From an uncultured Anaerolineae bacterium (GTDB taxonomy: Bacteria; Chloroflexota; Anaerolineae; CG2-30-64-16), in NCBI GenBank assembly GCA_937124585.1, contig CAKZKT010000144.1, forward strand, positions 1 to 64,000: a stretch of DNA of 64,000 bases. The letters run 5' to 3'. Of this stretch, positions 1 to 64,000 are shown one piece after another; positions within the stretch are counted from its first letter, which is position 1; every line of letters begins with the position of its first letter. A program made the position numbers and the translations under genes. The notes below the pieces were generated by a model, which was not told the origin of the DNA, made no database searches, and saw only the letters and a list, made by a program, of their open reading frames with translations.

Positions 1-87
1 TTCTGATTCGCCTTCCGCGCAGTGCATCCTGGAGGCAGGGGCCCTCCCCGGGTCCTTGCCTTCTTCGTTTTCAAAGCCGGATCGTGG

Positions 88-345
88 CTACTTCGCCGCC
101 GGCGCAGGCAGGGTCACCGAGCCGAGGAATCGCGTGCCGCGGTCATACAGAAGGAATCGCACACTCTTGGCCCTGGGATCCATGGCCACTTCCTGGTCGA
201 AGGGCAATCCCTCCTTCGCGGCGTCAACCAGCTGCTGCTTCGGAAGCTTCAGGTTGAAGGTCATCGGCTGGGTGGCGCCCAGCAGGTTCCTGCCGTCGTA
301 CTGCGCGTATATCACGGAAACCTGGCCGACGGCATGGCCCAGGTG
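88..345 (-). pseudogene. C-terminal remnant of a protein resembling the tail of VWA-domain-related proteins
   Basis: Minus-frame tail QVSVIYAQYDGRNLLGATQPMTFNLKLP...VRFLLYDRGTRFLGSVTLPAPAAK looks like genuine protein. Upstream of about 345 the frame becomes low-quality antisense sequence. Boundary approximate. Confidence 0.4.
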
Positions 346-681
346 ATGGGCGCGGGCGATGTGACGGTGCTGAGCCGAGATGCGGAGCGCGTTTTTTCGG
401 CCGGCGACCGCTTCTCCCTGGCCGAGTTCGGCCCTTTCACCTGGCCTGCGCCCGAAGCGGGCCTGCCGCCGGGCGCCTGGGCCGAGGCACTGGCCGCGCA
501 CGAGGCTGATCACGCGGCGCCCGCGCCGTCTGCCGAGGTGCTGGCGCTGGTCGCCGAACGGGAGGCCGCGCGGCGGCGCCGGGATTGGGCCGCGGCCGAC
601 GCCCTGCGCACGCGCATTGCGGCCCTGGGCTGGCAGGTGCAGGATACGCCGGAAGGGCCCCAGTGCGTGCCGGTCACGTAG
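335..681 (+). CDS. short protein or remnant with a CysS C-terminal-like helical tail
   Basis: MAQVMGAGDVTVLSRDAERVFSAGDRFSLAEFGPF...LALVAEREAARRRRDWAAADALRTRIAALGWQVQDTPEGPQ resembles the end of cysteinyl-tRNA synthetases, but no catalytic domain precedes it. Confidence 0.4.
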
Positions 682-779
682 ATTGCGGTTTGACGCTCGG
701 AGCGAGGGACGGCCGATAGTTGCCCTGCGGCACAAGGGCCCGTGAGCCTCGATTCTACATGACAGTTGGATGATTCGCT

Positions 780-2081
780 ATGATCTGGGATTTTCAAGAC
801 ACCCTCTCCCGCCGGTTGCTGCTGTGGTCGGCGCTGAGCATCGTCGCCGGCGCAGTTCTGCTGCTGGCCGGCAGCGATTTCTGGCGCGGGTTCGGCCTGC
901 AAGCGGCCGTCTGGGGCGCCATTGATGCGGCCATCGCGCTGTTCGGGCAGCGCTCTGCGGTCAAGCGCCGGGCCAAGGGGCCCTTCACGGCCGAGGCGCG
1001 CGCCGCGGAGGCGGCCAAACTGCGTCGGCTGTTGTGGATCAACACGGGGCTGGATGTCCTGTATGTGGCCGGTGGACTGGTTTTGGTGTATACTCTGGGC
1101 GCTCGCGATCCTTTTGCGGCCGGCAACGGCTGGGGCATCGTCCTCCAGGGCGGCTTCTTGTTTGTCTTCGATCTGCTGCACGCGCTGGCGGTCCCCTGCC
1201 GGGAACGGGCGCTGCCCGTGGCAGATCTCTTCTCCAGGCCCGAGCATGCCGCGTTCCACCTGGACGGACGGCCCGGCGCGCTGCGTTCCGAGGCAAGCCC
1301 CGGCGATACCCCTGCCGCCCTGCTGGTGCACGGTTTTGGCGGCACCCCGGCCGAGATGCGCGGCCTGGCCGAGGCGTTGCACCGGGAGGGGTGGACGGTG
1401 CAAGCGATCCTGCTCCCCGGTTTCGGCGCCGACATCGCCACGTTGACCGAGCGACGGCACGAAGAGTGGCAGGATGCCGTGGCCGCGGCGGCGCAAGAGC
1501 TGCGGGAAGCGGGGCACCGGCCGCTGTTGTTGGCGGGTTACTCCATGGGCGCCACGCTGACCCTGGCGCTCGCCGGACAAGTCCGGCCCGACGGCGTGAT
1601 CGCGTTGGCGCCGTTCTACTGGTCGGAGAAACCGTGGACCCGGATCGTCGAGTTCTTTGTGCGGCCGTTTCTGCCCATCGGATTCCGGCCGCTGCGCAAG
1701 GCCGATTTCGGTGACCCAAAGCTGCGCGAAGGGATTGCCAGGTTCGTGCCCGGCGTTAACCTGGATGATCCCGCCACGCAGGCCGCCATGCGCGATTTCC
1801 GCCTGCCGTTGGGTCTGATTGACCAGGTGCGCATGCTCTCGCGGCGGATGTGGGCCGTGTTGCCCCAGATCAACCTGCCGGTGCTGCTGGTGCAGGGCGT
1901 CCACGACAGCGTCGTGCGCGTGCCGCAGACACGGCGCCTGCTGGAACGGTTTCCCAACGCCGTGCAGTACGTTGAAGTCGAGAGCGAACACGACTTGACC
2001 CTGTCGGAGAACCCCGCGTGGCCGCAAGTGGAAGCGGCGGTGGTGGCGTTCGCGCGGAGGCTTTCAGAAGGCGAAGCCTGA
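780..2081 (+). CDS. alpha/beta hydrolase with N-terminal multi-TM domain
   Basis: 433 aa; hydrophobic N-terminus, then LLVHGFGGTPAEM oxyanion motif, GYSMGA nucleophile elbow and a C-terminal SEHD. Confidence 0.85.
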   Translation: MIWDFQDTLSRRLLLWSALSIVAGAVLLLAGSDFWRGFGLQAAVWGAIDAAIALFGQRSAVKRRAKGPFTAEARAAEAAKLRRLLWINTGLDVLYVAGGLVLVYTLGARDPFAAGNGWGIVLQGGFLFVFDLLHALAVPCRERALPVADLFSRPEHAAFHLDGRPGALRSEASPGDTPAALLVHGFGGTPAEMRGLAEALHREGWTVQAILLPGFGADIATLTERRHEEWQDAVAAAAQELREAGHRPLLLAGYSMGATLTLALAGQVRPDGVIALAPFYWSEKPWTRIVEFFVRPFLPIGFRPLRKADFGDPKLREGIARFVPGVNLDDPATQAAMRDFRLPLGLIDQVRMLSRRMWAVLPQINLPVLLVQGVHDSVVRVPQTRRLLERFPNAVQYVEVESEHDLTLSENPAWPQVEAAVVAFARRLSEGEA

Positions 2082-2099
2082 CATCATTTTGAACATCGC

Positions 2100-2861
2100 A
2101 TGAAGGAGACGTTGAAGCAAACCGTCGCCGCCGTGCGCGCTGCCTTCGGGAGCGCGACACCGCTGCTTGTCGCCTGGGTGATGGCGCTGCTGGCCATGCC
2201 TTTTGCCCAGTGGGCCGCGGGCTATCCGGGGTTGATCGCCGGGGTCATCGTGGGTGTCCTGCTACAGGTGCTGTTGGCCGTCTTCTTCCTGGCGCAAGCG
2301 GCCGGTGTCCGCCGCGCCGTCCTCACGGCCCTGGTCGTCATCCCCGTTGCCTGGGCCTCTGAGGCGTTGGGCTCCAAGACCGGCTTCCCGTTCGGCGCGT
2401 ACGACTACACGGCGGCGCTTCAGCCGCAACTGCTGGGCGTGCCGCTGCTCATCCCGCTGGCATGGCTCATGATGTTGCCGCCTGCGTGGGCCGTGGCGCA
2501 GCGGGTTACCGGCCAGGCTTCTGGCCCGGCCTTCGTGATCGTCAGCGCTTTGGCGTTTACGGCGTGGGATCTCTTCCTCGACCCGCAGATGGTCTACTGG
2601 GGCTTGTGGGCCTGGGAGGAGGGGGGCGCGTATTTTGGCATCCCGCTGGTCAACTTCGCCGGCTGGTTGCTGGTCTCCGGCCTGATCACGGTGCTGGCCC
2701 GTCCACCCGCCCTGCCCGAAAAGCCGCTCATCGTCATCTACGCGCTGACCTGGCTCATCGAGACCGTCGGCCAGATCGTGTTTTGGCGGCTTTACGGCCC
2801 GGCAGCCTTCGGCTTCGTCGGCATGGGGCTGTTCGTGTGGCTGGCGTGGCGCAGGCGCTGA
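2100..2861 (+). CDS. cruF: carotenoid biosynthesis protein, CruF-like carotenoid 1,2-hydratase family
   Basis: 253 aa multi-TM; EALGSKTGFPFGAYDYTAALQPQLLGVPLLIPLAWLMM and AWDLFLDPQMV match this family; next to CrtI genes. Confidence 0.8.
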   Translation: MKETLKQTVAAVRAAFGSATPLLVAWVMALLAMPFAQWAAGYPGLIAGVIVGVLLQVLLAVFFLAQAAGVRRAVLTALVVIPVAWASEALGSKTGFPFGAYDYTAALQPQLLGVPLLIPLAWLMMLPPAWAVAQRVTGQASGPAFVIVSALAFTAWDLFLDPQMVYWGLWAWEEGGAYFGIPLVNFAGWLLVSGLITVLARPPALPEKPLIVIYALTWLIETVGQIVFWRLYGPAAFGFVGMGLFVWLAWRRR

Positions 2862-2916
2862 GGAGTCGGCATGGGGCTGTTCGTGTGGCTGGCGTGGCCC
2901 AGGCGCTGAGGAGTCG
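2821..2916. repeat. 48-bp tandem duplication (2 copies, 1 mismatch) spanning the cruF stop codon
   Basis: gcatggggctgttcgtgtggctggcgtggcgcaggcgctgaggagtcg at 2821-2868, repeated at 2869-2916 with gcgcag>gcccag. Confidence 0.95.
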
Positions 2917-2926
2917 GGAGAAGGAG

Positions 2927-3037
2927 GATTCGCCGATTCGCCCATTCGCCCATTCGCCGATTCGCCCATTCGCCCATTCGCCCATTCGCCGATTCGCTGA
3001 CTCGCCCATTCGCTCATTCGCTCATTCGCTCATTCGC
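2927..3037. repeat. 8-bp tandem repeat array (SATTCGCY, about 14 units) abutting the plsY ATG
   Basis: gattcgcc/cattcgcc/cattcgct octamers in register from 2927; last unit truncated at 3037 immediately before ATG at 3038. Confidence 0.95.
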
Positions 3038-3637
3038 ATGACCGCACTTATCTGGACTCTCATCGGTTTCCTGTCCGGCTCCTTGCCTTTCTCCGTATGG
3101 CTAGGGAAGCTCGTGCTGCACACCGACATTCGCCGCTATGGCGACGGCAATCCCGGAGCGACCAACGTGTTTCGCGCCGGGAACTTCGGCGCCGGGATGC
3201 TGGCCGTGTTCCTGGACATGCTCAAAGGCGCTGCACCGGTGGCCCTGGCGCGCTACGTCTTCGACGTGACCGGCTGGGGCCTGGTGGCTGTGACGGTGGC
3301 GCCGATCCTGGGCCACGCGTTCTCGCCGTTCCTGCGCTTCCGTGGCGGCAAGGCGCTGGCCGCCGCCTTCGGCGCGTGGACCGCGCACACGGTGCCGTTC
3401 GGCCCCTTCGTCATGGGCTTCTCGGTGTTCGTCTTCCACAAGCTGCAGACGATCCCGGGCTGGGCCGTCATGGCTGCGCTGACGGTGCTGCTGGGCTTCC
3501 TCGTGCTCACCGCGGCGAGCTGGCCCCTGTTGGCTGCCTGGGCCGCGACGAGCGTGCTCCTGGCCTGGACCCATCGCAACGATCTGCGCCAACGGCCGGC
3601 GCTGCGGCCGGGCGTGCGAAAGTGGCTGGGGCGCTGA
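3038..3637 (+). CDS. plsY: glycerol-3-phosphate acyltransferase PlsY family
   Basis: MTALIWTLIGFLSGSLPFSVWLG...RRYGDGNPGATNVFR...LGHAFSPFLRFRGGKALAAAFG are PlsY signatures. Longer ORF (2462) rejected. Confidence 0.9.
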   Translation: MTALIWTLIGFLSGSLPFSVWLGKLVLHTDIRRYGDGNPGATNVFRAGNFGAGMLAVFLDMLKGAAPVALARYVFDVTGWGLVAVTVAPILGHAFSPFLRFRGGKALAAAFGAWTAHTVPFGPFVMGFSVFVFHKLQTIPGWAVMAALTVLLGFLVLTAASWPLLAAWAATSVLLAWTHRNDLRQRPALRPGVRKWLGR

Positions 3638-3651
3638 GATCGTGAGGCCTC

Positions 3652-4821
3652 ATGTATTTCATCTGGCTCTATTCCTTGAGTTCGGCCAGCGCCTTCGTCG
3701 GCTGCCTGGTGGTCTTGACACTGATCAATTGGCGGCTGATGCGCCGGATAGAGCGCGCGCCCGCGCCGCGTTCGCATCCGCGCGTCTCGGTGCTGGTTCC
3801 GGCGCGCAACGAGGAGGCCAACATCGGCGAATGCGTGCGCTCGCTGCTGGCGCAGGACTACCCCGACTTCGAGGTGGTGGTCCTGGATGACCGCTCCACC
3901 GACCGCACCGCCGAGATCCTGGCCGGACTGCAACAAGACAACGCCTCCGACAGGCGCCTGCGCGTGATCACCGGCCAGGAGCTGCCACCGGGCTGGCTGG
4001 GCAAGCATTGGGCCTGCCATCAACTGGCCGAGGCTGCGGACGGCGAACTGCTGCTCTTCACCGACGCCGACACGCGGCACGGGCTGCAGTCGCTGCGTCA
4101 CGGGGTGGCTGCCCTGCAGGCCGAACGAGCCGATATGCTGACCGCCTTCCCGCACGAGATCGTGGTCAGCTGGGCCGAGAAGCTGGTGGTGCCGGTGTTC
4201 CCCTTCAGCATCTTCACCTTCCTGCCGCTGATCGTGGCCTACAACGTGCGCGCTCCTGCCTTCTCGGCAGCCATCGGCCAGTACATGCTCTTCAGCCGCC
4301 GCGCCTACCGCCAGATCGGCGGCTACGCGGCCATCCGGAGCCGGCCGGTGGACGACGTGGCGCTGGCGCAGCAGATCAAGGCGCACGGCCTGCGCTGGCG
4401 CCTGGCCGATGCCACTCGCGATGTCCGCTGTCGGATGTATCAGAACGCGGCCCAGGTTTTCGAGGGGTTCAGCAAGAACCTGTTCGCGGGCTTCGGCTAC
4501 CGGCTGCTGCCGTTCGTCTTCGTCTGGACGTGGCTGGCGATCATCTTCTTCCTGCCGCTCGGCGTCGTGCTCCTGGGGCTGGCCGGCGCAGCGATCCCGC
4601 CCCTGGACCTGGCCATCGCCGGGGCAGGGACGGCCTTTGCGCTGGCGCTCTGGGGGCTGTCGCATGTGCGGTTCAGGTTCCCCCTCTACCTGGTGCCGCT
4701 CTACCCGGTCAGCATGATCCTGGCGTTGATCATCGCCGGCCGGTCGGTGGCCCTGGCGGTGAGGGGTCAGGCCACGTGGAAGGGCCGGACGCTGATCCGG
4801 CCGCAGGTACGCTGGTGGTGA
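3652..4821 (+). CDS. GT2 glycosyltransferase, CrtQ/CruC-like (carotenoid glycosyltransferase candidate)
   Basis: VSVLVPARNEEANIGECVRSLLAQDYPDFEVVVLDDRSTDRT...LLLFTDADT with C-terminal TM segments; inside carotenoid cluster. Confidence 0.8.
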   Translation: MYFIWLYSLSSASAFVGCLVVLTLINWRLMRRIERAPAPRSHPRVSVLVPARNEEANIGECVRSLLAQDYPDFEVVVLDDRSTDRTAEILAGLQQDNASDRRLRVITGQELPPGWLGKHWACHQLAEAADGELLLFTDADTRHGLQSLRHGVAALQAERADMLTAFPHEIVVSWAEKLVVPVFPFSIFTFLPLIVAYNVRAPAFSAAIGQYMLFSRRAYRQIGGYAAIRSRPVDDVALAQQIKAHGLRWRLADATRDVRCRMYQNAAQVFEGFSKNLFAGFGYRLLPFVFVWTWLAIIFFLPLGVVLLGLAGAAIPPLDLAIAGAGTAFALALWGLSHVRFRFPLYLVPLYPVSMILALIIAGRSVALAVRGQATWKGRTLIRPQVRWW

Positions 4822-4825
4822 GGGC

Positions 4826-6364
4826 ATGAGCAAAACCGTTGTGGTGATCGGCGCGGGGATCGGCGGGCTGAGCGCGGCGATCCGGCTGGCAGCCGCGGGC
4901 CAGCGGGTGATCGTGCTGGAGAAGAACGCGGCCGTCGGCGGCAAGATGGGCGAGGTGCTACGGGCAGGATTCCGCTGGGACACCGGCCCGTCGGTGATCA
5001 CCATGCACCATGTCTTCGAGGACCTGTTCCGGGCCGCGGGCCGGCGGCTCGAGGATTACATCGAGCTGTTGCCGGTGGAACCGCTGACCCGTTACTTCTA
5101 TCCCGATGGCACGGTCCTCGACGTCACGCGCGACCTGGCGCGCATGGTCGAGCAGATCCGCCGGCTGGACGAGCACGACGTCGAAGGCTACCTGGCATAC
5201 CTGAGCTATGTGGCCCGGCTGCACCGGGTGACCGGGCCGGCGTTCATCTACGGCGCGCCGCCCACCTGGCGCACGGTGACGCAGGTCGCGCTGGCCGACG
5301 CGCTGCGGCTGGAGCCGTGGCTGACCATGGACGCAGCCATCCGGCGCTATGTCCGGTCGCCGCACCTGCGTCAACTGCTGGGCCGCTTTGCCACCTATGT
5401 CGGCGGCAGCCCCTTCCGCGCGCCGGCCACGCTGAACGTCATCGCGCACGTGGAGCTGAACGAAGGCATCTGGTATCCCCGCGGGGGCATCTACGCCATC
5501 GCGGCGGTGCTGGAAAGGCTGGCGCGCGAACTGGGCGTGACGATCCGCACGGGGTGCGCGGTGAAGCAGATCCACGTGTCGGCCGCGTCGCGCGCCACCG
5601 GCGTCATCCTGGCCGATGGGGAGCAGATCGCGGCCGACGCGGTGCTGTCCAACGTGGACGTGGCCCACACCCTGACCAACTTGCTGCCGCGGCCAGCCGT
5701 AGACCTCCGTCAGTTGCGCGCCATCACCCGCGCTGATCCGTCGTGCTCCGGCTTCATCCTGCTCCTGGGTGTGCGGGGCGAGTTCCCCCAGCTGGCCCAG
5801 CACAACATCTTCTTCTCGGCCGACTATCGGCGCGAGTTCGACGACATCTTTCGCCGTGGGGTGCCGCCGGACGAGCCCACCGTCTACATCGCGATCACGG
5901 CCAAGGCCGACCCCGATCACGCGCCGGCCGGCCACGAGAACTGGTTCGTGTTGGTGAACGCGCCTGCGGCCGGGCCGGGGTTCGACTGGGAGCGGGGGAA
6001 GGCCGGGTATCGTGACCGCGTCCTGGCGACCCTGGCGCGTTTCGGCCTGGACGTGCGCGACCGCCTCGTCGCGGAGGAGGTCTTCACCCCGGCCGACCTG
6101 GCGCGGCAGACCGGCAGCTGGCGCGGCGCGCTCTACGGCGCGTCGCCCAACAGCGCGTTGGCGGCGTTCCGTCGGCCGCCCGTGCGCGATCCTCGCGTGG
6201 CCGGGCTCTACTACGCGGGTGGGACCACCCATCCCGGCGGTGGCGTGCCCATGGTGATCTTGTCGGGCCGGCTGGCGGCGCAGACCATTGTGGATGATTG
6301 CGCGCCAGAATCGACGTTTCGGCAAGGAGATGCTTCACTGACGGCTCGTCGCAACGCATCTTGA
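4826..6364 (+). CDS. CrtI-type carotenoid desaturase (possibly CrtD/CrtP-like)
   Basis: VVVIGAGIGGLSAAIRLAAAG FAD motif; YVGGSPFRAPATLNVIAHVELNEGIWYPRGGIYAIAAVLERLA; C-terminal YYAGGTTHPGGGVPMV. Confidence 0.85.
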   Translation: MSKTVVVIGAGIGGLSAAIRLAAAGQRVIVLEKNAAVGGKMGEVLRAGFRWDTGPSVITMHHVFEDLFRAAGRRLEDYIELLPVEPLTRYFYPDGTVLDVTRDLARMVEQIRRLDEHDVEGYLAYLSYVARLHRVTGPAFIYGAPPTWRTVTQVALADALRLEPWLTMDAAIRRYVRSPHLRQLLGRFATYVGGSPFRAPATLNVIAHVELNEGIWYPRGGIYAIAAVLERLARELGVTIRTGCAVKQIHVSAASRATGVILADGEQIAADAVLSNVDVAHTLTNLLPRPAVDLRQLRAITRADPSCSGFILLLGVRGEFPQLAQHNIFFSADYRREFDDIFRRGVPPDEPTVYIAITAKADPDHAPAGHENWFVLVNAPAAGPGFDWERGKAGYRDRVLATLARFGLDVRDRLVAEEVFTPADLARQTGSWRGALYGASPNSALAAFRRPPVRDPRVAGLYYAGGTTHPGGGVPMVILSGRLAAQTIVDDCAPESTFRQGDASLTARRNAS

Positions 6365-6399
6365 GCCGTTAACTCGTTCAGCATCACCAAAGAGGTATC

Positions 6400-7884
6400 A
6401 TGATGAAATCAGTCATCATTATCGGCGCGGGCATGGGCGGCCTTGCTGCTGCGTTGCGCCTGCGGCACATGGGTTTCGACGTCACCGTCATCGAGAAACA
6501 GAAGCGGCCCGGCGGCCGCTCCAACGTCCTCCAGGAGCAAGGCTTCCGGGTGGACATCGGCCCGACCATCCTGGTCATGAAGGACACTTTTGAGGAAACC
6601 TATCGCGCCATCGGCCAGGACATCAACCGGCGCATCAAGTTCGCGCCGCTCGACCCCAACTATCGCATCTACTACCACGATGGCACGTACATTGACCTGT
6701 ACAATAGCATGGCGAAACTGGCAGCCGAGTGCGAGCGGGTGGAGCCGGGGGTCACCACGCGGCTGTTCCGCTTCATCGGCGACAGCGCGAGGAAATACGA
6801 GCTGGGCATGGACTTCGTGGCGCGCAACTACGACCGCATCACCGACCTGGCCAACCCGTCGGCGGCGTTGCGCCTGATCCAAACCGGCGCGTACCAGAAC
6901 CTCTTCGCCCAGGTGGGCAGCTACTTCAAGACCGACAAGCTGCGCAAAGCATTCAGCTTCCACTCCATGTTCCTGGGCCTGTCGCCGTTCGACGCGCTGG
7001 CCATGTACAGCCTGATCACCTACGCCGACCTGGTGGAGGGGATGCAGTTTCCCATGGGCGGGATCTACAGCATCGTGGAGGATATGGTGAAGCTGGCCGG
7101 CGAGATGGGGGTCACCCTGCGCACCGGGACACCGGTGGAGGAGATCATCGTGGAGGGCGGCCGCGCGCGCGGGGTGCGGTTGGCCGGCGGCGAAGTCGTG
7201 CGCGCCGATATCGTGGTCTCCAACGCCGACCTGGTGTACACGTACAAGAAGCTGGTGCCGGCCCAATACCGAAGGATCTACACCGACGCCCGGCTCGACC
7301 GCATGGAGTACGCCTGCTCCGGCTACCTGCTCTACCTGGGGGTGGACAAGACCTATCCGCACATGCGGCACCAGGCGCTCTACTTCTCGGAGGACTACCG
7401 GGCCAACCTGGACGCCATCTTCCGCACCAAGACGCTGCCCGAAGACCCGTCTTTCCACCTGAACAACCCGACGATCACCGATCCCAGCCTGGCACCGCCG
7501 GGCCACAGCGCGCTCTACCTGTTGGCGCCCATGCCCAACTTGCAGGGCAACGTGAACTGGGACGAGGCCGCGCCGGTGGTGCGGGAGAAGCTGCTGCGGC
7601 AGCTGGAACGGCTGGTGGACCCGGATATCCGGAAGCATATCGTCTGGGAGCGCCAGTACCGGCCCACCGACTGGCTGCACGACATCAACGCGCCCTACGG
7701 CGTGGCATTCGGCTCGCTGTCGCACGGCTTCTTCCAGTCTTCCTACTTCCGGCCGCACAACGTGGCGCGCGACATCCCCGGCCTCTACTTCGTCGGCCAG
7801 GGCACCTATCCGGGGATCGGCATGCCCATGGTGATGCTGTCCGCCCGGCTGTTGGCGGAGCGGCTGCAACGCGAGGCATCATAA
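6400..7884 (+). CDS. crtI: phytoene desaturase family protein
   Basis: VIIIGAGMGGLAAALRLRHMGFDVTVIEKQKRPGGRSNVLQEQGFRVDIGPTILVM; C-terminal YFVGQGTYPGIGMPMVMLSA. Confidence 0.85.
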   Translation: MMKSVIIIGAGMGGLAAALRLRHMGFDVTVIEKQKRPGGRSNVLQEQGFRVDIGPTILVMKDTFEETYRAIGQDINRRIKFAPLDPNYRIYYHDGTYIDLYNSMAKLAAECERVEPGVTTRLFRFIGDSARKYELGMDFVARNYDRITDLANPSAALRLIQTGAYQNLFAQVGSYFKTDKLRKAFSFHSMFLGLSPFDALAMYSLITYADLVEGMQFPMGGIYSIVEDMVKLAGEMGVTLRTGTPVEEIIVEGGRARGVRLAGGEVVRADIVVSNADLVYTYKKLVPAQYRRIYTDARLDRMEYACSGYLLYLGVDKTYPHMRHQALYFSEDYRANLDAIFRTKTLPEDPSFHLNNPTITDPSLAPPGHSALYLLAPMPNLQGNVNWDEAAPVVREKLLRQLERLVDPDIRKHIVWERQYRPTDWLHDINAPYGVAFGSLSHGFFQSSYFRPHNVARDIPGLYFVGQGTYPGIGMPMVMLSARLLAERLQREAS

Positions 7885-7888
7885 AAAC

Positions 7889-7925
7889 GCCCCCTTCTCC
7901 CCGACCGGGCGGAGCAGAAGGGGGC
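7889..7925 (-). terminator. Rho-independent terminator of M42 gene (convergent with crtI)
   Basis: gcccccttct / agaagggggc 10-bp perfect stem; followed on minus strand by GTTTTTAT. Confidence 0.7.
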
Positions 7926-7968
7926 CGCGGAGAATGCCAGAGGTCGCCGTCTCTGACGACGCCCTGGG

Positions 7969-9027
7969 TCACGGCGTGAAGTCGGTGTCGTCCTTCACGC
8001 GCAGAATGAACGCGGCGAGCAGCCGGGAGACGTTCTCCAGATCATCCAGGGAGATGATCTCGGCCGCCGTGTGCATGTAGCGCAGCGGGATGCTCACCAG
8101 ACCGGTGGCGACGCCGGCGCGCGTCAGCTGGATGGCATTGGCGTCGGTGCCGGTGCCGCCCGGCGCGGCCTCGATCTGATACGGGATCCCCTCAGCCTCG
8201 GCCGTCTCGATCAACATGCGCTCGACGACCGGATTGATGTTCGGCCCGCGCGCAATGGCCGGCCCGCCGCCCAGCTTGATCTCGCCCACCCGCTTGCGAT
8301 CCATGTCCGGATGATCGGTCGCATGGCACACGTCCACTGCGATGCCGACCTTCGGGTCAATGCCGTAGGTGCTGGTGCGCGCGCCGCGCAGCCCCACCTC
8401 CTCCTGAACGGTCGAGACAGCATAGACGGACGCATCGAAGGTTTTGCCCTGCAACAGCCGCAGCACCTCGCCCACGGCAAAGCTGCCGGCCTTGTCGTCG
8501 AACGCGCGCGAGGCGGCCACCGAGCCGCGCACGATCTCGAAACTCTCCGCGTAGGTGATCGGGTCGCCCACGCGCACCAGCGACTCGGCCTCCTTCTTGT
8601 CCTTGACGCCGATATCAATCCAGAGGTCCTGGATCTCCAGCTTCTTCTTGCGATCCTCCTCGGTCATCACGTGAATCGCCTTTTTGCCGGTGACGCCGGG
8701 CACAGGGCCGTTCTTCGTGTGGATGCGCACGCGGCGGCCGGGGATGATGTTGAGATCGAAGCCGCCGATGGTCTTGAAGAAAATATAGCCGTCCTCGTTG
8801 ATGTAGTTGACCATGAAACCCAGTTCGTCCACGTGGCCGGCCAGCAGGATACGCGTGGGGCGCCCCTCGTGCAACGCGGCGATGCAATTGCCGTGCATGT
8901 CGGTCGTGATCCGATCGGCATAGGGTGCCATATATTGCCGCCACACTTTCTGAGCAGGCTGCTCAAACCCCGACGGGCTCGGGGCGGCCAGGAGATCCTT
9001 CAGAAATGCCAGAGAACGTTCGTCCAC
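7969..9027 (-). CDS. M42 family metallopeptidase (glutamyl aminopeptidase/endoglucanase-like)
   Basis: ILLAGHVDELGFMVNYI, SRAFDDKAGSF, VQEEVGLRGA, GGTGTDANAIQLTRAGV, LRYMHTAAEIISLDDL. Confidence 0.9.
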   Translation of the reverse strand: MDERSLAFLKDLLAAPSPSGFEQPAQKVWRQYMAPYADRITTDMHGNCIAALHEGRPTRILLAGHVDELGFMVNYINEDGYIFFKTIGGFDLNIIPGRRVRIHTKNGPVPGVTGKKAIHVMTEEDRKKKLEIQDLWIDIGVKDKKEAESLVRVGDPITYAESFEIVRGSVAASRAFDDKAGSFAVGEVLRLLQGKTFDASVYAVSTVQEEVGLRGARTSTYGIDPKVGIAVDVCHATDHPDMDRKRVGEIKLGGGPAIARGPNINPVVERMLIETAEAEGIPYQIEAAPGGTGTDANAIQLTRAGVATGLVSIPLRYMHTAAEIISLDDLENVSRLLAAFILRVKDDTDFTP

Positions 9028-9142
9028 GAGTCGTTGCTCCTGAAATGGTATCTCGCGCCATTATCCCCGATTTGGCGTCGGATGAGAAATTCACGACCAA
9101 CGCGCATCAACGACGATGGGAACTGGGCCGATGTCATGACGA

Positions 9143-10033
9143 CTACGGCCGTCCGGCAATCGGGAAGCGGTAGTGGCGGCCTGCCTGCACGTCGAGCGTG
9201 CCATTGATGTCGGCCCATGGCGGCGGCGCATCTATTGTGTAGGTGTAACGGCCCGGCGCCAGGCAATAGAGACGCTCGCTGTTCGGCGGGATCTTGAAGT
9301 TATCGGCCCAGCCCCGTCCGTCGCTGATCGTGACGTTCAGTTCGGCGCCCATATGATTCTGGAACAGATAGCAGCCTTTATCGGTCGGCAGACCGCCCGC
9401 TGTGGGCGGCGATGTCGGCTGAGGCCGCGGCGTGGGCCGTGGGGTAGGCGATGGCACGCGGATGACGGGGACCTGGGCGCACGGCATGTTGAGCTGGACC
9501 AGGTCGGCGCCGCCTGAACGCCGCGCCACCCATCCCTCCAGCTTGCCCGGGGTGCGCACTTTGAGCCAGGTGCATTGATCGGCCTGGCCGATGACGGTCA
9601 ATGCGTCGCCGCGCGCCACGCGACCGATGGCCTCGTACCGCGTGTCCGGTCCGGTGCGCACGTTGAGGGTGTCGGTGGCGACGACGGCATCCAGCGCCGG
9701 GGTCGGTGTGACGGTCGGTTTCTCCGTGGGCGGGGCCGTCGGTGTGGCCGAGTGCGTGGCGGTTGCGGTGGGAGGCAGCGGCGTTGCGGTGGGGGGCACG
9801 GGCGTCGCGGTCGGCGACGGCGAGGAAATCGGCGACGGCGTCTGAGTCGGTGGCGGGGGCGAGGGCGTCGCAGAAGGGGCCGGCAACGGCGTGGCGCTCG
9901 GCGGCTCTGCTCGTATGGCGATTGACGACGTTGCGGTGGCAGCCGGCGAACTGCCTTTGCATGCCACAAGCGTCGTTAACGCAACAAGGATCACGGCCAC
10001 GGAAATGATGCTTCGGACGCACGAGCGCTTCAT
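9143..10033 (-). CDS. lipoprotein with T/P-rich linker and bacterial SH3 domain
   Basis: MKRSCVRSIISVAVILVALTTLVACKG lipobox; TATPVPPTATPLPPTATATHSATP linker; TLNVRTGPDTRYEAIGRVARGDALTVIGQ SH3b. Confidence 0.8.
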   Translation of the reverse strand: MKRSCVRSIISVAVILVALTTLVACKGSSPAATATSSIAIRAEPPSATPLPAPSATPSPPPPTQTPSPISSPSPTATPVPPTATPLPPTATATHSATPTAPPTEKPTVTPTPALDAVVATDTLNVRTGPDTRYEAIGRVARGDALTVIGQADQCTWLKVRTPGKLEGWVARRSGGADLVQLNMPCAQVPVIRVPSPTPRPTPRPQPTSPPTAGGLPTDKGCYLFQNHMGAELNVTISDGRGWADNFKIPPNSERLYCLAPGRYTYTIDAPPPWADINGTLDVQAGRHYRFPIAGRP

Positions 10034-10049
10034 AAGCCGCCTCCCGGAC

Positions 10050-10079
10050 GTGTCGGGCACTCTACAGGGTGCCCGGCAC
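10050..10079. repeat. dispersed hairpin, copy 1 (GTGYCGGGCAC-N8-GTGCCCGGCAC)
   Basis: gtgtcgggcac-tctacagg-gtgcccggcac, one stem mismatch, just upstream of the SH3 lipoprotein start. Confidence 0.7.
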
Positions 10080-10131
10080 ATCCAAACTGACGCATCCGGG
10101 ATGAAAATACGTCACAGCGGGGGAAAACAAA

Positions 10132-10160
10132 TCCGGGGGCCTCATGCCGAAGCCCCCGGA
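10132..10160 (-). terminator. Rho-independent terminator downstream of AOR
   Basis: tccgggggc / gcccccgga stem followed on minus strand by TTTGTTTTCC. Confidence 0.75.
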
Positions 10161-10166
10161 AATGGC

Positions 10167-12002
10167 CTAGATGATCTCCAGATCCTTCAGCTTGCTCTCC
10201 GGCACGACGCCATCCACCCAGCCGCGCGCCTCATAGTACTCGGCCAGCATCTTGTCCAGCTCGCAGACATGGCCTGTGGAGCCCTGCATCGTGGACGGCT
10301 CTTCCAGGAAGCGCTTGGGCAGGGTGTCATCCTTGCCGGTGAAGCCGGCGAGATTGTTGTAGTGGCGCTCCAGATTGTAGACCCGCTCGCCGACTTTCAT
10401 CAGGTAATCGGCCGTGCAGGGCGCGCCGGTGATGGCGGCGAACTGCATGGCGTAGCCCTCCATGGACTCGGCGAAGGTGGAGAACTTGCACACATCCAGG
10501 CAGTCGGTGAGGGCGTGCACGTTCTGGAACACGACCAGCAGCTTGCCCTTGCCCTCCCAGGCCAGCGGGTCAACCGTAGAGGCCGGGCCGAGCACGTTGC
10601 CCGCGATCTCGGCGGCCGGGGTGTAGCCGCGCAGATGGCACGCGCCACGATTCGAGGTGGCATAACCGATGCCCATGCCTTTGAGGCCACGCGGGTCATA
10701 GGCCGGGATGCCCTGATCTTTGACCGCCATGGCCAGCTCGGGATGGCCGAGCTTCTTGGCCGCTTTGCCGGTGCCCTCGGCTAGGATGTCGCCAATACCC
10801 TCGCGGTATGCGATCTTGCGCATCATCTCGACCATGCCGTGCGTATCGCCCCAGGCCAGGCCATCGCCATTGGCATAGCCGCGCTGGGTGTATTCCATGT
10901 ACATGGCCAGGACGACGCCAATCTCGATGGCATCATAGCCGTAGTCATTGGCGCGATCGATCATGTAGGCGATGGCGCCGACATCGTCATTGTCGCACAT
11001 GGCGCCCAGCGACCAGGCCGACTCGTACTCGACACTCTCCATGTGCACCTTGAACGGCCCCTCTTTGATCTCCACCTCTTTCTTGCAGGCCACCGGGCAG
11101 GCGTGACAGGTGGGGTCGTTCACCAACACGTTGGCTTTGACGTACTCGCCGCTGATCCGCTCGGCCTTTTCGCCGAACGAGGTTACCTGGCCGTTGCGCG
11201 TGGGCAGCGCGCCCATGTTGCTGGTGATGTTCATGAGCACGTTCGTGCCGTAGACCGAAAGCCCGCCCTTGCGCGGTGCGGTGAGCACCCGCTCGTCCAT
11301 CAGCTCGGCCAGGGCGCGCTTCTGCGCCTCTTTCCAGCCCTCTTTGTCCACAGGCCGCGGCCGGTTCGCATGCTCGCCCTTGATCACGATCGCCTTCAGG
11401 TGCTTGCTGCCGCCGACGCAGCCCGTGCCGCCGCGGCCCGAGGCGCGATCGTCCTCGTTCATCCAGTTGGCGAATTTCACCAGGTGCTCGCCGGCCGGAC
11501 CGATGGTGATGACGCTGAGGTCCTTCGGCCCACCATGCCGCTCCTGCAGGATTTTGACCGTCTCGTGCACGGTCTTGCCCCACAGGTCGCTGGCATCGTG
11601 CAGCGTCACCTGGCCGTTCTCCACATAGGCGTAGACCGGCTTCTCGGCCTTGCCTTTGAAGACCAGGCCGTCGAAGCCCGCCCATTTAAGCCGGGCCGCC
11701 GACCAGCCGCCATGATGGGAATCGGTCACGGTGCCGGTCAGGGGCGATTTGGTAACGACGGCCATGCGGCCGCTCAGGTTGACGTCGGTGCCGGTGAGCG
11801 GCCCGTTCATGAAGCAGAGAATGTTGTCCGGCGACAGAGGATCCACTTGCGGCCCGTTGTCGAAGACGTACTTGACGCCCAGGCCACGCGCGCCGATGTA
11901 CTTGCGCGCGTCTTCTTCGGCAATCGGCTTGTACTCGATCTGCCCGGTGGTCAGATCAATCCAGGCCACTCGATTCGCATACCCGCCCAGTTGCATATGC
12001 AC
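10167..12002 (-). CDS. aldehyde ferredoxin oxidoreductase family protein (tungsto/molybdopterin)
   Basis: GGYANRVAWIDLTTGQIEY; SGRMAVVTKSPLTGTVTDSHHGG; CHACPVACKKEVEI cluster ligands; TDCLDVCKF. Confidence 0.93.
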   Translation of the reverse strand: MHMQLGGYANRVAWIDLTTGQIEYKPIAEEDARKYIGARGLGVKYVFDNGPQVDPLSPDNILCFMNGPLTGTDVNLSGRMAVVTKSPLTGTVTDSHHGGWSAARLKWAGFDGLVFKGKAEKPVYAYVENGQVTLHDASDLWGKTVHETVKILQERHGGPKDLSVITIGPAGEHLVKFANWMNEDDRASGRGGTGCVGGSKHLKAIVIKGEHANRPRPVDKEGWKEAQKRALAELMDERVLTAPRKGGLSVYGTNVLMNITSNMGALPTRNGQVTSFGEKAERISGEYVKANVLVNDPTCHACPVACKKEVEIKEGPFKVHMESVEYESAWSLGAMCDNDDVGAIAYMIDRANDYGYDAIEIGVVLAMYMEYTQRGYANGDGLAWGDTHGMVEMMRKIAYREGIGDILAEGTGKAAKKLGHPELAMAVKDQGIPAYDPRGLKGMGIGYATSNRGACHLRGYTPAAEIAGNVLGPASTVDPLAWEGKGKLLVVFQNVHALTDCLDVCKFSTFAESMEGYAMQFAAITGAPCTADYLMKVGERVYNLERHYNNLAGFTGKDDTLPKRFLEEPSTMQGSTGHVCELDKMLAEYYEARGWVDGVVPESKLKDLEII

Positions 12003-12051
12003 CTCCTCGTGTGATGTGGATGGAATGTGGCAGACGAATAGAAATGAAAAA

Positions 12052-12090
12052 CGGCGGATCGTTATATCCTATAGATATAACGATCCGCCG
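12052..12090. promoter_or_regulatory. perfect 16-bp inverted repeat upstream of AOR: ModE-like operator or terminator/attenuator
   Basis: cggcggatcgttatat-cctatag-atataacgatccgccg; half-sites CGTTATAT/ATATAACG resemble ModE sites; on minus strand the stem is followed by TTTTT. Confidence 0.75.
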
Positions 12091-12358
12091 CCACGATTCT
12101 GATCCGAAGCTACGTCAATCCGACTTCGGCGCCTTGTAGCCGCTATTCCGGCTGAGAACGGCCACGGTCTCACGGTATTCCTCCGGCGCGAAGCATCTGA
12201 CCGAAAAAGAGCAGGCGAGAATGATTCTACATGATTTCCCCGTGGCGCGCAAATCGCGCCGAGCAGCGGCTACGGCGCCAAGCCGGCGGTTGTGGCGCTA
12301 TCGCCCGCACGCCGAGCGATGGCCGCAAGAAAAATCCCCTCCCCCCGAACAATCGCCG

Positions 12359-12730
12359 TTATTCCGGGCCGCCAAAGGCATCGGCGAAAAGGCGGGCAAT
12401 GGCCGCGTCGGCCGCGGCCGCAAAACGCCGAAAACGCGCCAGATAGTCTTGCCCGGCTGCGGTCAGCTGCGCCGAGCCGCCCTTCACGCCCCCGCGCTGT
12501 CGTTCCACCAGCCGCACCCCCAGCGCCTGTTCCATCTCATCCAGCCGATGCCAGGCGAGCGTGTAGGTGATTTGCATCTGCGCGGCCGCGGCGCGAATCG
12601 AACCGGTCTCGGCGATTGCCGCCAGCAGCTCGGCGCGCCACCGGCTCAACGCAACCCGGCCGTTGACCTCCAGCCACAGATTGGCGTGGACGGCGAGAGA
12701 TCGGGGTGGATGGTTATCGGACGACGTCAT
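12359..12730 (-). CDS. ModE-type HTH (LysR-like winged helix) regulator without molbindin domains
   Basis: RAELLAAIAETGSIRAAAAQMQITYTLAWHRLDEMEQALGVRLVERQRGGVKGGSAQLTAAGQDYL aligns with the ModE N-terminal HTH. Confidence 0.85.
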   Translation of the reverse strand: MTSSDNHPPRSLAVHANLWLEVNGRVALSRWRAELLAAIAETGSIRAAAAQMQITYTLAWHRLDEMEQALGVRLVERQRGGVKGGSAQLTAAGQDYLARFRRFAAAADAAIARLFADAFGGPE

Positions 12731-12752
12731 GCCCGCTGGTTTCCTCCGGCCG

Positions 12753-13988
12753 TTACGGGCACCGGATCACTCCCTGCGCCCACAGACAGCCCCCGCAGGT
12801 CGGAAACGAGTTGCCGAAGCAGTCTTCCTGGTTGGACAGGCTGTAGTCACAGCCGCCGCAGAAGGTGCAGGGCGAGAAGGTGAAAGCCCGCACGCGGCGA
12901 CGAAAGGCGATGTGGTCGGCCGCGTACCACAGATCGGCCAGGGAACGGTCGGCCAGATTGCCGACGACGTAGGGCCGACTGCGGCGCTCGCGATCGTTCA
13001 GGTAACTGGTGTGCTCGTGCAGCAGCGGCAAGCAGGGGCTGAAACCGCCATCCCAGCGAATGGCGGCCGCACCGGCGTCAATGAACGGGCAGCGGTTGTT
13101 GGCATCCCCCAGGTTGTGTCCGCCCAGGCTGATGTTGTGATGGCTGCGCAGCACCTGGTACAGCATCGGCGCCGTTTCCTCGTCCACGTCCATCCTGGGC
13201 AGGTCCACATGGGGCGTCCACAGCGAAGGCAGGTAGGCGATGTCGGTCAGCGCGCGGCCGTACAGGATCTCACCCCGCATCTCCTCCGTGTAGGGCAGGA
13301 GATTGGTCACCAGAAAACGGTTGGCGCCCAGATGGCTGCCCAGGCTGAGCAGCTGCGGCAGGTCGCCGATATTGCGTCGCATGGCCACGAACGCGATCCC
13401 GATCTCCGGCCGACGCAGGTGCGCCGGCGGCCGCAGCGCGCTGAAACGGCTGAGATTGGACAGCACCGTGGGCAGGGCAGCGCCCAGACGAACGTCAGCA
13501 TAGCTCTCCGGCCGCGCGCCGTCCAGCGATACCCACAGCCGATCCAGACCGGCCGCGATCAGGCGCCTGGCCATCATCTCGTCCAGCAGGACGCCGTTGG
13601 TGATCAGCTCGGCCCCACAGCCAAGCGCCTTCACCGCGGCCACCATCTCGACGATACGCCGATGCGAGAGCGGTTCGCCAAAGCCCCCGAAGCAGACGGT
13701 TGGCCGGGGCGTGAATGCGGCCAGTCCGACCAGCACGGCCGCAAACGTGGCATCGCTCATGTGGCCGAGCGATTCATTCCAGACGTTGCGGACACAGATG
13801 CGACATGCCAGGTTGCAACAGGAGGTCGGCTCGACGTAGAGCCGTGCCAGGTGTGTCACCGGCCGGCGCAGGCGCAGCGTGCCGGCCTCCTCCTCCACCT
13901 CGACCGTCGTGCCCGCAGCCAGCCCGAAACGCGCGGCGACCTCGGCCGCCAGCACCAACCGGCCATTTTCGTCAATGGATGGGGTCAA
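12753..13988 (-). CDS. radical SAM/SPASM protein with AbrB-like N-terminus; tungsten-cofactor oxidoreductase maturase-like
   Basis: N-terminal IDENGRLVLAAEVAARFGLAAGTTVEVEEEAGTLRLRR; CCNLACRIC rSAM motif; Cys-rich tail CTFCGGCDYSLSNQEDCFGNSFPTCGGCLWAQG; next to AOR. Confidence 0.85.
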   Translation of the reverse strand: MTPSIDENGRLVLAAEVAARFGLAAGTTVEVEEEAGTLRLRRPVTHLARLYVEPTSCCNLACRICVRNVWNESLGHMSDATFAAVLVGLAAFTPRPTVCFGGFGEPLSHRRIVEMVAAVKALGCGAELITNGVLLDEMMARRLIAAGLDRLWVSLDGARPESYADVRLGAALPTVLSNLSRFSALRPPAHLRRPEIGIAFVAMRRNIGDLPQLLSLGSHLGANRFLVTNLLPYTEEMRGEILYGRALTDIAYLPSLWTPHVDLPRMDVDEETAPMLYQVLRSHHNISLGGHNLGDANNRCPFIDAGAAAIRWDGGFSPCLPLLHEHTSYLNDRERRSRPYVVGNLADRSLADLWYAADHIAFRRRVRAFTFSPCTFCGGCDYSLSNQEDCFGNSFPTCGGCLWAQGVIRCP

Positions 13989-15340
13989 GAGAAACCTCCA
14001 GGAGATCCGTTCGCGTACCAGTCGGCACGCGTCAACGGCAAGCCGCTACGGCCGTGCGCGTCTGGCTTGCTCAGCAGTGCCTGATAGACGCTCAGCCGGC
14101 CGGTCGTGAAGCCGTGCGCAGAACCGGACATGAACAGCCGCCAGACCCGATAGGTTGGCTCATCCACGAATTGGAGGGCCTCGGCATGATGTGCTTCGAG
14201 GCGACGCACCCAATGGCGCAGCGTCAGCACGTAGTGCTCGCGCAGGCTCTCCACGTCGCGCACCTCGAAACCGGCCCCTTCGGCCGCTGTCAACGTGGCG
14301 CTGATCGGCGTCAGCTCGCCGTCCGGAAAGACATAGGTGTCGTTGAAGCTGGGGCCGTGGGCCGCGGTAGCGGTGGCACGGCAGGCAATGCCATGGTTGA
14401 GAAAGACACCGGCCGGTTTGAGCAGCTGCCAGGCCTGGGCGAAGTAGGTCGGCAGCAGGGCCGCGCCCACATGCTCGAACATCCCCACGCTGACCAGCGC
14501 GTCGTACCCCTCCGGCTCGTCCACCTCGCGGTAGTCGCGCGCCTCGACGCGGCAGCGGTCGGCCAGGCCCGCAGCGCGAATCCGCTCGTTCGCCAGCTCC
14601 ACCTGAGGCCGGCTCAGCGTGATACCGACAGCCGTCACGTCGTAATGCTGGGCCGCGTAGATCACCAGCCCGCCCCAACCGCAGCCGATGTCGAGCAGTC
14701 GCTGGCCGGGCCGCAGCCGGAGCTTGCGACAGATGTAGTCCAGCTTGCGCTCCTGTGCGGCGTCCAGCTCGTCCTGCGGCGACTGAAAGTAGGCGCACGA
14801 GTAGACCATGCGCCGGTCAAGCCACAGCGCGTAGAAATCGTTCGACACATCGTAGTGATAGGCGATGGCCTGACGGTCGCGCTCGACCGAGTGACGCCGG
14901 CCGCGCAGCCGCGCCGGGCCACGCCGCGTCGTCGGTCGCGGCGGGACCTCGGGCAGCCGCAGCAGCTCGCGCGCCGTAACCAGCCTCTTGCGCCAGCCCC
15001 CTGTGGCCGCGGCCAGCGCGTCGGCCAGGCCGAACACGGCCTCGATGTCGCCCTCGATGTCGAAATCGTCGTACAGATACGCCTCGGCGAGGCCCAGCTC
15101 GTGGCCGGGCAGAAACATCGCGCGCAGCGCGGCCGGATGTTTGAGCACGAGCGTCACCGACCGGGGCGCGTCATCGGGCCAGCGAGCGCCGTTCCACAGA
15201 CGCACGCCGACCTGCGCTTTCGCGCCGGAATCGAACAGGCTCTCCAGGATGCGCACCGAGCGGCCAATGGCCTCAGCGGTCGGGTCATGAGTCGAAACCG
15301 GTTGATCCGCCATGGCGACCTCCTGCTTCAATGTCTCCAT
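13985..15340 (-). CDS. cfa: cyclopropane-fatty-acyl-phospholipid synthase family methyltransferase
   Basis: HYDVSNDFYALWLDRRMVYSCAYF...LDIGCGWGGLVIYAAQHYDVTAVGITLS...SVGMFEHVG. Start may be 15313. Confidence 0.9.
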   Translation of the reverse strand: METLKQEVAMADQPVSTHDPTAEAIGRSVRILESLFDSGAKAQVGVRLWNGARWPDDAPRSVTLVLKHPAALRAMFLPGHELGLAEAYLYDDFDIEGDIEAVFGLADALAAATGGWRKRLVTARELLRLPEVPPRPTTRRGPARLRGRRHSVERDRQAIAYHYDVSNDFYALWLDRRMVYSCAYFQSPQDELDAAQERKLDYICRKLRLRPGQRLLDIGCGWGGLVIYAAQHYDVTAVGITLSRPQVELANERIRAAGLADRCRVEARDYREVDEPEGYDALVSVGMFEHVGAALLPTYFAQAWQLLKPAGVFLNHGIACRATATAAHGPSFNDTYVFPDGELTPISATLTAAEGAGFEVRDVESLREHYVLTLRHWVRRLEAHHAEALQFVDEPTYRVWRLFMSGSAHGFTTGRLSVYQALLSKPDAHGRSGLPLTRADWYANGSPGGFS

Positions 15341-15899
15341 AACGATACAAAAGCTCTGCCGCCGTCATCCAGATCTCGCTGCGATGCAGGCGCAACAGGC
15401 CCCGACCGGCCAGAGTCGGTTCATTGAAGGCCCACATCACTCCCCAGGTGTAGAGGTTCTCCCAAAATTCGCCGAACCGGCCTAACGGATTGTGATATGG
15501 CAGAATGGTGAAGCCGAGCTGCTGAAACAACTTCACCCCGCCCGCATGCGCGCCGGCCAGCGGCAACACGGTGACCCCGCCCACCAGGATCGCATCAGCC
15601 AGCCGTGGATCGCGGGGCATCTGCCGCGCCAGGGCCCGAAAGGATTTGACCAGTCTGCGCTGGGTCCGGACGGCCCAGGCCAGATCGGGCCCGGCAGCCG
15701 GCAGCCGCGGCAGATGCTCGTTCCACAGGTGCAGCTCGATCATAGCCGTGCCGACCGCGTAGGTCTGGCCGGCGAGGGTCAGCGACCGGCTCAGCGCGGT
15801 GCGTCGCACGCGCAGCAGGCAATCGTCCTCGCCGCAAAACTCGAACACGCCGAGAGCCCAGCGCAGAAACCGGTCGAAGCCGCGGATGATCTGCTTCAT
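15285..15899 (-). CDS. YkoP-like domain protein
   Basis: 204 aa; IELHLWNEHLP and VGGVTVLP...LGFTILPYHNPLGRFGEFWENLYTWGVMWAFN typical of YkoP-like proteins. Confidence 0.65.
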   Translation of the reverse strand: MKQIIRGFDRFLRWALGVFEFCGEDDCLLRVRRTALSRSLTLAGQTYAVGTAMIELHLWNEHLPRLPAAGPDLAWAVRTQRRLVKSFRALARQMPRDPRLADAILVGGVTVLPLAGAHAGGVKLFQQLGFTILPYHNPLGRFGEFWENLYTWGVMWAFNEPTLAGRGLLRLHRSEIWMTAAELLYRYGDIEAGGRHGGSTGFDS

Positions 15900-15906
15900 C
15901 CCTGCC

Positions 15907-17124
15907 TCAATGCGGGCGCCGCCGCCAGCCGCCCCATATCGAGACCAGGCGCGGCGGCGCCGGCGTCATGCGGCCATGCTTCGTCAGGATAAAGCGCTCT
16001 CCACGCCAGACGATCTCACGGCCCAGCCCGCCCACGATCCAGGTGAGCGCGCTCAGCACATCGCGCACCGGCAGCCAGAGCAGCCATTGGCGAGAGTCAT
16101 GGTCGCCGACGCGGCCGCTGACCAGCCAGGCCACCACCCAGCGCAGCAACACCGACCCGATGAGGAGCTGCTGGCTTTCCGGCGTCGGCCCCATGAGGGA
16201 CAACAGCACCAGGGCCAGCGGCGTGGCATAGCTCAGGAGCAGCCCCGGATACTCCAGTGGTCGGCTGACGCTGGCGCAGCGCATCCAGCGCACCTCGCGT
16301 TCCCACTGCTCGATGAAACGCGGGGCGCCGAGCACACAGCGGACCACATAGTCCGACAGGCGCACCTGCAGGCCCAGGCCGGCAATGCGCGCGCCCAGCT
16401 GATAATCGTCGGCCAGATAGTCGGCCAGCGCGGCGAACCCGCCGATGCGCGCCAGGTCGCTCCGGCGCAGGGTGACGCTGGCGCCCATAGCGAAACGCAT
16501 GCCGATCACCTTGCGCGCCACCGTGATCGAAGGCAGGAAAGTGACGCCCATGTGCAGCGCCTCCAGGCCGGCCGTCAGGTTTTGCGCGTCCATGCCGAGA
16601 TAGGGACAGGTGACCAGGCCCACGGTCGGATCGGCCAACGGCGCGGTCACCCGACGCAGATAGTCGGGCGTCACCCGCATGTCGCTGTCGCTGACCACCA
16701 GGATCTCGTGGCAGGCCTGCCCGGCCAGGTGGTGCAGCAGGCTCGCTTTCCGATTGGCGCCCGTCGGTTGCACGATGAAAAGCCGGATGCTGATCTGGGG
16801 AAACTCCCGCCTCAGGCGCTCGATGAGCGGGATGACCGGATCGTCCGGGTCGGCCACGCCGAACAACAACTCGTAGTCGGGGTAATCCTGGCGGCAAAAG
16901 CTGGCGAAATTCTGATATGCCTGCGCATCCACCCCTTTGACCGGCTTGAGGATCGAGACGGGTGGGCAGGCTGACGTATCGGCCGGGCAACCGTCGGCCC
17001 GAAGCCGCTCCTCGCGATTGCGGTAATGTCCTTCTGTTTTGAAGAAATCAAACACCAGCCACAGCGCCACCAGCCAATAAAGCCAACTGAACAAAATAAA
17101 TGCGGCCAACAAGGCGGTGATCAT
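15907..17124 (-). CDS. hpnI: HpnI-like/ceramide glucosyltransferase-like GT2
   Basis: PPVSILKPVKGVD...FCRQDYPDYELLFGVADPDDP...VVSDSDMRVTPDYLRRV...ADDYQLGARIAGLG...RWMRCASVSRP. Confidence 0.85.
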   Translation of the reverse strand: MITALLAAFILFSWLYWLVALWLVFDFFKTEGHYRNREERLRADGCPADTSACPPVSILKPVKGVDAQAYQNFASFCRQDYPDYELLFGVADPDDPVIPLIERLRREFPQISIRLFIVQPTGANRKASLLHHLAGQACHEILVVSDSDMRVTPDYLRRVTAPLADPTVGLVTCPYLGMDAQNLTAGLEALHMGVTFLPSITVARKVIGMRFAMGASVTLRRSDLARIGGFAALADYLADDYQLGARIAGLGLQVRLSDYVVRCVLGAPRFIEQWEREVRWMRCASVSRPLEYPGLLLSYATPLALVLLSLMGPTPESQQLLIGSVLLRWVVAWLVSGRVGDHDSRQWLLWLPVRDVLSALTWIVGGLGREIVWRGERFILTKHGRMTPAPPRLVSIWGGWRRRPH

Positions 17125-17207
17125 AAGTGCACCTCCGATCTCGTGACTGGACTACCGATGCCCTCCTTTCTATCTCACTATTTTACCACTTTTTGGGAGC
17201 AAACGTA

Positions 17208-18092
17208 TCACCGAATTGATCCCGCCGCGGCCGACTCATGCACGGCCAGGGTGGCGTAGGTGGCGGGCCGTAAGCCCTGCCCGGCGAACGCGCGACGCAA
17301 CGCCGGGCTGAGGAGCGTCGCCAGGTCGTCGGGATTGGGACCCAGAGCCTCGCCCGATCTGGTCAAAGAAGGATGAAAATAGAACTCTACCGAGGGGACA
17401 GAGAGCTGCCGCAGCGCCTGCAGCACGTAATCCTCCGTCATCTGGCCGCTCTGGAACACGCCGTAGACGCGATGGGCCACGCGCAGGCCGCTGGCGCGCG
17501 CACGCGCCGCGCACCACCCCGACACCAGCCCCAGGCCCAGCGCCCAGCCGATCTTGGCGACCGCGCCTCGCCGATTGTGACGCAAAGCCAGCCGCAGGTC
17601 GTCCCTCGGCACGCGCACGCCCTGCGCGCCGTAGTGCCGGGCCAGGGGCAGCAGCAGGCTGAACACGGTCGGATGCACGTGCAGGTGCTGATGACCGTCC
17701 ACGTGCGAAAGGGGCAGGCCGGTGGCGGCAAACCGCGCAAACTGCGCCGCGATCTCCGCGGCCAGCTCGCGCTGCGCTGCGCAATCCAGCGCGTAGCGCA
17801 GGCCCAGGCGCAATGGATCATCCGGGAAACAGCCGTCGGCGGCGACCAGATGCGGCACATGTGACGGGTCGAGCGCAGGCCGGCCGGCCGAGATGACCAG
17901 GTGCAGGCCCACCGCCAGCGTCGGCGTGCTGCGCGCCAGGGCCACCGCCTCGGCACAGGCATCGCCGGTCACCATCAAGCTGGCGCCGGTGAGCATTCCC
18001 GCGCGATGCGCCTGGATCACCGCGGCGTTGATCTCCGGCGAGCGACCGAAGTCGTCTGCGGTCAGAATGACCTGCGCGCCGGCGAAGGCCAT
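17208..18092 (-). CDS. hpnK: ChbG/HpnK family deacetylase
   Basis: VILTADDFGRSPEINAAVIQAHRAGMLTGASLMVTG...GLHLVIS...HVDGHQHLHVHPTVF. Confidence 0.9.
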   Translation of the reverse strand: MAFAGAQVILTADDFGRSPEINAAVIQAHRAGMLTGASLMVTGDACAEAVALARSTPTLAVGLHLVISAGRPALDPSHVPHLVAADGCFPDDPLRLGLRYALDCAAQRELAAEIAAQFARFAATGLPLSHVDGHQHLHVHPTVFSLLLPLARHYGAQGVRVPRDDLRLALRHNRRGAVAKIGWALGLGLVSGWCAARARASGLRVAHRVYGVFQSGQMTEDYVLQALRQLSVPSVEFYFHPSLTRSGEALGPNPDDLATLLSPALRRAFAGQGLRPATYATLAVHESAAAGSIR

Positions 18093-18095
18093 CCA

Positions 18096-18476
18096 TCACC
18101 CCCGGCCTACCAACACGATCCCGGCGATCACCAGCGCCGTGCCGAGCCACTGGCCGCCGGAGATCGCCTCGCCGAAGAGCAGGCGCGCTGCAACGACCTG
18201 GACGCCGACGACAGCCAGACCGGCCGTGACCGGATAGGCGACATGGAGCGGCAGATAGCGCAGCAAGCCGGTCAGCGTGAGCACCGTGATGAAGCCGGCC
18301 AGATTGCCCGCCACCTGCCAAGCCAGGAATCCCCGCCACTCCGGGCTGGTCGCCGACATCTTGAAACTGGCGTTGGCAATGATGTTACAACACAGATTGC
18401 CGGCGAGCAGCGCCAACGGAACGACGGCATTCTCGAGCGACGCCGCCCGGTCAAATAACACGGTAGGCCGCCACAT
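18096..18476 (-). CDS. small EamA/SMR-type transporter (ArnE/F-like)
   Basis: About 126 aa, four TM segments, VAYPVTAGLAVVGVQVVAARLLFGEAISGGQWLGTALVIAGIVLVGRG. Confidence 0.75.
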   Translation of the reverse strand: MWRPTVLFDRAASLENAVVPLALLAGNLCCNIIANASFKMSATSPEWRGFLAWQVAGNLAGFITVLTLTGLLRYLPLHVAYPVTAGLAVVGVQVVAARLLFGEAISGGQWLGTALVIAGIVLVGRG

Positions 18477-18558
18477 GCGCTCCTCCCTCGCATAAATATT
18501 GGGCAGTGCCGGCGCGCAAACGCGACGCGCCATCCCCGCAGCCACCTGCGCGCAGACC

Positions 18559-20130
18559 TCAGCGGCTGCGATGCCTGCCCGCAAGTTTCGTCGGCTTGCC
18601 CGCGAATTCGCTGCCGATGCGGATGCCCAACCGCGGCAGGATCACCCGATGCACGAGGAGGATGAGACATGTCGCGCCGAACGCCAGCGCGAAGACGGCC
18701 AGCGCCGAGCCGATGTTGCTCATCAGGCCAGGGTTGACCAGCATCACGACCGCCAGCGTCAACATCAGCGTGCCGCCGATAAGCTTCAGGATGCGGCCGT
18801 GCTTCTCCTCCAGCCGGCTGGCGCGCAGGCTGAAGACGGCTGCCAGGAAGATGCCGAGCTCATCTAACTGATAGATCAACATGTAGAGCGCCACCAGCGC
18901 CACGAACGTCAGCACGGCGACGCCCTGGCCGGCCAGCAGATTCGTCCACAGCACGGGGAAGCCGGCCGTGCACGAAAACTCCACCAGCGATGCGCCCGCC
19001 GACATGACAATCGTGGCGCCGATCAGGCCGGGCAGGGAGTCGCCGGCATTGAGCACCCCGCGCATGCTGCGGTACAGGCCGGGCTTCTTCTCGTCCGCGA
19101 TCGTGAAAGAAATGCCCTCTTTGTACCAGAAATAATCCTTGATGTTCACCGCGCCGAAGAAAAGCGCCACCAGCGCGACGACGACCTCGATCCAGCCGAC
19201 GAAACGGATGACCGTGAACATGGTGAACAGCCCGGCGATGAAGAGCACGTACACCAGCGACGTGACCGTCAGAAACACCAGGCCGATGATGAACACCTTC
19301 CGCCGCGAGCCGGTGTGAAGTGTGAGGGCCAGCAGCACCGAGAGCACCCACAGCGAGCACGGGTTGAAGCCATCCACGAACGCGATCAGCGCAGTGCTGA
19401 GGGCCAACGACCGGGTCGCCAGATCCACGGGGCCGATCAGCGGCACATCCAGCACGCTGTTTCGAGCCAATGGGGCCGCAGCCGGGCTTCCGGCAGCTGC
19501 AGGTGCCAGATCCTGCCTGGCCGGCACCTGGGCGACGACCGGCGGGGCGGTCGGCTGCGCGGCGGTCGTCGGGCCAGGCATCAGTGTCGGCGGGGCGAGC
19601 GTCGGCGCGGGCGTTCTGGTGGACGTCGGCTGGACAGACGTTGTGGTCAACACACCCGCGCCAGCATCGGGACAGCCGGAGAGCGCGCACGAGGCGACGT
19701 AGGCCTCGATCTCCTGGCCGATCGGCCGCTCAGCGAAGCCGATCCAGTAGCGCTGGCCGATGAAGATGGTCGGCACGCCGGTAGGCTCGAATCCGAACTT
19801 GGCCGCCATCTGGATGAACGGCTCCCGATTGGCTTCGTTGTACCAGACCTCGAAATCGCGCACCTGGACGCCCGGATAGGTGCGCGCCAGCCGCGCCAGG
19901 AAGGGTTTAGCCGCCGCGCAGTGCGGACAGCCTTCACCCCAGAAGAAGTAGATGATCGTTTGTCCGCCGCTCTGTGGAGCAACGGCACGCGCCAGGACGT
20001 GTGTGCGCGTGGCGCCGATCGTCTGGTCGGCTTCGGTGCAGCCGACACAGCGATCCGTCTGCGCGACGGCCTGGCCGGTCAGCAGCAGGACGGCGATCAC
20101 GGCCGCCGCCATCGAAACTAGTCTACGCAT
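18559..20130 (-). CDS. thioredoxin-like domain fused to CcdA/DsbD-like membrane domain
   Basis: Signal peptide; FFWGEGCPHCAAAKPFLARLARTYPGV Trx motif; T/P-rich linker; multi-TM AFVDGFNPCSLWVLSVLLAL...EFSCTAGFPVLWTNLL. Confidence 0.8.
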   Translation of the reverse strand: MRRLVSMAAAVIAVLLLTGQAVAQTDRCVGCTEADQTIGATRTHVLARAVAPQSGGQTIIYFFWGEGCPHCAAAKPFLARLARTYPGVQVRDFEVWYNEANREPFIQMAAKFGFEPTGVPTIFIGQRYWIGFAERPIGQEIEAYVASCALSGCPDAGAGVLTTTSVQPTSTRTPAPTLAPPTLMPGPTTAAQPTAPPVVAQVPARQDLAPAAAGSPAAAPLARNSVLDVPLIGPVDLATRSLALSTALIAFVDGFNPCSLWVLSVLLALTLHTGSRRKVFIIGLVFLTVTSLVYVLFIAGLFTMFTVIRFVGWIEVVVALVALFFGAVNIKDYFWYKEGISFTIADEKKPGLYRSMRGVLNAGDSLPGLIGATIVMSAGASLVEFSCTAGFPVLWTNLLAGQGVAVLTFVALVALYMLIYQLDELGIFLAAVFSLRASRLEEKHGRILKLIGGTLMLTLAVVMLVNPGLMSNIGSALAVFALAFGATCLILLVHRVILPRLGIRIGSEFAGKPTKLAGRHRSR

Positions 20131-20186
20131 CACGCCCTCCATGCATCATCGTGACCCGAAGCAGTCATCGGCCGCGGCGGCCACGA

Positions 20187-20657
20187 TCACCAACGCGTGA
20201 CCACCGTGGGGATGAACTCCTCTCCATCATACCAGAACACGCACAGCAGGGCATCAGCGCTCAACCAGACCCATGAGCCGGGAGCGACGGGCAGCTGCAC
20301 TTCTGACAGAGGCAGGCCGCGCTCCACCGCGCCGATGGGTAGCCGGTTGCAGGGCACACACTCCTGCTCTTTCGACGTTTCCACCCGCACGCGCACGGCC
20401 TGTACCTCCCCGCCGACTGCGGCGGCGCACTGGCCCGCCGCCTCTGCCAGGGTCGCCACCCGCTGCAAGCGTGCGCGAATCGCCCCCGCATCTATCGCCG
20501 GCCCGGACGACGTCGCAGCGGCAACCGGCGCCCGCTCCACCGGTGGCGTCGGCGCAGGCGCAATCGCGGTGACAGATGCCCCACAGCCTGCCGTCAGCGC
20601 CAGCAACGCCGCCATCCATCCCAGCAGGATGCACGTCAGCGCCGGCCGTGCGCTCAT
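20187..20657 (-). CDS. hypothetical lipoprotein with CxxC motif
   Basis: MSARPALTCILLGWMAALLALTAGCG lipobox; ECVPCNRL; stop/start overlap with FmdE gene. Confidence 0.6.
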   Translation of the reverse strand: MSARPALTCILLGWMAALLALTAGCGASVTAIAPAPTPPVERAPVAAATSSGPAIDAGAIRARLQRVATLAEAAGQCAAAVGGEVQAVRVRVETSKEQECVPCNRLPIGAVERGLPLSEVQLPVAPGSWVWLSADALLCVFWYDGEEFIPTVVTRW

Positions 20658-21259
20658 GGCCCCTCGTACGAACAGGGGATGCAGAGCGGCCGACCTTCCT
20701 TGACGCGCACGAACGGAGCCATCACGTATTCGCCGCACCGTGCACAGAGGGTCTTGGCATAGGCAAGCTCCATCTGCTGATAGGGGAAGCCCACCTCATG
20801 TTCGATCTTGAAGATGGCCTCGTCTGGTTGCGCATCCACCCAGACCAGTGCCTCCTCCAGGACCTGCGACGGCATGTCGCTCGGATCCACGCCCCGGACC
20901 CGCAGGGCATGGAAGCGTAGCCGCTCCAGGCCATCCACGAACGCCGGACGCAGGCTGTAACGGATCGCGCCCCCACGCTGCGGATAGAAGAAGGTCGCCG
21001 CCAGCTTGCCGTAGAAGGTCTTGGCGATCATGATCTGGCCGTAGATGGCGCCGGTGGCCGCGCGAATGCCGTCCACGATGCAGGTGTACGGATTGCCTTC
21101 GCCGAACTCGGGCAGCACCAATAGCCCACGATTGTGCTGGCGCTCGAAGCGCAGCGCCGCCATCGCCAGGCTGCCCATGCGAAAGCCAATCGCCAGATAT
21201 GGGCAGCTGTGAGTGTGAAACGCGACTGCCCACTCGGGCAGGCTGTGAGTAGTGCTCAT
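20654..21259 (-). CDS. FmdE family protein with C-terminal zinc finger
   Basis: HTHSCPYLAIGFRMGSLAM...EFGEGNPYTCIVDGIRAATG...LCARCGEYVMAPFVRVKEGRPLCIPC. Confidence 0.85.
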   Translation of the reverse strand: MSTTHSLPEWAVAFHTHSCPYLAIGFRMGSLAMAALRFERQHNRGLLVLPEFGEGNPYTCIVDGIRAATGAIYGQIMIAKTFYGKLAATFFYPQRGGAIRYSLRPAFVDGLERLRFHALRVRGVDPSDMPSQVLEEALVWVDAQPDEAIFKIEHEVGFPYQQMELAYAKTLCARCGEYVMAPFVRVKEGRPLCIPCSYEGP

Positions 21260-21396
21260 CGGCATCATCCTGAATCGTAAGGAACAAACGCTATCCAGAT
21301 GATAGCCCCTTGGCCAGCATCCGTCCATGATCTTGGTCAGAGACGATGATCATACCCCGGCTTGACAAACCTTCCCGATGATAGCATATTACATCC

Positions 21397-24084
21397 ATGG
21401 ACGCCATCCGATACCTTCTACGCTGGCTGTTGCGCTTCATCGTGGTCTGGGCGGTAGATGGCATCGCCCTGTTGGCCGCGACATTCGTCGTGCCCGGCAC
21501 GCGGCTGTTGGCTGCCACGCCGGGCGAACAACTGGTCGTGGCAGCTGCCGCAGCGTTCGCGCTCGGCATCGTCAATCTGCTGATCCGGCCGCTCATCCTG
21601 CTGCTGGCCCTGCCGCTCGGCTTTCTGGCCACCTTCTTCATCGGCCTCGTCGCCAATGCGTTCACCCTGCTCATCACGTCGCGGCTACTGCCGTTTTTCG
21701 CGGTGAGTGGTTTCCTGTCCGCGCTCGGCGCCGGCCTGGTGCTGGCCGCGATCAACACGCTCCTCACCGGCATGATCACGCTCGACGACGAAGGCTCGTT
21801 CTACGAAGGCGTGATCGAACGGATCGCCCGCCTGCAGACTTTCCGAGGGGCCGCCGAGCCCGGCCGGGGCCTGGTGATGCTGGAGATAGACGGCCTGAGC
21901 TACTGGCACATGCGCTACGCCCTCGCCGTCGGCATGTTGCCGACCCTGGCGCAGATGATGCGCGAAGAGGGCTATGTCCTCTCGCGCGTCGAGTGCGGCC
22001 TGCCCTCGGAAACGGCCGCCTGTCAGGCCGGCATCCTCTTCGGCGACAATTACGACATCCCCGCGTTTCGCTGGTTCGACAAGGCGCAGAAGAAGCGATT
22101 CGTCTCGCGCAATGACGCGGCGCAGCTCAACGCGCGCTATGCTCGCGGCCACGGCCTTCTGCGCGGCGGATCGAGCATCAACAACATGCTCGACGGCGAC
22201 GCCGAGAAATCCATTTTCACCCTGGCCGATCTGCTCGGCGGCGATCTGGACGAACGGTTCCGCCGCGCGCAAGACGTCTATCTGTTGGCGGCCAACCCGT
22301 ACTTTTTAATGCACACCGTCGTGCTCATGTTCGGCGACGCGCTGCTCGAGATCTTCCAGTATCTCAAAGCACAATGGCGCGATATACACCCGCGGCTAGA
22401 TCGGCTGCGCGATCTGTACCCGCTGCGCCGGGCCATCACGACCGTCATGATGCGCGATGTCGCGGCAGCCCTCACCGCCCTGGACATCCTGCGCGGCGCG
22501 CCGGCGATCTACGTGACCTGGCCCGGCTATGACGAAGTGGCCCATCATTCGGGGCCCTGGTCGAGCGACGCGTTCGGCGTGCTCAAACGATACGAGCGCG
22601 TCTTCCGTCGTATCCGGCGCTTCATGCGCGAGAAGGCCCCACGGCCCTATGAACTGATCGTCCTCTCGGATCACGGCCAATCGTTCGGCGCCACCTTCAA
22701 ACAGCGCTACGGCATGACACTGCGAGAATTCATCCAACGCCAGCTGCCCAACGGGACCGTCGTCCATCAGCGGTTCGGCGGCGACACCGGCGCCATCGCG
22801 CTCTCGGCCGTCTCGGTCGAGCTGGAAAACGTCCAACAGCAGGGCGTGGCCGGCCGGGTCGGCACGGCCGTGGCCAGGCGTGGGCAGCGCACCGCCCAAC
22901 ACGCGCTCCATCAACACGAACGCTCGGCCGAAGCGCGGCCCAGCGGCCCAGCCTCAGCTCAGGTCATCGCGTTCGGCAGCGGCAATCTGGCGCACATCTA
23001 CTTCGATCTCCACCCGGGCCGGGTCACGTTGGCCGAGCTCGACGCGGCCTATCCCGGCATCGTCGAGGCGCTGGTCGGCCACGAGGGCATCGGCCTGGTG
23101 GCGGGCTTCGCCGACGCCGACACGCCGGTCGTCCTGGGCAAACGGGGCCGCCGCGACCTGCGTTCCGGCGCGGTGGACGGCGAAGACCCGCTGATCCCCT
23201 ACGGCGATGTCGCCCTGCGCGCCTGGCAGATCCGACGGGTGATCGAATTCCCGCACGCCGGCGACCTGATGGTGATCAGCACGGTCTATCCCGATGGCAC
23301 AGTGGCGGCCTTCGAGGAGCTGATCGGCAGCCACGGCGGCCTGGGCGGCGAACAGACCGATGCGTTCCTGTTCCACCCCGGCGACATGGCCGTCGGTCCC
23401 ACGCGCAGCGCGGCCGACCTCTACCACATCCTGAACGCCCGCCGCGGCCAGCCCGTGTCGCCGCCGATCCTACCGCCCCAGGCCGCACAGATGCAGGAAC
23501 GAGTCTGGGAGATACGCCCTCTGGTGCAGAGCGTGATCCGCCAGCCCAGCCGCTGGCTGGGCCGCGGCCTGCGTTGCCTGGTGCTGGATCCGCGCGCCTA
23601 CGCCGAAGTGGTCGCCGACCCGCAGATGACAGGGCCAGCAGTCCTGCTCATGCTCATCGGCCTGGCCGCGACCGTGCTTTTCGGCGTCACCGGCTGGAAC
23701 ACGGCGACCTGGATCGAACAGATCGGCGTCTGGCTGATGGCGGTGCTCGTCATCTTCGACGTGGGCCGCCGGCTGGGCGGCGATGCCACCTATACCAGCG
23801 CGCTGCGGGGCCTCGGCTTCGCGTCCACGGCCCACCTGCTGAACCTGCTGGCGCTGCTGCCGCTGCTGGCGCCATTGGCCCGGCTGATCGCGTTCGTAGT
23901 GACCTTCATCGCCACCTGGATGGCCGCCGCAGCCGCGCACCACCTGACCGGCTGGCGCACCCTGATCCTGCCCGTGGCCAGCCTGGCGCTCTTCTTCGTC
24001 GGCCTGTCGGCCCTGGGCGTCCTGTTCGCGGGCGCCGAGCTGACGATCACCACCATTGCCCAAAACCTGGGACTGCTCCCGTAG
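21397..24084 (+). CDS. holin_4-like TM domain + alkaline phosphatase-superfamily phosphodiesterase + C-terminal Yip1-like TM domain
   Basis: 895 aa; N-terminal FALGIVNLLIRPLILLLALPLGFLATFFIGLVANAFTLLI; central VMLEIDGLSYWHMRYAL...WPGYDEVAHHSGPWS...LIVLSDHGQSFG; five or so C-terminal TM segments. Confidence 0.85.
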   Translation: MDAIRYLLRWLLRFIVVWAVDGIALLAATFVVPGTRLLAATPGEQLVVAAAAAFALGIVNLLIRPLILLLALPLGFLATFFIGLVANAFTLLITSRLLPFFAVSGFLSALGAGLVLAAINTLLTGMITLDDEGSFYEGVIERIARLQTFRGAAEPGRGLVMLEIDGLSYWHMRYALAVGMLPTLAQMMREEGYVLSRVECGLPSETAACQAGILFGDNYDIPAFRWFDKAQKKRFVSRNDAAQLNARYARGHGLLRGGSSINNMLDGDAEKSIFTLADLLGGDLDERFRRAQDVYLLAANPYFLMHTVVLMFGDALLEIFQYLKAQWRDIHPRLDRLRDLYPLRRAITTVMMRDVAAALTALDILRGAPAIYVTWPGYDEVAHHSGPWSSDAFGVLKRYERVFRRIRRFMREKAPRPYELIVLSDHGQSFGATFKQRYGMTLREFIQRQLPNGTVVHQRFGGDTGAIALSAVSVELENVQQQGVAGRVGTAVARRGQRTAQHALHQHERSAEARPSGPASAQVIAFGSGNLAHIYFDLHPGRVTLAELDAAYPGIVEALVGHEGIGLVAGFADADTPVVLGKRGRRDLRSGAVDGEDPLIPYGDVALRAWQIRRVIEFPHAGDLMVISTVYPDGTVAAFEELIGSHGGLGGEQTDAFLFHPGDMAVGPTRSAADLYHILNARRGQPVSPPILPPQAAQMQERVWEIRPLVQSVIRQPSRWLGRGLRCLVLDPRAYAEVVADPQMTGPAVLLMLIGLAATVLFGVTGWNTATWIEQIGVWLMAVLVIFDVGRRLGGDATYTSALRGLGFASTAHLLNLLALLPLLAPLARLIAFVVTFIATWMAAAAAHHLTGWRTLILPVASLALFFVGLSALGVLFAGAELTITTIAQNLGLLP

Positions 24085-24105
24085 GCAGCCGGCGATGGAC
24101 CATTG

Positions 24106-24870
24106 CTAATCCATCAGCAGCCCGCCGTTCACCTCGATCGTCTCGCCGACCAGATAGCTGCTGGACGTGCTGGCCAGGAAGAGGACGACCTGCGCCACCT
24201 CCTCGACCGTGCCGAAGCGGCCGATCGGCACATCGCGCAGCAGCCGGGCTGCCTCGGCAGGCTGATAGCCCACCACCATCATGGCGGTGTCAATTCGCCC
24301 CGGCGCCACCGCGTTCACCCGAATGCCGTGCGGAATGGCCTCTTTGGCCAGCGAACGAGTGAGCGCCAACAGGCCGCCTTTCGCGGCGGCATAGTGGGCG
24401 TGGAACGCGGAGCCGCGACGACCGGAGATGGAAGCCATGTTGACGATGGTGCCCTGCCCCGCCGCCATCATGGCCGGCAGCGCGGCGCGACAACAGTAGA
24501 AGGCGGAGAAGAGATTGGCGCGCAGCACTTCTTCCCACTCCGCGTCGCTGATCTCGACAAACGGCCGCCGCGGAAAGATGCCCGCATTGTTGACCAGGAC
24601 ATCGAGGCGGCCATGTTGTGCCAACACGCCTTCGACGAGGGCGGTCGCCTGCGCGCTGATGCCGACATCTGCCTGCACGGCCACAGCCGTCCCGCCGCGA
24701 GCGGCGGCCTCCTGCACAACGGCCGCAGCCGCAGCGGCATCCGCCCGATAGCAAAATGTAACGGTCGCGTCGCGCTCGGCGAAGGCCAGCACGATCGCCC
24801 GGCCGATCCCGCGCGATCCGCCCGTCACCAGCACGATTTTGCCGGCGAATTCATCGGTGCCGCCCGTCAT
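24106..24870 (-). CDS. SDR family oxidoreductase
   Basis: VLVTGGSRGIGRAI; NNAGIFPRR; YAAAKGG; RVNAVAPG. Start set by ATGA overlap with FGGY kinase. Confidence 0.9.
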   Translation of the reverse strand: MTGGTDEFAGKIVLVTGGSRGIGRAIVLAFAERDATVTFCYRADAAAAAAVVQEAAARGGTAVAVQADVGISAQATALVEGVLAQHGRLDVLVNNAGIFPRRPFVEISDAEWEEVLRANLFSAFYCCRAALPAMMAAGQGTIVNMASISGRRGSAFHAHYAAAKGGLLALTRSLAKEAIPHGIRVNAVAPGRIDTAMMVVGYQPAEAARLLRDVPIGRFGTVEEVAQVVLFLASTSSSYLVGETIEVNGGLLMD

Positions 24871-26414
24871 CGGCCCTCCGTCTGGGATGCATTCACTGCT
24901 GCGGCCAGCTCGAAGCTGGCCTTCAGCGCAGGATAAAGGCCGAGATAGATCCGATAGGTCGCGTCGTAGCGATCGCGTTGCGCGGCATCCGGCGCGAACG
25001 TGCGCTCGATCTGGCTCAAGCGCTGCACAGCCTCCGCAAACGAACCGTAAACGCCCGTCGCCACGCCGGCCGCCACCGCATCGCCCAGAGGTGCGCCTGT
25101 GGCCGCGCGCGGCAACAGTACGGGAACCTGGAGCACGTCGGCCTTGATCTGGTTCCACAACGCGCTGCGGGCGCCGCCGCCGCCGCACTTCAGCGCGGTG
25201 ATGGGGAAACCGCTCGCCACGGCGGTCTCCGCGTTGTGGCGCAGGCCGAATGCCGCGCCCTCCATGATCGCCCGCACCAGATCGGCTTTGGTCGTGGCGA
25301 GGGACAGGCCAAAGAAGACGCCGCGCGCCGCGCTGTCCCAGAGCGGAGAACGCTCGCCGTACATGTACGGCAGGAAGATCACGCCATTGGCACCGGCCGG
25401 ACTGCGCGCGGCCTCCTGGCTCAGCAGGTCGAAGGGATCCAGTCCCAGCAGCGGCCCGGCCAGCCGTTCGGCCTCGCCCAGCTGATCGCGAAACCAGCGC
25501 AGGCTGCCGCCGCTCGCCACCAGCGCACCGGCCACCAGGTAGCGGCCGGGCACGGCGTGCACGAGCGGGATGAGCGGCCGACCCAGGTATGGCTCGTCGC
25601 TGCAAATCAGCAGGACGGTGGACTGACCGGTCATCTCCACGGCATCCCCCCGGCAGAGCAGCCCGGCCTCGACTGCGGCTGCCGTGCCATCACACATGCC
25701 CGCGATCACCGGCGTGCCGGGCGCCAGGCCGGTGGCCGCGGCCGCCGCGCGCGTCACTTCGCCCACCACCTCGGCGCAGGCCCGCAGCGCCGGCATCTGT
25801 GCCAGGTCGAGCCCCATGGCATCGGCCAGATGGCCGGCGTAGTCCAGACGTCGGCTGTCGAAGAAGAGGGTCAGCGGGCCGTGCGAGACATCCATGCTGC
25901 GTGCAGCACACAACCTGTTGACCAGGTAGCCGTTCGCCTGCAAAACGGCGGCAGTCTGACGATAGACGTCCGGCTCATGCCGGCGCAGCCAGAGCCATTT
26001 GGGGGCCAGGTAGTACGGATCAATCCGACCGCCGTTCGCCGCAGCAATGGCGTCTTCGCCGACCTGCTGGCGCAGCCACGCGCATTCGGCCTCGCTGCGG
26101 CGGTCGAGCCAGAGGAGCGCCGGCCGCAGCGGCATGCCGGCCGCATCCACTGGCGCTACGGCCGGCGCCTGGCCGCTGACGCCAATGCCGGCGATGGCGC
26201 GCGGATCGGCCCCGGCCCGGGCGATCACCTGCGGCAGCACCGCGCACGCCGCGCGCCACCAGTCCTCCGGATCTTGTTCGGCCCAGTTGGGATGAGGATA
26301 GCGGGTCGGATATTCCCGGCTCGCCTGCGCCAGGAGCGTGCCATCCGCGTCGCACAGCACGGCCTTGAGGCCGGTCGTGCCGACATCTATGCCGAGGAGG
26401 AGCGGAGCTGACAT
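24867..26414 (-). CDS. xylB: FGGY carbohydrate kinase (xylulokinase-like)
   Basis: LLGIDVGTTGLKAVLCDADG...WAEQDPEDWW...GVSGQAPAV...YMYGERSPLWDSAARGVFFGL. Confidence 0.9.
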   Translation of the reverse strand: MSAPLLLGIDVGTTGLKAVLCDADGTLLAQASREYPTRYPHPNWAEQDPEDWWRAACAVLPQVIARAGADPRAIAGIGVSGQAPAVAPVDAAGMPLRPALLWLDRRSEAECAWLRQQVGEDAIAAANGGRIDPYYLAPKWLWLRRHEPDVYRQTAAVLQANGYLVNRLCAARSMDVSHGPLTLFFDSRRLDYAGHLADAMGLDLAQMPALRACAEVVGEVTRAAAAATGLAPGTPVIAGMCDGTAAAVEAGLLCRGDAVEMTGQSTVLLICSDEPYLGRPLIPLVHAVPGRYLVAGALVASGGSLRWFRDQLGEAERLAGPLLGLDPFDLLSQEAARSPAGANGVIFLPYMYGERSPLWDSAARGVFFGLSLATTKADLVRAIMEGAAFGLRHNAETAVASGFPITALKCGGGGARSALWNQIKADVLQVPVLLPRAATGAPLGDAVAAGVATGVYGSFAEAVQRLSQIERTFAPDAAQRDRYDATYRIYLGLYPALKASFELAAAVNASQTEGR

Positions 26415-26427
26415 TGCGGTTCTCCCG

Positions 26428-27495
26428 TCACAGGGGCCAGCGCAGCGCGGTGGCCAGCGTCGCCGGATTCGCGCAGTTGACCGGCGTGCGGCCCACGATC
26501 CACGCGGCGATATCCGTGCACACCATCTCGGCTGCCTGGTACACCGATTGCTGCGAACAGCCGGCGATGTGGGGTGTCAGGGTGACGTTCGGCAGCCTCA
26601 ACAGAGGCGAATCGGGGGTCGGCGGCTCCTGGGCAAAGGTCTCCAGGCCGGCGCCTGCCAGATGCCCGTCGGTCAACGCGCGGTAGAGCGCGTCGTAGTC
26701 CACTAGCGGACCGCGCGCCGTGTTGATGAAATAGGCGCCCCGCTTCATGCGCCGGAACTGCCGCTCGCCGATGAAGCCACGCGTCTCGGGCGTGACGCGC
26801 GCGTGCAGGCTGACGATGTCCGACTCGGCCAGCAATATGTCCATGTCGAACACGCGCTCGGCGCCCCTGGCGATGAACACCGCATCGGCGACATACGGGT
26901 CATAGGCTAGGACGCGCACCCCGAACGGTCGGAGCAATTCGGGCATGAGCGACCCGATATGGCCGAAGCCGATCAGGCCGACCGTTTGCCCGTGGAGCTC
27001 GCGCGGGGCCCGGTCGAAGCGATAGAGGTCGCTGCGCCAGATGCCCTGTGCCAGCGCTGCGTGTCCGCGCGCCAGGTTGCGCGTCTCGGCAACGATCAGC
27101 CCGACGCAGAACTCGGCCACGGCGCGCGCGTTGCGGCCCGGCGCGATCATGACCGGGATGCCGCGCGCCGTGGCCGCAGCCACGTTGATGTTGACCGCCT
27201 CGGTGCGCGTGCAGCCGATGACGCGCAGCCCCGACAGGCGCGCGAGCACCGCCTCCGTGATCGGCGGCATGTGGCTCAGGATGATCTCGGCATCCGCGGC
27301 CAGGGCGATCACATCTTCCGGCCGGCCGACGAACTCGCGGATCTCCGCGTTGTGCTGCGCCGGCTCGTCCGGATAGCCGAGCTCCATCGCGGCGCAGTGA
27401 AGCGGCCCGACCAGCGGCTCCAGGTGCCGGCGCAAAGTCTCCTCGAGGATGGCGGCCCGCACGAACAGGTCGCCGAAGATGGCGATGTGAAGCAA
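26428..27495 (-). CDS. D-isomer-specific 2-hydroxyacid dehydrogenase
   Basis: TVGLIGFGHIGSLMPELLRPFGVRVLAYDPY; INTARGPLVDYDAL; VTLTPHIAGCS. Confidence 0.9.
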   Translation of the reverse strand: MLHIAIFGDLFVRAAILEETLRRHLEPLVGPLHCAAMELGYPDEPAQHNAEIREFVGRPEDVIALAADAEIILSHMPPITEAVLARLSGLRVIGCTRTEAVNINVAAATARGIPVMIAPGRNARAVAEFCVGLIVAETRNLARGHAALAQGIWRSDLYRFDRAPRELHGQTVGLIGFGHIGSLMPELLRPFGVRVLAYDPYVADAVFIARGAERVFDMDILLAESDIVSLHARVTPETRGFIGERQFRRMKRGAYFINTARGPLVDYDALYRALTDGHLAGAGLETFAQEPPTPDSPLLRLPNVTLTPHIAGCSQQSVYQAAEMVCTDIAAWIVGRTPVNCANPATLATALRWPL

Positions 27496-27517
27496 ACCAC
27501 GACCTCCAGAACGCGAT

Positions 27518-27546
27518 TTGACCGACTAGCAAATTTGTTCTATAAT
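27518..27546 (+). promoter_or_regulatory. sigma70-type promoter upstream of VOC gene
   Basis: TTGACC-N17-TATAAT. Confidence 0.75.
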
Positions 27547-27636
27547 CTCAGCGTATCCGTTCAGGGCTGTCACCGACGAGGAACGCATCGCCGGGCAGAC
27601 AGGATCAGTGCGCCATGCACGTGGAGGAGGAATCCT

Positions 27637-28041
27637 ATGCAAACCCGTTTCGGACACATCCAGTTCAACGTCCAACCCGCCAATCTGTCGTTCTACAAGG
27701 AATTGATAACCTTCCTAGGCTGGCCCGTCATCATGGAGGGGGACGACTTCTTCGGCGTGGGCGGGCCAACCGGCGACAGCCTCTGGTTCATCGGCTACGT
27801 CAAGCCGGTGAGCAATGACTACGATGGGCCGGGGATGAATCACATTGCGCTGGCTGCCGCCTCGCAGGCCGACGTGGATGCGGTCGTCGCCTATCTCGCC
27901 GATCGCGGCGTGCCGGCGCTCTTCGAGACCCCACGTCACCGGCCCGAATTTGCCCGTGGCCCCGATCAGACCTACTACCAGGTCATGTTCGAGTCGCCCG
28001 ACCGCATTCTGTGGGAAGTGGTGTACATCGGGCCGAAATGA
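27637..28041 (+). CDS. VOC/glyoxalase superfamily protein
   Basis: MQTRFGHIQFNVQPANLSFYKELITFLGW...MNHIALAAASQADVDAVVAYLADRG. Confidence 0.85.
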   Translation: MQTRFGHIQFNVQPANLSFYKELITFLGWPVIMEGDDFFGVGGPTGDSLWFIGYVKPVSNDYDGPGMNHIALAAASQADVDAVVAYLADRGVPALFETPRHRPEFARGPDQTYYQVMFESPDRILWEVVYIGPK

Positions 28042-28050
28042 TGGCCGGAT

Positions 28051-28089
28051 GGTTGGAAGGTTGAACCGGCTGCCTGCAACCTTCCAACC
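28051..28089. terminator. hairpin between convergent genes (possible bidirectional terminator)
   Basis: ggttggaaggttg-N13-caaccttccaacc perfect 13-bp stem; no clear T-run. Confidence 0.5.
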
Positions 28090-28096
28090 CATCTCC

Positions 28097-28894
28097 TCAC
28101 CGCGCGCCGCAGGCCTGCAGGCACGCCTGCATGTGGCCGCGCGCCTCGGCGGCGATGATGGCGCACTGGATCACATCGTAGTTTTTCGCGCCGATCACTT
28201 CCAGGTCCAGCGGACCGGTGTAGCCGGCCTCGTGCAGCACCCGCACATAGCCGAGCAGATTGATATCTCCGCGACCGTTGGCCTGCATCTCCGGCTTGCC
28301 CGGGCTTTGCTGACGGCCCTTGCAGTCGCGGATGTGTACGTGCTTGACGCGCTGCACTACCGCTTTGATCGCTTCGACCGGATCTTCGCCTCCGCGGTAG
28401 ATGTGCGAGGGGTCCATGTCCACGCCGAACGCGGGCGAAGTGATCGCTTCCATCAGCCGCAGGGTGGTGGGCGTGTTCCAGATCGCTGCGCCGACGTGCG
28501 CCTTCACGCAGAGGGTGACGCCGTAGCGTTCGGCCATCTGACAGAGCCGGCCGATCGAGTCCACCACCTGTTGGAAGCTGGCCTCATCCCCGCTCTTGCC
28601 GCCCGGCCCGCAGTTGACGATCGGAATGCCGAGGGCGACCGCGGCCTGAAACGCCTTTTCCATCTTCACCGGATCCTGGGACGGCTGTTCCATGGCCAGC
28701 AGCTCCAGGCCATATTCCGCCGACAGCCGTTTGATCTCCGGCACCAGCTCCTGCCAGCGATCCAGCACCAGGTGTTCGCTCATGCCGTCAATCGCCGACA
28801 ATTCGATACCGTCATAACCGGCCATGGCGATGTATTTGAACGCCGTCTCCAGGCTGTGGCCGCCGAAAAGGACCGAATTGGCTCCGAGTTTCAT
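28097..28894 (-). CDS. sugar phosphate isomerase/epimerase (AP endonuclease 2-like TIM barrel)
   Basis: MAGYDGIELSAIDG...VNCGPGG...VDMDPSHIYRGGEDPVEAIKAVVQRVKHVHIRDCKG. Confidence 0.9.
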   Translation of the reverse strand: MKLGANSVLFGGHSLETAFKYIAMAGYDGIELSAIDGMSEHLVLDRWQELVPEIKRLSAEYGLELLAMEQPSQDPVKMEKAFQAAVALGIPIVNCGPGGKSGDEASFQQVVDSIGRLCQMAERYGVTLCVKAHVGAAIWNTPTTLRLMEAITSPAFGVDMDPSHIYRGGEDPVEAIKAVVQRVKHVHIRDCKGRQQSPGKPEMQANGRGDINLLGYVRVLHEAGYTGPLDLEVIGAKNYDVIQCAIIAAEARGHMQACLQACGAR

Positions 28895-28981
28895 GGGTGT
28901 ATCTCCAGGTGAGATCCTCCTCGCCTGCCCTCGCTCCCTTCCAGGGAGCGGGGGGCGGGGGAGTGAGGGTCGCGGCCGGCG

Positions 28982-30085
28982 TCAATCCAGCAGCTTCTGC
29001 GGGTCGCCGTGCAGGTTCGGCAGAGGATGCGGCCGCACCATGGCGCCGCCGCTCTCGTACGATTCGATGACGGCCCAGGTGTACTCCAGCGTCGCCAGCG
29101 CATCGCGGCCAGAGGCCCGCAAATCCTCGTGGAAGACACCGTTGGTCACATCTTCGAGAAAAGCGTGAATGCGTCGCGGGAAGGTCTGGTTGAAATCCTT
29201 GATGCCGCTGTCGAACACCTCGGTGGGCGGCAGGGTGCCCATCGGGTTGCCGCCCGCCTTCCAGTAATAGAGCTTCTCGATGCAATTTTCGATGCAGAAA
29301 GCGCCCTTCGTGCCGGCCACCTCCAGGCTCCACCAGCCGCCCAGGCCCCACGGCGCATCCCCGCGCTGGCTGATCAGGCTGCCGACGCAGCCGTTGGCAA
29401 AGCGGAGGTTGATGCTGGCGACCGACAGCATCACGTCATTGGCGCGACGACGATGGCCAGGCCGCTCGACGAACGCCTGTACATGGGTGATGTCGCCGCA
29501 GAAATAGCGCATGCAGGCGAACGGATGCGCCAGGAACGCCTTCAGATGCGCGTAAGGCCAGCCGGGCAGCCGGGTGCCCGGGCCGGCGCCGCGGTAGCCC
29601 TCTTCACCGCCGTTGAAGCCAACTTTGTGGAGGCAATAAATCTGCTCGCCGATGGCGCCTTGCTTGATGTACTGCATTGCCCGCTCGGCGGTCGGCGTGA
29701 AGTAGTGGTTCAGGTTGCAGCCGAGATAAAGCTTCTTCTCGGCCGCTTTCGCCACCATCTGCCGGGCTTCGATGATGTTGTTGGAGATCGGCTTCTCCAC
29801 CAGCACGTGCTTGCCGGCCTCCAACGCCTCCATCACCGGCTCGAAATGCCAGCTACCGTTCTCGAACCCGCCCGTGGTCACGTCCACGATGTCGAGTTCC
29901 TCGTGCTTGAGCATCTCGGTCAAGCTATAATACGCCCGCACGCCATACTTCTCGGCCGCGGCATCCGCTCGCGCCTTCACCACGTCGCACACGGCGACCA
30001 ACTCGGCGAGGGGATCGTTTTTGTGACAGGTGGCATGCTGGTTCCCGATCCCGCGCAAGCCCACCACACCGACTTTGAGAGCCAT
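28982..30085 (-). CDS. Gfo/Idh/MocA family oxidoreductase
   Basis: KVGVVGLRGIGNQHATC...GKHVLVEKPISNNIIEARQMVAKA. Confidence 0.92.
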   Translation of the reverse strand: MALKVGVVGLRGIGNQHATCHKNDPLAELVAVCDVVKARADAAAEKYGVRAYYSLTEMLKHEELDIVDVTTGGFENGSWHFEPVMEALEAGKHVLVEKPISNNIIEARQMVAKAAEKKLYLGCNLNHYFTPTAERAMQYIKQGAIGEQIYCLHKVGFNGGEEGYRGAGPGTRLPGWPYAHLKAFLAHPFACMRYFCGDITHVQAFVERPGHRRRANDVMLSVASINLRFANGCVGSLISQRGDAPWGLGGWWSLEVAGTKGAFCIENCIEKLYYWKAGGNPMGTLPPTEVFDSGIKDFNQTFPRRIHAFLEDVTNGVFHEDLRASGRDALATLEYTWAVIESYESGGAMVRPHPLPNLHGDPQKLLD

Positions 30086-30103
30086 TTGTGTCCATCCTTT
30101 CCG

Positions 30104-31102
30104 TTATTTCACGTACACGATCTTCCCCGTTTCCAGCGACTCGATCGCCGCCTGCAAGACTTTTTGCGCAGCCAGGCCATCGGCGCCCGAACCGTCAATC
30201 TCTTCCGGTTTGACGCCCTCCGTCACTTGCTGCAGGAATTTGTGGATGCGGTTGCGGAAGGTATCCTCGAAATCGCGGTGGCCGCCGAACACCGGGTTGG
30301 AGTAGACGCGCTTCTCCAGGTCGCCGGCCGGGTAGAGGGTGACCTCCCGCCACATGTCCTCCAGGACAAAGCGGCCCTTCGTGCCGGCCACCTCACAGCG
30401 CTCCATCGGATGGCCGCGCTCGATGTCGTAGGAGGCGGTCAGGCCGCCCACCACGCCGTTCACGAACTTCATGCTGAAGTGCGCGGTGGACCAGATGCGC
30501 CGGCCCGGCGCCTTCTGTGCGAAACACTGCACGGCCTCCACATCGCCGCAGAAGTGGCGCATCACATCCACGCTGTGCGGATTGAGCGCCTTGATCATGT
30601 AATAGGGCGAGCTTTCGGCCGGGTTCTTGATCCACATGCTCATGTTGATGAAGAGCAGATGGCCCAGTCGGCCCTCGTTTTGCCAGCGTTTCGCCACATA
30701 GGTGGCCTCGGTGAAACGATGGTTCAGGTTAATGCCGTAGCACAGCCCTTTCTCGCGCGCCTTCGCCACCATTTCCTCGGCCTGCGCGATATCGTTGGAG
30801 ATCGGCTTCTCGCCCAGGACATGGCAGCCGGCCTCGAGTGCCTGCATGGTCGGCAGATAGTGATCGCTGCCGTACTCGTAGCCGCCCGTGGTGATGCTGC
30901 ACACGTCCGGCTTCAGGGCGTCCAGCATCTGCTGGGCGTCGTAGAATGCGGGCACGCCGTGCTGCGCCGCCGCCGCATCGGCGCGCTCGCGGATGATATC
31001 GCACACGCCCACCAGTTCGGCCAATGGGTCTTCTTTATAGATCTTCGCATGGCGGTTGCCGATCGGCCCCATGCCGATGACGCAGACTCGGAGCATTTTC
31101 AC
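30104..31102 (-). CDS. Gfo/Idh/MocA family oxidoreductase
   Basis: RVCVIGMGPIGNRHAKIY...GCHVLGEKPISNDIAQAEEMVAKARE. Confidence 0.92.
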   Translation of the reverse strand: MKMLRVCVIGMGPIGNRHAKIYKEDPLAELVGVCDIIRERADAAAAQHGVPAFYDAQQMLDALKPDVCSITTGGYEYGSDHYLPTMQALEAGCHVLGEKPISNDIAQAEEMVAKAREKGLCYGINLNHRFTEATYVAKRWQNEGRLGHLLFINMSMWIKNPAESSPYYMIKALNPHSVDVMRHFCGDVEAVQCFAQKAPGRRIWSTAHFSMKFVNGVVGGLTASYDIERGHPMERCEVAGTKGRFVLEDMWREVTLYPAGDLEKRVYSNPVFGGHRDFEDTFRNRIHKFLQQVTEGVKPEEIDGSGADGLAAQKVLQAAIESLETGKIVYVK

Positions 31103-31121
31103 GCCTCGCGCAAAATAACTC

Positions 31122-32342
31122 TCAATCCACCAGCGCCTGATACGTCAGCGCCTTGAACTGCTGATGGATCGGGAAGGTCCATGCCTGGTGCTGGGTCATC
31201 AGCAGGCCATAGAGCGCCTGCTTGCGATCCACCCAAAAATAGGTGGCGAACGCGCCATCCCAGCCGAACTCGCCGACCGAGCCGGCCCGACCCGACGCAG
31301 CCACGTCGGTGAGCACGCGCATTCCCAGGCCATAGCCGTAGCCGGAGTTTTTCAGGATGCCCGGTCGCTGCTCGTAGGGCATCGCCTGCGCCGGTGCCTG
31401 GTTCATCTCCATGAGCGCCACCGTGTGCGGGCTGAGCAGCCGGACGCCGTTCAGCTCGCCGCCGTTGACCAGCATCTGGGCGAAGCGACCATAGTCGCCG
31501 ACCGTGGAGAAGAGCCCGCCGCCGCCCGACAAGAAGGCAGGTGGCTCGGTCGGCACAGGCAGGTCGACGCGCGCTAGCCCGGCGCCCTCTTGCGGTGTGA
31601 TGTAGATTTTGGCCAGGCGCGGCAGCTTCTCGGCCGGCACGTAAAAAGCGGTGTCGGTCATGCCCAGCGGCTCGAAGAGGCGCTCCTGCAAGAAGACATC
31701 GAGCGGCTTCCCGGAGATCAGCTCGACCAGGTAGCCGAGGATGTCAATCGAGAGGCTATAGCGCCACTGCGTGCCCGGCTGGAATGCCAGCGGCAGCTTC
31801 GCCAACGCCTCGATCAGATCCTTATTGCCCAGCCGCGCGCCTGGCGCGTAGAAATGCAGCAGGCTGGCGCCTGCCTGATGATACAACGCGTCGATCGGGT
31901 CCTGCGGATCGAAGCCGTAGCTGAAGCCGGCGGTGTGCGTGAAGAGATGGCGAAAAGTGATCGGCCATTCGAGCGACGCAACGTCGTAGCCGCTCTCGGT
32001 TCGTTTGACGAAGACTTTGAGGTCTTTGAAGGCCGGGATGAACTCGTACACGAAGGTGTTCAGGTCAAACCAACCTTCCTCGTACAACATCATGGCGGCG
32101 ATGCTGGTGATCGGCTTGGTCATCGAGGCGATGCGGAAGATGGTATCGAACTGCATCTCGACGCCGGCCTCGACGTCGGCCCAGCCGAACTTCTCCAGAT
32201 AAAAGGTCTGGCCGCGTCGCGCCGCCGTGGCGACGATGCCGGCCAGCTTCTTCTCGGCAACGTAACGCTGCAACACCGCGCTGATGCGCTTCAGTCGCTC
32301 GGCCGAGACCCCGACCTGAGCGGGTGGTTCGGATACGATCAT
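31122..32342 (-). CDS. serine hydrolase (class C beta-lactamase family)
   Basis: IFRIASMTKPITSIAAMMLYEEG SxxK motif; LFTHTAGFSYGF; WRYSLSIDILGYLVE. Confidence 0.9.
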   Translation of the reverse strand: MIVSEPPAQVGVSAERLKRISAVLQRYVAEKKLAGIVATAARRGQTFYLEKFGWADVEAGVEMQFDTIFRIASMTKPITSIAAMMLYEEGWFDLNTFVYEFIPAFKDLKVFVKRTESGYDVASLEWPITFRHLFTHTAGFSYGFDPQDPIDALYHQAGASLLHFYAPGARLGNKDLIEALAKLPLAFQPGTQWRYSLSIDILGYLVELISGKPLDVFLQERLFEPLGMTDTAFYVPAEKLPRLAKIYITPQEGAGLARVDLPVPTEPPAFLSGGGGLFSTVGDYGRFAQMLVNGGELNGVRLLSPHTVALMEMNQAPAQAMPYEQRPGILKNSGYGYGLGMRVLTDVAASGRAGSVGEFGWDGAFATYFWVDRKQALYGLLMTQHQAWTFPIHQQFKALTYQALVD

Positions 32343-33115
32343 GATCTGACCTCCTCATCTGCCCGCTCCTGAGCGGGCGGGCGCGCTGCTTCCTCCGGCA
32401 ACGGATAGCCATAGGCTCGCATGGCCGGTTCCAGAAAGTCGAAATAATTCACCCCATCGTCCTGCCGCCAACGGTCCACCGTTTCCGGCCGCACCGGTAT
32501 CTTGGCCAACTTAATGCCCAGGAAATCCTCCAGGCGGGCCAGCGTCTCGTCCTGGCGCAGAACGAAGTCCTCGAAACGCACCTCGATCCAGTGCGCGGGC
32601 TTGGGCGTCGCCTGCACCAGGTCGTACTGATATTTCCAGGAGATCGCCCGGCGCAGGCGGATGTCCTCGGTGCAGGGATATGCGATCCCGAAATCGCGCA
32701 GGTCATCGGTCAGATGGCGGTTCAGGATGCAATCGCGCGGGTTTCGGATCCAAAAGATGTACCGCGCTTCGGGGAACATGCGGACGATCCAGGGGAAAAC
32801 CAGGGTAGTCTCCGGGATCTTCCAGCCTTTGTGCTCGGCCGGACTTTCCCGCACTGAGGTGAGATAGGTCTCGATCAGGGAGGTGAATTCGGCGGGGATC
32901 TCCATGTCGAAGACCTGATCCCAATTCCACTCCAGCCCGCCGCGCCAGCGCACGTAGCGGGCAAAGACACGGCACGCATCGTACATCGCCTCTGGCGGCA
33001 ACAGATCGCCCGAGACGTTGAGCGGCGCGCCCATGAAGACGCCAGAGGCCGACAGGGTATGCGACATGATGCGCGTCCCCGAATGGCCCCGGCCGATCAC
33101 AGTGATGAGTGTCAT
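32339..33115 (-). CDS. sulfotransferase family protein
   Basis: VIGRGHSGTRIMSHTLSASGVFMG; IFWIRNPRDCILN; HWIEVRFEDFVLRQDETLARLEDFLGI. Confidence 0.85.
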   Translation of the reverse strand: MTLITVIGRGHSGTRIMSHTLSASGVFMGAPLNVSGDLLPPEAMYDACRVFARYVRWRGGLEWNWDQVFDMEIPAEFTSLIETYLTSVRESPAEHKGWKIPETTLVFPWIVRMFPEARYIFWIRNPRDCILNRHLTDDLRDFGIAYPCTEDIRLRRAISWKYQYDLVQATPKPAHWIEVRFEDFVLRQDETLARLEDFLGIKLAKIPVRPETVDRWRQDDGVNYFDFLEPAMRAYGYPLPEEAARPPAQERADEEVRS

Positions 33116-33269
33116 ACGCCGCTCCTAGACCGGAGAAGCAGGGGCCAAAGTGGTCGGATGACAGGTGCTGCCGGAGAGAGCGGCGCTCGGCGAACGCCTG
33201 CCTTGTCGCTGCGATGACATACTGCCTCCTGGGAAGGTCAATCGGGATAGCCGCAAGCAAACCGATGAG

Positions 33270-33301
33270 GCTTGACACGTGCAGGCTTACACGTGTCAAG
33301 C
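33270..33301. promoter_or_regulatory. operator-like inverted repeat at predicted TSS
   Basis: gcttgacacgtg-caggctta-cacgtgtcaagc, perfect 12-bp arms; lies just downstream of a consensus -10 on the minus strand. Confidence 0.75.
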
Positions 33302-33304
33302 CGG

Positions 33305-33333
33305 ATTATAGCGAAGAAGCCGTCGGTTGTCAA
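33305..33333 (-). promoter_or_regulatory. full-consensus sigma70 promoter for sulfotransferase/serine hydrolase genes
   Basis: Minus strand TTGACA-N17-TATAAT; -35 overlaps the trmFO stop. Confidence 0.85.
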
Positions 33334-34832
33334 CCGATGGCCCCGCGCTCGGCCACGGCGCTGCCCGCCGCGCTCAGCGCCGCCTCCAGGTCGGCCAGGG
33401 CGCGGCGGGCGAGGGCGGCATGCCGCAACCACTTGTCGCGGATCGACGTGGCCAGCTCGGGCAGCAGGCCGAAATTCGCTTTCATCGGCTGAAAGGCGCC
33501 CGCCTCGGCATGCGTGATGTAGTGGATCAGCGCGCCGATCATCGTCGTGACGGGCAGCACGAGGGGCGGCCGACCGCCGGCCACGCGCGCCGCGTTGAGG
33601 CCAGCCAGCAGCCCGCTGGCAGTCGAACCGACATATCCCTCCGTGCCGGTGATCTGGCCGGCGAAGAACAGATCGTCCCGGTCACGCCATTGCAGTGTGG
33701 GCCGCAGCAGGGCAGGGCTATTGATGAAGGTGTTCCGGTGCATCTGGCCAAAACGCACAAATTCCGCGCGGGCCAGGCCCGGGATCATGCGCAGCACCCG
33801 TTCCTGCTCGCTCCATTTCAGATTGGTTTGAAAGCCGACCAAATTGTAGAGCGTGCCGGCGATGTTGTCCTGCCGCAGCTGCACGACCGCGTAGGGCCGG
33901 CGACCGGTGCGCGGGTCGCGCAGGCCCACCGGCGTCATCGGGCCGAACGCCAGCGCGCGCGGATCGCGCGCGGCCAGCACCTCGATGGGCAAGCACGCTT
34001 CAAAGTAGCGCCGCGCCTCGGCATCCTGTTCGAACTCGCGCAACGGGATCTTCTCAGCCGCGTTCACGGCCGCCACAAACGCCAGATACTCCTCGCGCGT
34101 GAGCGGACAATTGACGTAGTCGCCGGAGGCGGACAGATCAGCAGGCAGGGGGGCCATGGAACCTGCCGATCCGCCGCCTTGTCCACCTGCCGGTTTCCGG
34201 ATCGACCGCCTCCCCTCCTCTCCCCACCGGTTGCCGCGCCAGGCAATCGTCATGTCAATGCTCTCGCCGGTAACGATGGGCGCCATCGCATCATAGAAAG
34301 CCAGGTATTCCTGGCCTGCCAGCCGACGGATCGCCTCGGCCAGGGCCGGCGAGGTCAGCGGCCCGGTTGCCACGACCGTGTTGCTGCATGGCTCGGGCCC
34401 GAAGAGCTCTGTCACTTCGGCGCGGCGCACCTCGATATTGGGGTGGCCGGCGATGGCCTCGGTGACCGCCCGGCTGAACGCGGTCCGGTCTACCGCCAGC
34501 GCATCGCCGGCAGGCACGGCCGTGCGGTCGGCGCAGGCGATGATGAGCGAACCGAGACGACGCAGCTCTTCCTTGAGCAGACCGAGCGCGCGATCGAGCA
34601 GAGCCGAGCCGAGGCTGTTGGAACAGACCAATTCCGCCATGTCGCCGGTCTGGTGCGCCGGCGTCATGCGACCGGGGCGCATCTCATACAGGATCACGCG
34701 CAGGCCTGCCTGTGCGATCTGCCAGGCGGCCTCGCTGCCCGCCAGGCCGGCGCCGATCACCCGTACCGGAGCCACAGATTCCGCCGCGGCGCGCCGCGAT
34801 GCCAATACTTGATTCACACCACCCTCCAACAC
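33330..34832 (-). CDS. trmFO: methylenetetrahydrofolate--tRNA-(uracil-5-)-methyltransferase TrmFO
   Basis: [76 protein letters not shown]. Confidence 0.95.
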
Positions 34833-34988
34833 ATCGAAACTGCTCCCTACGCGCCAGAATTCACAATTCTTTCACGGTCTTCGCATCTCCCCTTCAAACC
34901 GAACGCGTACACTACTGACAGAAACGCGGTTCGCATTTCTGGCGCCAAACGGGCGCACGACTATTTTACCACGAGAGGAAAAAAGACG

Positions 34989-35618
34989 ATGGCGAAGGCA
35001 ACGGTCTCGAAACAAACACTCAAGAACTGGCTGATAGATGCCTCTGTCTTCGTCGGCGGCCTCATCGCCGGCCTGACGGGAATCTACTTCCTGTTTCTGC
35101 CCATCGGGGGCTACCAGGGCGGCCGCAATCCCTATTACGGCGTCACGATTCTGTTCGAGCGCCGAACCTGGGACGACCTGCACACCTGGTTCGGGGTGCT
35201 GATGATCGCAGCGGTTGCGATCCATTTCGCCATCCACTGGAGCTGGGTGGCGAGCATGGTGAAACGGATGGCCCGAACGTTGATCGGCCGAGGGGCGCAT
35301 ATGAACCGTCGTGGCTACTTCAACGTGCTGGTGGACGCCCTCGTCGCCGTGAGTTTCCTGCTTGCGGCCATTTCGGGCATCTACTTCCTGTTCGCGCCGG
35401 CTGGCGGACGCCAGGCCACTCCGATCTTCATCTTCGACCGGAGGACCTGGGACCTGATCCACACCTGGTCGGGCGTGACGATGATGGCAGCGGCCGTCGT
35501 CCACTTTGCGATCCACTGGGGCTGGGTGACCAAAGTGACGGCCAAAGTGCTGGCCGCGGTCCTGCCGACGCGGCAACAGGCCGGTCAGCGCTCGCTGTCC
35601 AAGTCTGCCAGCGCATGA
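34989..35618 (+). CDS. DUF4405-like membrane protein with two internal repeats
   Basis: FERRTWDDLHTWFGVLMIAAVAIHFAIHWSW and FDRRTWDLIHTWSGVTMMAAAVVHFAIHWGW. Confidence 0.85.
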   Translation: MAKATVSKQTLKNWLIDASVFVGGLIAGLTGIYFLFLPIGGYQGGRNPYYGVTILFERRTWDDLHTWFGVLMIAAVAIHFAIHWSWVASMVKRMARTLIGRGAHMNRRGYFNVLVDALVAVSFLLAAISGIYFLFAPAGGRQATPIFIFDRRTWDLIHTWSGVTMMAAAVVHFAIHWGWVTKVTAKVLAAVLPTRQQAGQRSLSKSASA

Positions 35619-35652
35619 CATATATCTGATCTGAAACACATCAACTGAGGAG

Positions 35653-36249
35653 ATGACAACCATGTTTAAGAAAATCCTGTTGGGGGGCCTGCTGGTCGGA
35701 CTGATCGGGGTTCTGATCGCAGGTGCCGTTATTCGCACGAATGCCCGCGCGGCGGACAACGCAACGGGCACAGGAGCGCAACGCGGCCGGGCGGTCGAGG
35801 TGGCGCAGGCGGCCGCTCCGGATAACGGGCAGCGCGGCGGTCGCTGGGCGCAGCCAGAGAGCGCGGTGCCGCAAACCGGGACAACCGGCGGTCGCGGCTA
35901 TGGCCAGGGTCGCAATCAGCAATTCCAGAACGCGCTGCCGGCGCCACAAGCCGACATCACGGACGCCGACTGGATGACGCTGACCGGGAAAGTCATCAGC
36001 GCGACGAGTGATCTGATCGAAATCGAGACCGCTGCAGGCGAGGTGATCCCGTTCGAGGGGCAGCCGCTCTACTATGCGCTCGGCCAGGGCTTCAGCGCAC
36101 AGCCAGACGATGCCGTGATCGTGAGCGGCTTCGAGGAGGATGGCGAGTTCAAGATCGGTCAGGTCACGAATCTGAGCAATGGCGCCAGCGTGACGCTGCG
36201 AGACTCAAGCGGCCGGCCCGGCTGGGCAGGTCGCGGCCGCAGAAGGTAG
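35653..36249 (+). CDS. exported/membrane-anchored hypothetical protein, Gly/Arg/Gln-rich N-terminus and small beta domain
   Basis: Signal anchor KKILLGGLLVGLIGVLIAGAVI; WMTLTGKVISATSDLIEIETAAGEVIPFEGQPLYYALGQG. Confidence 0.65.
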   Translation: MTTMFKKILLGGLLVGLIGVLIAGAVIRTNARAADNATGTGAQRGRAVEVAQAAAPDNGQRGGRWAQPESAVPQTGTTGGRGYGQGRNQQFQNALPAPQADITDADWMTLTGKVISATSDLIEIETAAGEVIPFEGQPLYYALGQGFSAQPDDAVIVSGFEEDGEFKIGQVTNLSNGASVTLRDSSGRPGWAGRGRRR

Positions 36250-36303
36250 GCCGTCACAGCAGAGGCCGTGCGCAGCAGCGGCCTCGCCGATCTGAAAACA
36301 TCT

Positions 36304-36343
36304 CTCACGGGCCGGGCACTCTGGAAGGTGCCCGGCCCGTGAG
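36304..36343. terminator. bidirectional hairpin between convergent genes; related to the dispersed GTGCC family
   Basis: ctcacgggccgggcac-tctggaag-gtgcccggcccgtgag; perfect 16-bp stem. Confidence 0.75.
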
Positions 36344-36416
36344 CGCTTCCAGCAACGCACAGCGCCACACGATGGCCGGGATCGGCCGACCGACCCACGC
36401 CGGGCGTATGCTCAAG

Positions 36417-37532
36417 TCAGCCCGCGGCCTCTTCGCCCTGAAACACGGCCAGGGCCGGACCCACGGCCAGGATCAGGATGAGCGCCATGAGCACGGCCGA
36501 AGTCAAACACCAGATACACACAGCCAGGATCACGGCCAGCTCGATGTAGGTCAGATACAGGGAAAAGAGCGCGCCGAAAAGCGCCATTGCCAGCAGCGCG
36601 ATCGGCGCATAGACAGCAAGCGACCCTGCACCACGGCGGCGCACCAGCCAGGCTGCCAGGATGGCGACATACCCCCCCATTCCGAGCAGCCCCACCGGCA
36701 CAACGCCGAACAGCTTCGCGTACGGGCTGGCCTGCACCGCGTTGCAGTCGCCTACCGGGCCGCAGACGGCCCGCACATTCTGCGTCTCCACGAAAGTCAG
36801 ATAGCCGGCCACGCCCAGGCCGATCAGGCTCAGCGCAGGGATCAACCAATCCATAGAATCCGGCAGGGTGGGCAACGAGCGACCGCTGCTGACTGCCGCC
36901 AACGCGGCCAGCGCGTAGATGATGGCGACCGCCAGCAGCACGGCGACCGCAGTCGCCAGCCCAAAGCCCTGCGCCACAGGCTGCTCTGCCGCTGCGCTGC
37001 GCTCGCCGACGGGCGCGAGCGCAGCCGAGGCGAGCGCGACGCCAGCCTGCACCGCGGCTGGCGTGGGCGTGGCCACGATGAAGGTCGCCAGATCAACGGC
37101 CGTGCGCGCCATATGCTCGGACAGGCCGGGCAGAGCCGGATAGTCCACACCGCCCGCGGCCAGATAGCGCTGAATCAGGTCGGGCAGTTCAGCCGGAATC
37201 TCCTGGCTTCCCACCAGAATGCGATCCCCGATGAACAACGCAGGCACACCCCGACGCTCGGCGGGCAGCCTGGCCGCCTCCTCGATCTGGCGGAAATAGG
37301 CGTAGTTCTCTCCGCTCGAAACCTCGATCATGGCGATCTGGAGTTGACTGCCGTACTGACGTTGCAGCGGCGCCAACGACCTTTCGATCACCGCATGACA
37401 ATGTCCGCAGCCCTCTGCCCAGAACAGCACGGCCCGCACGATCGGCTGCTGCGCGGCAGCCAATGGGCCGAGCGCAGCCAAAACCAGACTCAACCCCACC
37501 AACAACACAATCACCCGCCTTCGCATCATCAC
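36417..37532 (-). CDS. N-terminal thioredoxin-like domain fused to C-terminal VKOR domain
   Basis: LFWAEGCGHCHAVIERSLAPLQRQYG Trx-like CxxC; then MDWLIPALSLIGLGVAGYLTFVET...VCGPVGDCNAVQASPYAKLFGVVPVGLLGMGGY...CIWCLTSA. Confidence 0.88.
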   Translation of the reverse strand: MMMRRRVIVLLVGLSLVLAALGPLAAAQQPIVRAVLFWAEGCGHCHAVIERSLAPLQRQYGSQLQIAMIEVSSGENYAYFRQIEEAARLPAERRGVPALFIGDRILVGSQEIPAELPDLIQRYLAAGGVDYPALPGLSEHMARTAVDLATFIVATPTPAAVQAGVALASAALAPVGERSAAAEQPVAQGFGLATAVAVLLAVAIIYALAALAAVSSGRSLPTLPDSMDWLIPALSLIGLGVAGYLTFVETQNVRAVCGPVGDCNAVQASPYAKLFGVVPVGLLGMGGYVAILAAWLVRRRGAGSLAVYAPIALLAMALFGALFSLYLTYIELAVILAVCIWCLTSAVLMALILILAVGPALAVFQGEEAAG

Positions 37533-37568
37533 CCCTCGTACTCGCGCTTACAATTCGACAATCACCGG

Positions 37569-39053
37569 TCAGGGCAGGGCAGCAGCGGGCCGACCGGCGG
37601 ACCGAAGCCGCACCCTCTGCCGGGGCATCAGCCATTGGCCCAGGCCGAGCGCGGCCACCAGGCCGAATCCGCCGGCATACAGCGCCAGAAAAGGAATCGC
37701 GCCATAGCTCCCGCGCAGGGCGGCGAGGACAATCCCGGCGACTGCGTACAGCGCCAGCACTGCCTCGCCGATGATCGTCCAATCAGGTCGCAGACGATAA
37801 ATGCTGTCGGCCCAACACCCCTGTCGGCCCTCCAGGCAAAACTTGGGCGTGCGCGCGAAGACGCCGCCCCGACGGATGATCCCCTGCCACACGGCCCGGC
37901 TGGTGCTCCAGGCAATACCGGTGCCGATCAGAACGATCAGCGGCAGATAGAGGATTCGCCGCGGCCAGTCATCGTGCAGCGCGCGCTGCGCCACCGTGTA
38001 GAGCACCGGCGGCGCCATACTGACGAAGATCAGCACAGCCAACGGAATCTGCAGCGACCGGCCCGACCAGATCAACGGCAGCGACAGCAAAAGCACGCCG
38101 AGCATCAACGGATGGGTGAAATAGGATGCGATGTGCAGAAGGGCCGCTAGCTTCTGAGACAAACGCAAGTCGCTACGCAGGAGCTGCGGCCCCAGCTTGC
38201 GCAAACATTGCGTAGAGCCCTGCGCCCAGCGCGCTTGTTGACGTTTGAAGGCATCTATCTGGGGCGGCAGTTCGGCGGGCGCTTCTACATCCGGCAGGTA
38301 GAGCGACTTCCAGCCGGCCAGTTGTGCCCGATAGCTCAGGTCCATGTCCTCGGTCATGGTATCGGCCTGCCAGCCGCCCGCCGAGATCACGGCCTGCCTG
38401 CGCCACACGCCGCCGGAGCCATTGAAATTGATGAGCAGGCCCGACCGGTTGCGGCCGGTCTGTTCGACGACGAAATGCGCGTCGAGCGCCAGCGACTGGG
38501 CACGCGTGAACGCCGAGTATTGCTCGTTCAAATGCGTCCAGCGCGTTTGGAGCATGCCCACATCGGGCCGGTCCACCAGATACGGGATCACCCGGCGCAG
38601 GAAGTGAGGCGACGGCACGAAATCGGCATCAAAAATGGCCAGAAACTCGGCATCTGTCTGCGTCAGACCGGCAGCCAGCGCGCCTGCCTTGAAGCCATTG
38701 CGCTCGGTGCGATGCAGCACTTGCACGTTCACTCCACGTGCCCGATGATGGGCCGCGCGCGCCTCGGCCAGGGCCGTGGTATCGTCGGTCGAATCGTCCA
38801 ACACCTGGATCTCCAGCCGCTCGCGCGGATAGTCCAGGGCTGCTGCAGCATCAATCAAACGTTCGACGACGTGGCGCTCGTTAAAAATCGGCAACTGAAC
38901 CGCCACCGTCGGCCAGTCGCGGCCGGTCATATCGGCCTGGGTCGGCCGGTCGGAACGGTGGCGCAAATACAGATACGTCAAGATGAACGCCTGCACTCCG
39001 TAAAGAGCCAGCCAAAACGCCATGGCTGCGTTCATCACCTGCAACAGCGTCAA
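37569..39053 (-). CDS. GT2 glycosyltransferase, cellulose synthase-like
   Basis: VAVQLPIFNERHVVERLIDAAAALDYPRERLEIQVLDDSTDDT...FDADFVP...TEDMDLSYRAQLAGW...QQARWAQG. Confidence 0.88.
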   Translation of the reverse strand: MTLLQVMNAAMAFWLALYGVQAFILTYLYLRHRSDRPTQADMTGRDWPTVAVQLPIFNERHVVERLIDAAAALDYPRERLEIQVLDDSTDDTTALAEARAAHHRARGVNVQVLHRTERNGFKAGALAAGLTQTDAEFLAIFDADFVPSPHFLRRVIPYLVDRPDVGMLQTRWTHLNEQYSAFTRAQSLALDAHFVVEQTGRNRSGLLINFNGSGGVWRRQAVISAGGWQADTMTEDMDLSYRAQLAGWKSLYLPDVEAPAELPPQIDAFKRQQARWAQGSTQCLRKLGPQLLRSDLRLSQKLAALLHIASYFTHPLMLGVLLLSLPLIWSGRSLQIPLAVLIFVSMAPPVLYTVAQRALHDDWPRRILYLPLIVLIGTGIAWSTSRAVWQGIIRRGGVFARTPKFCLEGRQGCWADSIYRLRPDWTIIGEAVLALYAVAGIVLAALRGSYGAIPFLALYAGGFGLVAALGLGQWLMPRQRVRLRSAGRPAAALP

Positions 39054-39071
39054 AAGACACCCCCGTCCGAC

Positions 39072-40196
39072 TCAATGTGACCGCAGCAGGCGACCGAGGG
39101 CGCCGAGCAGGGTCACCACATTTTCGGAGCGGGCGGAATAGCCCATCAGCCCGATGCGCCACAGCTTGCCTCGCAGCGCGCCCAACCCGCCGGCGATCTC
39201 GATGTTGTATTCCTCCAGCAAACGACGCCGGATCGTCAGGTCATCCACGCCGTCAGGCACGACCACCGTGGTCAGCGTAGCCAGGCGGTTTTCGGCCGGG
39301 ACGAACAGGCGCAGGCCTAGCTCGGCCAGGCCTTCCCACAGCAGCTGCGCCACGGCCGCGTGACGCGCGAAACGCGCCGGTAGCCCCTCCGCGACCGTCA
39401 TGCGCAGGGCCTCCAGCATGGCATATTGCAGGCTGATCGGCCCGGTGTGATGGTAAACGCGCTCTGTGCCCCAGTACTTCTGAATCAACGTCAGGTCGAG
39501 ATACCAGCTTTGAACTTTGGTCTTGCGCGCCTTCAGCACATTCTCGGCCCGCGGGCCAATGGTGATCGGCGCCATGCCGGGCGGCACGCTCAGGCACTTC
39601 TGCGAACCGGTATAGCAGATGTCAATGCCGAGTCGGTCCACGGGCAGATCTACGCCGGCCAGCGAAGCCACGGAATCCACCAGCAACAGGCCGCCATAGC
39701 GATGGACGATCTCGGCGATCTCGGCCAGAGGCTGGCAGACGCCGGTAGAGGTCTCGCCATGGACGAGGGCGACCACTTTTGCCGGCCGCGTGCGCAGCAC
39801 CTCTTCGACCTGGGCCGGTCGGATGGGCTCACCCCACGCCGCGTCGACGCGGCGCACATCCGCTGTGACGCGGCTGACGATCTCCACCATGCGTTCGCCG
39901 AAGAAGCCGGCCACACAGATCAGAGCCGGGTCGCCGGGCTCCAGAAAATTAGACAGCGCGGCCTCCATGCCGGCGCTGCCGGTGCCGGGCAGCGTGAATG
40001 TCAGGCGATTTTCGGTCTGAAAAACCTGGCGCAGGAGGGCCTGCGTCTCATCCATGATGGCGAAAAACTGCGGATCCATATGGCCGACGACCGGCGTGGC
40101 CATCGCCCGCAACACGCGCGGATGAACCATGCTCGGCCCAGGCCCCAGCAACAGTCGTGGCGCGCTGATCAAGTCGGCGGAATAGGCGTTGCTCAT
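39072..40196 (-). CDS. alanine--glyoxylate aminotransferase family (class V PLP)
   Basis: LLLGPGPSMVHPRVLRAM; GTGSAGMEAALSNFLEPGD; LLVDSVASLAGVDLPVD; DICYTGSQKCLSVPPG. Confidence 0.92.
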   Translation of the reverse strand: MSNAYSADLISAPRLLLGPGPSMVHPRVLRAMATPVVGHMDPQFFAIMDETQALLRQVFQTENRLTFTLPGTGSAGMEAALSNFLEPGDPALICVAGFFGERMVEIVSRVTADVRRVDAAWGEPIRPAQVEEVLRTRPAKVVALVHGETSTGVCQPLAEIAEIVHRYGGLLLVDSVASLAGVDLPVDRLGIDICYTGSQKCLSVPPGMAPITIGPRAENVLKARKTKVQSWYLDLTLIQKYWGTERVYHHTGPISLQYAMLEALRMTVAEGLPARFARHAAVAQLLWEGLAELGLRLFVPAENRLATLTTVVVPDGVDDLTIRRRLLEEYNIEIAGGLGALRGKLWRIGLMGYSARSENVVTLLGALGRLLRSH

Positions 40197-40239
40197 GTTG
40201 GCTCCTTCACAGGTAAAAAGTAGCTCGCAAAACAAACCC

Positions 40240-40268
40240 ATTGTAGTCGTGCCGATGCGAGTTGTCAA
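40240..40268 (-). promoter_or_regulatory. sigma70-type promoter for aminotransferase
   Basis: Minus strand TTGACA-N17-TACAAT. Confidence 0.75.
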
Positions 40269-40318
40269 AGACCCGACCGTGCCCCTTCTGGGTCGGCCGC
40301 CCGGCTGTATCATCAGGT

Positions 40319-40347
40319 TTGCACAAATCGGCGGCACCCGTTACACT
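40319..40347 (+). promoter_or_regulatory. sigma70-type promoter for UbiA gene
   Basis: TTGCAC-N17-TACACT. Confidence 0.6.
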
Positions 40348-40441
40348 GGCAGCAGCGATCGTGCCCGGCCGCGTTCCGGCCGGCAGGTGGCTCGGCGCGA
40401 ACAAGACTCCGAAAGATCGTAACTGAAAGGGGATTTGTGCG

Positions 40442-41467
40442 GTGCGCAATTATCTGAACGGCATCCTGCGCTTGACTCGTTATCGAGAATACATCTGGTT
40501 CGTGATGGTGACCACCTCTCTGGGAGTGATCGCGGCATACGGCCCGGTGGATTGGCGACTGGTGGTCGTCGTGCTGGCCAACGAGCTGGCGGTCGGCTTT
40601 GCGTTCATGATCAACGACGTGGAGGATGCCGCTGACGATGCGCTCGATCCGGGCAAACGGCAGCGGAATCCTGTCTCGGCCGGCTTGCTGACCCGCCGAA
40701 CGGCCTACGCGGCCTCTGCCGTCGTCGCCGCCCTCTCGACGGCGCTTTTCGCCCTACTCGGCCGCGGCCCGTTCCTGGTGGGCGCGGCCAGCCTGGTGAT
40801 CGCGTTCCTCTACTCCTGGCGCCCCATCCGGCTGAAAGCGATCCCCTTCATAGATCTGGTCTCGCACGCGTTGATGCTGGCCGGCCTGCAATTCATCGCA
40901 AGTTATGTCACCTTCAGCGAGACGTTCGGGCCGCGCTTCTACTGGCCGTTGGCGATGGTGTTGGCGATCAGCGTTTACGGCGAGCTGTACAACGAATTGC
41001 GCGACCTGGAGGGGGATGAACGGGCCGGCGTCACGCACACGGCCAGTCGGCTGGGCGCCGGCACGGCGCGCCGGCTGGCAGCTGTGTGCGCGCTGTGCGG
41101 GGTGCTCGCGGCATTCATCGTGCTCTTCTTCGTGCAGCTGGTGCCGCCATGGGTGATAGGGCTGTCGGCGTTCGTGGCGATCGTGCTGCTGGCGCGGCCG
41201 ATCTGGCTGCTAAAACGGCAAGGCGGCCTCAGCCGCCGACCTGCTTTCGTGGCCGCGCAGGCTCCCCTGCACAAGCCCGTCGAGATCGCGGCCGCGTTGG
41301 CGCTGAGCGTACGCCTGGTCGGCCCCTGGCTCAACACCGTGGCCCATGCCATGAGCACCGCGCTGCTCCAGAGTCCGCTCGGCGTGCTCATCACCTCTTC
41401 GCCCTGGACCCAACAACTCCAGCGCGTCTGGCAACTGCAAACCGAACAACTGCTCCGGCTTTTCTAG
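40442..41467 (+). CDS. UbiA-family prenyltransferase
   Basis: FAFMINDVEDAADDALDPGKRQRNPVSAGLL Asp-rich motif; second motif YNELRDLEGDERAGVTH; GTG start. Confidence 0.85.
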   Translation: MRNYLNGILRLTRYREYIWFVMVTTSLGVIAAYGPVDWRLVVVVLANELAVGFAFMINDVEDAADDALDPGKRQRNPVSAGLLTRRTAYAASAVVAALSTALFALLGRGPFLVGAASLVIAFLYSWRPIRLKAIPFIDLVSHALMLAGLQFIASYVTFSETFGPRFYWPLAMVLAISVYGELYNELRDLEGDERAGVTHTASRLGAGTARRLAAVCALCGVLAAFIVLFFVQLVPPWVIGLSAFVAIVLLARPIWLLKRQGGLSRRPAFVAAQAPLHKPVEIAAALALSVRLVGPWLNTVAHAMSTALLQSPLGVLITSSPWTQQLQRVWQLQTEQLLRLF

Positions 41468-41502
41468 CGCTCTGATGCCGTTGCTGAGCTGGCCATCGCC
41501 TC

Positions 41503-42033
41503 TCAATCGCTCTCGCGCGCCAGCAACCGCACCACCCGACTGAGCGCCAGGATCGCCACGAAGCCGAGGATCAACATCACCGTCAGGTTGAGCTTGAGTT
41601 GAATGGCCTGCCCGGCCCAGCTGAGACCCAGGCCAATGCCGGCAACGACTGCCAGGCGGAGCAGATGACGGCGCTCCAGCTCGGCGGTCTCAGCGACACC
41701 GGCCTCGGCGTGATTGGCCGCGCCGGATGCCGTCTCGACCACGGCCAGCCGGCCGGCGAACCGATCTAGGTCCCAGGCGGCGAGAGCCGCGACGAGACAG
41801 AGGGGCGCCCAAAACGCGGCGGCCGGGAGCGCGACGCCGGCGGCTGCCAGCAGGATGAAACCGAGGAATAACAGCGAGGGCAGTCCTCGCCAGCCGCGGC
41901 GCAGGGCCACCAGCCACAAACCGGCCAGCGCAGCGCCGATCACACCGATCTGCCAGGCGCCGACCACGGCGTAGCCTGCCGTCGCTGCGGCACCGGCAAC
42001 CACGACACAAAAAATGACTGCGCGAACAATCAT
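41503..42033 (-). CDS. hypothetical membrane protein
   Basis: 176 aa, about six hydrophobic segments, adjacent to DUF58 gene. Confidence 0.6.
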   Translation of the reverse strand: MIVRAVIFCVVVAGAAATAGYAVVGAWQIGVIGAALAGLWLVALRRGWRGLPSLLFLGFILLAAAGVALPAAAFWAPLCLVAALAAWDLDRFAGRLAVVETASGAANHAEAGVAETAELERRHLLRLAVVAGIGLGLSWAGQAIQLKLNLTVMLILGFVAILALSRVVRLLARESD

Positions 42034-42049
42034 CGGCGGCCTCCTGCCA

Positions 42050-43345
42050 TCAACGCACAGGGCGGGCCTGCCGGGGCAGCCGGCCCAACGTCGTCAACAC
42101 GGCCTGATCCAGCGGCCGTTCCACCGGCCAATCCACCACCTGGATACCGGCCTGGCGCAGCCGTCTCAACAGGATCGCGCGCTCGAGGCGGGCGAATCGC
42201 GTGGCGATCGCCACATGCTCGGCATGCTTTGCATCGACGCGCAGCCCTTTACTCTCAAAGGCGATCGGATCTGGGCTGATGATCAGCACCTCGTAGCCGT
42301 GCGCGCGCAGCCGGATCAAAGTGCCCAGATCCTCCTGGCATAGCGGACTGACCAGCACGATCTGGGAGCGAGGCGGGAAAAGGCGCGTCGGCAGGTAGTC
42401 GAGGGTCTCGAAGATGTCGCTTTCACCGGTCTGAGCGCGAGCCAGGGCCTGGAAGATGCGTTCTCGCTGCAACCGGCCATAGCCGGGGACAACCCAGGTG
42501 AGTCCGGCGCCGTAGGTCAACAGCGCCACGCGATTGTTGTCGCGCAGGAATGTATCGGCCAGAGAGGCGGTAGCCCGCACCGCGTGCTCAAACAGCGAAT
42601 CTTCGCCTACCCACAGGTCATGGCGCTGCCGCGCGTCGAGGATCAGGCCGACATCGGCGATGCGTTCCTGTTCGAACTCGTTCGTGAAGATGCGCCTGGG
42701 GTGCCGGGCCGTCGCGTGCCAGTTCACCCAGCGCAGCGAATCGCCGTACTGATACTCGCGCACGCCGTAGAAATTCACGCCCGGGCCGGCAATGCGCGCC
42801 GGGATCAGGCCGGTGCTGGCGCGCGTGCGCAGCGGCCGGATGGCCACCTGGCGCATGCGGGGGGCTTCGGGCAAGACGACGAAGCTGGCCGGCGCCGAAA
42901 GCTGTGCCTGACGCCGAAACAGCCCCAGGTGATCGGCTGCCGTCACCTGCACCTTTTGGAACTGGTAACGGCCCCGTGCTCCCAGCACCGTGTACGCGAT
43001 CTCCAGCGTCTTACCCGGCGGCAACAAGACGACCCGGCTCGTCTGGCCATCGCGCAACTTCAGCCCGCGCGGGACGCTGTCCTCGATCAGAACTTCCTCG
43101 AGTCGGGCCCCTTCGTTGAAGAGGGTGAGCTTCACCTCGACCGGCACGCCCGGCATGACGCGGTCGGCGCTCAAGCTGCGCGTTGCCTGCAGGCGGGGCG
43201 GGTCGGGAGCGTAGAGCAAGGCCGCGCCCAGGTAGACAATGAGGGGCAGACTCAACGCCACCAGCCCACCGTTCAGGCCAGCCAGGCCGATCAGCAACAG
43301 GCAATAGGCGACGCCGGCCAGCAGGAAAAACCGGCCCACGGTCAC
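42050..43345 (-). CDS. DUF58 domain-containing protein
   Basis: GVREYQYGDSLRWVNWHATARHPRRIFTNEFEQERIADVGLILDAR. Confidence 0.9.
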   Translation of the reverse strand: MTVGRFFLLAGVAYCLLLIGLAGLNGGLVALSLPLIVYLGAALLYAPDPPRLQATRSLSADRVMPGVPVEVKLTLFNEGARLEEVLIEDSVPRGLKLRDGQTSRVVLLPPGKTLEIAYTVLGARGRYQFQKVQVTAADHLGLFRRQAQLSAPASFVVLPEAPRMRQVAIRPLRTRASTGLIPARIAGPGVNFYGVREYQYGDSLRWVNWHATARHPRRIFTNEFEQERIADVGLILDARQRHDLWVGEDSLFEHAVRATASLADTFLRDNNRVALLTYGAGLTWVVPGYGRLQRERIFQALARAQTGESDIFETLDYLPTRLFPPRSQIVLVSPLCQEDLGTLIRLRAHGYEVLIISPDPIAFESKGLRVDAKHAEHVAIATRFARLERAILLRRLRQAGIQVVDWPVERPLDQAVLTTLGRLPRQARPVR

Positions 43346-44307
43346 ACTCCGACGACGACCGGCACTGCGACCGAGCGCATCACATCAGTGATGATATCGT
43401 CGGCCGCCTGCCGGGTGAGCCAAAGATCGGGCTCCAGGATCAAACGATGAATGAGCACGGGCTTGACGAACAGCTTGACATCATCGGGCAGCACGTAATC
43501 GCGGCCCTGCATGGCGGCCCAGGCGCGCGCCAGCTTGAGCAGCGCCAGCGAGCCGCGCGGGCTGGCGCCCACGGCCACCTGACGACGCTTGCGGGTGGCC
43601 GTCACCAGCTCGATCATGTAGCGCTCGACGTCATCGTCCACATGCACCTGCTCCACCGCCTCGCGCAGTGCCAGCAGCTCGGCGGCGTCGGTGATCTGGC
43701 GCAGGTCTACCTCATCGCGCTGCCGCGCGCGGCGGCGCCGCAGGATCTCCTGTTCCTCTTCCGGAGCCGGATAGCCGACCGAGAGCTTCATGATGAAGCG
43801 GTCGAGCTGCGCTTCGGGCAGGGGGAACGTGCCCTCGTATTCGATGGGGTTTTGCGTCGCCAGCACGATGAACGGTTCGGGCAGGCGCATGGTCTCCCCT
43901 TCCAGCGTCACCTGATATTCCTGCATTGCCTCCAGCAGCGCGGACTGGGTTTTCGGCGAGGCACGGTTGATCTCATCGGCCAGGATGATGTTGGCGAAGA
44001 TCGGCCCTGGCCGCAGGACGAAGCGATTCTGATCGCGATTGAAAACATAGCCGCCGGTGATGTCGCCCGGCAACAGATCGGGGGTGAATTGAATGCGCTT
44101 GAACTCCAGGCCCAACGCGGCCGCGAAGCTTTTGGCGATCATCGTCTTCGCCAGGCCGGGATAATCCTCCAACAATACGTGGCCGCCCGAAACCAACGCA
44201 GCGGCCATCAGTTTCTCCAGGAGCGGTCGTTTGCCGACGATGGCCCGTTCTACCTCACGGATCACCTGTTCGCTCTTGGCTGCCACTTGCCGAATGCTAA
44301 TCGTCAT
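43342..44307 (-). CDS. moxR: MoxR family AAA+ ATPase
   Basis: SGGHVLLEDYPGLAKTMIAKSFA; FNRDQNRFVLRPGPIFANIILADEINRASPKTQSALLEAMQEYQVT. Confidence 0.93.
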   Translation of the reverse strand: MTISIRQVAAKSEQVIREVERAIVGKRPLLEKLMAAALVSGGHVLLEDYPGLAKTMIAKSFAAALGLEFKRIQFTPDLLPGDITGGYVFNRDQNRFVLRPGPIFANIILADEINRASPKTQSALLEAMQEYQVTLEGETMRLPEPFIVLATQNPIEYEGTFPLPEAQLDRFIMKLSVGYPAPEEEQEILRRRRARQRDEVDLRQITDAAELLALREAVEQVHVDDDVERYMIELVTATRKRRQVAVGASPRGSLALLKLARAWAAMQGRDYVLPDDVKLFVKPVLIHRLILEPDLWLTRQAADDIITDVMRSVAVPVVVGV

Positions 44308-44974
44308 GCTCTTTCTCCAGTTGTCCCTCGAGGAATTGGGCGATGAGAACCGGCTCCACGTTCAGAGGGGAATGATCGCGCGCCGGATGTCGCAGGTGCG
44401 CCAGCCTGGACCGCAGGTCGTGCGGCTGCCAGGGCGGCGTGGCCAGACCCGATTGCAGATACGCGGTGATGGCAGGCGGCGCGTCGAGCAGTTCGATGTA
44501 TTGGCTACGATCGCGCGGGGCCACGCCGGCCCGATCACGATAGGCCAGAAATTCCAGGGCCAGAGCGGCCAGGTCGCGCGCCAGGCGCCAGCGGAAATAC
44601 TCGCCGTGCTCGCTGGCTTCAATCCGGCCCATCCACGATCGAATTGCGCCGGCAGTCAGGTGCAGGTCTGGCCGTTCGATGGGTTCGGGCCGGGGCCGGG
44701 TGCGCAGGCTGCGGCCGGCGATCACCAGGGCGATGATCAGGAACCATCCCCACCATAGCCAGCCGGGCACGCTGCGAAACACCAGATCGGCCAGCCAGGC
44801 CAGATAGAGGAGCGGCATGACGATCGAGGTGCGCGCCACGCCCTGCAGCGCCATGCCCAAGATGATCACCAGGATCAGCCCCAGGAAAAACAGGCCGACG
44901 AGCAGGATCCGACCGGACGGCTGGAGTCTCTGGGGCTCTGCGCCGGGCAGCTCGACAGGGGATCGGTCGGTCAT
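44297..44974 (-). CDS. hypothetical membrane protein of MoxR/DUF58 locus
   Basis: 225 aa, two TM segments then soluble tail; overlaps neighbours. Confidence 0.65.
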   Translation of the reverse strand: MTDRSPVELPGAEPQRLQPSGRILLVGLFFLGLILVIILGMALQGVARTSIVMPLLYLAWLADLVFRSVPGWLWWGWFLIIALVIAGRSLRTRPRPEPIERPDLHLTAGAIRSWMGRIEASEHGEYFRWRLARDLAALALEFLAYRDRAGVAPRDRSQYIELLDAPPAITAYLQSGLATPPWQPHDLRSRLAHLRHPARDHSPLNVEPVLIAQFLEGQLEKEHDD

Positions 44975-45903
44975 GGCTGGCCCGCTCCAACCGAAATCGG
45001 TGCCGGCCGCGGTGCGGCCTCGCCGACCAGGTCACGACAGGCATCGGCGATGGCCGTCAGGCAGGCGATCGCCCGGCGTCCTTCCCACGGGCCCAGCTCT
45101 TTGGCGCCGTAGCGCACCTCCTCGAAGAGCTGGGTCAGGTCGTGCACCGGTTCTCCCGGCAGGCCGGCGTGCCGGAGTTGTGCTTCGAATTCATGGGGGG
45201 TCATGGCGCGCTCGCGCTGCAGGCCGCGCGCCTCGCGCACGATGCGGCTCATCTCCACATAGCAGCGGATCACCGTGTGGCGCAAGTCGCCGCCGGCCTC
45301 GATCTCTTCGCGCGCGGCTTCGGCTTTCTCGGCCAGTTCCACGAGGACGCCCTCCGCTTCAGGCCGGCGCCGGCGATTCAAGAACGCCCAGATCAAGCCG
45401 ACGGAAAGCGCCGTGACGAAGATCGCCAGCACGAAGCTGACCAGGATGACCAGCCACTGCGGCGCAACGGCGTTGAATTCGGCGACCGGCGGACCGCCAA
45501 CTTCCCCGGCCAGACCTCGCATGCCCAGGCCAGCCAGGAAATCGTTCTCCTGTTCGCCGAAGCGCATCTGCCGGCGCAGCAGATAGATGAGGCCGAGAAA
45601 AACGCCGAAGACGATCAGGTTCTGCAGCACCCGGCGCCGCGCCTCCGGCGAGATGATCAGGTAGAAGATAGAGAAGGGAAGCAGCGCCAGCGTCAACAGG
45701 AGCAGGCCGCGCAGCAGCAATCTGACGAACGGCGGCAGGTCGGGCGACATGCCGGCCGGCGGAGGGCGCACGGTCATGCCCGTGCCGAATGCGAACGGCT
45801 CGCCCGGCGAGAATTCCACCTGGGCCAAGCTGGCCGCCAGGATCAGGATCGCCGCAATGGCGACTCCGAGCGCAACGAGAATCCACAGTTGACGCCGGCG
45901 CAT
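44971..45903 (-). CDS. DUF4129-containing membrane protein
   Basis: GGDLRHTVIRCYVEMSRIVREARGLQRERAMTPHEFEAQLRHAGLPGEPVHDLTQLFEEVRYG. Confidence 0.8.
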   Translation of the reverse strand: MRRRQLWILVALGVAIAAILILAASLAQVEFSPGEPFAFGTGMTVRPPPAGMSPDLPPFVRLLLRGLLLLTLALLPFSIFYLIISPEARRRVLQNLIVFGVFLGLIYLLRRQMRFGEQENDFLAGLGMRGLAGEVGGPPVAEFNAVAPQWLVILVSFVLAIFVTALSVGLIWAFLNRRRRPEAEGVLVELAEKAEAAREEIEAGGDLRHTVIRCYVEMSRIVREARGLQRERAMTPHEFEAQLRHAGLPGEPVHDLTQLFEEVRYGAKELGPWEGRRAIACLTAIADACRDLVGEAAPRPAPISVGAGQP

Positions 45904-45919
45904 TGTAGACAACTCGCTC

Positions 45920-46861
45920 TTACTCGTCACTCTGCTGGAACAGATCGCCCAGCTCCCGCTCCCACACGTCATCCAGCGGCATAAAGGGGTTCTCGACGAA
46001 CTGCTCGGCGACCTTCGCCATGTATTCACGCACGCGGAGCTGCGGCGCGGTGCGCGCCAGGTCATCCAGGCGGGCTTTCATCTGCGCGGTGAGCTCATCG
46101 CTGCGATTGTGAAGATCGGACAGGCTGAGCCCCAGATCGAACATGTAGTTGACACGGCGCATCAGCTCCCACCAGGCGCGATGATCGGTGTCGAGCCGAA
46201 TGCTCTGGTTGAAGGGGGAAGATTCGGAGAAGTCGTAGGCCGGCACGAAGGCATAGAACACTACGACTTCGATCCCACGACGCTCCGCGCGATGCGCCAG
46301 ATAGGTGCAAATGGTGACGCCGCCCTCATAGTCTGAGAAGGTGACCGCGTACTTTTCCAGCTCGGCCTTCATGCGGGGCAGGCTGTACACACAGGACACC
46401 TGCCGGTCTTTGTCGTAGGGCGTGGCGCCGAAGACGCCGCCCACCATGACCACGCGACGCACGCCGAAAGCCTCCACGGCATCGAAGAAGGCATCGGCGT
46501 AGCGGTCCACGTCCATGTGCGGCTCCTCGCCCTTGAAGATGACCAGTCCTTTACCGCCGACCTCTGCGTAGAAGAAATCGTTCTGTTTGGTCTCCATGAA
46601 TTGGCGATAGCCGCCTTCCAGCTTCACCACCGGCCGCAGGTAATGATGCGTGCCGGGGGCCTGGAACAGATAGAACCCCTCCGGCCGGATGTGCCCGATC
46701 TTAACCGCGTCGGTCTTCTGGATCAGGTAGTCAGGCAATTCCGACGAAATAGAGCCGGCATCCGCCCACTGGGTCCAACCGGCGAGCATATAGACGACGC
46801 TGGCAGCCGGCTTCTGCCAGATTTCGAGCGCTTGTTGCATCGTTTCCATCCTCTCCACCAC
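45920..46861 (-). CDS. PAC2 (proteasome assembly chaperone-like) family protein
   Basis: YMLAGWTQWADAGSISSELPDYLI...VMVGGVFGATPYDKDRQVSCVYS...GGVTICTYLAHRAERRGIEVVVFYAFVPAYDF. Confidence 0.75.
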   Translation of the reverse strand: MVERMETMQQALEIWQKPAASVVYMLAGWTQWADAGSISSELPDYLIQKTDAVKIGHIRPEGFYLFQAPGTHHYLRPVVKLEGGYRQFMETKQNDFFYAEVGGKGLVIFKGEEPHMDVDRYADAFFDAVEAFGVRRVVMVGGVFGATPYDKDRQVSCVYSLPRMKAELEKYAVTFSDYEGGVTICTYLAHRAERRGIEVVVFYAFVPAYDFSESSPFNQSIRLDTDHRAWWELMRRVNYMFDLGLSLSDLHNRSDELTAQMKARLDDLARTAPQLRVREYMAKVAEQFVENPFMPLDDVWERELGDLFQQSDE

Positions 46862-46909
46862 ACGCTACGCAGGTGCGCCAACTTGCAGCAGCCGGCCAGA
46901 CCGCGCCGG

Positions 46910-47056
46910 CTATGGCGCTTCGCTTGCCGCGGACGCCGTCATGTTCCAGCGCAGGCGACTGTCCATCGGCACCACGTTGATCTCGGTCAGGTCGTCGGTC
47001 TCGATCGGCCAGGCCGAGAGGTCTTGGCCGCATTCCAGGGCGCGCACCGGGCGCAT
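46910..47056 (-). pseudogene. 48-codon orphan ORF, possible C-terminal gene remnant
   Basis: MRPVRALECGQDLSAWPIETDDLTEINVVPMDSRLRWNMTASAASEAP*; frame closed upstream by TGA at 47078-47080. Confidence 0.3.
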
Positions 47057-47194
47057 CCAGTAGTGGAGCTCGAGCTTTCAGGCCGGGGACAGACTTCCTG
47101 TGTGGCGCATTGAGACGAGTTCACCGACATGATCGGATGTGCGGGTGCAAAGGCTGTCAACCTCTGGCTCATCTTTCGACCGGCGATAATGCTA

Positions 47195-47223
47195 ATCTTA
47201 CCACAAAGCCGCGGAGATGCAAA
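47195..47223 (-). promoter_or_regulatory. sigma70-type promoter upstream of PAC2 locus
   Basis: Minus strand TTTGCA-N17-TAAGAT. Confidence 0.5.
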
Positions 47224-47275
47224 GACCACCGACAGAAAGCCTGTATTTCGGCCGGTTCCAGCCATAGCCGACGCC

Positions 47276-48451
47276 TCAGGTCGGCGGCAGCTCCGATCGC
47301 TGAGCCAGCAGGCCGGCTAGCAGGCTGGTTGCGGGCACTGCCAGGATCAGCCCCAGGCTGCCGACCAGCGTGCGCACGATTTCCTCGGCGATGAACTCAC
47401 GGTTGACGATCTGCGCCGGCGGGATGTTTAAGGTCGCCATCAAGAGAAAAAGAGGCAACGAGGCGCCAACATAGGCCAGCAGGAGAGTATTCGTCATGGA
47501 CGCGATGTGATCGCGGCCGATGGCCATGCTGTGACGCACGAGCTGCATCCACTGTAGCTGTGGATTAGCCCGACGCAACTCGAAGGTCGCCGACGCCTGG
47601 CCCACCGCCACGTCGTCGAGCACGCCCACCGCGCCGAGCACGATGCCGCCCAGCAGCACCCCGCGCGGGTTGACCTGGAACTGACCCAGATGGATCAGGA
47701 AACCGGCCTCCTCGGAGCCGAGCCCGCTCAGGCGCGCCAGCTGGCCGAAGAGGAAGGCCAGCGTCGCGGTGGCGAGTAAGCTGATGGTCAGGCCGGCCAA
47801 CGCGCTATGCGTCTTCCACGTCCAGCCATAGATCAGATAGAGGGATGCGATCATCAGCAGCAGCGCGCCGGCCATGCAGACGAGGAGCGGATCGTGGCCG
47901 GCCATGATGCCGGGCAGAATGAAGCCGGCGACCGTCAGCACACTGATGCTCATGCTCAGCAATGCGGTCAGGCCTACCCGACGTCCCACTGCGACCGCGG
48001 CGACCACGAAAAGAGCCACCAGCACCAGCAGCGTCGGCCAGCGCACGAAATCGCTGATGTAGAACGTCTCACGGTCGGCGCCGATGCTGCGCTCCAGCAA
48101 TACCCGGTCTCCTGGCCGGACGCGCGTTGCTCCGGTCAACATCATTGTCTGGCCCCGCAGCGCCTCGACCTGCTGGCCGGCCAGGCGGCCGCGGGTGATC
48201 GCCACGATCACGCGCTGTACTCGTTGCGGCTGTCCGGCGACGAGCTGTTCCTCCTCGGCCAACACCGTGACGACGCGCCCCTCAAGCGTTTCACCAGTCG
48301 CCGCGCCGGCGATCTCTGGAGCCGGCGGCTTGAAAAAGAGCCAGCTGGTCGCCAGCATGACGGCCAATGCGATGATCGTCACCCAAATATGACGGGGCAC
48401 GCTTTTGACCAGCAGGTCAATGGGATCCTCATCCGCTACGGGTTCCTTCAC
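47276..48451 (-). CDS. YibE/F family membrane protein
   Basis: GLTALLSMSISVLTVAGFILPGIMAGHDPL...GGIVLGAVGVLDDVAVGQASATFELRRANP...SMTNTLLLAYVGASLPLFLL. Confidence 0.88.
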   Translation of the reverse strand: MKEPVADEDPIDLLVKSVPRHIWVTIIALAVMLATSWLFFKPPAPEIAGAATGETLEGRVVTVLAEEEQLVAGQPQRVQRVIVAITRGRLAGQQVEALRGQTMMLTGATRVRPGDRVLLERSIGADRETFYISDFVRWPTLLVLVALFVVAAVAVGRRVGLTALLSMSISVLTVAGFILPGIMAGHDPLLVCMAGALLLMIASLYLIYGWTWKTHSALAGLTISLLATATLAFLFGQLARLSGLGSEEAGFLIHLGQFQVNPRGVLLGGIVLGAVGVLDDVAVGQASATFELRRANPQLQWMQLVRHSMAIGRDHIASMTNTLLLAYVGASLPLFLLMATLNIPPAQIVNREFIAEEIVRTLVGSLGLILAVPATSLLAGLLAQRSELPPT

Positions 48452-48710
48452 GATCCTCTCCTCATGCCTCCTGTCAGCAGGTCAGATAAACAAGCAGCGG
48501 CACACTGCCCGCCACGATCTCGCACTCCGTTCGCTGCGGTTTGGTAAAAGATACCAGAAATTCGATTTTCCCGCCAAATTGTGCTAGACTATGGCACAAG
48601 ATCGGTTTCGCCCTTTTGGGCGCGAGAAGCCGACGCGTCCATCGTGCCCGTATATTGCACTGGACACCACCACAACGACCCTGATCGATTGGACCTGCCC
48701 GGAGCTGCCC

Positions 48711-50306
48711 ATGCGTCGCTGGAACGGTTGGGGCGATGACGCGATCACCTATCCTTTGTCGGCCGCAGCCGGCCGCTATCTGGAGACACGGTTAGGGCCG
48801 GGTCGGCCTGGGCCCGACGCGACCCTGGCAGAGACGCTGGCCACCGTGCCTCCCTCGCGCCTCCGCGACCATTCGCTGATCTCCACCGATCCGCTGATCC
48901 GTCTGCGCCATGCGCGCGGGCAGAGCCTGCCCGACTGGATCGCGCTGCACAGCGGCCGCATCGGCGCCTTCCCGGATGGCGTCGCCTGTCCCGCCTCAGC
49001 CGACGAAGTACGCCAGCTCCTGCGCCTGGCTCGCACACTTGGCGCGTGCATCATCCCCTACGGCGGCGGCACCAGCGTGGTCGGCCACATCAACCCGCCG
49101 GCCACGGACAGGCCGGTGCTTACCGTGAACATGGAGCGCCTGAACCACTTGCTGGCGCTGGACGAAACCAGCGGCCTGGCCACCTTCGGCGCCGGCATCA
49201 GCGGTCCGGCGCTGGAGGCACACCTGGCCGACCACGGCTTCACGCTGGGCCACTTTCCCCAGTCCTTCGAATATTCGACCCTCGGCGGCTGGATCGCCAC
49301 CCGCTCCAGCGGCCAGCAGTCGCTCGGCTACGGCCGGATCGAGCGCCTGTTCGCTGGCGGCGTGCTGGAGACTCCGACCGGGACGCTCCGATTGGCATCG
49401 GTTCCGGCATCGGCGGCCGGCCCCGACCTGCGCGAGCTGGTGCTCGGCTCCGAGGGCCGGCTGGGCCTCCTCATCGAGGCGACGGTACGGGTGACGCCGC
49501 TGCCGCGTCGCGAGGAATATCGCGCCGTCTTCTTCCCCGCCTGGGAGCCGGCCCTGGCGGCCGCGCGGGCCATCGCCCAGGCGCGACTGCCCCTTGCCAT
49601 GCTGCGGCTGAGCACTCCGGCCGAAACGGAAACCACGCTGGCGCTCGCCGGTCGCGAGCCGCTGATCGGCCTGCTGGAACAATTGCTGGCCCTGCGCGGC
49701 CTGCGCGGCGCCAAATGCCTGTTATTGATCGGCATCGCCGGTCGCGACCGCGGCGTGCGCTTTGCTCGCCATGAGACGCTGAGCATCGCGGCCAGCTATG
49801 GCGGCGTGCACGTGGGCGAGACATTCGGCCGCGAGTGGCACAAAACGCGTTTTCGCACACCCTATCTGCGCAATACCCTGTGGGAAATGGGCTATGCGGT
49901 GGACACGCTGGAGACGGCGGCCGACTGGTCACGCGTGCCGGCCCTCGTCGCCGCCATCGAAGCCGCATTGACGCAGGCGCTGGCGGAGACAGGCGAACGC
50001 GTCCACATCTTCACCCACCTGTCGCATCTCTACCCTGCCGGTTCCAGCATCTACACGACCTATCTGTTCCGCCTGGCGGCCGATCCAGACGAGACGCTGG
50101 CCCGCTGGCAGACCATGAAAGCCGCCGCCAGTCAGGCCATCCTCGCGGGCGGCGGGACGATCAGCCATCAGCACGGCGTGGGCGCCGATCATCTGCCCTA
50201 CCTGGCCGAAGAGAAAGGCGCGGCGGGCCTGGCCGTGCTAGCGGCCCTGTGCCGCGCCTGTGATCCCGACGGGATCATGAATCCGGGGAAATTGGTGGCC
50301 GCATAG
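48711..50306 (+). CDS. FAD-binding oxidase, alkylglycerone-phosphate synthase (AGPS)-like
   Basis: PYGGGTSVVGHINPP...LGHFPQSFEYSTLGGWIATRSSGQQSLGYGRIERLF...THLSHLYPAGSSIYTTYLF...GTISHQHGVGADHLPYL. Confidence 0.85.
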   Translation: MRRWNGWGDDAITYPLSAAAGRYLETRLGPGRPGPDATLAETLATVPPSRLRDHSLISTDPLIRLRHARGQSLPDWIALHSGRIGAFPDGVACPASADEVRQLLRLARTLGACIIPYGGGTSVVGHINPPATDRPVLTVNMERLNHLLALDETSGLATFGAGISGPALEAHLADHGFTLGHFPQSFEYSTLGGWIATRSSGQQSLGYGRIERLFAGGVLETPTGTLRLASVPASAAGPDLRELVLGSEGRLGLLIEATVRVTPLPRREEYRAVFFPAWEPALAAARAIAQARLPLAMLRLSTPAETETTLALAGREPLIGLLEQLLALRGLRGAKCLLLIGIAGRDRGVRFARHETLSIAASYGGVHVGETFGREWHKTRFRTPYLRNTLWEMGYAVDTLETAADWSRVPALVAAIEAALTQALAETGERVHIFTHLSHLYPAGSSIYTTYLFRLAADPDETLARWQTMKAAASQAILAGGGTISHQHGVGADHLPYLAEEKGAAGLAVLAALCRACDPDGIMNPGKLVAA

Positions 50307-50438
50307 ACCACTGCGTGCCGGGCATCCCGCAGAGCGCCGGCGCGTCGAAAACAATGCGCCGCGGCGGGAGCGAGACAACATCGCCTCTGCGCCACCGCGG
50401 TGATCCTGAGCGGCCATTTTCAGAAGGAGAGCGATCGC

Positions 50439-52190
50439 ATGTGGGGGCCAAACTGGCGCGAAACAGCCTGGGCGCAGCTTGCACAGCCCTGGGACATCAT
50501 CGTCATCGGCGGCGGGATCACCGGCGCGGGCATCCTGCGCGAGGCGGCGCGTGCAGGCGTGCGCGTCCTGCTGGTCGAACAGCGCGACTTCGCCTGGGGC
50601 ACCTCCAGCCGCTCGTCCAAACTGGTGCACGGCGGCCTGCGCTACCTCAAAGAAGGTCGCCTGCGCCTGACGCGAGCCGCAGTGCGAGAGCGCGAACGGC
50701 TCCTCGACGATGGACCGGGGCTGATTGATCCGCTCGGCTTTCTCCTGGCGACATACAAAGGCGAGAGCCCCGGTCGCCGCCTCTACGGCGCCGGGCTCAC
50801 CATCTACGACCTGCTGGCCCTGCAATGGACGCACCGCTATTTCAAGGCCAGCGACCTCCGGCTGCTGGCACCGCACATTGCCCAAAAAGGGTTGCAGGGC
50901 GGCTTCCAATATGGCGACGCGCAGACAGACGATGCCCGGCTGGTGCTGCGCGTAATCCAGGAGGCGGTGGCCGCAGGAGCCGTCGCGCTCAACTATGCGC
51001 GCGTGGACGACCTGCTTCACGATGGCCGCGGCCGGGTGATCGGCGTCCGCCTGCGCGATCTGGTGACGGGCCGCCAGGCCGACCTCTCGGCCCGACTGGT
51101 CGTCAATGCCACCGGTGCCTGGGCCGACCGGCTACGCCGGCCGTTAGGCGGCCAGCCACGCATCCGGCCCCTGCGCGGCAGCCATCTGATCTTCCCTGGC
51201 CAGCGTCTGCCGGTCGCTCAGGCCATCGGCTTCCTGCATCCGCTCGACCGCCGACCCGTGTTCATCTTTCCGTGGGAAGGCATCACCCTGGTGGGCACGA
51301 CAGACGTTGACCACAGCGGGTCACTGGACGAAGAGCCGGCCATCAGCCCCGAAGAGGTCGCATATCTGATGGCTGCTGTCGAGGCACAATTCCCGACGCT
51401 CGATCTGACTCTGGACGACGTGCTCGCCACCTTTGCAGGCGTCCGGCCGGTGATCGGCACCGGCAAGGCCGACCCGTCAAAAGAGGCGCGCGATCACGTC
51501 GTCTGGCAGGAGAGTGGGCTGCTGACCGTGACGGGCGGCAAGCTGACCACCTTCCGACGCATTGCGCTGGATGCGCTCAAACGGGCACGGCGCGTGCTGC
51601 CGCCGCTGGGCCGGTTAAGCGCAAAAACGCCCGTGCTCGACCCGGTGGACCTCGCCCTGCCCGACTCGGGCGGTCTGAGTGAAGCATGGCGCCGTCGGCT
51701 GTTGGGCCGATATGGCGCGGCCGCTCCGGCACTGGTGGCTGCGGCCCGGCCCGGCGAACTGGCCGAGATCCCCGGCGCCCGCGTCCTCTGGGCCGAGCTA
51801 CGCTGGGCCGCGCGCGCCGAGGCCGTCGTCCATCTCGATGACCTGCTGCTGCGCCGCGTGCGGCTGGGATTGCTGCTGCCGCACGGGGGCGAGGCGATCC
51901 TGCCCCAGGTACGCGCCATCTGCCAGGCCGAACTCGGCTGGGATGATGACCGCTGGAATGCCGAGGAGGCTGCGTATCTGGCCCTGTGGCGACGCTGCTA
52001 CAGCCTGCCCGACCGCGCAACCATCCCGGACTGGCGACCGCTGCTGGCCGAAGCGCGCCTCAACCGCCTGACCCGGCGCCAGATACGGCGTCGGCGTCTC
52101 CGGCGTTCGGCATTTGCCGGCGGCGTGAGCACGGCCCTGGTGATGCTGGGCGCCTGGTTCTGGCGTCGCCGCCGCCGCACCAAAGGCTGA
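50439..52190 (+). CDS. glpD: glycerol-3-phosphate dehydrogenase
   Basis: DIIVIGGGITGAGILREAARAGVRVLLVEQRDFAWGTSSRSSKLVHGGLRYL; LVGTTDVDHSGSLDEEPAISPEEVAYL. Confidence 0.92.
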   Translation: MWGPNWRETAWAQLAQPWDIIVIGGGITGAGILREAARAGVRVLLVEQRDFAWGTSSRSSKLVHGGLRYLKEGRLRLTRAAVRERERLLDDGPGLIDPLGFLLATYKGESPGRRLYGAGLTIYDLLALQWTHRYFKASDLRLLAPHIAQKGLQGGFQYGDAQTDDARLVLRVIQEAVAAGAVALNYARVDDLLHDGRGRVIGVRLRDLVTGRQADLSARLVVNATGAWADRLRRPLGGQPRIRPLRGSHLIFPGQRLPVAQAIGFLHPLDRRPVFIFPWEGITLVGTTDVDHSGSLDEEPAISPEEVAYLMAAVEAQFPTLDLTLDDVLATFAGVRPVIGTGKADPSKEARDHVVWQESGLLTVTGGKLTTFRRIALDALKRARRVLPPLGRLSAKTPVLDPVDLALPDSGGLSEAWRRRLLGRYGAAAPALVAAARPGELAEIPGARVLWAELRWAARAEAVVHLDDLLLRRVRLGLLLPHGGEAILPQVRAICQAELGWDDDRWNAEEAAYLALWRRCYSLPDRATIPDWRPLLAEARLNRLTRRQIRRRRLRRSAFAGGVSTALVMLGAWFWRRRRRTKG

Positions 52191-52269
52191 ACCTGCTCAC
52201 CCTGCCCGAACCGCTCCGCCGCGCGAGCCGGCCCCGACCGTCTACAGAGGCCACGCGCAGACGCCCGCT

Positions 52270-53634
52270 TCAGGCCACAGCCCGATCGCGCGCGGCGACC
52301 GCCACCATGGTCGCACGGCTGCGCAGCCACAGCCAGCCGGTCTGTGCCGCCAGGCTGAGGGTGAAAGCCATCAGGCCGACATAGAGGCCCACCGTTCGTC
52401 CCCAAGCCACGCCGGCCCACAACAGCGCAACATTCACCGCCAGATAAACCACCACCGCCTCGGTGATGCCGCGCGTGCGGCGGCTATGCACGATCGCCCC
52501 CTGGCACCAGCTCTGCACCACGGTCAGGGCCGGGATGGGCAAGGTGAGCAGCAGACCCACCCGCGCCAGGGCCAGCAGATCGGCAGGCAAGGCAGAGAGC
52601 CGGCCAAACCAGAAAGTCGCGAGTGGCGTCGCCGCGATCAGCAGCAGGATAGCGGTCGTCGCGATCGCCAGCACCCCGGTGAAACGCCGCAAATACGGCG
52701 TCATTCCTCGCTCATCGAGCAGCGCCACCACCACCTCGTTGTAAGCGAAGCCCAGGCTGCGGATCAAAAAGAGCAGGCCGGTGACGACCGGCCAGACGGC
52801 CAACGACTCGATCGGCTGCGGCATGCGGCTCAGCCCGGCGCTGCCGATCGGCTGGGCCAGCAGGCTGATCAGCGACGTCAGCGCCAGCGGAATGTAGAAA
52901 GCGGCGAACGCGCGCCAGGTAAGCGGCGGCATGATGGCCGCTGCGGGCCTGAGCTGCTGGCGCAGCACCGGTTGCACGGCCCGACCGACGTAGAACGCCT
53001 CGACCATCACGCCGGTCGCCACGGCTGTGGCCGCCACCACGATGCCCGGCAACGTCCCGATAAAGTAGCCGAGCGCCAGCACGATGGCGTTCGCGGTCAA
53101 CCGGGTGGCCGTACCGATGCCGACCGCCTGCGCATGGCCGAAACGGATCAATACCCCCTGATGATAACGACGATACGCGATGGCCCACGTCCACGGCAGC
53201 ATGATCATCAAGCCGAGGCGGGCCGGGGCCACGATCGCCTCGGGCACGCCCAAAACGCCGCGCACGAGCACGAAATAGAGCGGAGTGAACGCAATCAGCC
53301 CGTGCAGGCCGGTGAGCAGCGCGCCGGCCGTCATCATGAAGCGCCACACTTTGCGATAAGACGCCCAGTCGCGGCTCAACGCGGTCGAGGCCGAGAGAAG
53401 CATGAGGATCGGCGACTCGACGATCAGGGCGAGCGGGAAGACCACGCCGCCATATGCGGCCAGGTTGATGGCCGGATCGGCCAGCCGCGCCACCACCGCG
53501 CTGAGCATCGGCATCTCGGCGGCCATCAGCATCCAGCTTGCGGCCAACGGCCACCAGGTGCGCACGATGCGCCGCAGCGGACCGGAAAGAAGGGAATCGT
53601 GCATGGCAGAGTCGTTCCACTCCGGGGAGATCAA
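52270..53634 (-). CDS. polytopic membrane protein, MOP/MATE-like flippase family
   Basis: 454 aa, about 12 TM segments with pseudo-repeats. Confidence 0.55.
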   Translation of the reverse strand: MISPEWNDSAMHDSLLSGPLRRIVRTWWPLAASWMLMAAEMPMLSAVVARLADPAINLAAYGGVVFPLALIVESPILMLLSASTALSRDWASYRKVWRFMMTAGALLTGLHGLIAFTPLYFVLVRGVLGVPEAIVAPARLGLMIMLPWTWAIAYRRYHQGVLIRFGHAQAVGIGTATRLTANAIVLALGYFIGTLPGIVVAATAVATGVMVEAFYVGRAVQPVLRQQLRPAAAIMPPLTWRAFAAFYIPLALTSLISLLAQPIGSAGLSRMPQPIESLAVWPVVTGLLFLIRSLGFAYNEVVVALLDERGMTPYLRRFTGVLAIATTAILLLIAATPLATFWFGRLSALPADLLALARVGLLLTLPIPALTVVQSWCQGAIVHSRRTRGITEAVVVYLAVNVALLWAGVAWGRTVGLYVGLMAFTLSLAAQTGWLWLRSRATMVAVAARDRAVA

Positions 53635-53705
53635 ATTGAGCGCATTCTACCGCATGGCGGGATGAACGGAAAATGAAGCGCGCCGCGTGTTCGCCAGGGC
53701 CACGC

Positions 53706-53734
53706 TTGTCGTTTCCCTCCGACCGTGCTATCAT
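53706..53734 (+). promoter_or_regulatory. sigma70-type promoter for PDZ protein
   Basis: TTGTCG-N17-TATCAT. Confidence 0.6.
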
Positions 53735-53760
53735 CTGCCCGCACATGTTGGGAGGGAGAT

Positions 53761-54318
53761 ATGGGAGAAGAGAAGCAAAATCGCACCGCACTGATCGCCG
53801 TCATCACGGGCATCGTGGCTTTGCTGCTCGGCCTATGCCTGGGCGCCATGATCGGCGGCGCCGGCGGCTATCTGATCGGACGCGCCGGCGTGGCCAAGAG
53901 CGCAGTGACGCCGGCGCTGCCGCGCGTCATCCCCACATGGCCGCGTCTGCCGATCGTGCCCACGCCGGCCGTGCCGCAAACCCCTGAGCGCCTGCGACCC
54001 GGCGGCCTGATCCCGCGTTCCGGCGCGCTGATCCAGGAGGTCCTTCCGGACACGCCTGCGGACAAAGCCGGCCTGCGGGTGGGCGACGTGATCACCCAAA
54101 TCCAGAACACGCCGGTGGACGCCAATCATCGGCTGGCCGATGTGCTGGCGCAATACAAACCGGGACAACAGACGACCCTCACCATCTGGCGGATGGGGAG
54201 CACGCACACGGTCACGGTAACGCTCGGCGAACACCCGGACAACGCGCAGCGGCCTTATCTGGGAATCCGCTACAGCGAGCTGGCGCCGCAACGCCTGACG
54301 CCGCAGCCGGGAGACTGA
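53761..54318 (+). CDS. membrane-anchored PDZ domain protein
   Basis: N-terminal TM then GALIQEVLPDTPADKAGLRVGDVITQIQNTPVDANHRLADVLAQYKPGQQTTLTIWR; no protease domain. Confidence 0.85.
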   Translation: MGEEKQNRTALIAVITGIVALLLGLCLGAMIGGAGGYLIGRAGVAKSAVTPALPRVIPTWPRLPIVPTPAVPQTPERLRPGGLIPRSGALIQEVLPDTPADKAGLRVGDVITQIQNTPVDANHRLADVLAQYKPGQQTTLTIWRMGSTHTVTVTLGEHPDNAQRPYLGIRYSELAPQRLTPQPGD

Positions 54319-54403
54319 CTTCGAGATGACGCCGGAACGCGGCCCCATGGCACGAGGTCGGCCACCGGCCTGAGCGAAAAATCGGGCAGGGAAGCCCCGT
54401 CTC

Positions 54404-56890
54404 TTACAGACGCCGGAGTTTTGCCGATCCGGATGTGCGGAGAATACCCTGAAGCCCGACAAGCCACGCGCCGATCGGGATGCGCTGCGCCAGCCATAGC
54501 CGGCGCAGGGCTGGCCACAGGAGCGCATAGCGCCGGTCAGCAGCGGCCGCCTCGTCGGCGGTGACGGTGTCCTCCGCGTAGAGCATCGCCTCGAAGGCTG
54601 CAGTCAGCCGCGGCACCTCGGCCTGCACCAGGGCCACCGCGTGCGCCGTGGCGGGTGATCCATCCGCCACGGCCATCGCGATGCGCTCGGCGGCCGCGAT
54701 GATGCCATCCGCGTAGGAGCGTGGGGTGTCTGCTGCCTCCACGGGCCGGCCCAGCCGACGGCCCCAACGCACCAGCTGGTCGTAGGCGGCATCCGCGCCC
54801 TCCTGCCAGCGACCCCGCGCCATCACTGCCCAGGCAAAGATCTGATGCAATGCCAGCAGCGAGCTCAGGCCGGCAATCAGCCGCCTGGCCCACAGATCGC
54901 GCGCCTCGGCATGGGCCTGGGCCGCGCCGATCTCGCGCAGCGCGGCCAGGCTGGCATCCAGATCGGCCAGCCTCAGGTCGGGATCGGCCAGCTCGTAGGG
55001 CACCTCGGCCGTCGCGATGCGCACCGGAACCGCACGGGCCGGCGTCGGCTCGAAGGGAATCCAGCCCAGGCCGGGGAAGTAAACCTCTGGCCAGGAGTGC
55101 GCATCCATCTCGGTGACGACATAGCGATCGGCCTGGCGGTCGTAGACGCCCGTGGCGTAGCCAATCGCCAGCCGGGCCGGCACGCCGCTGAGCCGCGCCA
55201 GCACCACCATCGCCGTCGCGAAGTAGTCGCAATAGCCCCGGCGCAGATCGAACAGGAACCAGGAGGCCAGCTCGCGCTCCCCGGGCGGCGTCGGCACATC
55301 GAGGGAATAGGGCAGCCGACGCAGCGCCGTCTCGATGGCCAGCGCTTTGTCGTAGGGCGTGGCCGCGTCGGCGGTTATCTCGGCCGCGTACTCGACCAGA
55401 CCGGGGGGCAGATCATCCGGCAGTTGCAGATACACGGCGACAATCTCAGGGCTGTAGTCGCTCCCGGCAGCGCGCAAAGCGGTCGGGTTGGGCTCGGCCA
55501 CGGCGCCCAGTACGGCATAGCGCATCGGTCCGCCGGCAACCGAGAGCGCAATCAACTCATCCGGTGCGCGCAGGATCGCCTGATAGGGACGATCCACCGA
55601 GATCGGCTCGCCCGCCGCATAGAGGACGGCGCGCGTGGCCTCCTCCACCTGCACCGAGGCAAGGACTGTACGACGGAGCAACGGCTGGAACGCACTCCAC
55701 GGCTCGCCAGGACCGAAGTCGCGGCGCAATGGGCCGCGTTCAGGCCCGCCGGGGATCTCGCCCCAGCCGCGCCCCGTGTAGGCGGCGAAGGTTTGCCCCC
55801 GCCAGTACAGCTCCTCGCCGGGCCGTGCGCCGCGCACCTGGACGCGCAGCGCGATCGCGCGGCTGAGCTCGGGTCGGCCGCCCAACAGGTGCGCGCGCGG
55901 CAGGCCGCCGGCTGCCACGCCCAGCGGCGGCACCAGGGAGCGCCGGCTTTCAACGCCGGGGAAACTCTGCGCCATCTGCTCCTCGACCCGACGGTAGGGC
56001 TCCTCGAACACGCGCCAGAACGCCTCGGAGATGGCGCGCGGGGAAAGGCCGGGCAGAAGGGGCGACGCCACCAACACCACGACCGTCAGGCTGACGCCGA
56101 TCAGCGCGGCGTCCAACCGCAGCTCCTCCGAATAATCCATGCCGCCGGCATCCCACTCCCGCTCCAGGCGGTGCAATCCGACGATGACGAGCAACAGTGT
56201 CAGTGCACCCAGGAAGGTGAGCAGCCACATATGGCCGGCATCGGCATTGTAGACCTGCTGCGGCAGCAGGAAGCCGGTGGGAAAAAGAGCGACGAAAACC
56301 CGACCGGGTCGAGCCAGCCACCAACCGGCCCAGGCAGCCAGGCCCCAGGCGATCAGGCTGGCGACGCCGACGACAACCAGGTTGTCGGGAATGCCCTGGC
56401 CGCTGAGTGCGCCGGCAATCCACCAGCCGACCCGCTGGCCGAACTCGACGAGCCGATCGGCCTGGTCCTGCAGCGCAGGCCAGGACGGCATGGGCTGACG
56501 ACAGGCCGGCCACGCGGCGCAGGCGATCAGCCAGGCCAGCCGGCGACCGGCCTGCCAGATGATGGCCGGCCATTGCGCCAGGCTGAGCACGTGAACGCCC
56601 CAGATGAGGGTGGCGAGGATGCCCATCAACGATGCGACCAGGGCAGCAACCGGGCCGCGCCATGGCCGATGGCCCAGCCACCAGCCGCACAGCAGCCCCA
56701 GGGTGCTCAGAAGGAGGGTCACCTCGATGCCCGCAAGGAGGCGTCCCTCGGTGGCTGCTGCCGGCAGCGACATGACGCCGACCCAGGCCAGGACCGGGAT
56801 GAGCCACCCCTCGCGCGGGCGCCAGCGCTGGATCAGCCGGCCAATGAATGGCACATCGTCGCGTTCCTGCGTGGCTCTGGTGGCAGCCAT
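54404..56890 (-). CDS. transglutaminase-like membrane protein (TgpA/DUF3488-DUF4129 type)
   Basis: N-terminal TM bundle; LFDLRRGYCDYFATAMVVLARLSGVPARLAIGYATG...EMDAHSWPEVYFPGLGWIPFEPTP; C-terminal DUF4129-like region. Confidence 0.9.
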   Translation of the reverse strand: MAATRATQERDDVPFIGRLIQRWRPREGWLIPVLAWVGVMSLPAAATEGRLLAGIEVTLLLSTLGLLCGWWLGHRPWRGPVAALVASLMGILATLIWGVHVLSLAQWPAIIWQAGRRLAWLIACAAWPACRQPMPSWPALQDQADRLVEFGQRVGWWIAGALSGQGIPDNLVVVGVASLIAWGLAAWAGWWLARPGRVFVALFPTGFLLPQQVYNADAGHMWLLTFLGALTLLLVIVGLHRLEREWDAGGMDYSEELRLDAALIGVSLTVVVLVASPLLPGLSPRAISEAFWRVFEEPYRRVEEQMAQSFPGVESRRSLVPPLGVAAGGLPRAHLLGGRPELSRAIALRVQVRGARPGEELYWRGQTFAAYTGRGWGEIPGGPERGPLRRDFGPGEPWSAFQPLLRRTVLASVQVEEATRAVLYAAGEPISVDRPYQAILRAPDELIALSVAGGPMRYAVLGAVAEPNPTALRAAGSDYSPEIVAVYLQLPDDLPPGLVEYAAEITADAATPYDKALAIETALRRLPYSLDVPTPPGERELASWFLFDLRRGYCDYFATAMVVLARLSGVPARLAIGYATGVYDRQADRYVVTEMDAHSWPEVYFPGLGWIPFEPTPARAVPVRIATAEVPYELADPDLRLADLDASLAALREIGAAQAHAEARDLWARRLIAGLSSLLALHQIFAWAVMARGRWQEGADAAYDQLVRWGRRLGRPVEAADTPRSYADGIIAAAERIAMAVADGSPATAHAVALVQAEVPRLTAAFEAMLYAEDTVTADEAAAADRRYALLWPALRRLWLAQRIPIGAWLVGLQGILRTSGSAKLRRL

Positions 56891-56897
56891 ATCCGTA

Positions 56898-58208
56898 TCA
56901 GACCTCTTCTTCCACATCGATCTCGACGACCCGGCCGAAGCCGCCGAGGGTTTTCAGGGTGCGACGGTGGCGGCGGATGCGCTCGATCGGCCGGAAGGGA
57001 AAGCCCTGGCTGATCACGTAGGAACCGATCCGTTGCTGAGCCAACAGGCTGCGCAGGCCGAACAGGCCCTCGGAAGAGCCGCGCGGGGGATCGAAGGTGG
57101 CGCCATCAATCAGCACCGCGGTCAGCGCGTTGCCGCGCGCCAGCAGGGGCAACAACGGGCCGATCCAGGCCGGATCCTGCGAGGGGGTGATGACCGCGAT
57201 CGTGCGGCCGCTGCGCAGGCCCGGCCCGGCCTGGGTCAGGAGCTCGGCCAGCGACTGACCGCCGGCCGGCTCGGCCTCGGCCAGAGCGTGCAGGATGCGC
57301 CAGAGCTGCTCCTGACCGGCCGCGGGCGGCAGCATGATCGGCGCCCGGCCCGACATCAGCAGGCCCACCCCACGGCGCTCGCCGCCGCGCGTGAACTGGG
57401 CTGCGATCGAAGCCGCCAGGATCACCGCGTATTCCTGGGTCGCCTCCGCGCCCTGGCCCGCCTGCACCGCGGCGTCCATGTCCACGATCAGCCACAGGTC
57501 GCCGGTCGGCTCGCGCTCGAACTCGCGCACCATGAGCCGGTCATGGTGCGCGGTCGCCAGCCAGTGGATGCGACGCAGGCTGTCGCCGGGCAGGTAGGGG
57601 CGCAGCCCGCCGATGGTGATTGTATCTTCGGGCGCGCGCTCAGAGGTGGTGGCCCGACCCGGGGCGCGGCCGGCCGGCAGCTGCAGATCGGGCAGATGGG
57701 CGGCACGCGGATAGACCATGAGGATGGTGGTCGCCGGGTAGTGCTGGGTCACCTGGAAAAAGCCACACGGGTCGGCCATGAGCAGGTCGGTGGGGCCGAG
57801 CCGGAAGACGCCACGACGCTGACACACGCCGGCGTAGGTCCAACGGCGTTGTTGGCGCGAAGAGGCCGATTCGACCCGGTCGGCCCGATAGCCCGGGACG
57901 GCCGAGCCATCCCGGACGCGCGCCCACAAGACCGGCAGCGTGCCCGCGTTCGTCAGCGTGAATTCCTCGCGCAACTGATCGCCTGCCACCACCCAGGAGC
58001 CGATGGTGCGGCGCTCCAGCGCGACCCGACTGTACAGCATGTATGCCCAGTAGAAATTGATGGCCAGAAGGAGGGTGAGTCCGACCAGGAGCCAGCTCCA
58101 GGCAGTGGCCGGGCTGACCAACTGGACGAACAAAAGCAGGCCCCAGGCGATGAAGGGCAGCGGGCCGCTGGGCCGCAGGCGACGGATGACGATCGGCTGT
58201 TGATCCAT
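56898..58208 (-). CDS. DUF58 domain-containing protein (second copy)
   Basis: GGLRPYLPGDSLRRIHWLATAHHDRLMVREFEREPTGDLWLIVDMD. Confidence 0.9.
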   Translation of the reverse strand: MDQQPIVIRRLRPSGPLPFIAWGLLLFVQLVSPATAWSWLLVGLTLLLAINFYWAYMLYSRVALERRTIGSWVVAGDQLREEFTLTNAGTLPVLWARVRDGSAVPGYRADRVESASSRQQRRWTYAGVCQRRGVFRLGPTDLLMADPCGFFQVTQHYPATTILMVYPRAAHLPDLQLPAGRAPGRATTSERAPEDTITIGGLRPYLPGDSLRRIHWLATAHHDRLMVREFEREPTGDLWLIVDMDAAVQAGQGAEATQEYAVILAASIAAQFTRGGERRGVGLLMSGRAPIMLPPAAGQEQLWRILHALAEAEPAGGQSLAELLTQAGPGLRSGRTIAVITPSQDPAWIGPLLPLLARGNALTAVLIDGATFDPPRGSSEGLFGLRSLLAQQRIGSYVISQGFPFRPIERIRRHRRTLKTLGGFGRVVEIDVEEEV

Positions 58209-58355
58209 GGCGAGAATAGTATACCACAAACTGCCGACTGCCGAACGTGAGGGAGGTCACATCCGACGCCGCGGCGGCCTGGCCATGGGCCTCGCAGAAG
58301 CCACGGCTATCACGAGTGGCTGGAAGGGGCCGCCGGTTGCGCTGGGCCCCAAACT

Positions 58356-58383
58356 TTGCAAATCCGTCCAACCGTGCGATAAT
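58356..58383 (+). promoter_or_regulatory. putative promoter for tryptophanase-family gene
   Basis: TTGCAA-N16-GATAAT, leaving a leader of about 210 nt. Confidence 0.5.
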
Positions 58384-58601
58384 GGCGTCCACTCTTGCCC
58401 GGGATATCTCCTCAAGCCACACATCGGCAAGTCACATTCCGGCCACGTTGGCCACACTGCGGTCGCCGCCGACCTCAAGCGTCACCTCCGTGCATCTTTC
58501 GAGCACGTCGGCGTCGTTGGATGCTGCCCAGAGGTGACGGCGCACAGGCAGCATCGGCTCGCCACAAACCAATCCATCATCTCATTCATGAGGAAGCCGT
58601 C

Positions 58602-60047
58602 GTGAAAATCAAACTGTCAAATGGCCAAACCATTCCCGTAGAAATGCACAAGGTCAAGGTGGTGCAGAAGACCAGCCTGCCGCCGGCGCGCCAGCGCCTC
58701 GCCGCCATCGAACGGGCCGGCTACAACACCTTTCTGCTGCGCACGCGCGATGTTTTCCTGGACATGCTGACCGACAGCGGCACCAATGCCATGAGCGACA
58801 ACCAGCTTGCGTCCATGATGGTCGCGGACGATGCTTATGCCGGCTCGGAGAGTTTCTATCGCCTGGCAGATGCGGTGCAGGACGTGTTGGGCTTCGCCTA
58901 CGTGATGCCGGTGCATCAGGGTCGCGCCGCCGAGCATCTGCTGGCCAAAGCGTTCGTGAAGCCCGGTGACGTCGTGTTGATGAACTATCACTTCACGACC
59001 AGCAAGGCGCACGTCGAGCTGGCGGGCGGCACGGTGTTGGAGATTTTTGGCGACGAGGCACTGAACACGCAGAGCCGCGCGCCGTTCAAAGGCAATCTCG
59101 ACCTGGACAAATTCGAGGCCGCGATTCGCCAGTACGGCGCCGACAAAATCGCTTACGTGCGCATGGAAGCCACCACGAACCTGATCGGCGGCCAACCGTT
59201 TGCGCTGGAGAATCTACGTCAGGTCAAAGCACTGGCCGCGGCGCACGGCATTCCACTCGTCTTCGACGGCAGCCTAATCTCGGAGAACGCGTATTTCATC
59301 CGCCAGCGAGAACCTGAATATGCGCACCGCACCCTGGCCGAGATCTTCCGCGAGATGATGCGCTACGTGGACATCCTATACCTCTCCGGCCGGAAGAGCA
59401 CTTCGGTGCGCGGGGGCCTGATCGCCACCAACCACAAGGAATACTACGACCGCATCCTGCCGTGGTTGCCGGTCTACGAGGGTTTCGCCACCTACGGCGG
59501 CATGTCCACCAAAGAGGTGGAGGCCATGGCCGTGGGTATTCGGGAGATGGCAGACGATCATGTGGCAGGGGCAACGCCGGAGTTCATCGAGTATTTCGTG
59601 GCGAGACTGCTGGAGCGTGGGGTGCCCGTGGTCACGCCGGCCGGCGGGCTGGCTTGCCACGTGGACGCCAGGCGCTTCTTGCCGCACCTGCCCCAGTCGC
59701 AATACCCGGCCGGCGCGCTGGCCGCGGCGATCTATATCGCGTCCGGGGTGCGCAGCATGGAGCGCGGCACCATCTCCAGCGATCGCGATGCCCAGGGCAA
59801 CGACGTTTATGCCGACCTGGAGCTGGCGCGGCTGGCGCTGCCCCGCCGCGTCTACACCATGTCGCACATCGAGTACACGGTGGATCGCCTGGCCTGGCTC
59901 TATCAGCATCGGGACCTGGTGGGAGGATTGCGCTTCGTCGAGGAGCCGCCGGTATTGCGCTTCTTCTTCGGACGGCTGGCGCCGCTGGACGATTGGGGCG
60001 CGCAGCTGGTGAAAGCCTTCGAGGCGGATTTCGGGCCCGACTTCTGA
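58602..60047 (+). CDS. tryptophanase/tyrosine phenol-lyase family beta-eliminating lyase
   Basis: GYNTFLLRTRDVFLDMLTDSGTNAMSDNQLASMMVADDAYAGSESFY; PVHQGRAAEHLL; GGQPFALENL; YLSGRKSTSVRGG; GVRSMERGTIS; LPRRVYT. GTG start with upstream gagga SD. Confidence 0.9.
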   Translation: MKIKLSNGQTIPVEMHKVKVVQKTSLPPARQRLAAIERAGYNTFLLRTRDVFLDMLTDSGTNAMSDNQLASMMVADDAYAGSESFYRLADAVQDVLGFAYVMPVHQGRAAEHLLAKAFVKPGDVVLMNYHFTTSKAHVELAGGTVLEIFGDEALNTQSRAPFKGNLDLDKFEAAIRQYGADKIAYVRMEATTNLIGGQPFALENLRQVKALAAAHGIPLVFDGSLISENAYFIRQREPEYAHRTLAEIFREMMRYVDILYLSGRKSTSVRGGLIATNHKEYYDRILPWLPVYEGFATYGGMSTKEVEAMAVGIREMADDHVAGATPEFIEYFVARLLERGVPVVTPAGGLACHVDARRFLPHLPQSQYPAGALAAAIYIASGVRSMERGTISSDRDAQGNDVYADLELARLALPRRVYTMSHIEYTVDRLAWLYQHRDLVGGLRFVEEPPVLRFFFGRLAPLDDWGAQLVKAFEADFGPDF

Positions 60048-60091
60048 GGGCAGAGTCCGCGGGCAGAACATGCCTCCGACGACCAAAAAAC

Positions 60092-60115
60092 AGGGCGACC
60101 GTATGGGGTCGCCCT
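60092..60115 (-). terminator. Rho-independent terminator of small minus-strand gene
   Basis: agggcgacc / ggtcgccct stem followed on minus strand by GTTTTTTGG. Confidence 0.75.
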
Positions 60116-60141
60116 ATCATTTCGTGGGTCAGACGCTCTGC

Positions 60142-60441
60142 CTACAGCTGGAAGCGACCGGTAGCCTCGACAACCTTCTGATGAAAGTTGGTGACGTAGG
60201 TTTGCAGCCGTTCGCACAGCTGACGCCATTCCTCGCCGGCCAGGATCGCGCGCATGGTCTCCAGGTCCTCCGTCACGGCGCCGGTCAGGATCTGGGGCCC
60301 CTTGCCGTAAACGGTGTACCACGCCTCGGTCGGTTGGAGGCCCAGCCGCATCAGCCCAGGCGCGAAATCCTGGACGACGAACTCGAAATAGGGCTGTTCG
60401 CGTCCCGCCTTGATATCCCAGCTCATCAGGAGCTTGTACAT
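60142..60441 (-). CDS. small hypothetical protein (ferredoxin-like/dimeric alpha-beta barrel candidate)
   Basis: MYKLLMSWDIKAGREQPYFEFVVQDFAPGLMRLGLQPTEAWYTVYGKGPQILTG; own promoter and terminator. Confidence 0.7.
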   Translation of the reverse strand: MYKLLMSWDIKAGREQPYFEFVVQDFAPGLMRLGLQPTEAWYTVYGKGPQILTGAVTEDLETMRAILAGEEWRQLCERLQTYVTNFHQKVVEATGRFQL

Positions 60442-60474
60442 GGCCACCATCCTTCACAAACCTGATTACTTTGC

Positions 60475-60503
60475 AGGATAACAGAAGCGCGAAGTTTAAG
60501 CAA
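60475..60503 (-). promoter_or_regulatory. promoter of small hypothetical protein
   Basis: Minus strand TTGCTT-N17-TATCCT. Confidence 0.5.
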
Positions 60504-60535
60504 GTAGGCAGCCGTCCCAAACGGCATTTTCATCC

Positions 60536-60569
60536 ACGTGCCAGGCACCCTCCCAGGTGCCTGGCACGT
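60536..60569. repeat. dispersed hairpin, copy 3 (GTGCCAGGCAC-N8-GTGCCTGGCAC)
   Basis: acgtgccaggcacc-ctccca-ggtgcctggcacgt perfect 14-bp stem; GTTTTT nearby on plus strand. Confidence 0.8.
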
Positions 60570-60579
60570 ACGGCGTTTT

Positions 60580-61584
60580 TCAGGGCAACACAATGGGCCC
60601 CTTCAAGAATACCTCCAGCAACGCGACGGCAGCCTCCACGTCCCGACGATCCACGACCTGCGACGGCGTGTGGACGTGGCGGCTGGGGATCGAGAGGCAA
60701 GTGGCCGGCACGCCCGCCCGCGAGATCTGAATGCTGCGCGCGTCGGTGGTGCCGGCGTGCAGCACCTCCAGCTGATAGGGAATGCCGGCCGCTTCGGCCG
60801 CGGCGATCAACAGCCGGTTGAGGCCGGGATGGCCGATCATGCCGCTGTCCCGCACCTTAATCGCCACCCCTTTGCCCATGACCACCTCCATGGCCGGCGT
60901 TGCATACGGCAGGTCGCCGGTCAGAGTCACATCGAGCGCGATGCCGATCTCCGGCTCGATAGCGTAGGCCGAGGTCGTGGCACCCCGCAGGCCGGTCTCC
61001 TCCTGCGTGGTGAACACGGCGTAGATGTCGTGGGGCAAATTCACCCCCTTCAGCTGGCGTAGAAGCTGCACCAGGGCGATACAGCCGATGCGGTCATCGT
61101 GATTGGAGGCGAACCAGGCGTTGCCCTGCGCCATAAACGGATAGATGAAAGTGGCTACGTCGCCGACTTTTTGTTTGACCTCGGTGCGGTCGGTGGCACC
61201 GACGTCAATGTACATATCCTTGAGCTCCGGCGCCTCGTTGCGCCTGGCGCGGCCGTCCAGTCCCACGGTTCCCACCGTGCCATCGGTGAAACGCACCTGC
61301 TTGCCCCAGCACGTCAACGGATAGATGCCGCCGATCGGCGCGAAGCGCATATAGCCCTTCTCGTCAATATGCGTCACCATCAGCCCGATCTGATCCATGT
61401 GCGCGGCGAGCATCACCCGTTTGCCTTCGCCCGCACCGCGGCGAAAGGCGACCAGATTGCCCAGCACATCCACTCGAACATCGTCCACCGTGCCGGCGAT
61501 CTCCTCCCGAATCGCCGTGCGGATCTCCTCCTCAAAGCCCGAGACGCCAAACGCCTCGGTGAGCCGCCTGGCCAGTTCTAGCAT
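60580..61584 (-). CDS. M42 family metallopeptidase
   Basis: VMLAAHMDQIGLMVTHI; SNHDDRIGCIALVQLL; TQEETGLRGATTSAY; GTTDARSIQISRAGVP; RHVHTPSQVVDRRD. Confidence 0.92.
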   Translation of the reverse strand: MLELARRLTEAFGVSGFEEEIRTAIREEIAGTVDDVRVDVLGNLVAFRRGAGEGKRVMLAAHMDQIGLMVTHIDEKGYMRFAPIGGIYPLTCWGKQVRFTDGTVGTVGLDGRARRNEAPELKDMYIDVGATDRTEVKQKVGDVATFIYPFMAQGNAWFASNHDDRIGCIALVQLLRQLKGVNLPHDIYAVFTTQEETGLRGATTSAYAIEPEIGIALDVTLTGDLPYATPAMEVVMGKGVAIKVRDSGMIGHPGLNRLLIAAAEAAGIPYQLEVLHAGTTDARSIQISRAGVPATCLSIPSRHVHTPSQVVDRRDVEAAVALLEVFLKGPIVLP

Positions 61585-61686
61585 GGAATGGTCTCCTGTG
61601 TCACAATACGTTATGTAAAACGTCAGCCGTCAAACGTGAAGCAGCAGACATCCAACGCGGGCTGAGACACACTGCCGGTTGACGCC

Positions 61687-62763
61687 TCACGCTTCACGTT
61701 CCAAATATCTTCGTTCCACCCGCTTCAGCGCTGCGGCCACCAGCCTGACCGTATTGGTCAGGTCGTTCAGGTTCAAGATGCTGGCCGGGCTATGGATGTA
61801 GCGGCATGGCACGGCCACCGTCACCGCGGGCACGCCCTCGCGCGTCAGATGGATGGCGCCCGAATCGGTGCCGCCGAGAGCCGGCTGCTTGTACTGAATG
61901 GGAATCCCTTCGGCTGCAGCCGCATCCTGCAGCAGGCGCACCAGGCCCGGATGCGACACCAGGCTGCGATCCATCAGCGTGATGGCCGGGCCGGCGCCCA
62001 GCCGCGTGACCGGCGACACATCCTCGTCTGGCTCCTTCGGCGTGTCGTCGCAGATGGTGCCCTCCAGCGCAATGGCAGCATCAGGCGCCACCCGATAGCC
62101 GGCCACCCGCGCGCCGCGCAGCCCCACCTCCTCCTGCACAGTGAAGACCGCCACCAGGTCCACCGGATAGCGTTCCTGCAGCAGTCCGATCAATGCGGTA
62201 CAGCCGACCCGATCATCGAACGCCTTGCCCCGCACGGTCGGCCACGCCGGATCGTCGCTGAGCACGGCGAAACGGGTCGCAAAGGTGCCGTAATCGCCGA
62301 CCTTAACCTTCGCCTCGACGCCTCTATCGTTCTCCGAACCGATGTCAATCGCCAGGTCCTCGATGTCGGGGATACGATCGTGCTCATTCCCCCGGGTCAG
62401 ATGCGGCGGCTTGATCCCGATGACGCCGGGGGTCCTGTCGTCGCCAACCACCACGCGTTTGGCCAGCAACATGCGGCTGTCCACGCCGCCCACGCGGGCA
62501 AAACGCAACAGGCCGCTTTTCTCGACCTGCAACACCATGAAGCCCACCTCGTCCATGTGCGCGGACACCATCACCTTCAGCCGCGGCTCAGGGCCCAGGC
62601 CGGCCTTGTATGCGATCAGATTGCCCATCGCATCCACCTCCAGCCGGTCGGCCAAGCCCTCGATCTCGGCCCGGATGAGCGCCCGCACGGCCTTCTCGTG
62701 GCCAGAGGGGCCGAATTCGTTCGACAGCTTCTCCAAAATCGCGCGCAGATCGGCCATGATCAT
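61687..62763 (-). CDS. M42 family metallopeptidase
   Basis: VMVSAHMDEVGFMVLQV; GKAFDDRVGCTALIGLL; VQEEVGLRGARVAGY; GGTDSGAIHLTREGVP; RYIHSPASILNLNDL. Confidence 0.92.
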   Translation of the reverse strand: MIMADLRAILEKLSNEFGPSGHEKAVRALIRAEIEGLADRLEVDAMGNLIAYKAGLGPEPRLKVMVSAHMDEVGFMVLQVEKSGLLRFARVGGVDSRMLLAKRVVVGDDRTPGVIGIKPPHLTRGNEHDRIPDIEDLAIDIGSENDRGVEAKVKVGDYGTFATRFAVLSDDPAWPTVRGKAFDDRVGCTALIGLLQERYPVDLVAVFTVQEEVGLRGARVAGYRVAPDAAIALEGTICDDTPKEPDEDVSPVTRLGAGPAITLMDRSLVSHPGLVRLLQDAAAAEGIPIQYKQPALGGTDSGAIHLTREGVPAVTVAVPCRYIHSPASILNLNDLTNTVRLVAAALKRVERRYLEREA

Positions 62764-63836
62764 ACCTCCTCCGGCAACTGCGCCAGCACGGTCGCATCCA
62801 ATCGGCCGATGAACGCGGCCAGCAGCCGCGCCGCACGGTCAATGTCGGCCAACACAGCCAGCTCGACCGGCGAATGCATGTAGCGGATCGGAATGCTGAC
62901 CAGGCCAGTGGGGATCCCCTCGCGTGTGACCTGGATCGCCCAGCCATCGGTGCCAGAGTTGCCGGGGATCGGCTCATTCACGTAGGGGATCTCCAGCGCA
63001 TCGCCGGCCGCGCGCAGGCGGCTGACGACGCCCGGATGCATGTTCGGCCCCCAGCCGATGGCCGGGCCCTTGTCCATCGCCACCGTCTCGGTCTCCTTCA
63101 GGCCGGGCGTGGCGCCGAAAGTCACGTCAATGGCGACGGCGATATCGGGCATCACACCGAACGCGCTGGTGATTGCACCGAAAAGGCCGACCTCCTCCTG
63201 GGTCGTCGCCACCGCGAATACGTCCCAATCGTGTTTCATGCCGGCCAGATAGCTCAGCGCGGCGAGCATGGCGGCAACGCCGGCGCGATTGTCCAGCGCC
63301 TTGGCCGCCACCCGGCCGCCGAGCAGCTCTGTGTAGGGGCCACGCACCACGGCCCGATCGCCCACGCGCACCATTGCCGCCGCCCACAGGCCGAGGTCAA
63401 TGCGCAGGTCTTTCAGCGGCGTCATCTTCTTGCGCTCGTCCTCCGTGAGCATATGTGGCGGCCGGCCGCCGATGTAACCGCTCAGCCCCTGTGGGTACTG
63501 CTCTGCTCCGGGGCCGGTCGGATAAACGGTCACTTCCTGGCCGGGCAGCGTGCGCGGATCCACGCCGCCGACGGCTTCCATGTGCAGAAAACCGCCCTCC
63601 ACTTTCGTGACGATCAGGCCGATCTCATCCAGGTGTGCCGCCAGCATGACCCGGCCTGCCGGCCTATCGGCACCGGCCACGCGCAGGATGACGTTGCCCA
63701 GGGCATCCATGCGCGCCTCGGCCGCCAGATCGCGCGCCACGTCCATGACGACAGCCGCCACGGCCGCTTCGGCGCCCGATGGGCCGTCCACCTCCGTCAA
63801 TCGTTTGAGCAATTTGCCGAGCTCGGTTTTGTCCAT
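62760..63836 (-). CDS. M42 family metallopeptidase
   Basis: VMLAAHLDEIGLIVTKV; AKALDNRAGVAAMLAAL; TQEEVGLFGAITSAF; SGTDGWAIQVTREGIP; RYMHSPVELAVLAD. Start 63836 fits promoter at 63879-63907. Confidence 0.92.
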   Translation of the reverse strand: MDKTELGKLLKRLTEVDGPSGAEAAVAAVVMDVARDLAAEARMDALGNVILRVAGADRPAGRVMLAAHLDEIGLIVTKVEGGFLHMEAVGGVDPRTLPGQEVTVYPTGPGAEQYPQGLSGYIGGRPPHMLTEDERKKMTPLKDLRIDLGLWAAAMVRVGDRAVVRGPYTELLGGRVAAKALDNRAGVAAMLAALSYLAGMKHDWDVFAVATTQEEVGLFGAITSAFGVMPDIAVAIDVTFGATPGLKETETVAMDKGPAIGWGPNMHPGVVSRLRAAGDALEIPYVNEPIPGNSGTDGWAIQVTREGIPTGLVSIPIRYMHSPVELAVLADIDRAARLLAAFIGRLDATVLAQLPEEV

Positions 63837-63878
63837 GCCGCTCCCTTCGCCAACAGGTTTGACAGCAAACATCCAAAG

Positions 63879-63907
63879 ATTGTACGGTAGAGGGGCATCT
63901 CTGTCAA
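63879..63907 (-). promoter_or_regulatory. sigma70-type promoter for the three-gene M42 operon
   Basis: Minus strand TTGACA-N17-TACAAT. Confidence 0.8.
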
Positions 63908-63945
63908 AATCAGCGGGAGGGTTGGCCGCCAGGAAGCCCGCCCAC

Positions 63946-63973
63946 TTGACAGGAGACAGCCCCCTGCTACAAT
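63946..63973 (+). promoter_or_regulatory. divergent sigma70-type promoter at window end
   Basis: TTGACA-N16-TACAAT. Confidence 0.7.
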
Positions 63974-64000
63974 GAACACAATGTCAGCGATGATGCGAAG

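What the first reader, a model, noticed from the sequence alone, without database searches (positions are those of the whole stretch)
12052..12090. 39-bp perfect inverted repeat 50 bp upstream of AOR: operator or attenuator?
cggcggatcgttatat-cctatag-atataacgatccgccg. The AT-rich inner half-sites (CGTTATAT/ATATAACG) look like ModE operators as I recall them, but total spacing is about 1 bp shorter. On the minus strand the stem runs into TTTTT, so it could also act as a terminator/attenuator ahead of AOR. Little room remains between it and the ATG for a separate promoter, which mildly favours an operator overlapping the AOR promoter.
Basis: partly seen in the sequence, partly recalled or inferred. 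Interest (0 to 1): 0.65.

Follow-up and report, generated by a model that had tools for sequence, protein, structure and literature searches.

The report
Tungsten-gene switch: operator inside a terminator
The inverted repeat is a conserved control element in one class of Chloroflexota: a ModE-type (molybdenum/tungsten regulator) binding palindrome built into the stem of a transcription terminator in the leader of tungsten-enzyme genes, while the same palindrome, without the terminator, sits at the start site of tungstate-uptake genes.

Summary
The 39-bp inverted repeat at 12052-12090 is real and is the strongest hairpin in the window. It is neither a plain operator over the AOR promoter nor a plain terminator. 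In AOR sense it is a near-ideal intrinsic terminator (stem plus TTTTT), about 135 nt downstream of a good sigma70 promoter (TTGCGC-N17-TAGAAT, 12224-12252). The inner 23 bp is a ModE-type palindrome, CGYTATRY-N7-RYATARCG, one base shorter than the E. coli box. I found the element in 29 enzyme leaders from the class: AORs, AOR paralogues and one formate dehydrogenase. There the core is nearly fixed, the outer stem changes by compensating substitutions, and a T-tract follows. At tungstate-transporter genes (wtpA, tupA) the box occurs without outer stem or T-tract; at three wtpA genes it lies 5-7 nt after a -10 box. One genome (G025) carries both arrangements. Genomes with the box nearly always encode a short stand-alone ModE-like protein (16 of 18, against 58 of 378 without; p=6e-11). 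In this window it is the gene just upstream. A sister genome lacking that gene has the same AOR promoter type but no hairpin. Best reading: a leader terminator gated by the ModE-like protein. Direction and physical mechanism are inferred, not shown.

The parts
12052..12090 (-). Terminator-type hairpin in the AOR leader, 17-bp perfect arms and 5-nt loop
12060..12082 (-). ModE-type box CGTTATAT-N7-ATATAACG, the inner part of the hairpin
   Evidence: consensus from PMC2700814
12047..12051 (-). T-tract (TTTTT) after the stem, AOR sense
12247..12252 (-). Predicted -35 box TTGCGC
   Evidence: same TTGCGC-N17-TATAAT/TAGAAT promoter in L030, L068, L069
12224..12229 (-). Predicted -10 box TAGAAT, 17-bp spacer; start site expected near 12217
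11997..12217 (-). Predicted 5' leader of AOR, about 220 nt, with the hairpin inside
   Evidence: inferred
12002..12007 (-). Ribosome-binding site AGGAGG of AOR
   Evidence: sequence
10167..12002 (-). AOR gene, tungsten aldehyde ferredoxin oxidoreductase family (likely ATG at 11996)
   Evidence: Pfam AFOR_N and AFOR_C
12359..12730 (-). Short stand-alone ModE-like HTH protein (123 aa), candidate regulator
   Evidence: TIGR00637 66.5 bits, below its 98.5 cut-off; profile matches ModE structures 2IJL, 1B9M, 1O7L
12753..13988 (-). Radical SAM/SPASM protein related to W-cofactor oxidoreductase maturases
   Evidence: TIGR04317 282 bits, below its 380 cut-off

Best explanation
The repeat is a composite control element in the 5' leader of AOR. 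Transcription starts about 135 nt upstream and must pass an intrinsic terminator before reaching AOR. The inner 23 bp of the terminator stem is the DNA recognition site of a short ModE-like protein, encoded next door in this family. At tungstate-uptake genes the same site lies at the transcription start, where a bound protein would block initiation. In enzyme leaders it lies within the terminator, so the protein's binding would decide whether polymerase reads into the W-enzyme gene. Shown by comparison: the conserved box, compensatory outer stem, directional T-tract, upstream promoter, transporter sites and co-occurrence with the ModE-like gene. Inferred: that this protein binds the box, that the hairpin terminates in vivo, and the sense of control. 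My guess is that bound, tungsten-replete protein shuts uptake and favours read-through into AOR.
For: (1) A strict scan of 396 genomes of the class found 19 boxes in 18 genomes, against 2 for the reversed control. Thirteen lie in front of AOR genes, one at tupA and one at wtpA. Of 12 genomes not used to derive the pattern, 9 had the box at such a gene. (2) In 29 enzyme leaders, outer-stem Watson-Crick pairs number 157, against 87.7 +/- 6.6 in 5000 column shuffles, while the core is nearly invariant. T-rich sequence follows the stem (mean 5.3 of 6), with no matching A-tract before it (3.2). (3) Transporter sites lack outer stem and T-tract; at three wtpA genes the site starts 5-7 nt after a -10 box. 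G025 has both types. (4) Promoter upstream of the hairpin, not between it and the ATG. (5) ModE-like protein in 16 of 18 box genomes; the two without are the two whose boxes adjoin no Mo/W gene. In the window's own family, 7 genomes have both and 3 neither. (6) Sister genome G003 lacks the protein and has a TAGAAT promoter leading to AOR with no hairpin. (7) The two genomes with CGTTATAT boxes share a changed recognition helix (Y[TD]LAWHR).
Against: No expression, termination or binding data. The ModE-like protein lacks the molybdate-binding domain, so how it would sense metal is unknown. How a DNA-bound dimer would change termination is unclear; simple roadblocking would act in the same direction as the terminator. 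In 6 of 23 leaders no significant upstream promoter was found. The recognition-helix correlation may be a single evolutionary event.
Confidence: 0.72

Rival explanations
1. Plain intrinsic terminator; the ModE resemblance is incidental.
For: Strong stem plus T-tract in AOR sense; one box (L040) really is a terminator between convergent genes in a genome without the ModE-like protein.
Against: Core letters and N7 spacing are nearly fixed while the outer stem varies; the box occurs without a terminator at wtpA/tupA; co-occurrence with the ModE-like gene. In L116, L127 and L128 the nearest long upstream ORF is on the opposite strand, so the hairpin does not end an upstream gene there.
Confidence: 0.1
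2. Classical ModE operator overlapping or activating an AOR promoter between hairpin and ATG.
For: Box matches ModE consensus half-sites; in L013 a box-like site lies upstream of the promoter with no terminator.
Against: No significant promoter between hairpin and ATG in 21 of 23 leaders; none of TANNNT form in L030 by eye; the outer stem and T-tract would be unexplained.
Confidence: 0.08
3. Ligand- or RNA-based attenuator: the leader carries a clade-specific aptamer or leader peptide that sets an antiterminator.
For: Leaders of about 100-155 nt precede the terminator; L017 and L128 could encode short leader peptides; Moco/Tuco riboswitches use terminators in some genes (PMC2408646).
Against: No Rfam match; leaders are not unusually structured (mean z -0.60) and show no antiterminator pairing with the 5' arm (mean z +0.37). 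Does not explain the box or the link to the ModE-like gene.
Confidence: 0.1

Closest known systems
E. coli-type ModE operator (consensus ATCGCTATATA-N6-TATATAACGAT, PMC2700814)
   Same: Same palindromic half-sites, found at Mo/W transporter and enzyme genes; at wtpA it lies at the predicted start site.
   Different: One base shorter (N7, kept across nearly all sites compared), usually CGYTATG rather than CGYTATA, and in enzyme leaders part of a terminator stem far downstream of the promoter.
Moco/Tuco riboswitch leaders (RF01055; PMC2408646)
   Same: Leader-level control of Mo/W cofactor genes, some with intrinsic terminators.
   Different: No aptamer match here; the conserved part is the terminator's own inner stem.
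Stand-alone ModE N-domain regulators (PDB 2IJL, 135 aa, best profile match)
   Same: Short HTH protein of the ModE family with no metal-binding domain seen.
   Different: Adjacent to AOR or tupA with a box between; function untested.
Protein-controlled attenuators and roadblock repressors in general (from memory)
   Same: A protein decides whether polymerase passes a leader site.
   Different: In those I recall, the protein binds leader RNA, or DNA without a terminator; here the DNA palindrome and the terminator stem are one sequence. No paper describing this turned up.

Membership tests
ModE operator | Palindrome CGNTATAT / ATATANCG | tested here: met
   Window site matches exactly; most relatives carry G for A at the seventh base
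ModE operator | Canonical spacing (N8 between these half-sites) | tested here: not met
   N7 at every site compared except L012 (N6)
ModE operator | Occurs at Mo/W transport or enzyme genes | tested here: met
   AOR, tupA, wtpA, fdhA:
ModE operator | Bound by a ModE protein | not testable with these tools
   Only co-occurrence and adjacency
ModE protein family | N-terminal ModE HTH domain | tested here: inconclusive
   TIGR00637 is the best model, but 66.5 bits is below its 98.5 cut-off; profile E=3e-17 to 2IJL and 1.7e-16 to ModE 1B9M
ModE protein family | C-terminal molybdate-binding domains of full-length ModE | tested here: not met
   123 aa, HTH only
Intrinsic terminator | Stable stem followed by a U-tract | tested here: met
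Leader attenuator | Promoter upstream and gene downstream of the terminator | tested here: met
   Predicted only: 17 of 23 leaders
Leader attenuator | Alternative antiterminator structure | tested here: not met
   Mean duplex z +0.37
Moco/Tuco riboswitch RF01055 | Match to the covariance model | tested here: not met

The most novel reading that the evidence does not exclude
One palindrome does two jobs: read as DNA it is the operator of a tungsten-responsive ModE-like protein, read as RNA it is the terminator stem. Protein binding at the DNA directly changes termination, giving opposite control of uptake genes (operator at the start site) and enzyme genes (operator in the leader terminator) with one regulator and one box.
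Probability: 0.4. Interest if true: 0.8.

Novelty: new variant of a known kind. Interest (0 to 1): 0.62.

Why it matters
Little seems to be published on how bacteria match tungsten-enzyme production to tungsten supply outside the model groups. This gives a defined candidate regulon (box, regulator, uptake and enzyme targets) in a largely uncultured class. It also suggests a simple route to opposite regulation: place the same operator at a start site to shut a gene, or inside a leader terminator to gate it. If the protein controls termination by sitting on the terminator's DNA, that would be an unusual mode of attenuation.

Tried and rejected
A pattern with N8 spacing in the own genome gave fewer hits than its control (37 v 49). 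Allowing one mismatch class-wide gave mostly chance matches, although inspecting its listed hits yielded more true sites. The own genome's tupA has no box. Rfam gave nothing. Other Chloroflexota classes: 1 box in 342 genomes, not near a Mo/W gene, so the element looks class-restricted. ModE-like genes are linked to AOR only in the window's own family, so linkage alone was not used as evidence. Plasmids: no match. Mobile element or REP repeat: rejected, single copy. Terminator of the upstream gene: rejected where the nearest long ORF points the other way.

Full report
Observation. The repeat CGGCGGATCGTTATATC-CTATA-GATATAACGATCCGCCG is at 12052-12090 as stated and is the longest perfect short-range inverted repeat of the window. 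Read on the - strand, the sense of AOR, it is a very stable hairpin (-33.6 kcal/mol, z -8.1) running into TTTTTCATTT. Gene order on that strand: a radical SAM protein of the W-oxidoreductase maturase type (13988-12753), a 123-aa ModE-like HTH protein (12730-12359), the repeat, then AOR.

Comparison of AOR leaders. Orthologues of this AOR in related genomes showed that the hairpin position, the T-tract and the inner palindrome recur while the surrounding sequence does not. Eighty AOR loci from named genomes, mostly Anaerolineae and Caldilineae, gave 17 candidates, all with N7 spacing. One of these, L121, has no T-tract, so I left it out of later counts.

Box as an independent motif. A strict pattern, CGYTATRT-N7-AYATARCG, run over 396 genomes of the class without reference to genes found 19 places in 18 genomes, against 2 for the reversed control. 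Thirteen are in front of AOR genes, one between a ModE-like gene and a tupA-like gene (L035), and one 28 bp before a wtpA that passes NCBIfam's cut-off (L049). Two more sit just after a -10 box in front of a gene cut by the contig end (L050, L158). Two adjoin no Mo/W gene (L039, L040). Looser hits added two more ModE-like / box / tupA loci (L154, L157), a second wtpA (L147), a group of AOR paralogues (L148-L150), and a formate dehydrogenase with an in-frame TGA (L155). A scan of the wider phylum found one box in 342 genomes of other classes, and two further sites in G025.

Two architectures. In 29 enzyme leaders the box is extended by an outer stem whose letters vary but pair: 157 Watson-Crick pairs against 87.7 +/- 6.6 in column shuffles, none of 5000 reaching it. 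The core columns hardly vary. The shuffles ignore relatedness, but pair types differ across families (for example AAACGG/CCGTTT, AACAG/CTGTT, GCCGCGG/CCGCGGC, GTAAGC/GCTTAC), so independent compensatory change is evident. T-tracts follow the stem on the gene's sense side; the mirror A-tract is not enriched. At five transporter sites outer pairing is low and T-richness mostly absent. Three wtpA sites begin 5-7 nt after a good -10 box, the place of a classical repressor site. Genome G025 carries both forms: the plain site at wtpA (L195) and the hairpin with T-tract before an AOR paralogue (L194).

Promoter. A position-restricted promoter search found significant sigma70 promoters 90-215 nt upstream of the box in 17 of 23 leaders, and between hairpin and ATG in 2 of 23. 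Where significant promoters were found, hairpin leaders put the -10 box 234-284 nt before the start codon; leaders without the hairpin mostly put it under 130 nt. The hairpin is therefore predicted to be in the transcribed leader, not over the promoter.

Regulator. A profile of the ModE-like proteins (A2) finds a relative in 74 of 396 genomes. Of the 18 box genomes 16 have one, against 58 of 378 others (Fisher p 5.9e-11); genomes are not independent, so this p-value is optimistic. The two exceptions are the two genomes whose boxes adjoin no Mo/W gene. In the window's own family seven genomes have both and three neither. One of these three, G003, keeps an 88%-identical AOR fragment behind a TTGCAA-N17-TAGAAT promoter with no hairpin. 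Within the box genomes, CGTTATAT boxes go with recognition-helix Y[TD]LAWHR and CGYTATG boxes with Y[RHQ].AW; this could be one event. The profile matches ModE structures (2IJL, 1B9M, 1O7L), but the protein has only the HTH part and scores below the NCBIfam ModE cut-off.

Mechanism. I take the element to be a leader terminator whose stem core is the DNA site of the ModE-like protein. I looked for the usual alternative, an antiterminator or aptamer, and found no general signal and no Rfam match. If one regulator sensibly controls both uptake and use, it should shut wtpA when tungsten is plentiful and let AOR be made. That would require bound protein to favour read-through. This last step is reasoning, not evidence; bound protein could instead act as a roadblock.

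Known and new. ModE boxes, stand-alone ModE HTH proteins, intrinsic terminators and Moco riboswitches are known. The N7 box of this class, and its fusion with a leader terminator at enzyme genes but not at transporter genes, are what I could not find described; the paper library held is partial.

Noticed in passing
L155 (genome G303, contig C4), box at 1462-1484, - strand: A formate dehydrogenase gene with an in-frame TGA (likely selenocysteine) has the same box-in-terminator leader, so the element is not limited to the AOR family.
   Followed up: partly
L013 (genome G030), about 1230-1340: AOR leader with a box-like palindrome (CGTTATCT-N7-GCATAACG) upstream of the promoter and no T-tract: a third arrangement, perhaps activation.
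   Followed up: no
L012 and genome G039: AOR leader hairpin with a box of N6 spacing; the only ModE-like match in that genome is weak and carries a TGA.
   Followed up: no
L015 leader; L017 and L128 leaders: Short leader ORFs, one Cys-rich (MDFRLQVDPQCGRCLTSTCPKAVCSG...), that run up to or overlap the hairpin; possible leader peptides.
   Followed up: no
window 12753-13988 (-): The radical SAM maturase appears to begin with about 45 residues resembling an AbrB/MraZ-type domain, by eye only.
   Followed up: no
own genome G000: Ten AOR-family matches in this genome; only the one in the window has the box, and the genome's tupA has none.
   Followed up: partly
L050 and L158 (genomes G025, G148): Box 6-7 nt after a -10 box in front of a gene cut off by the contig end, starting MKRVPKVFL; probably a third class of target.
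   Followed up: no
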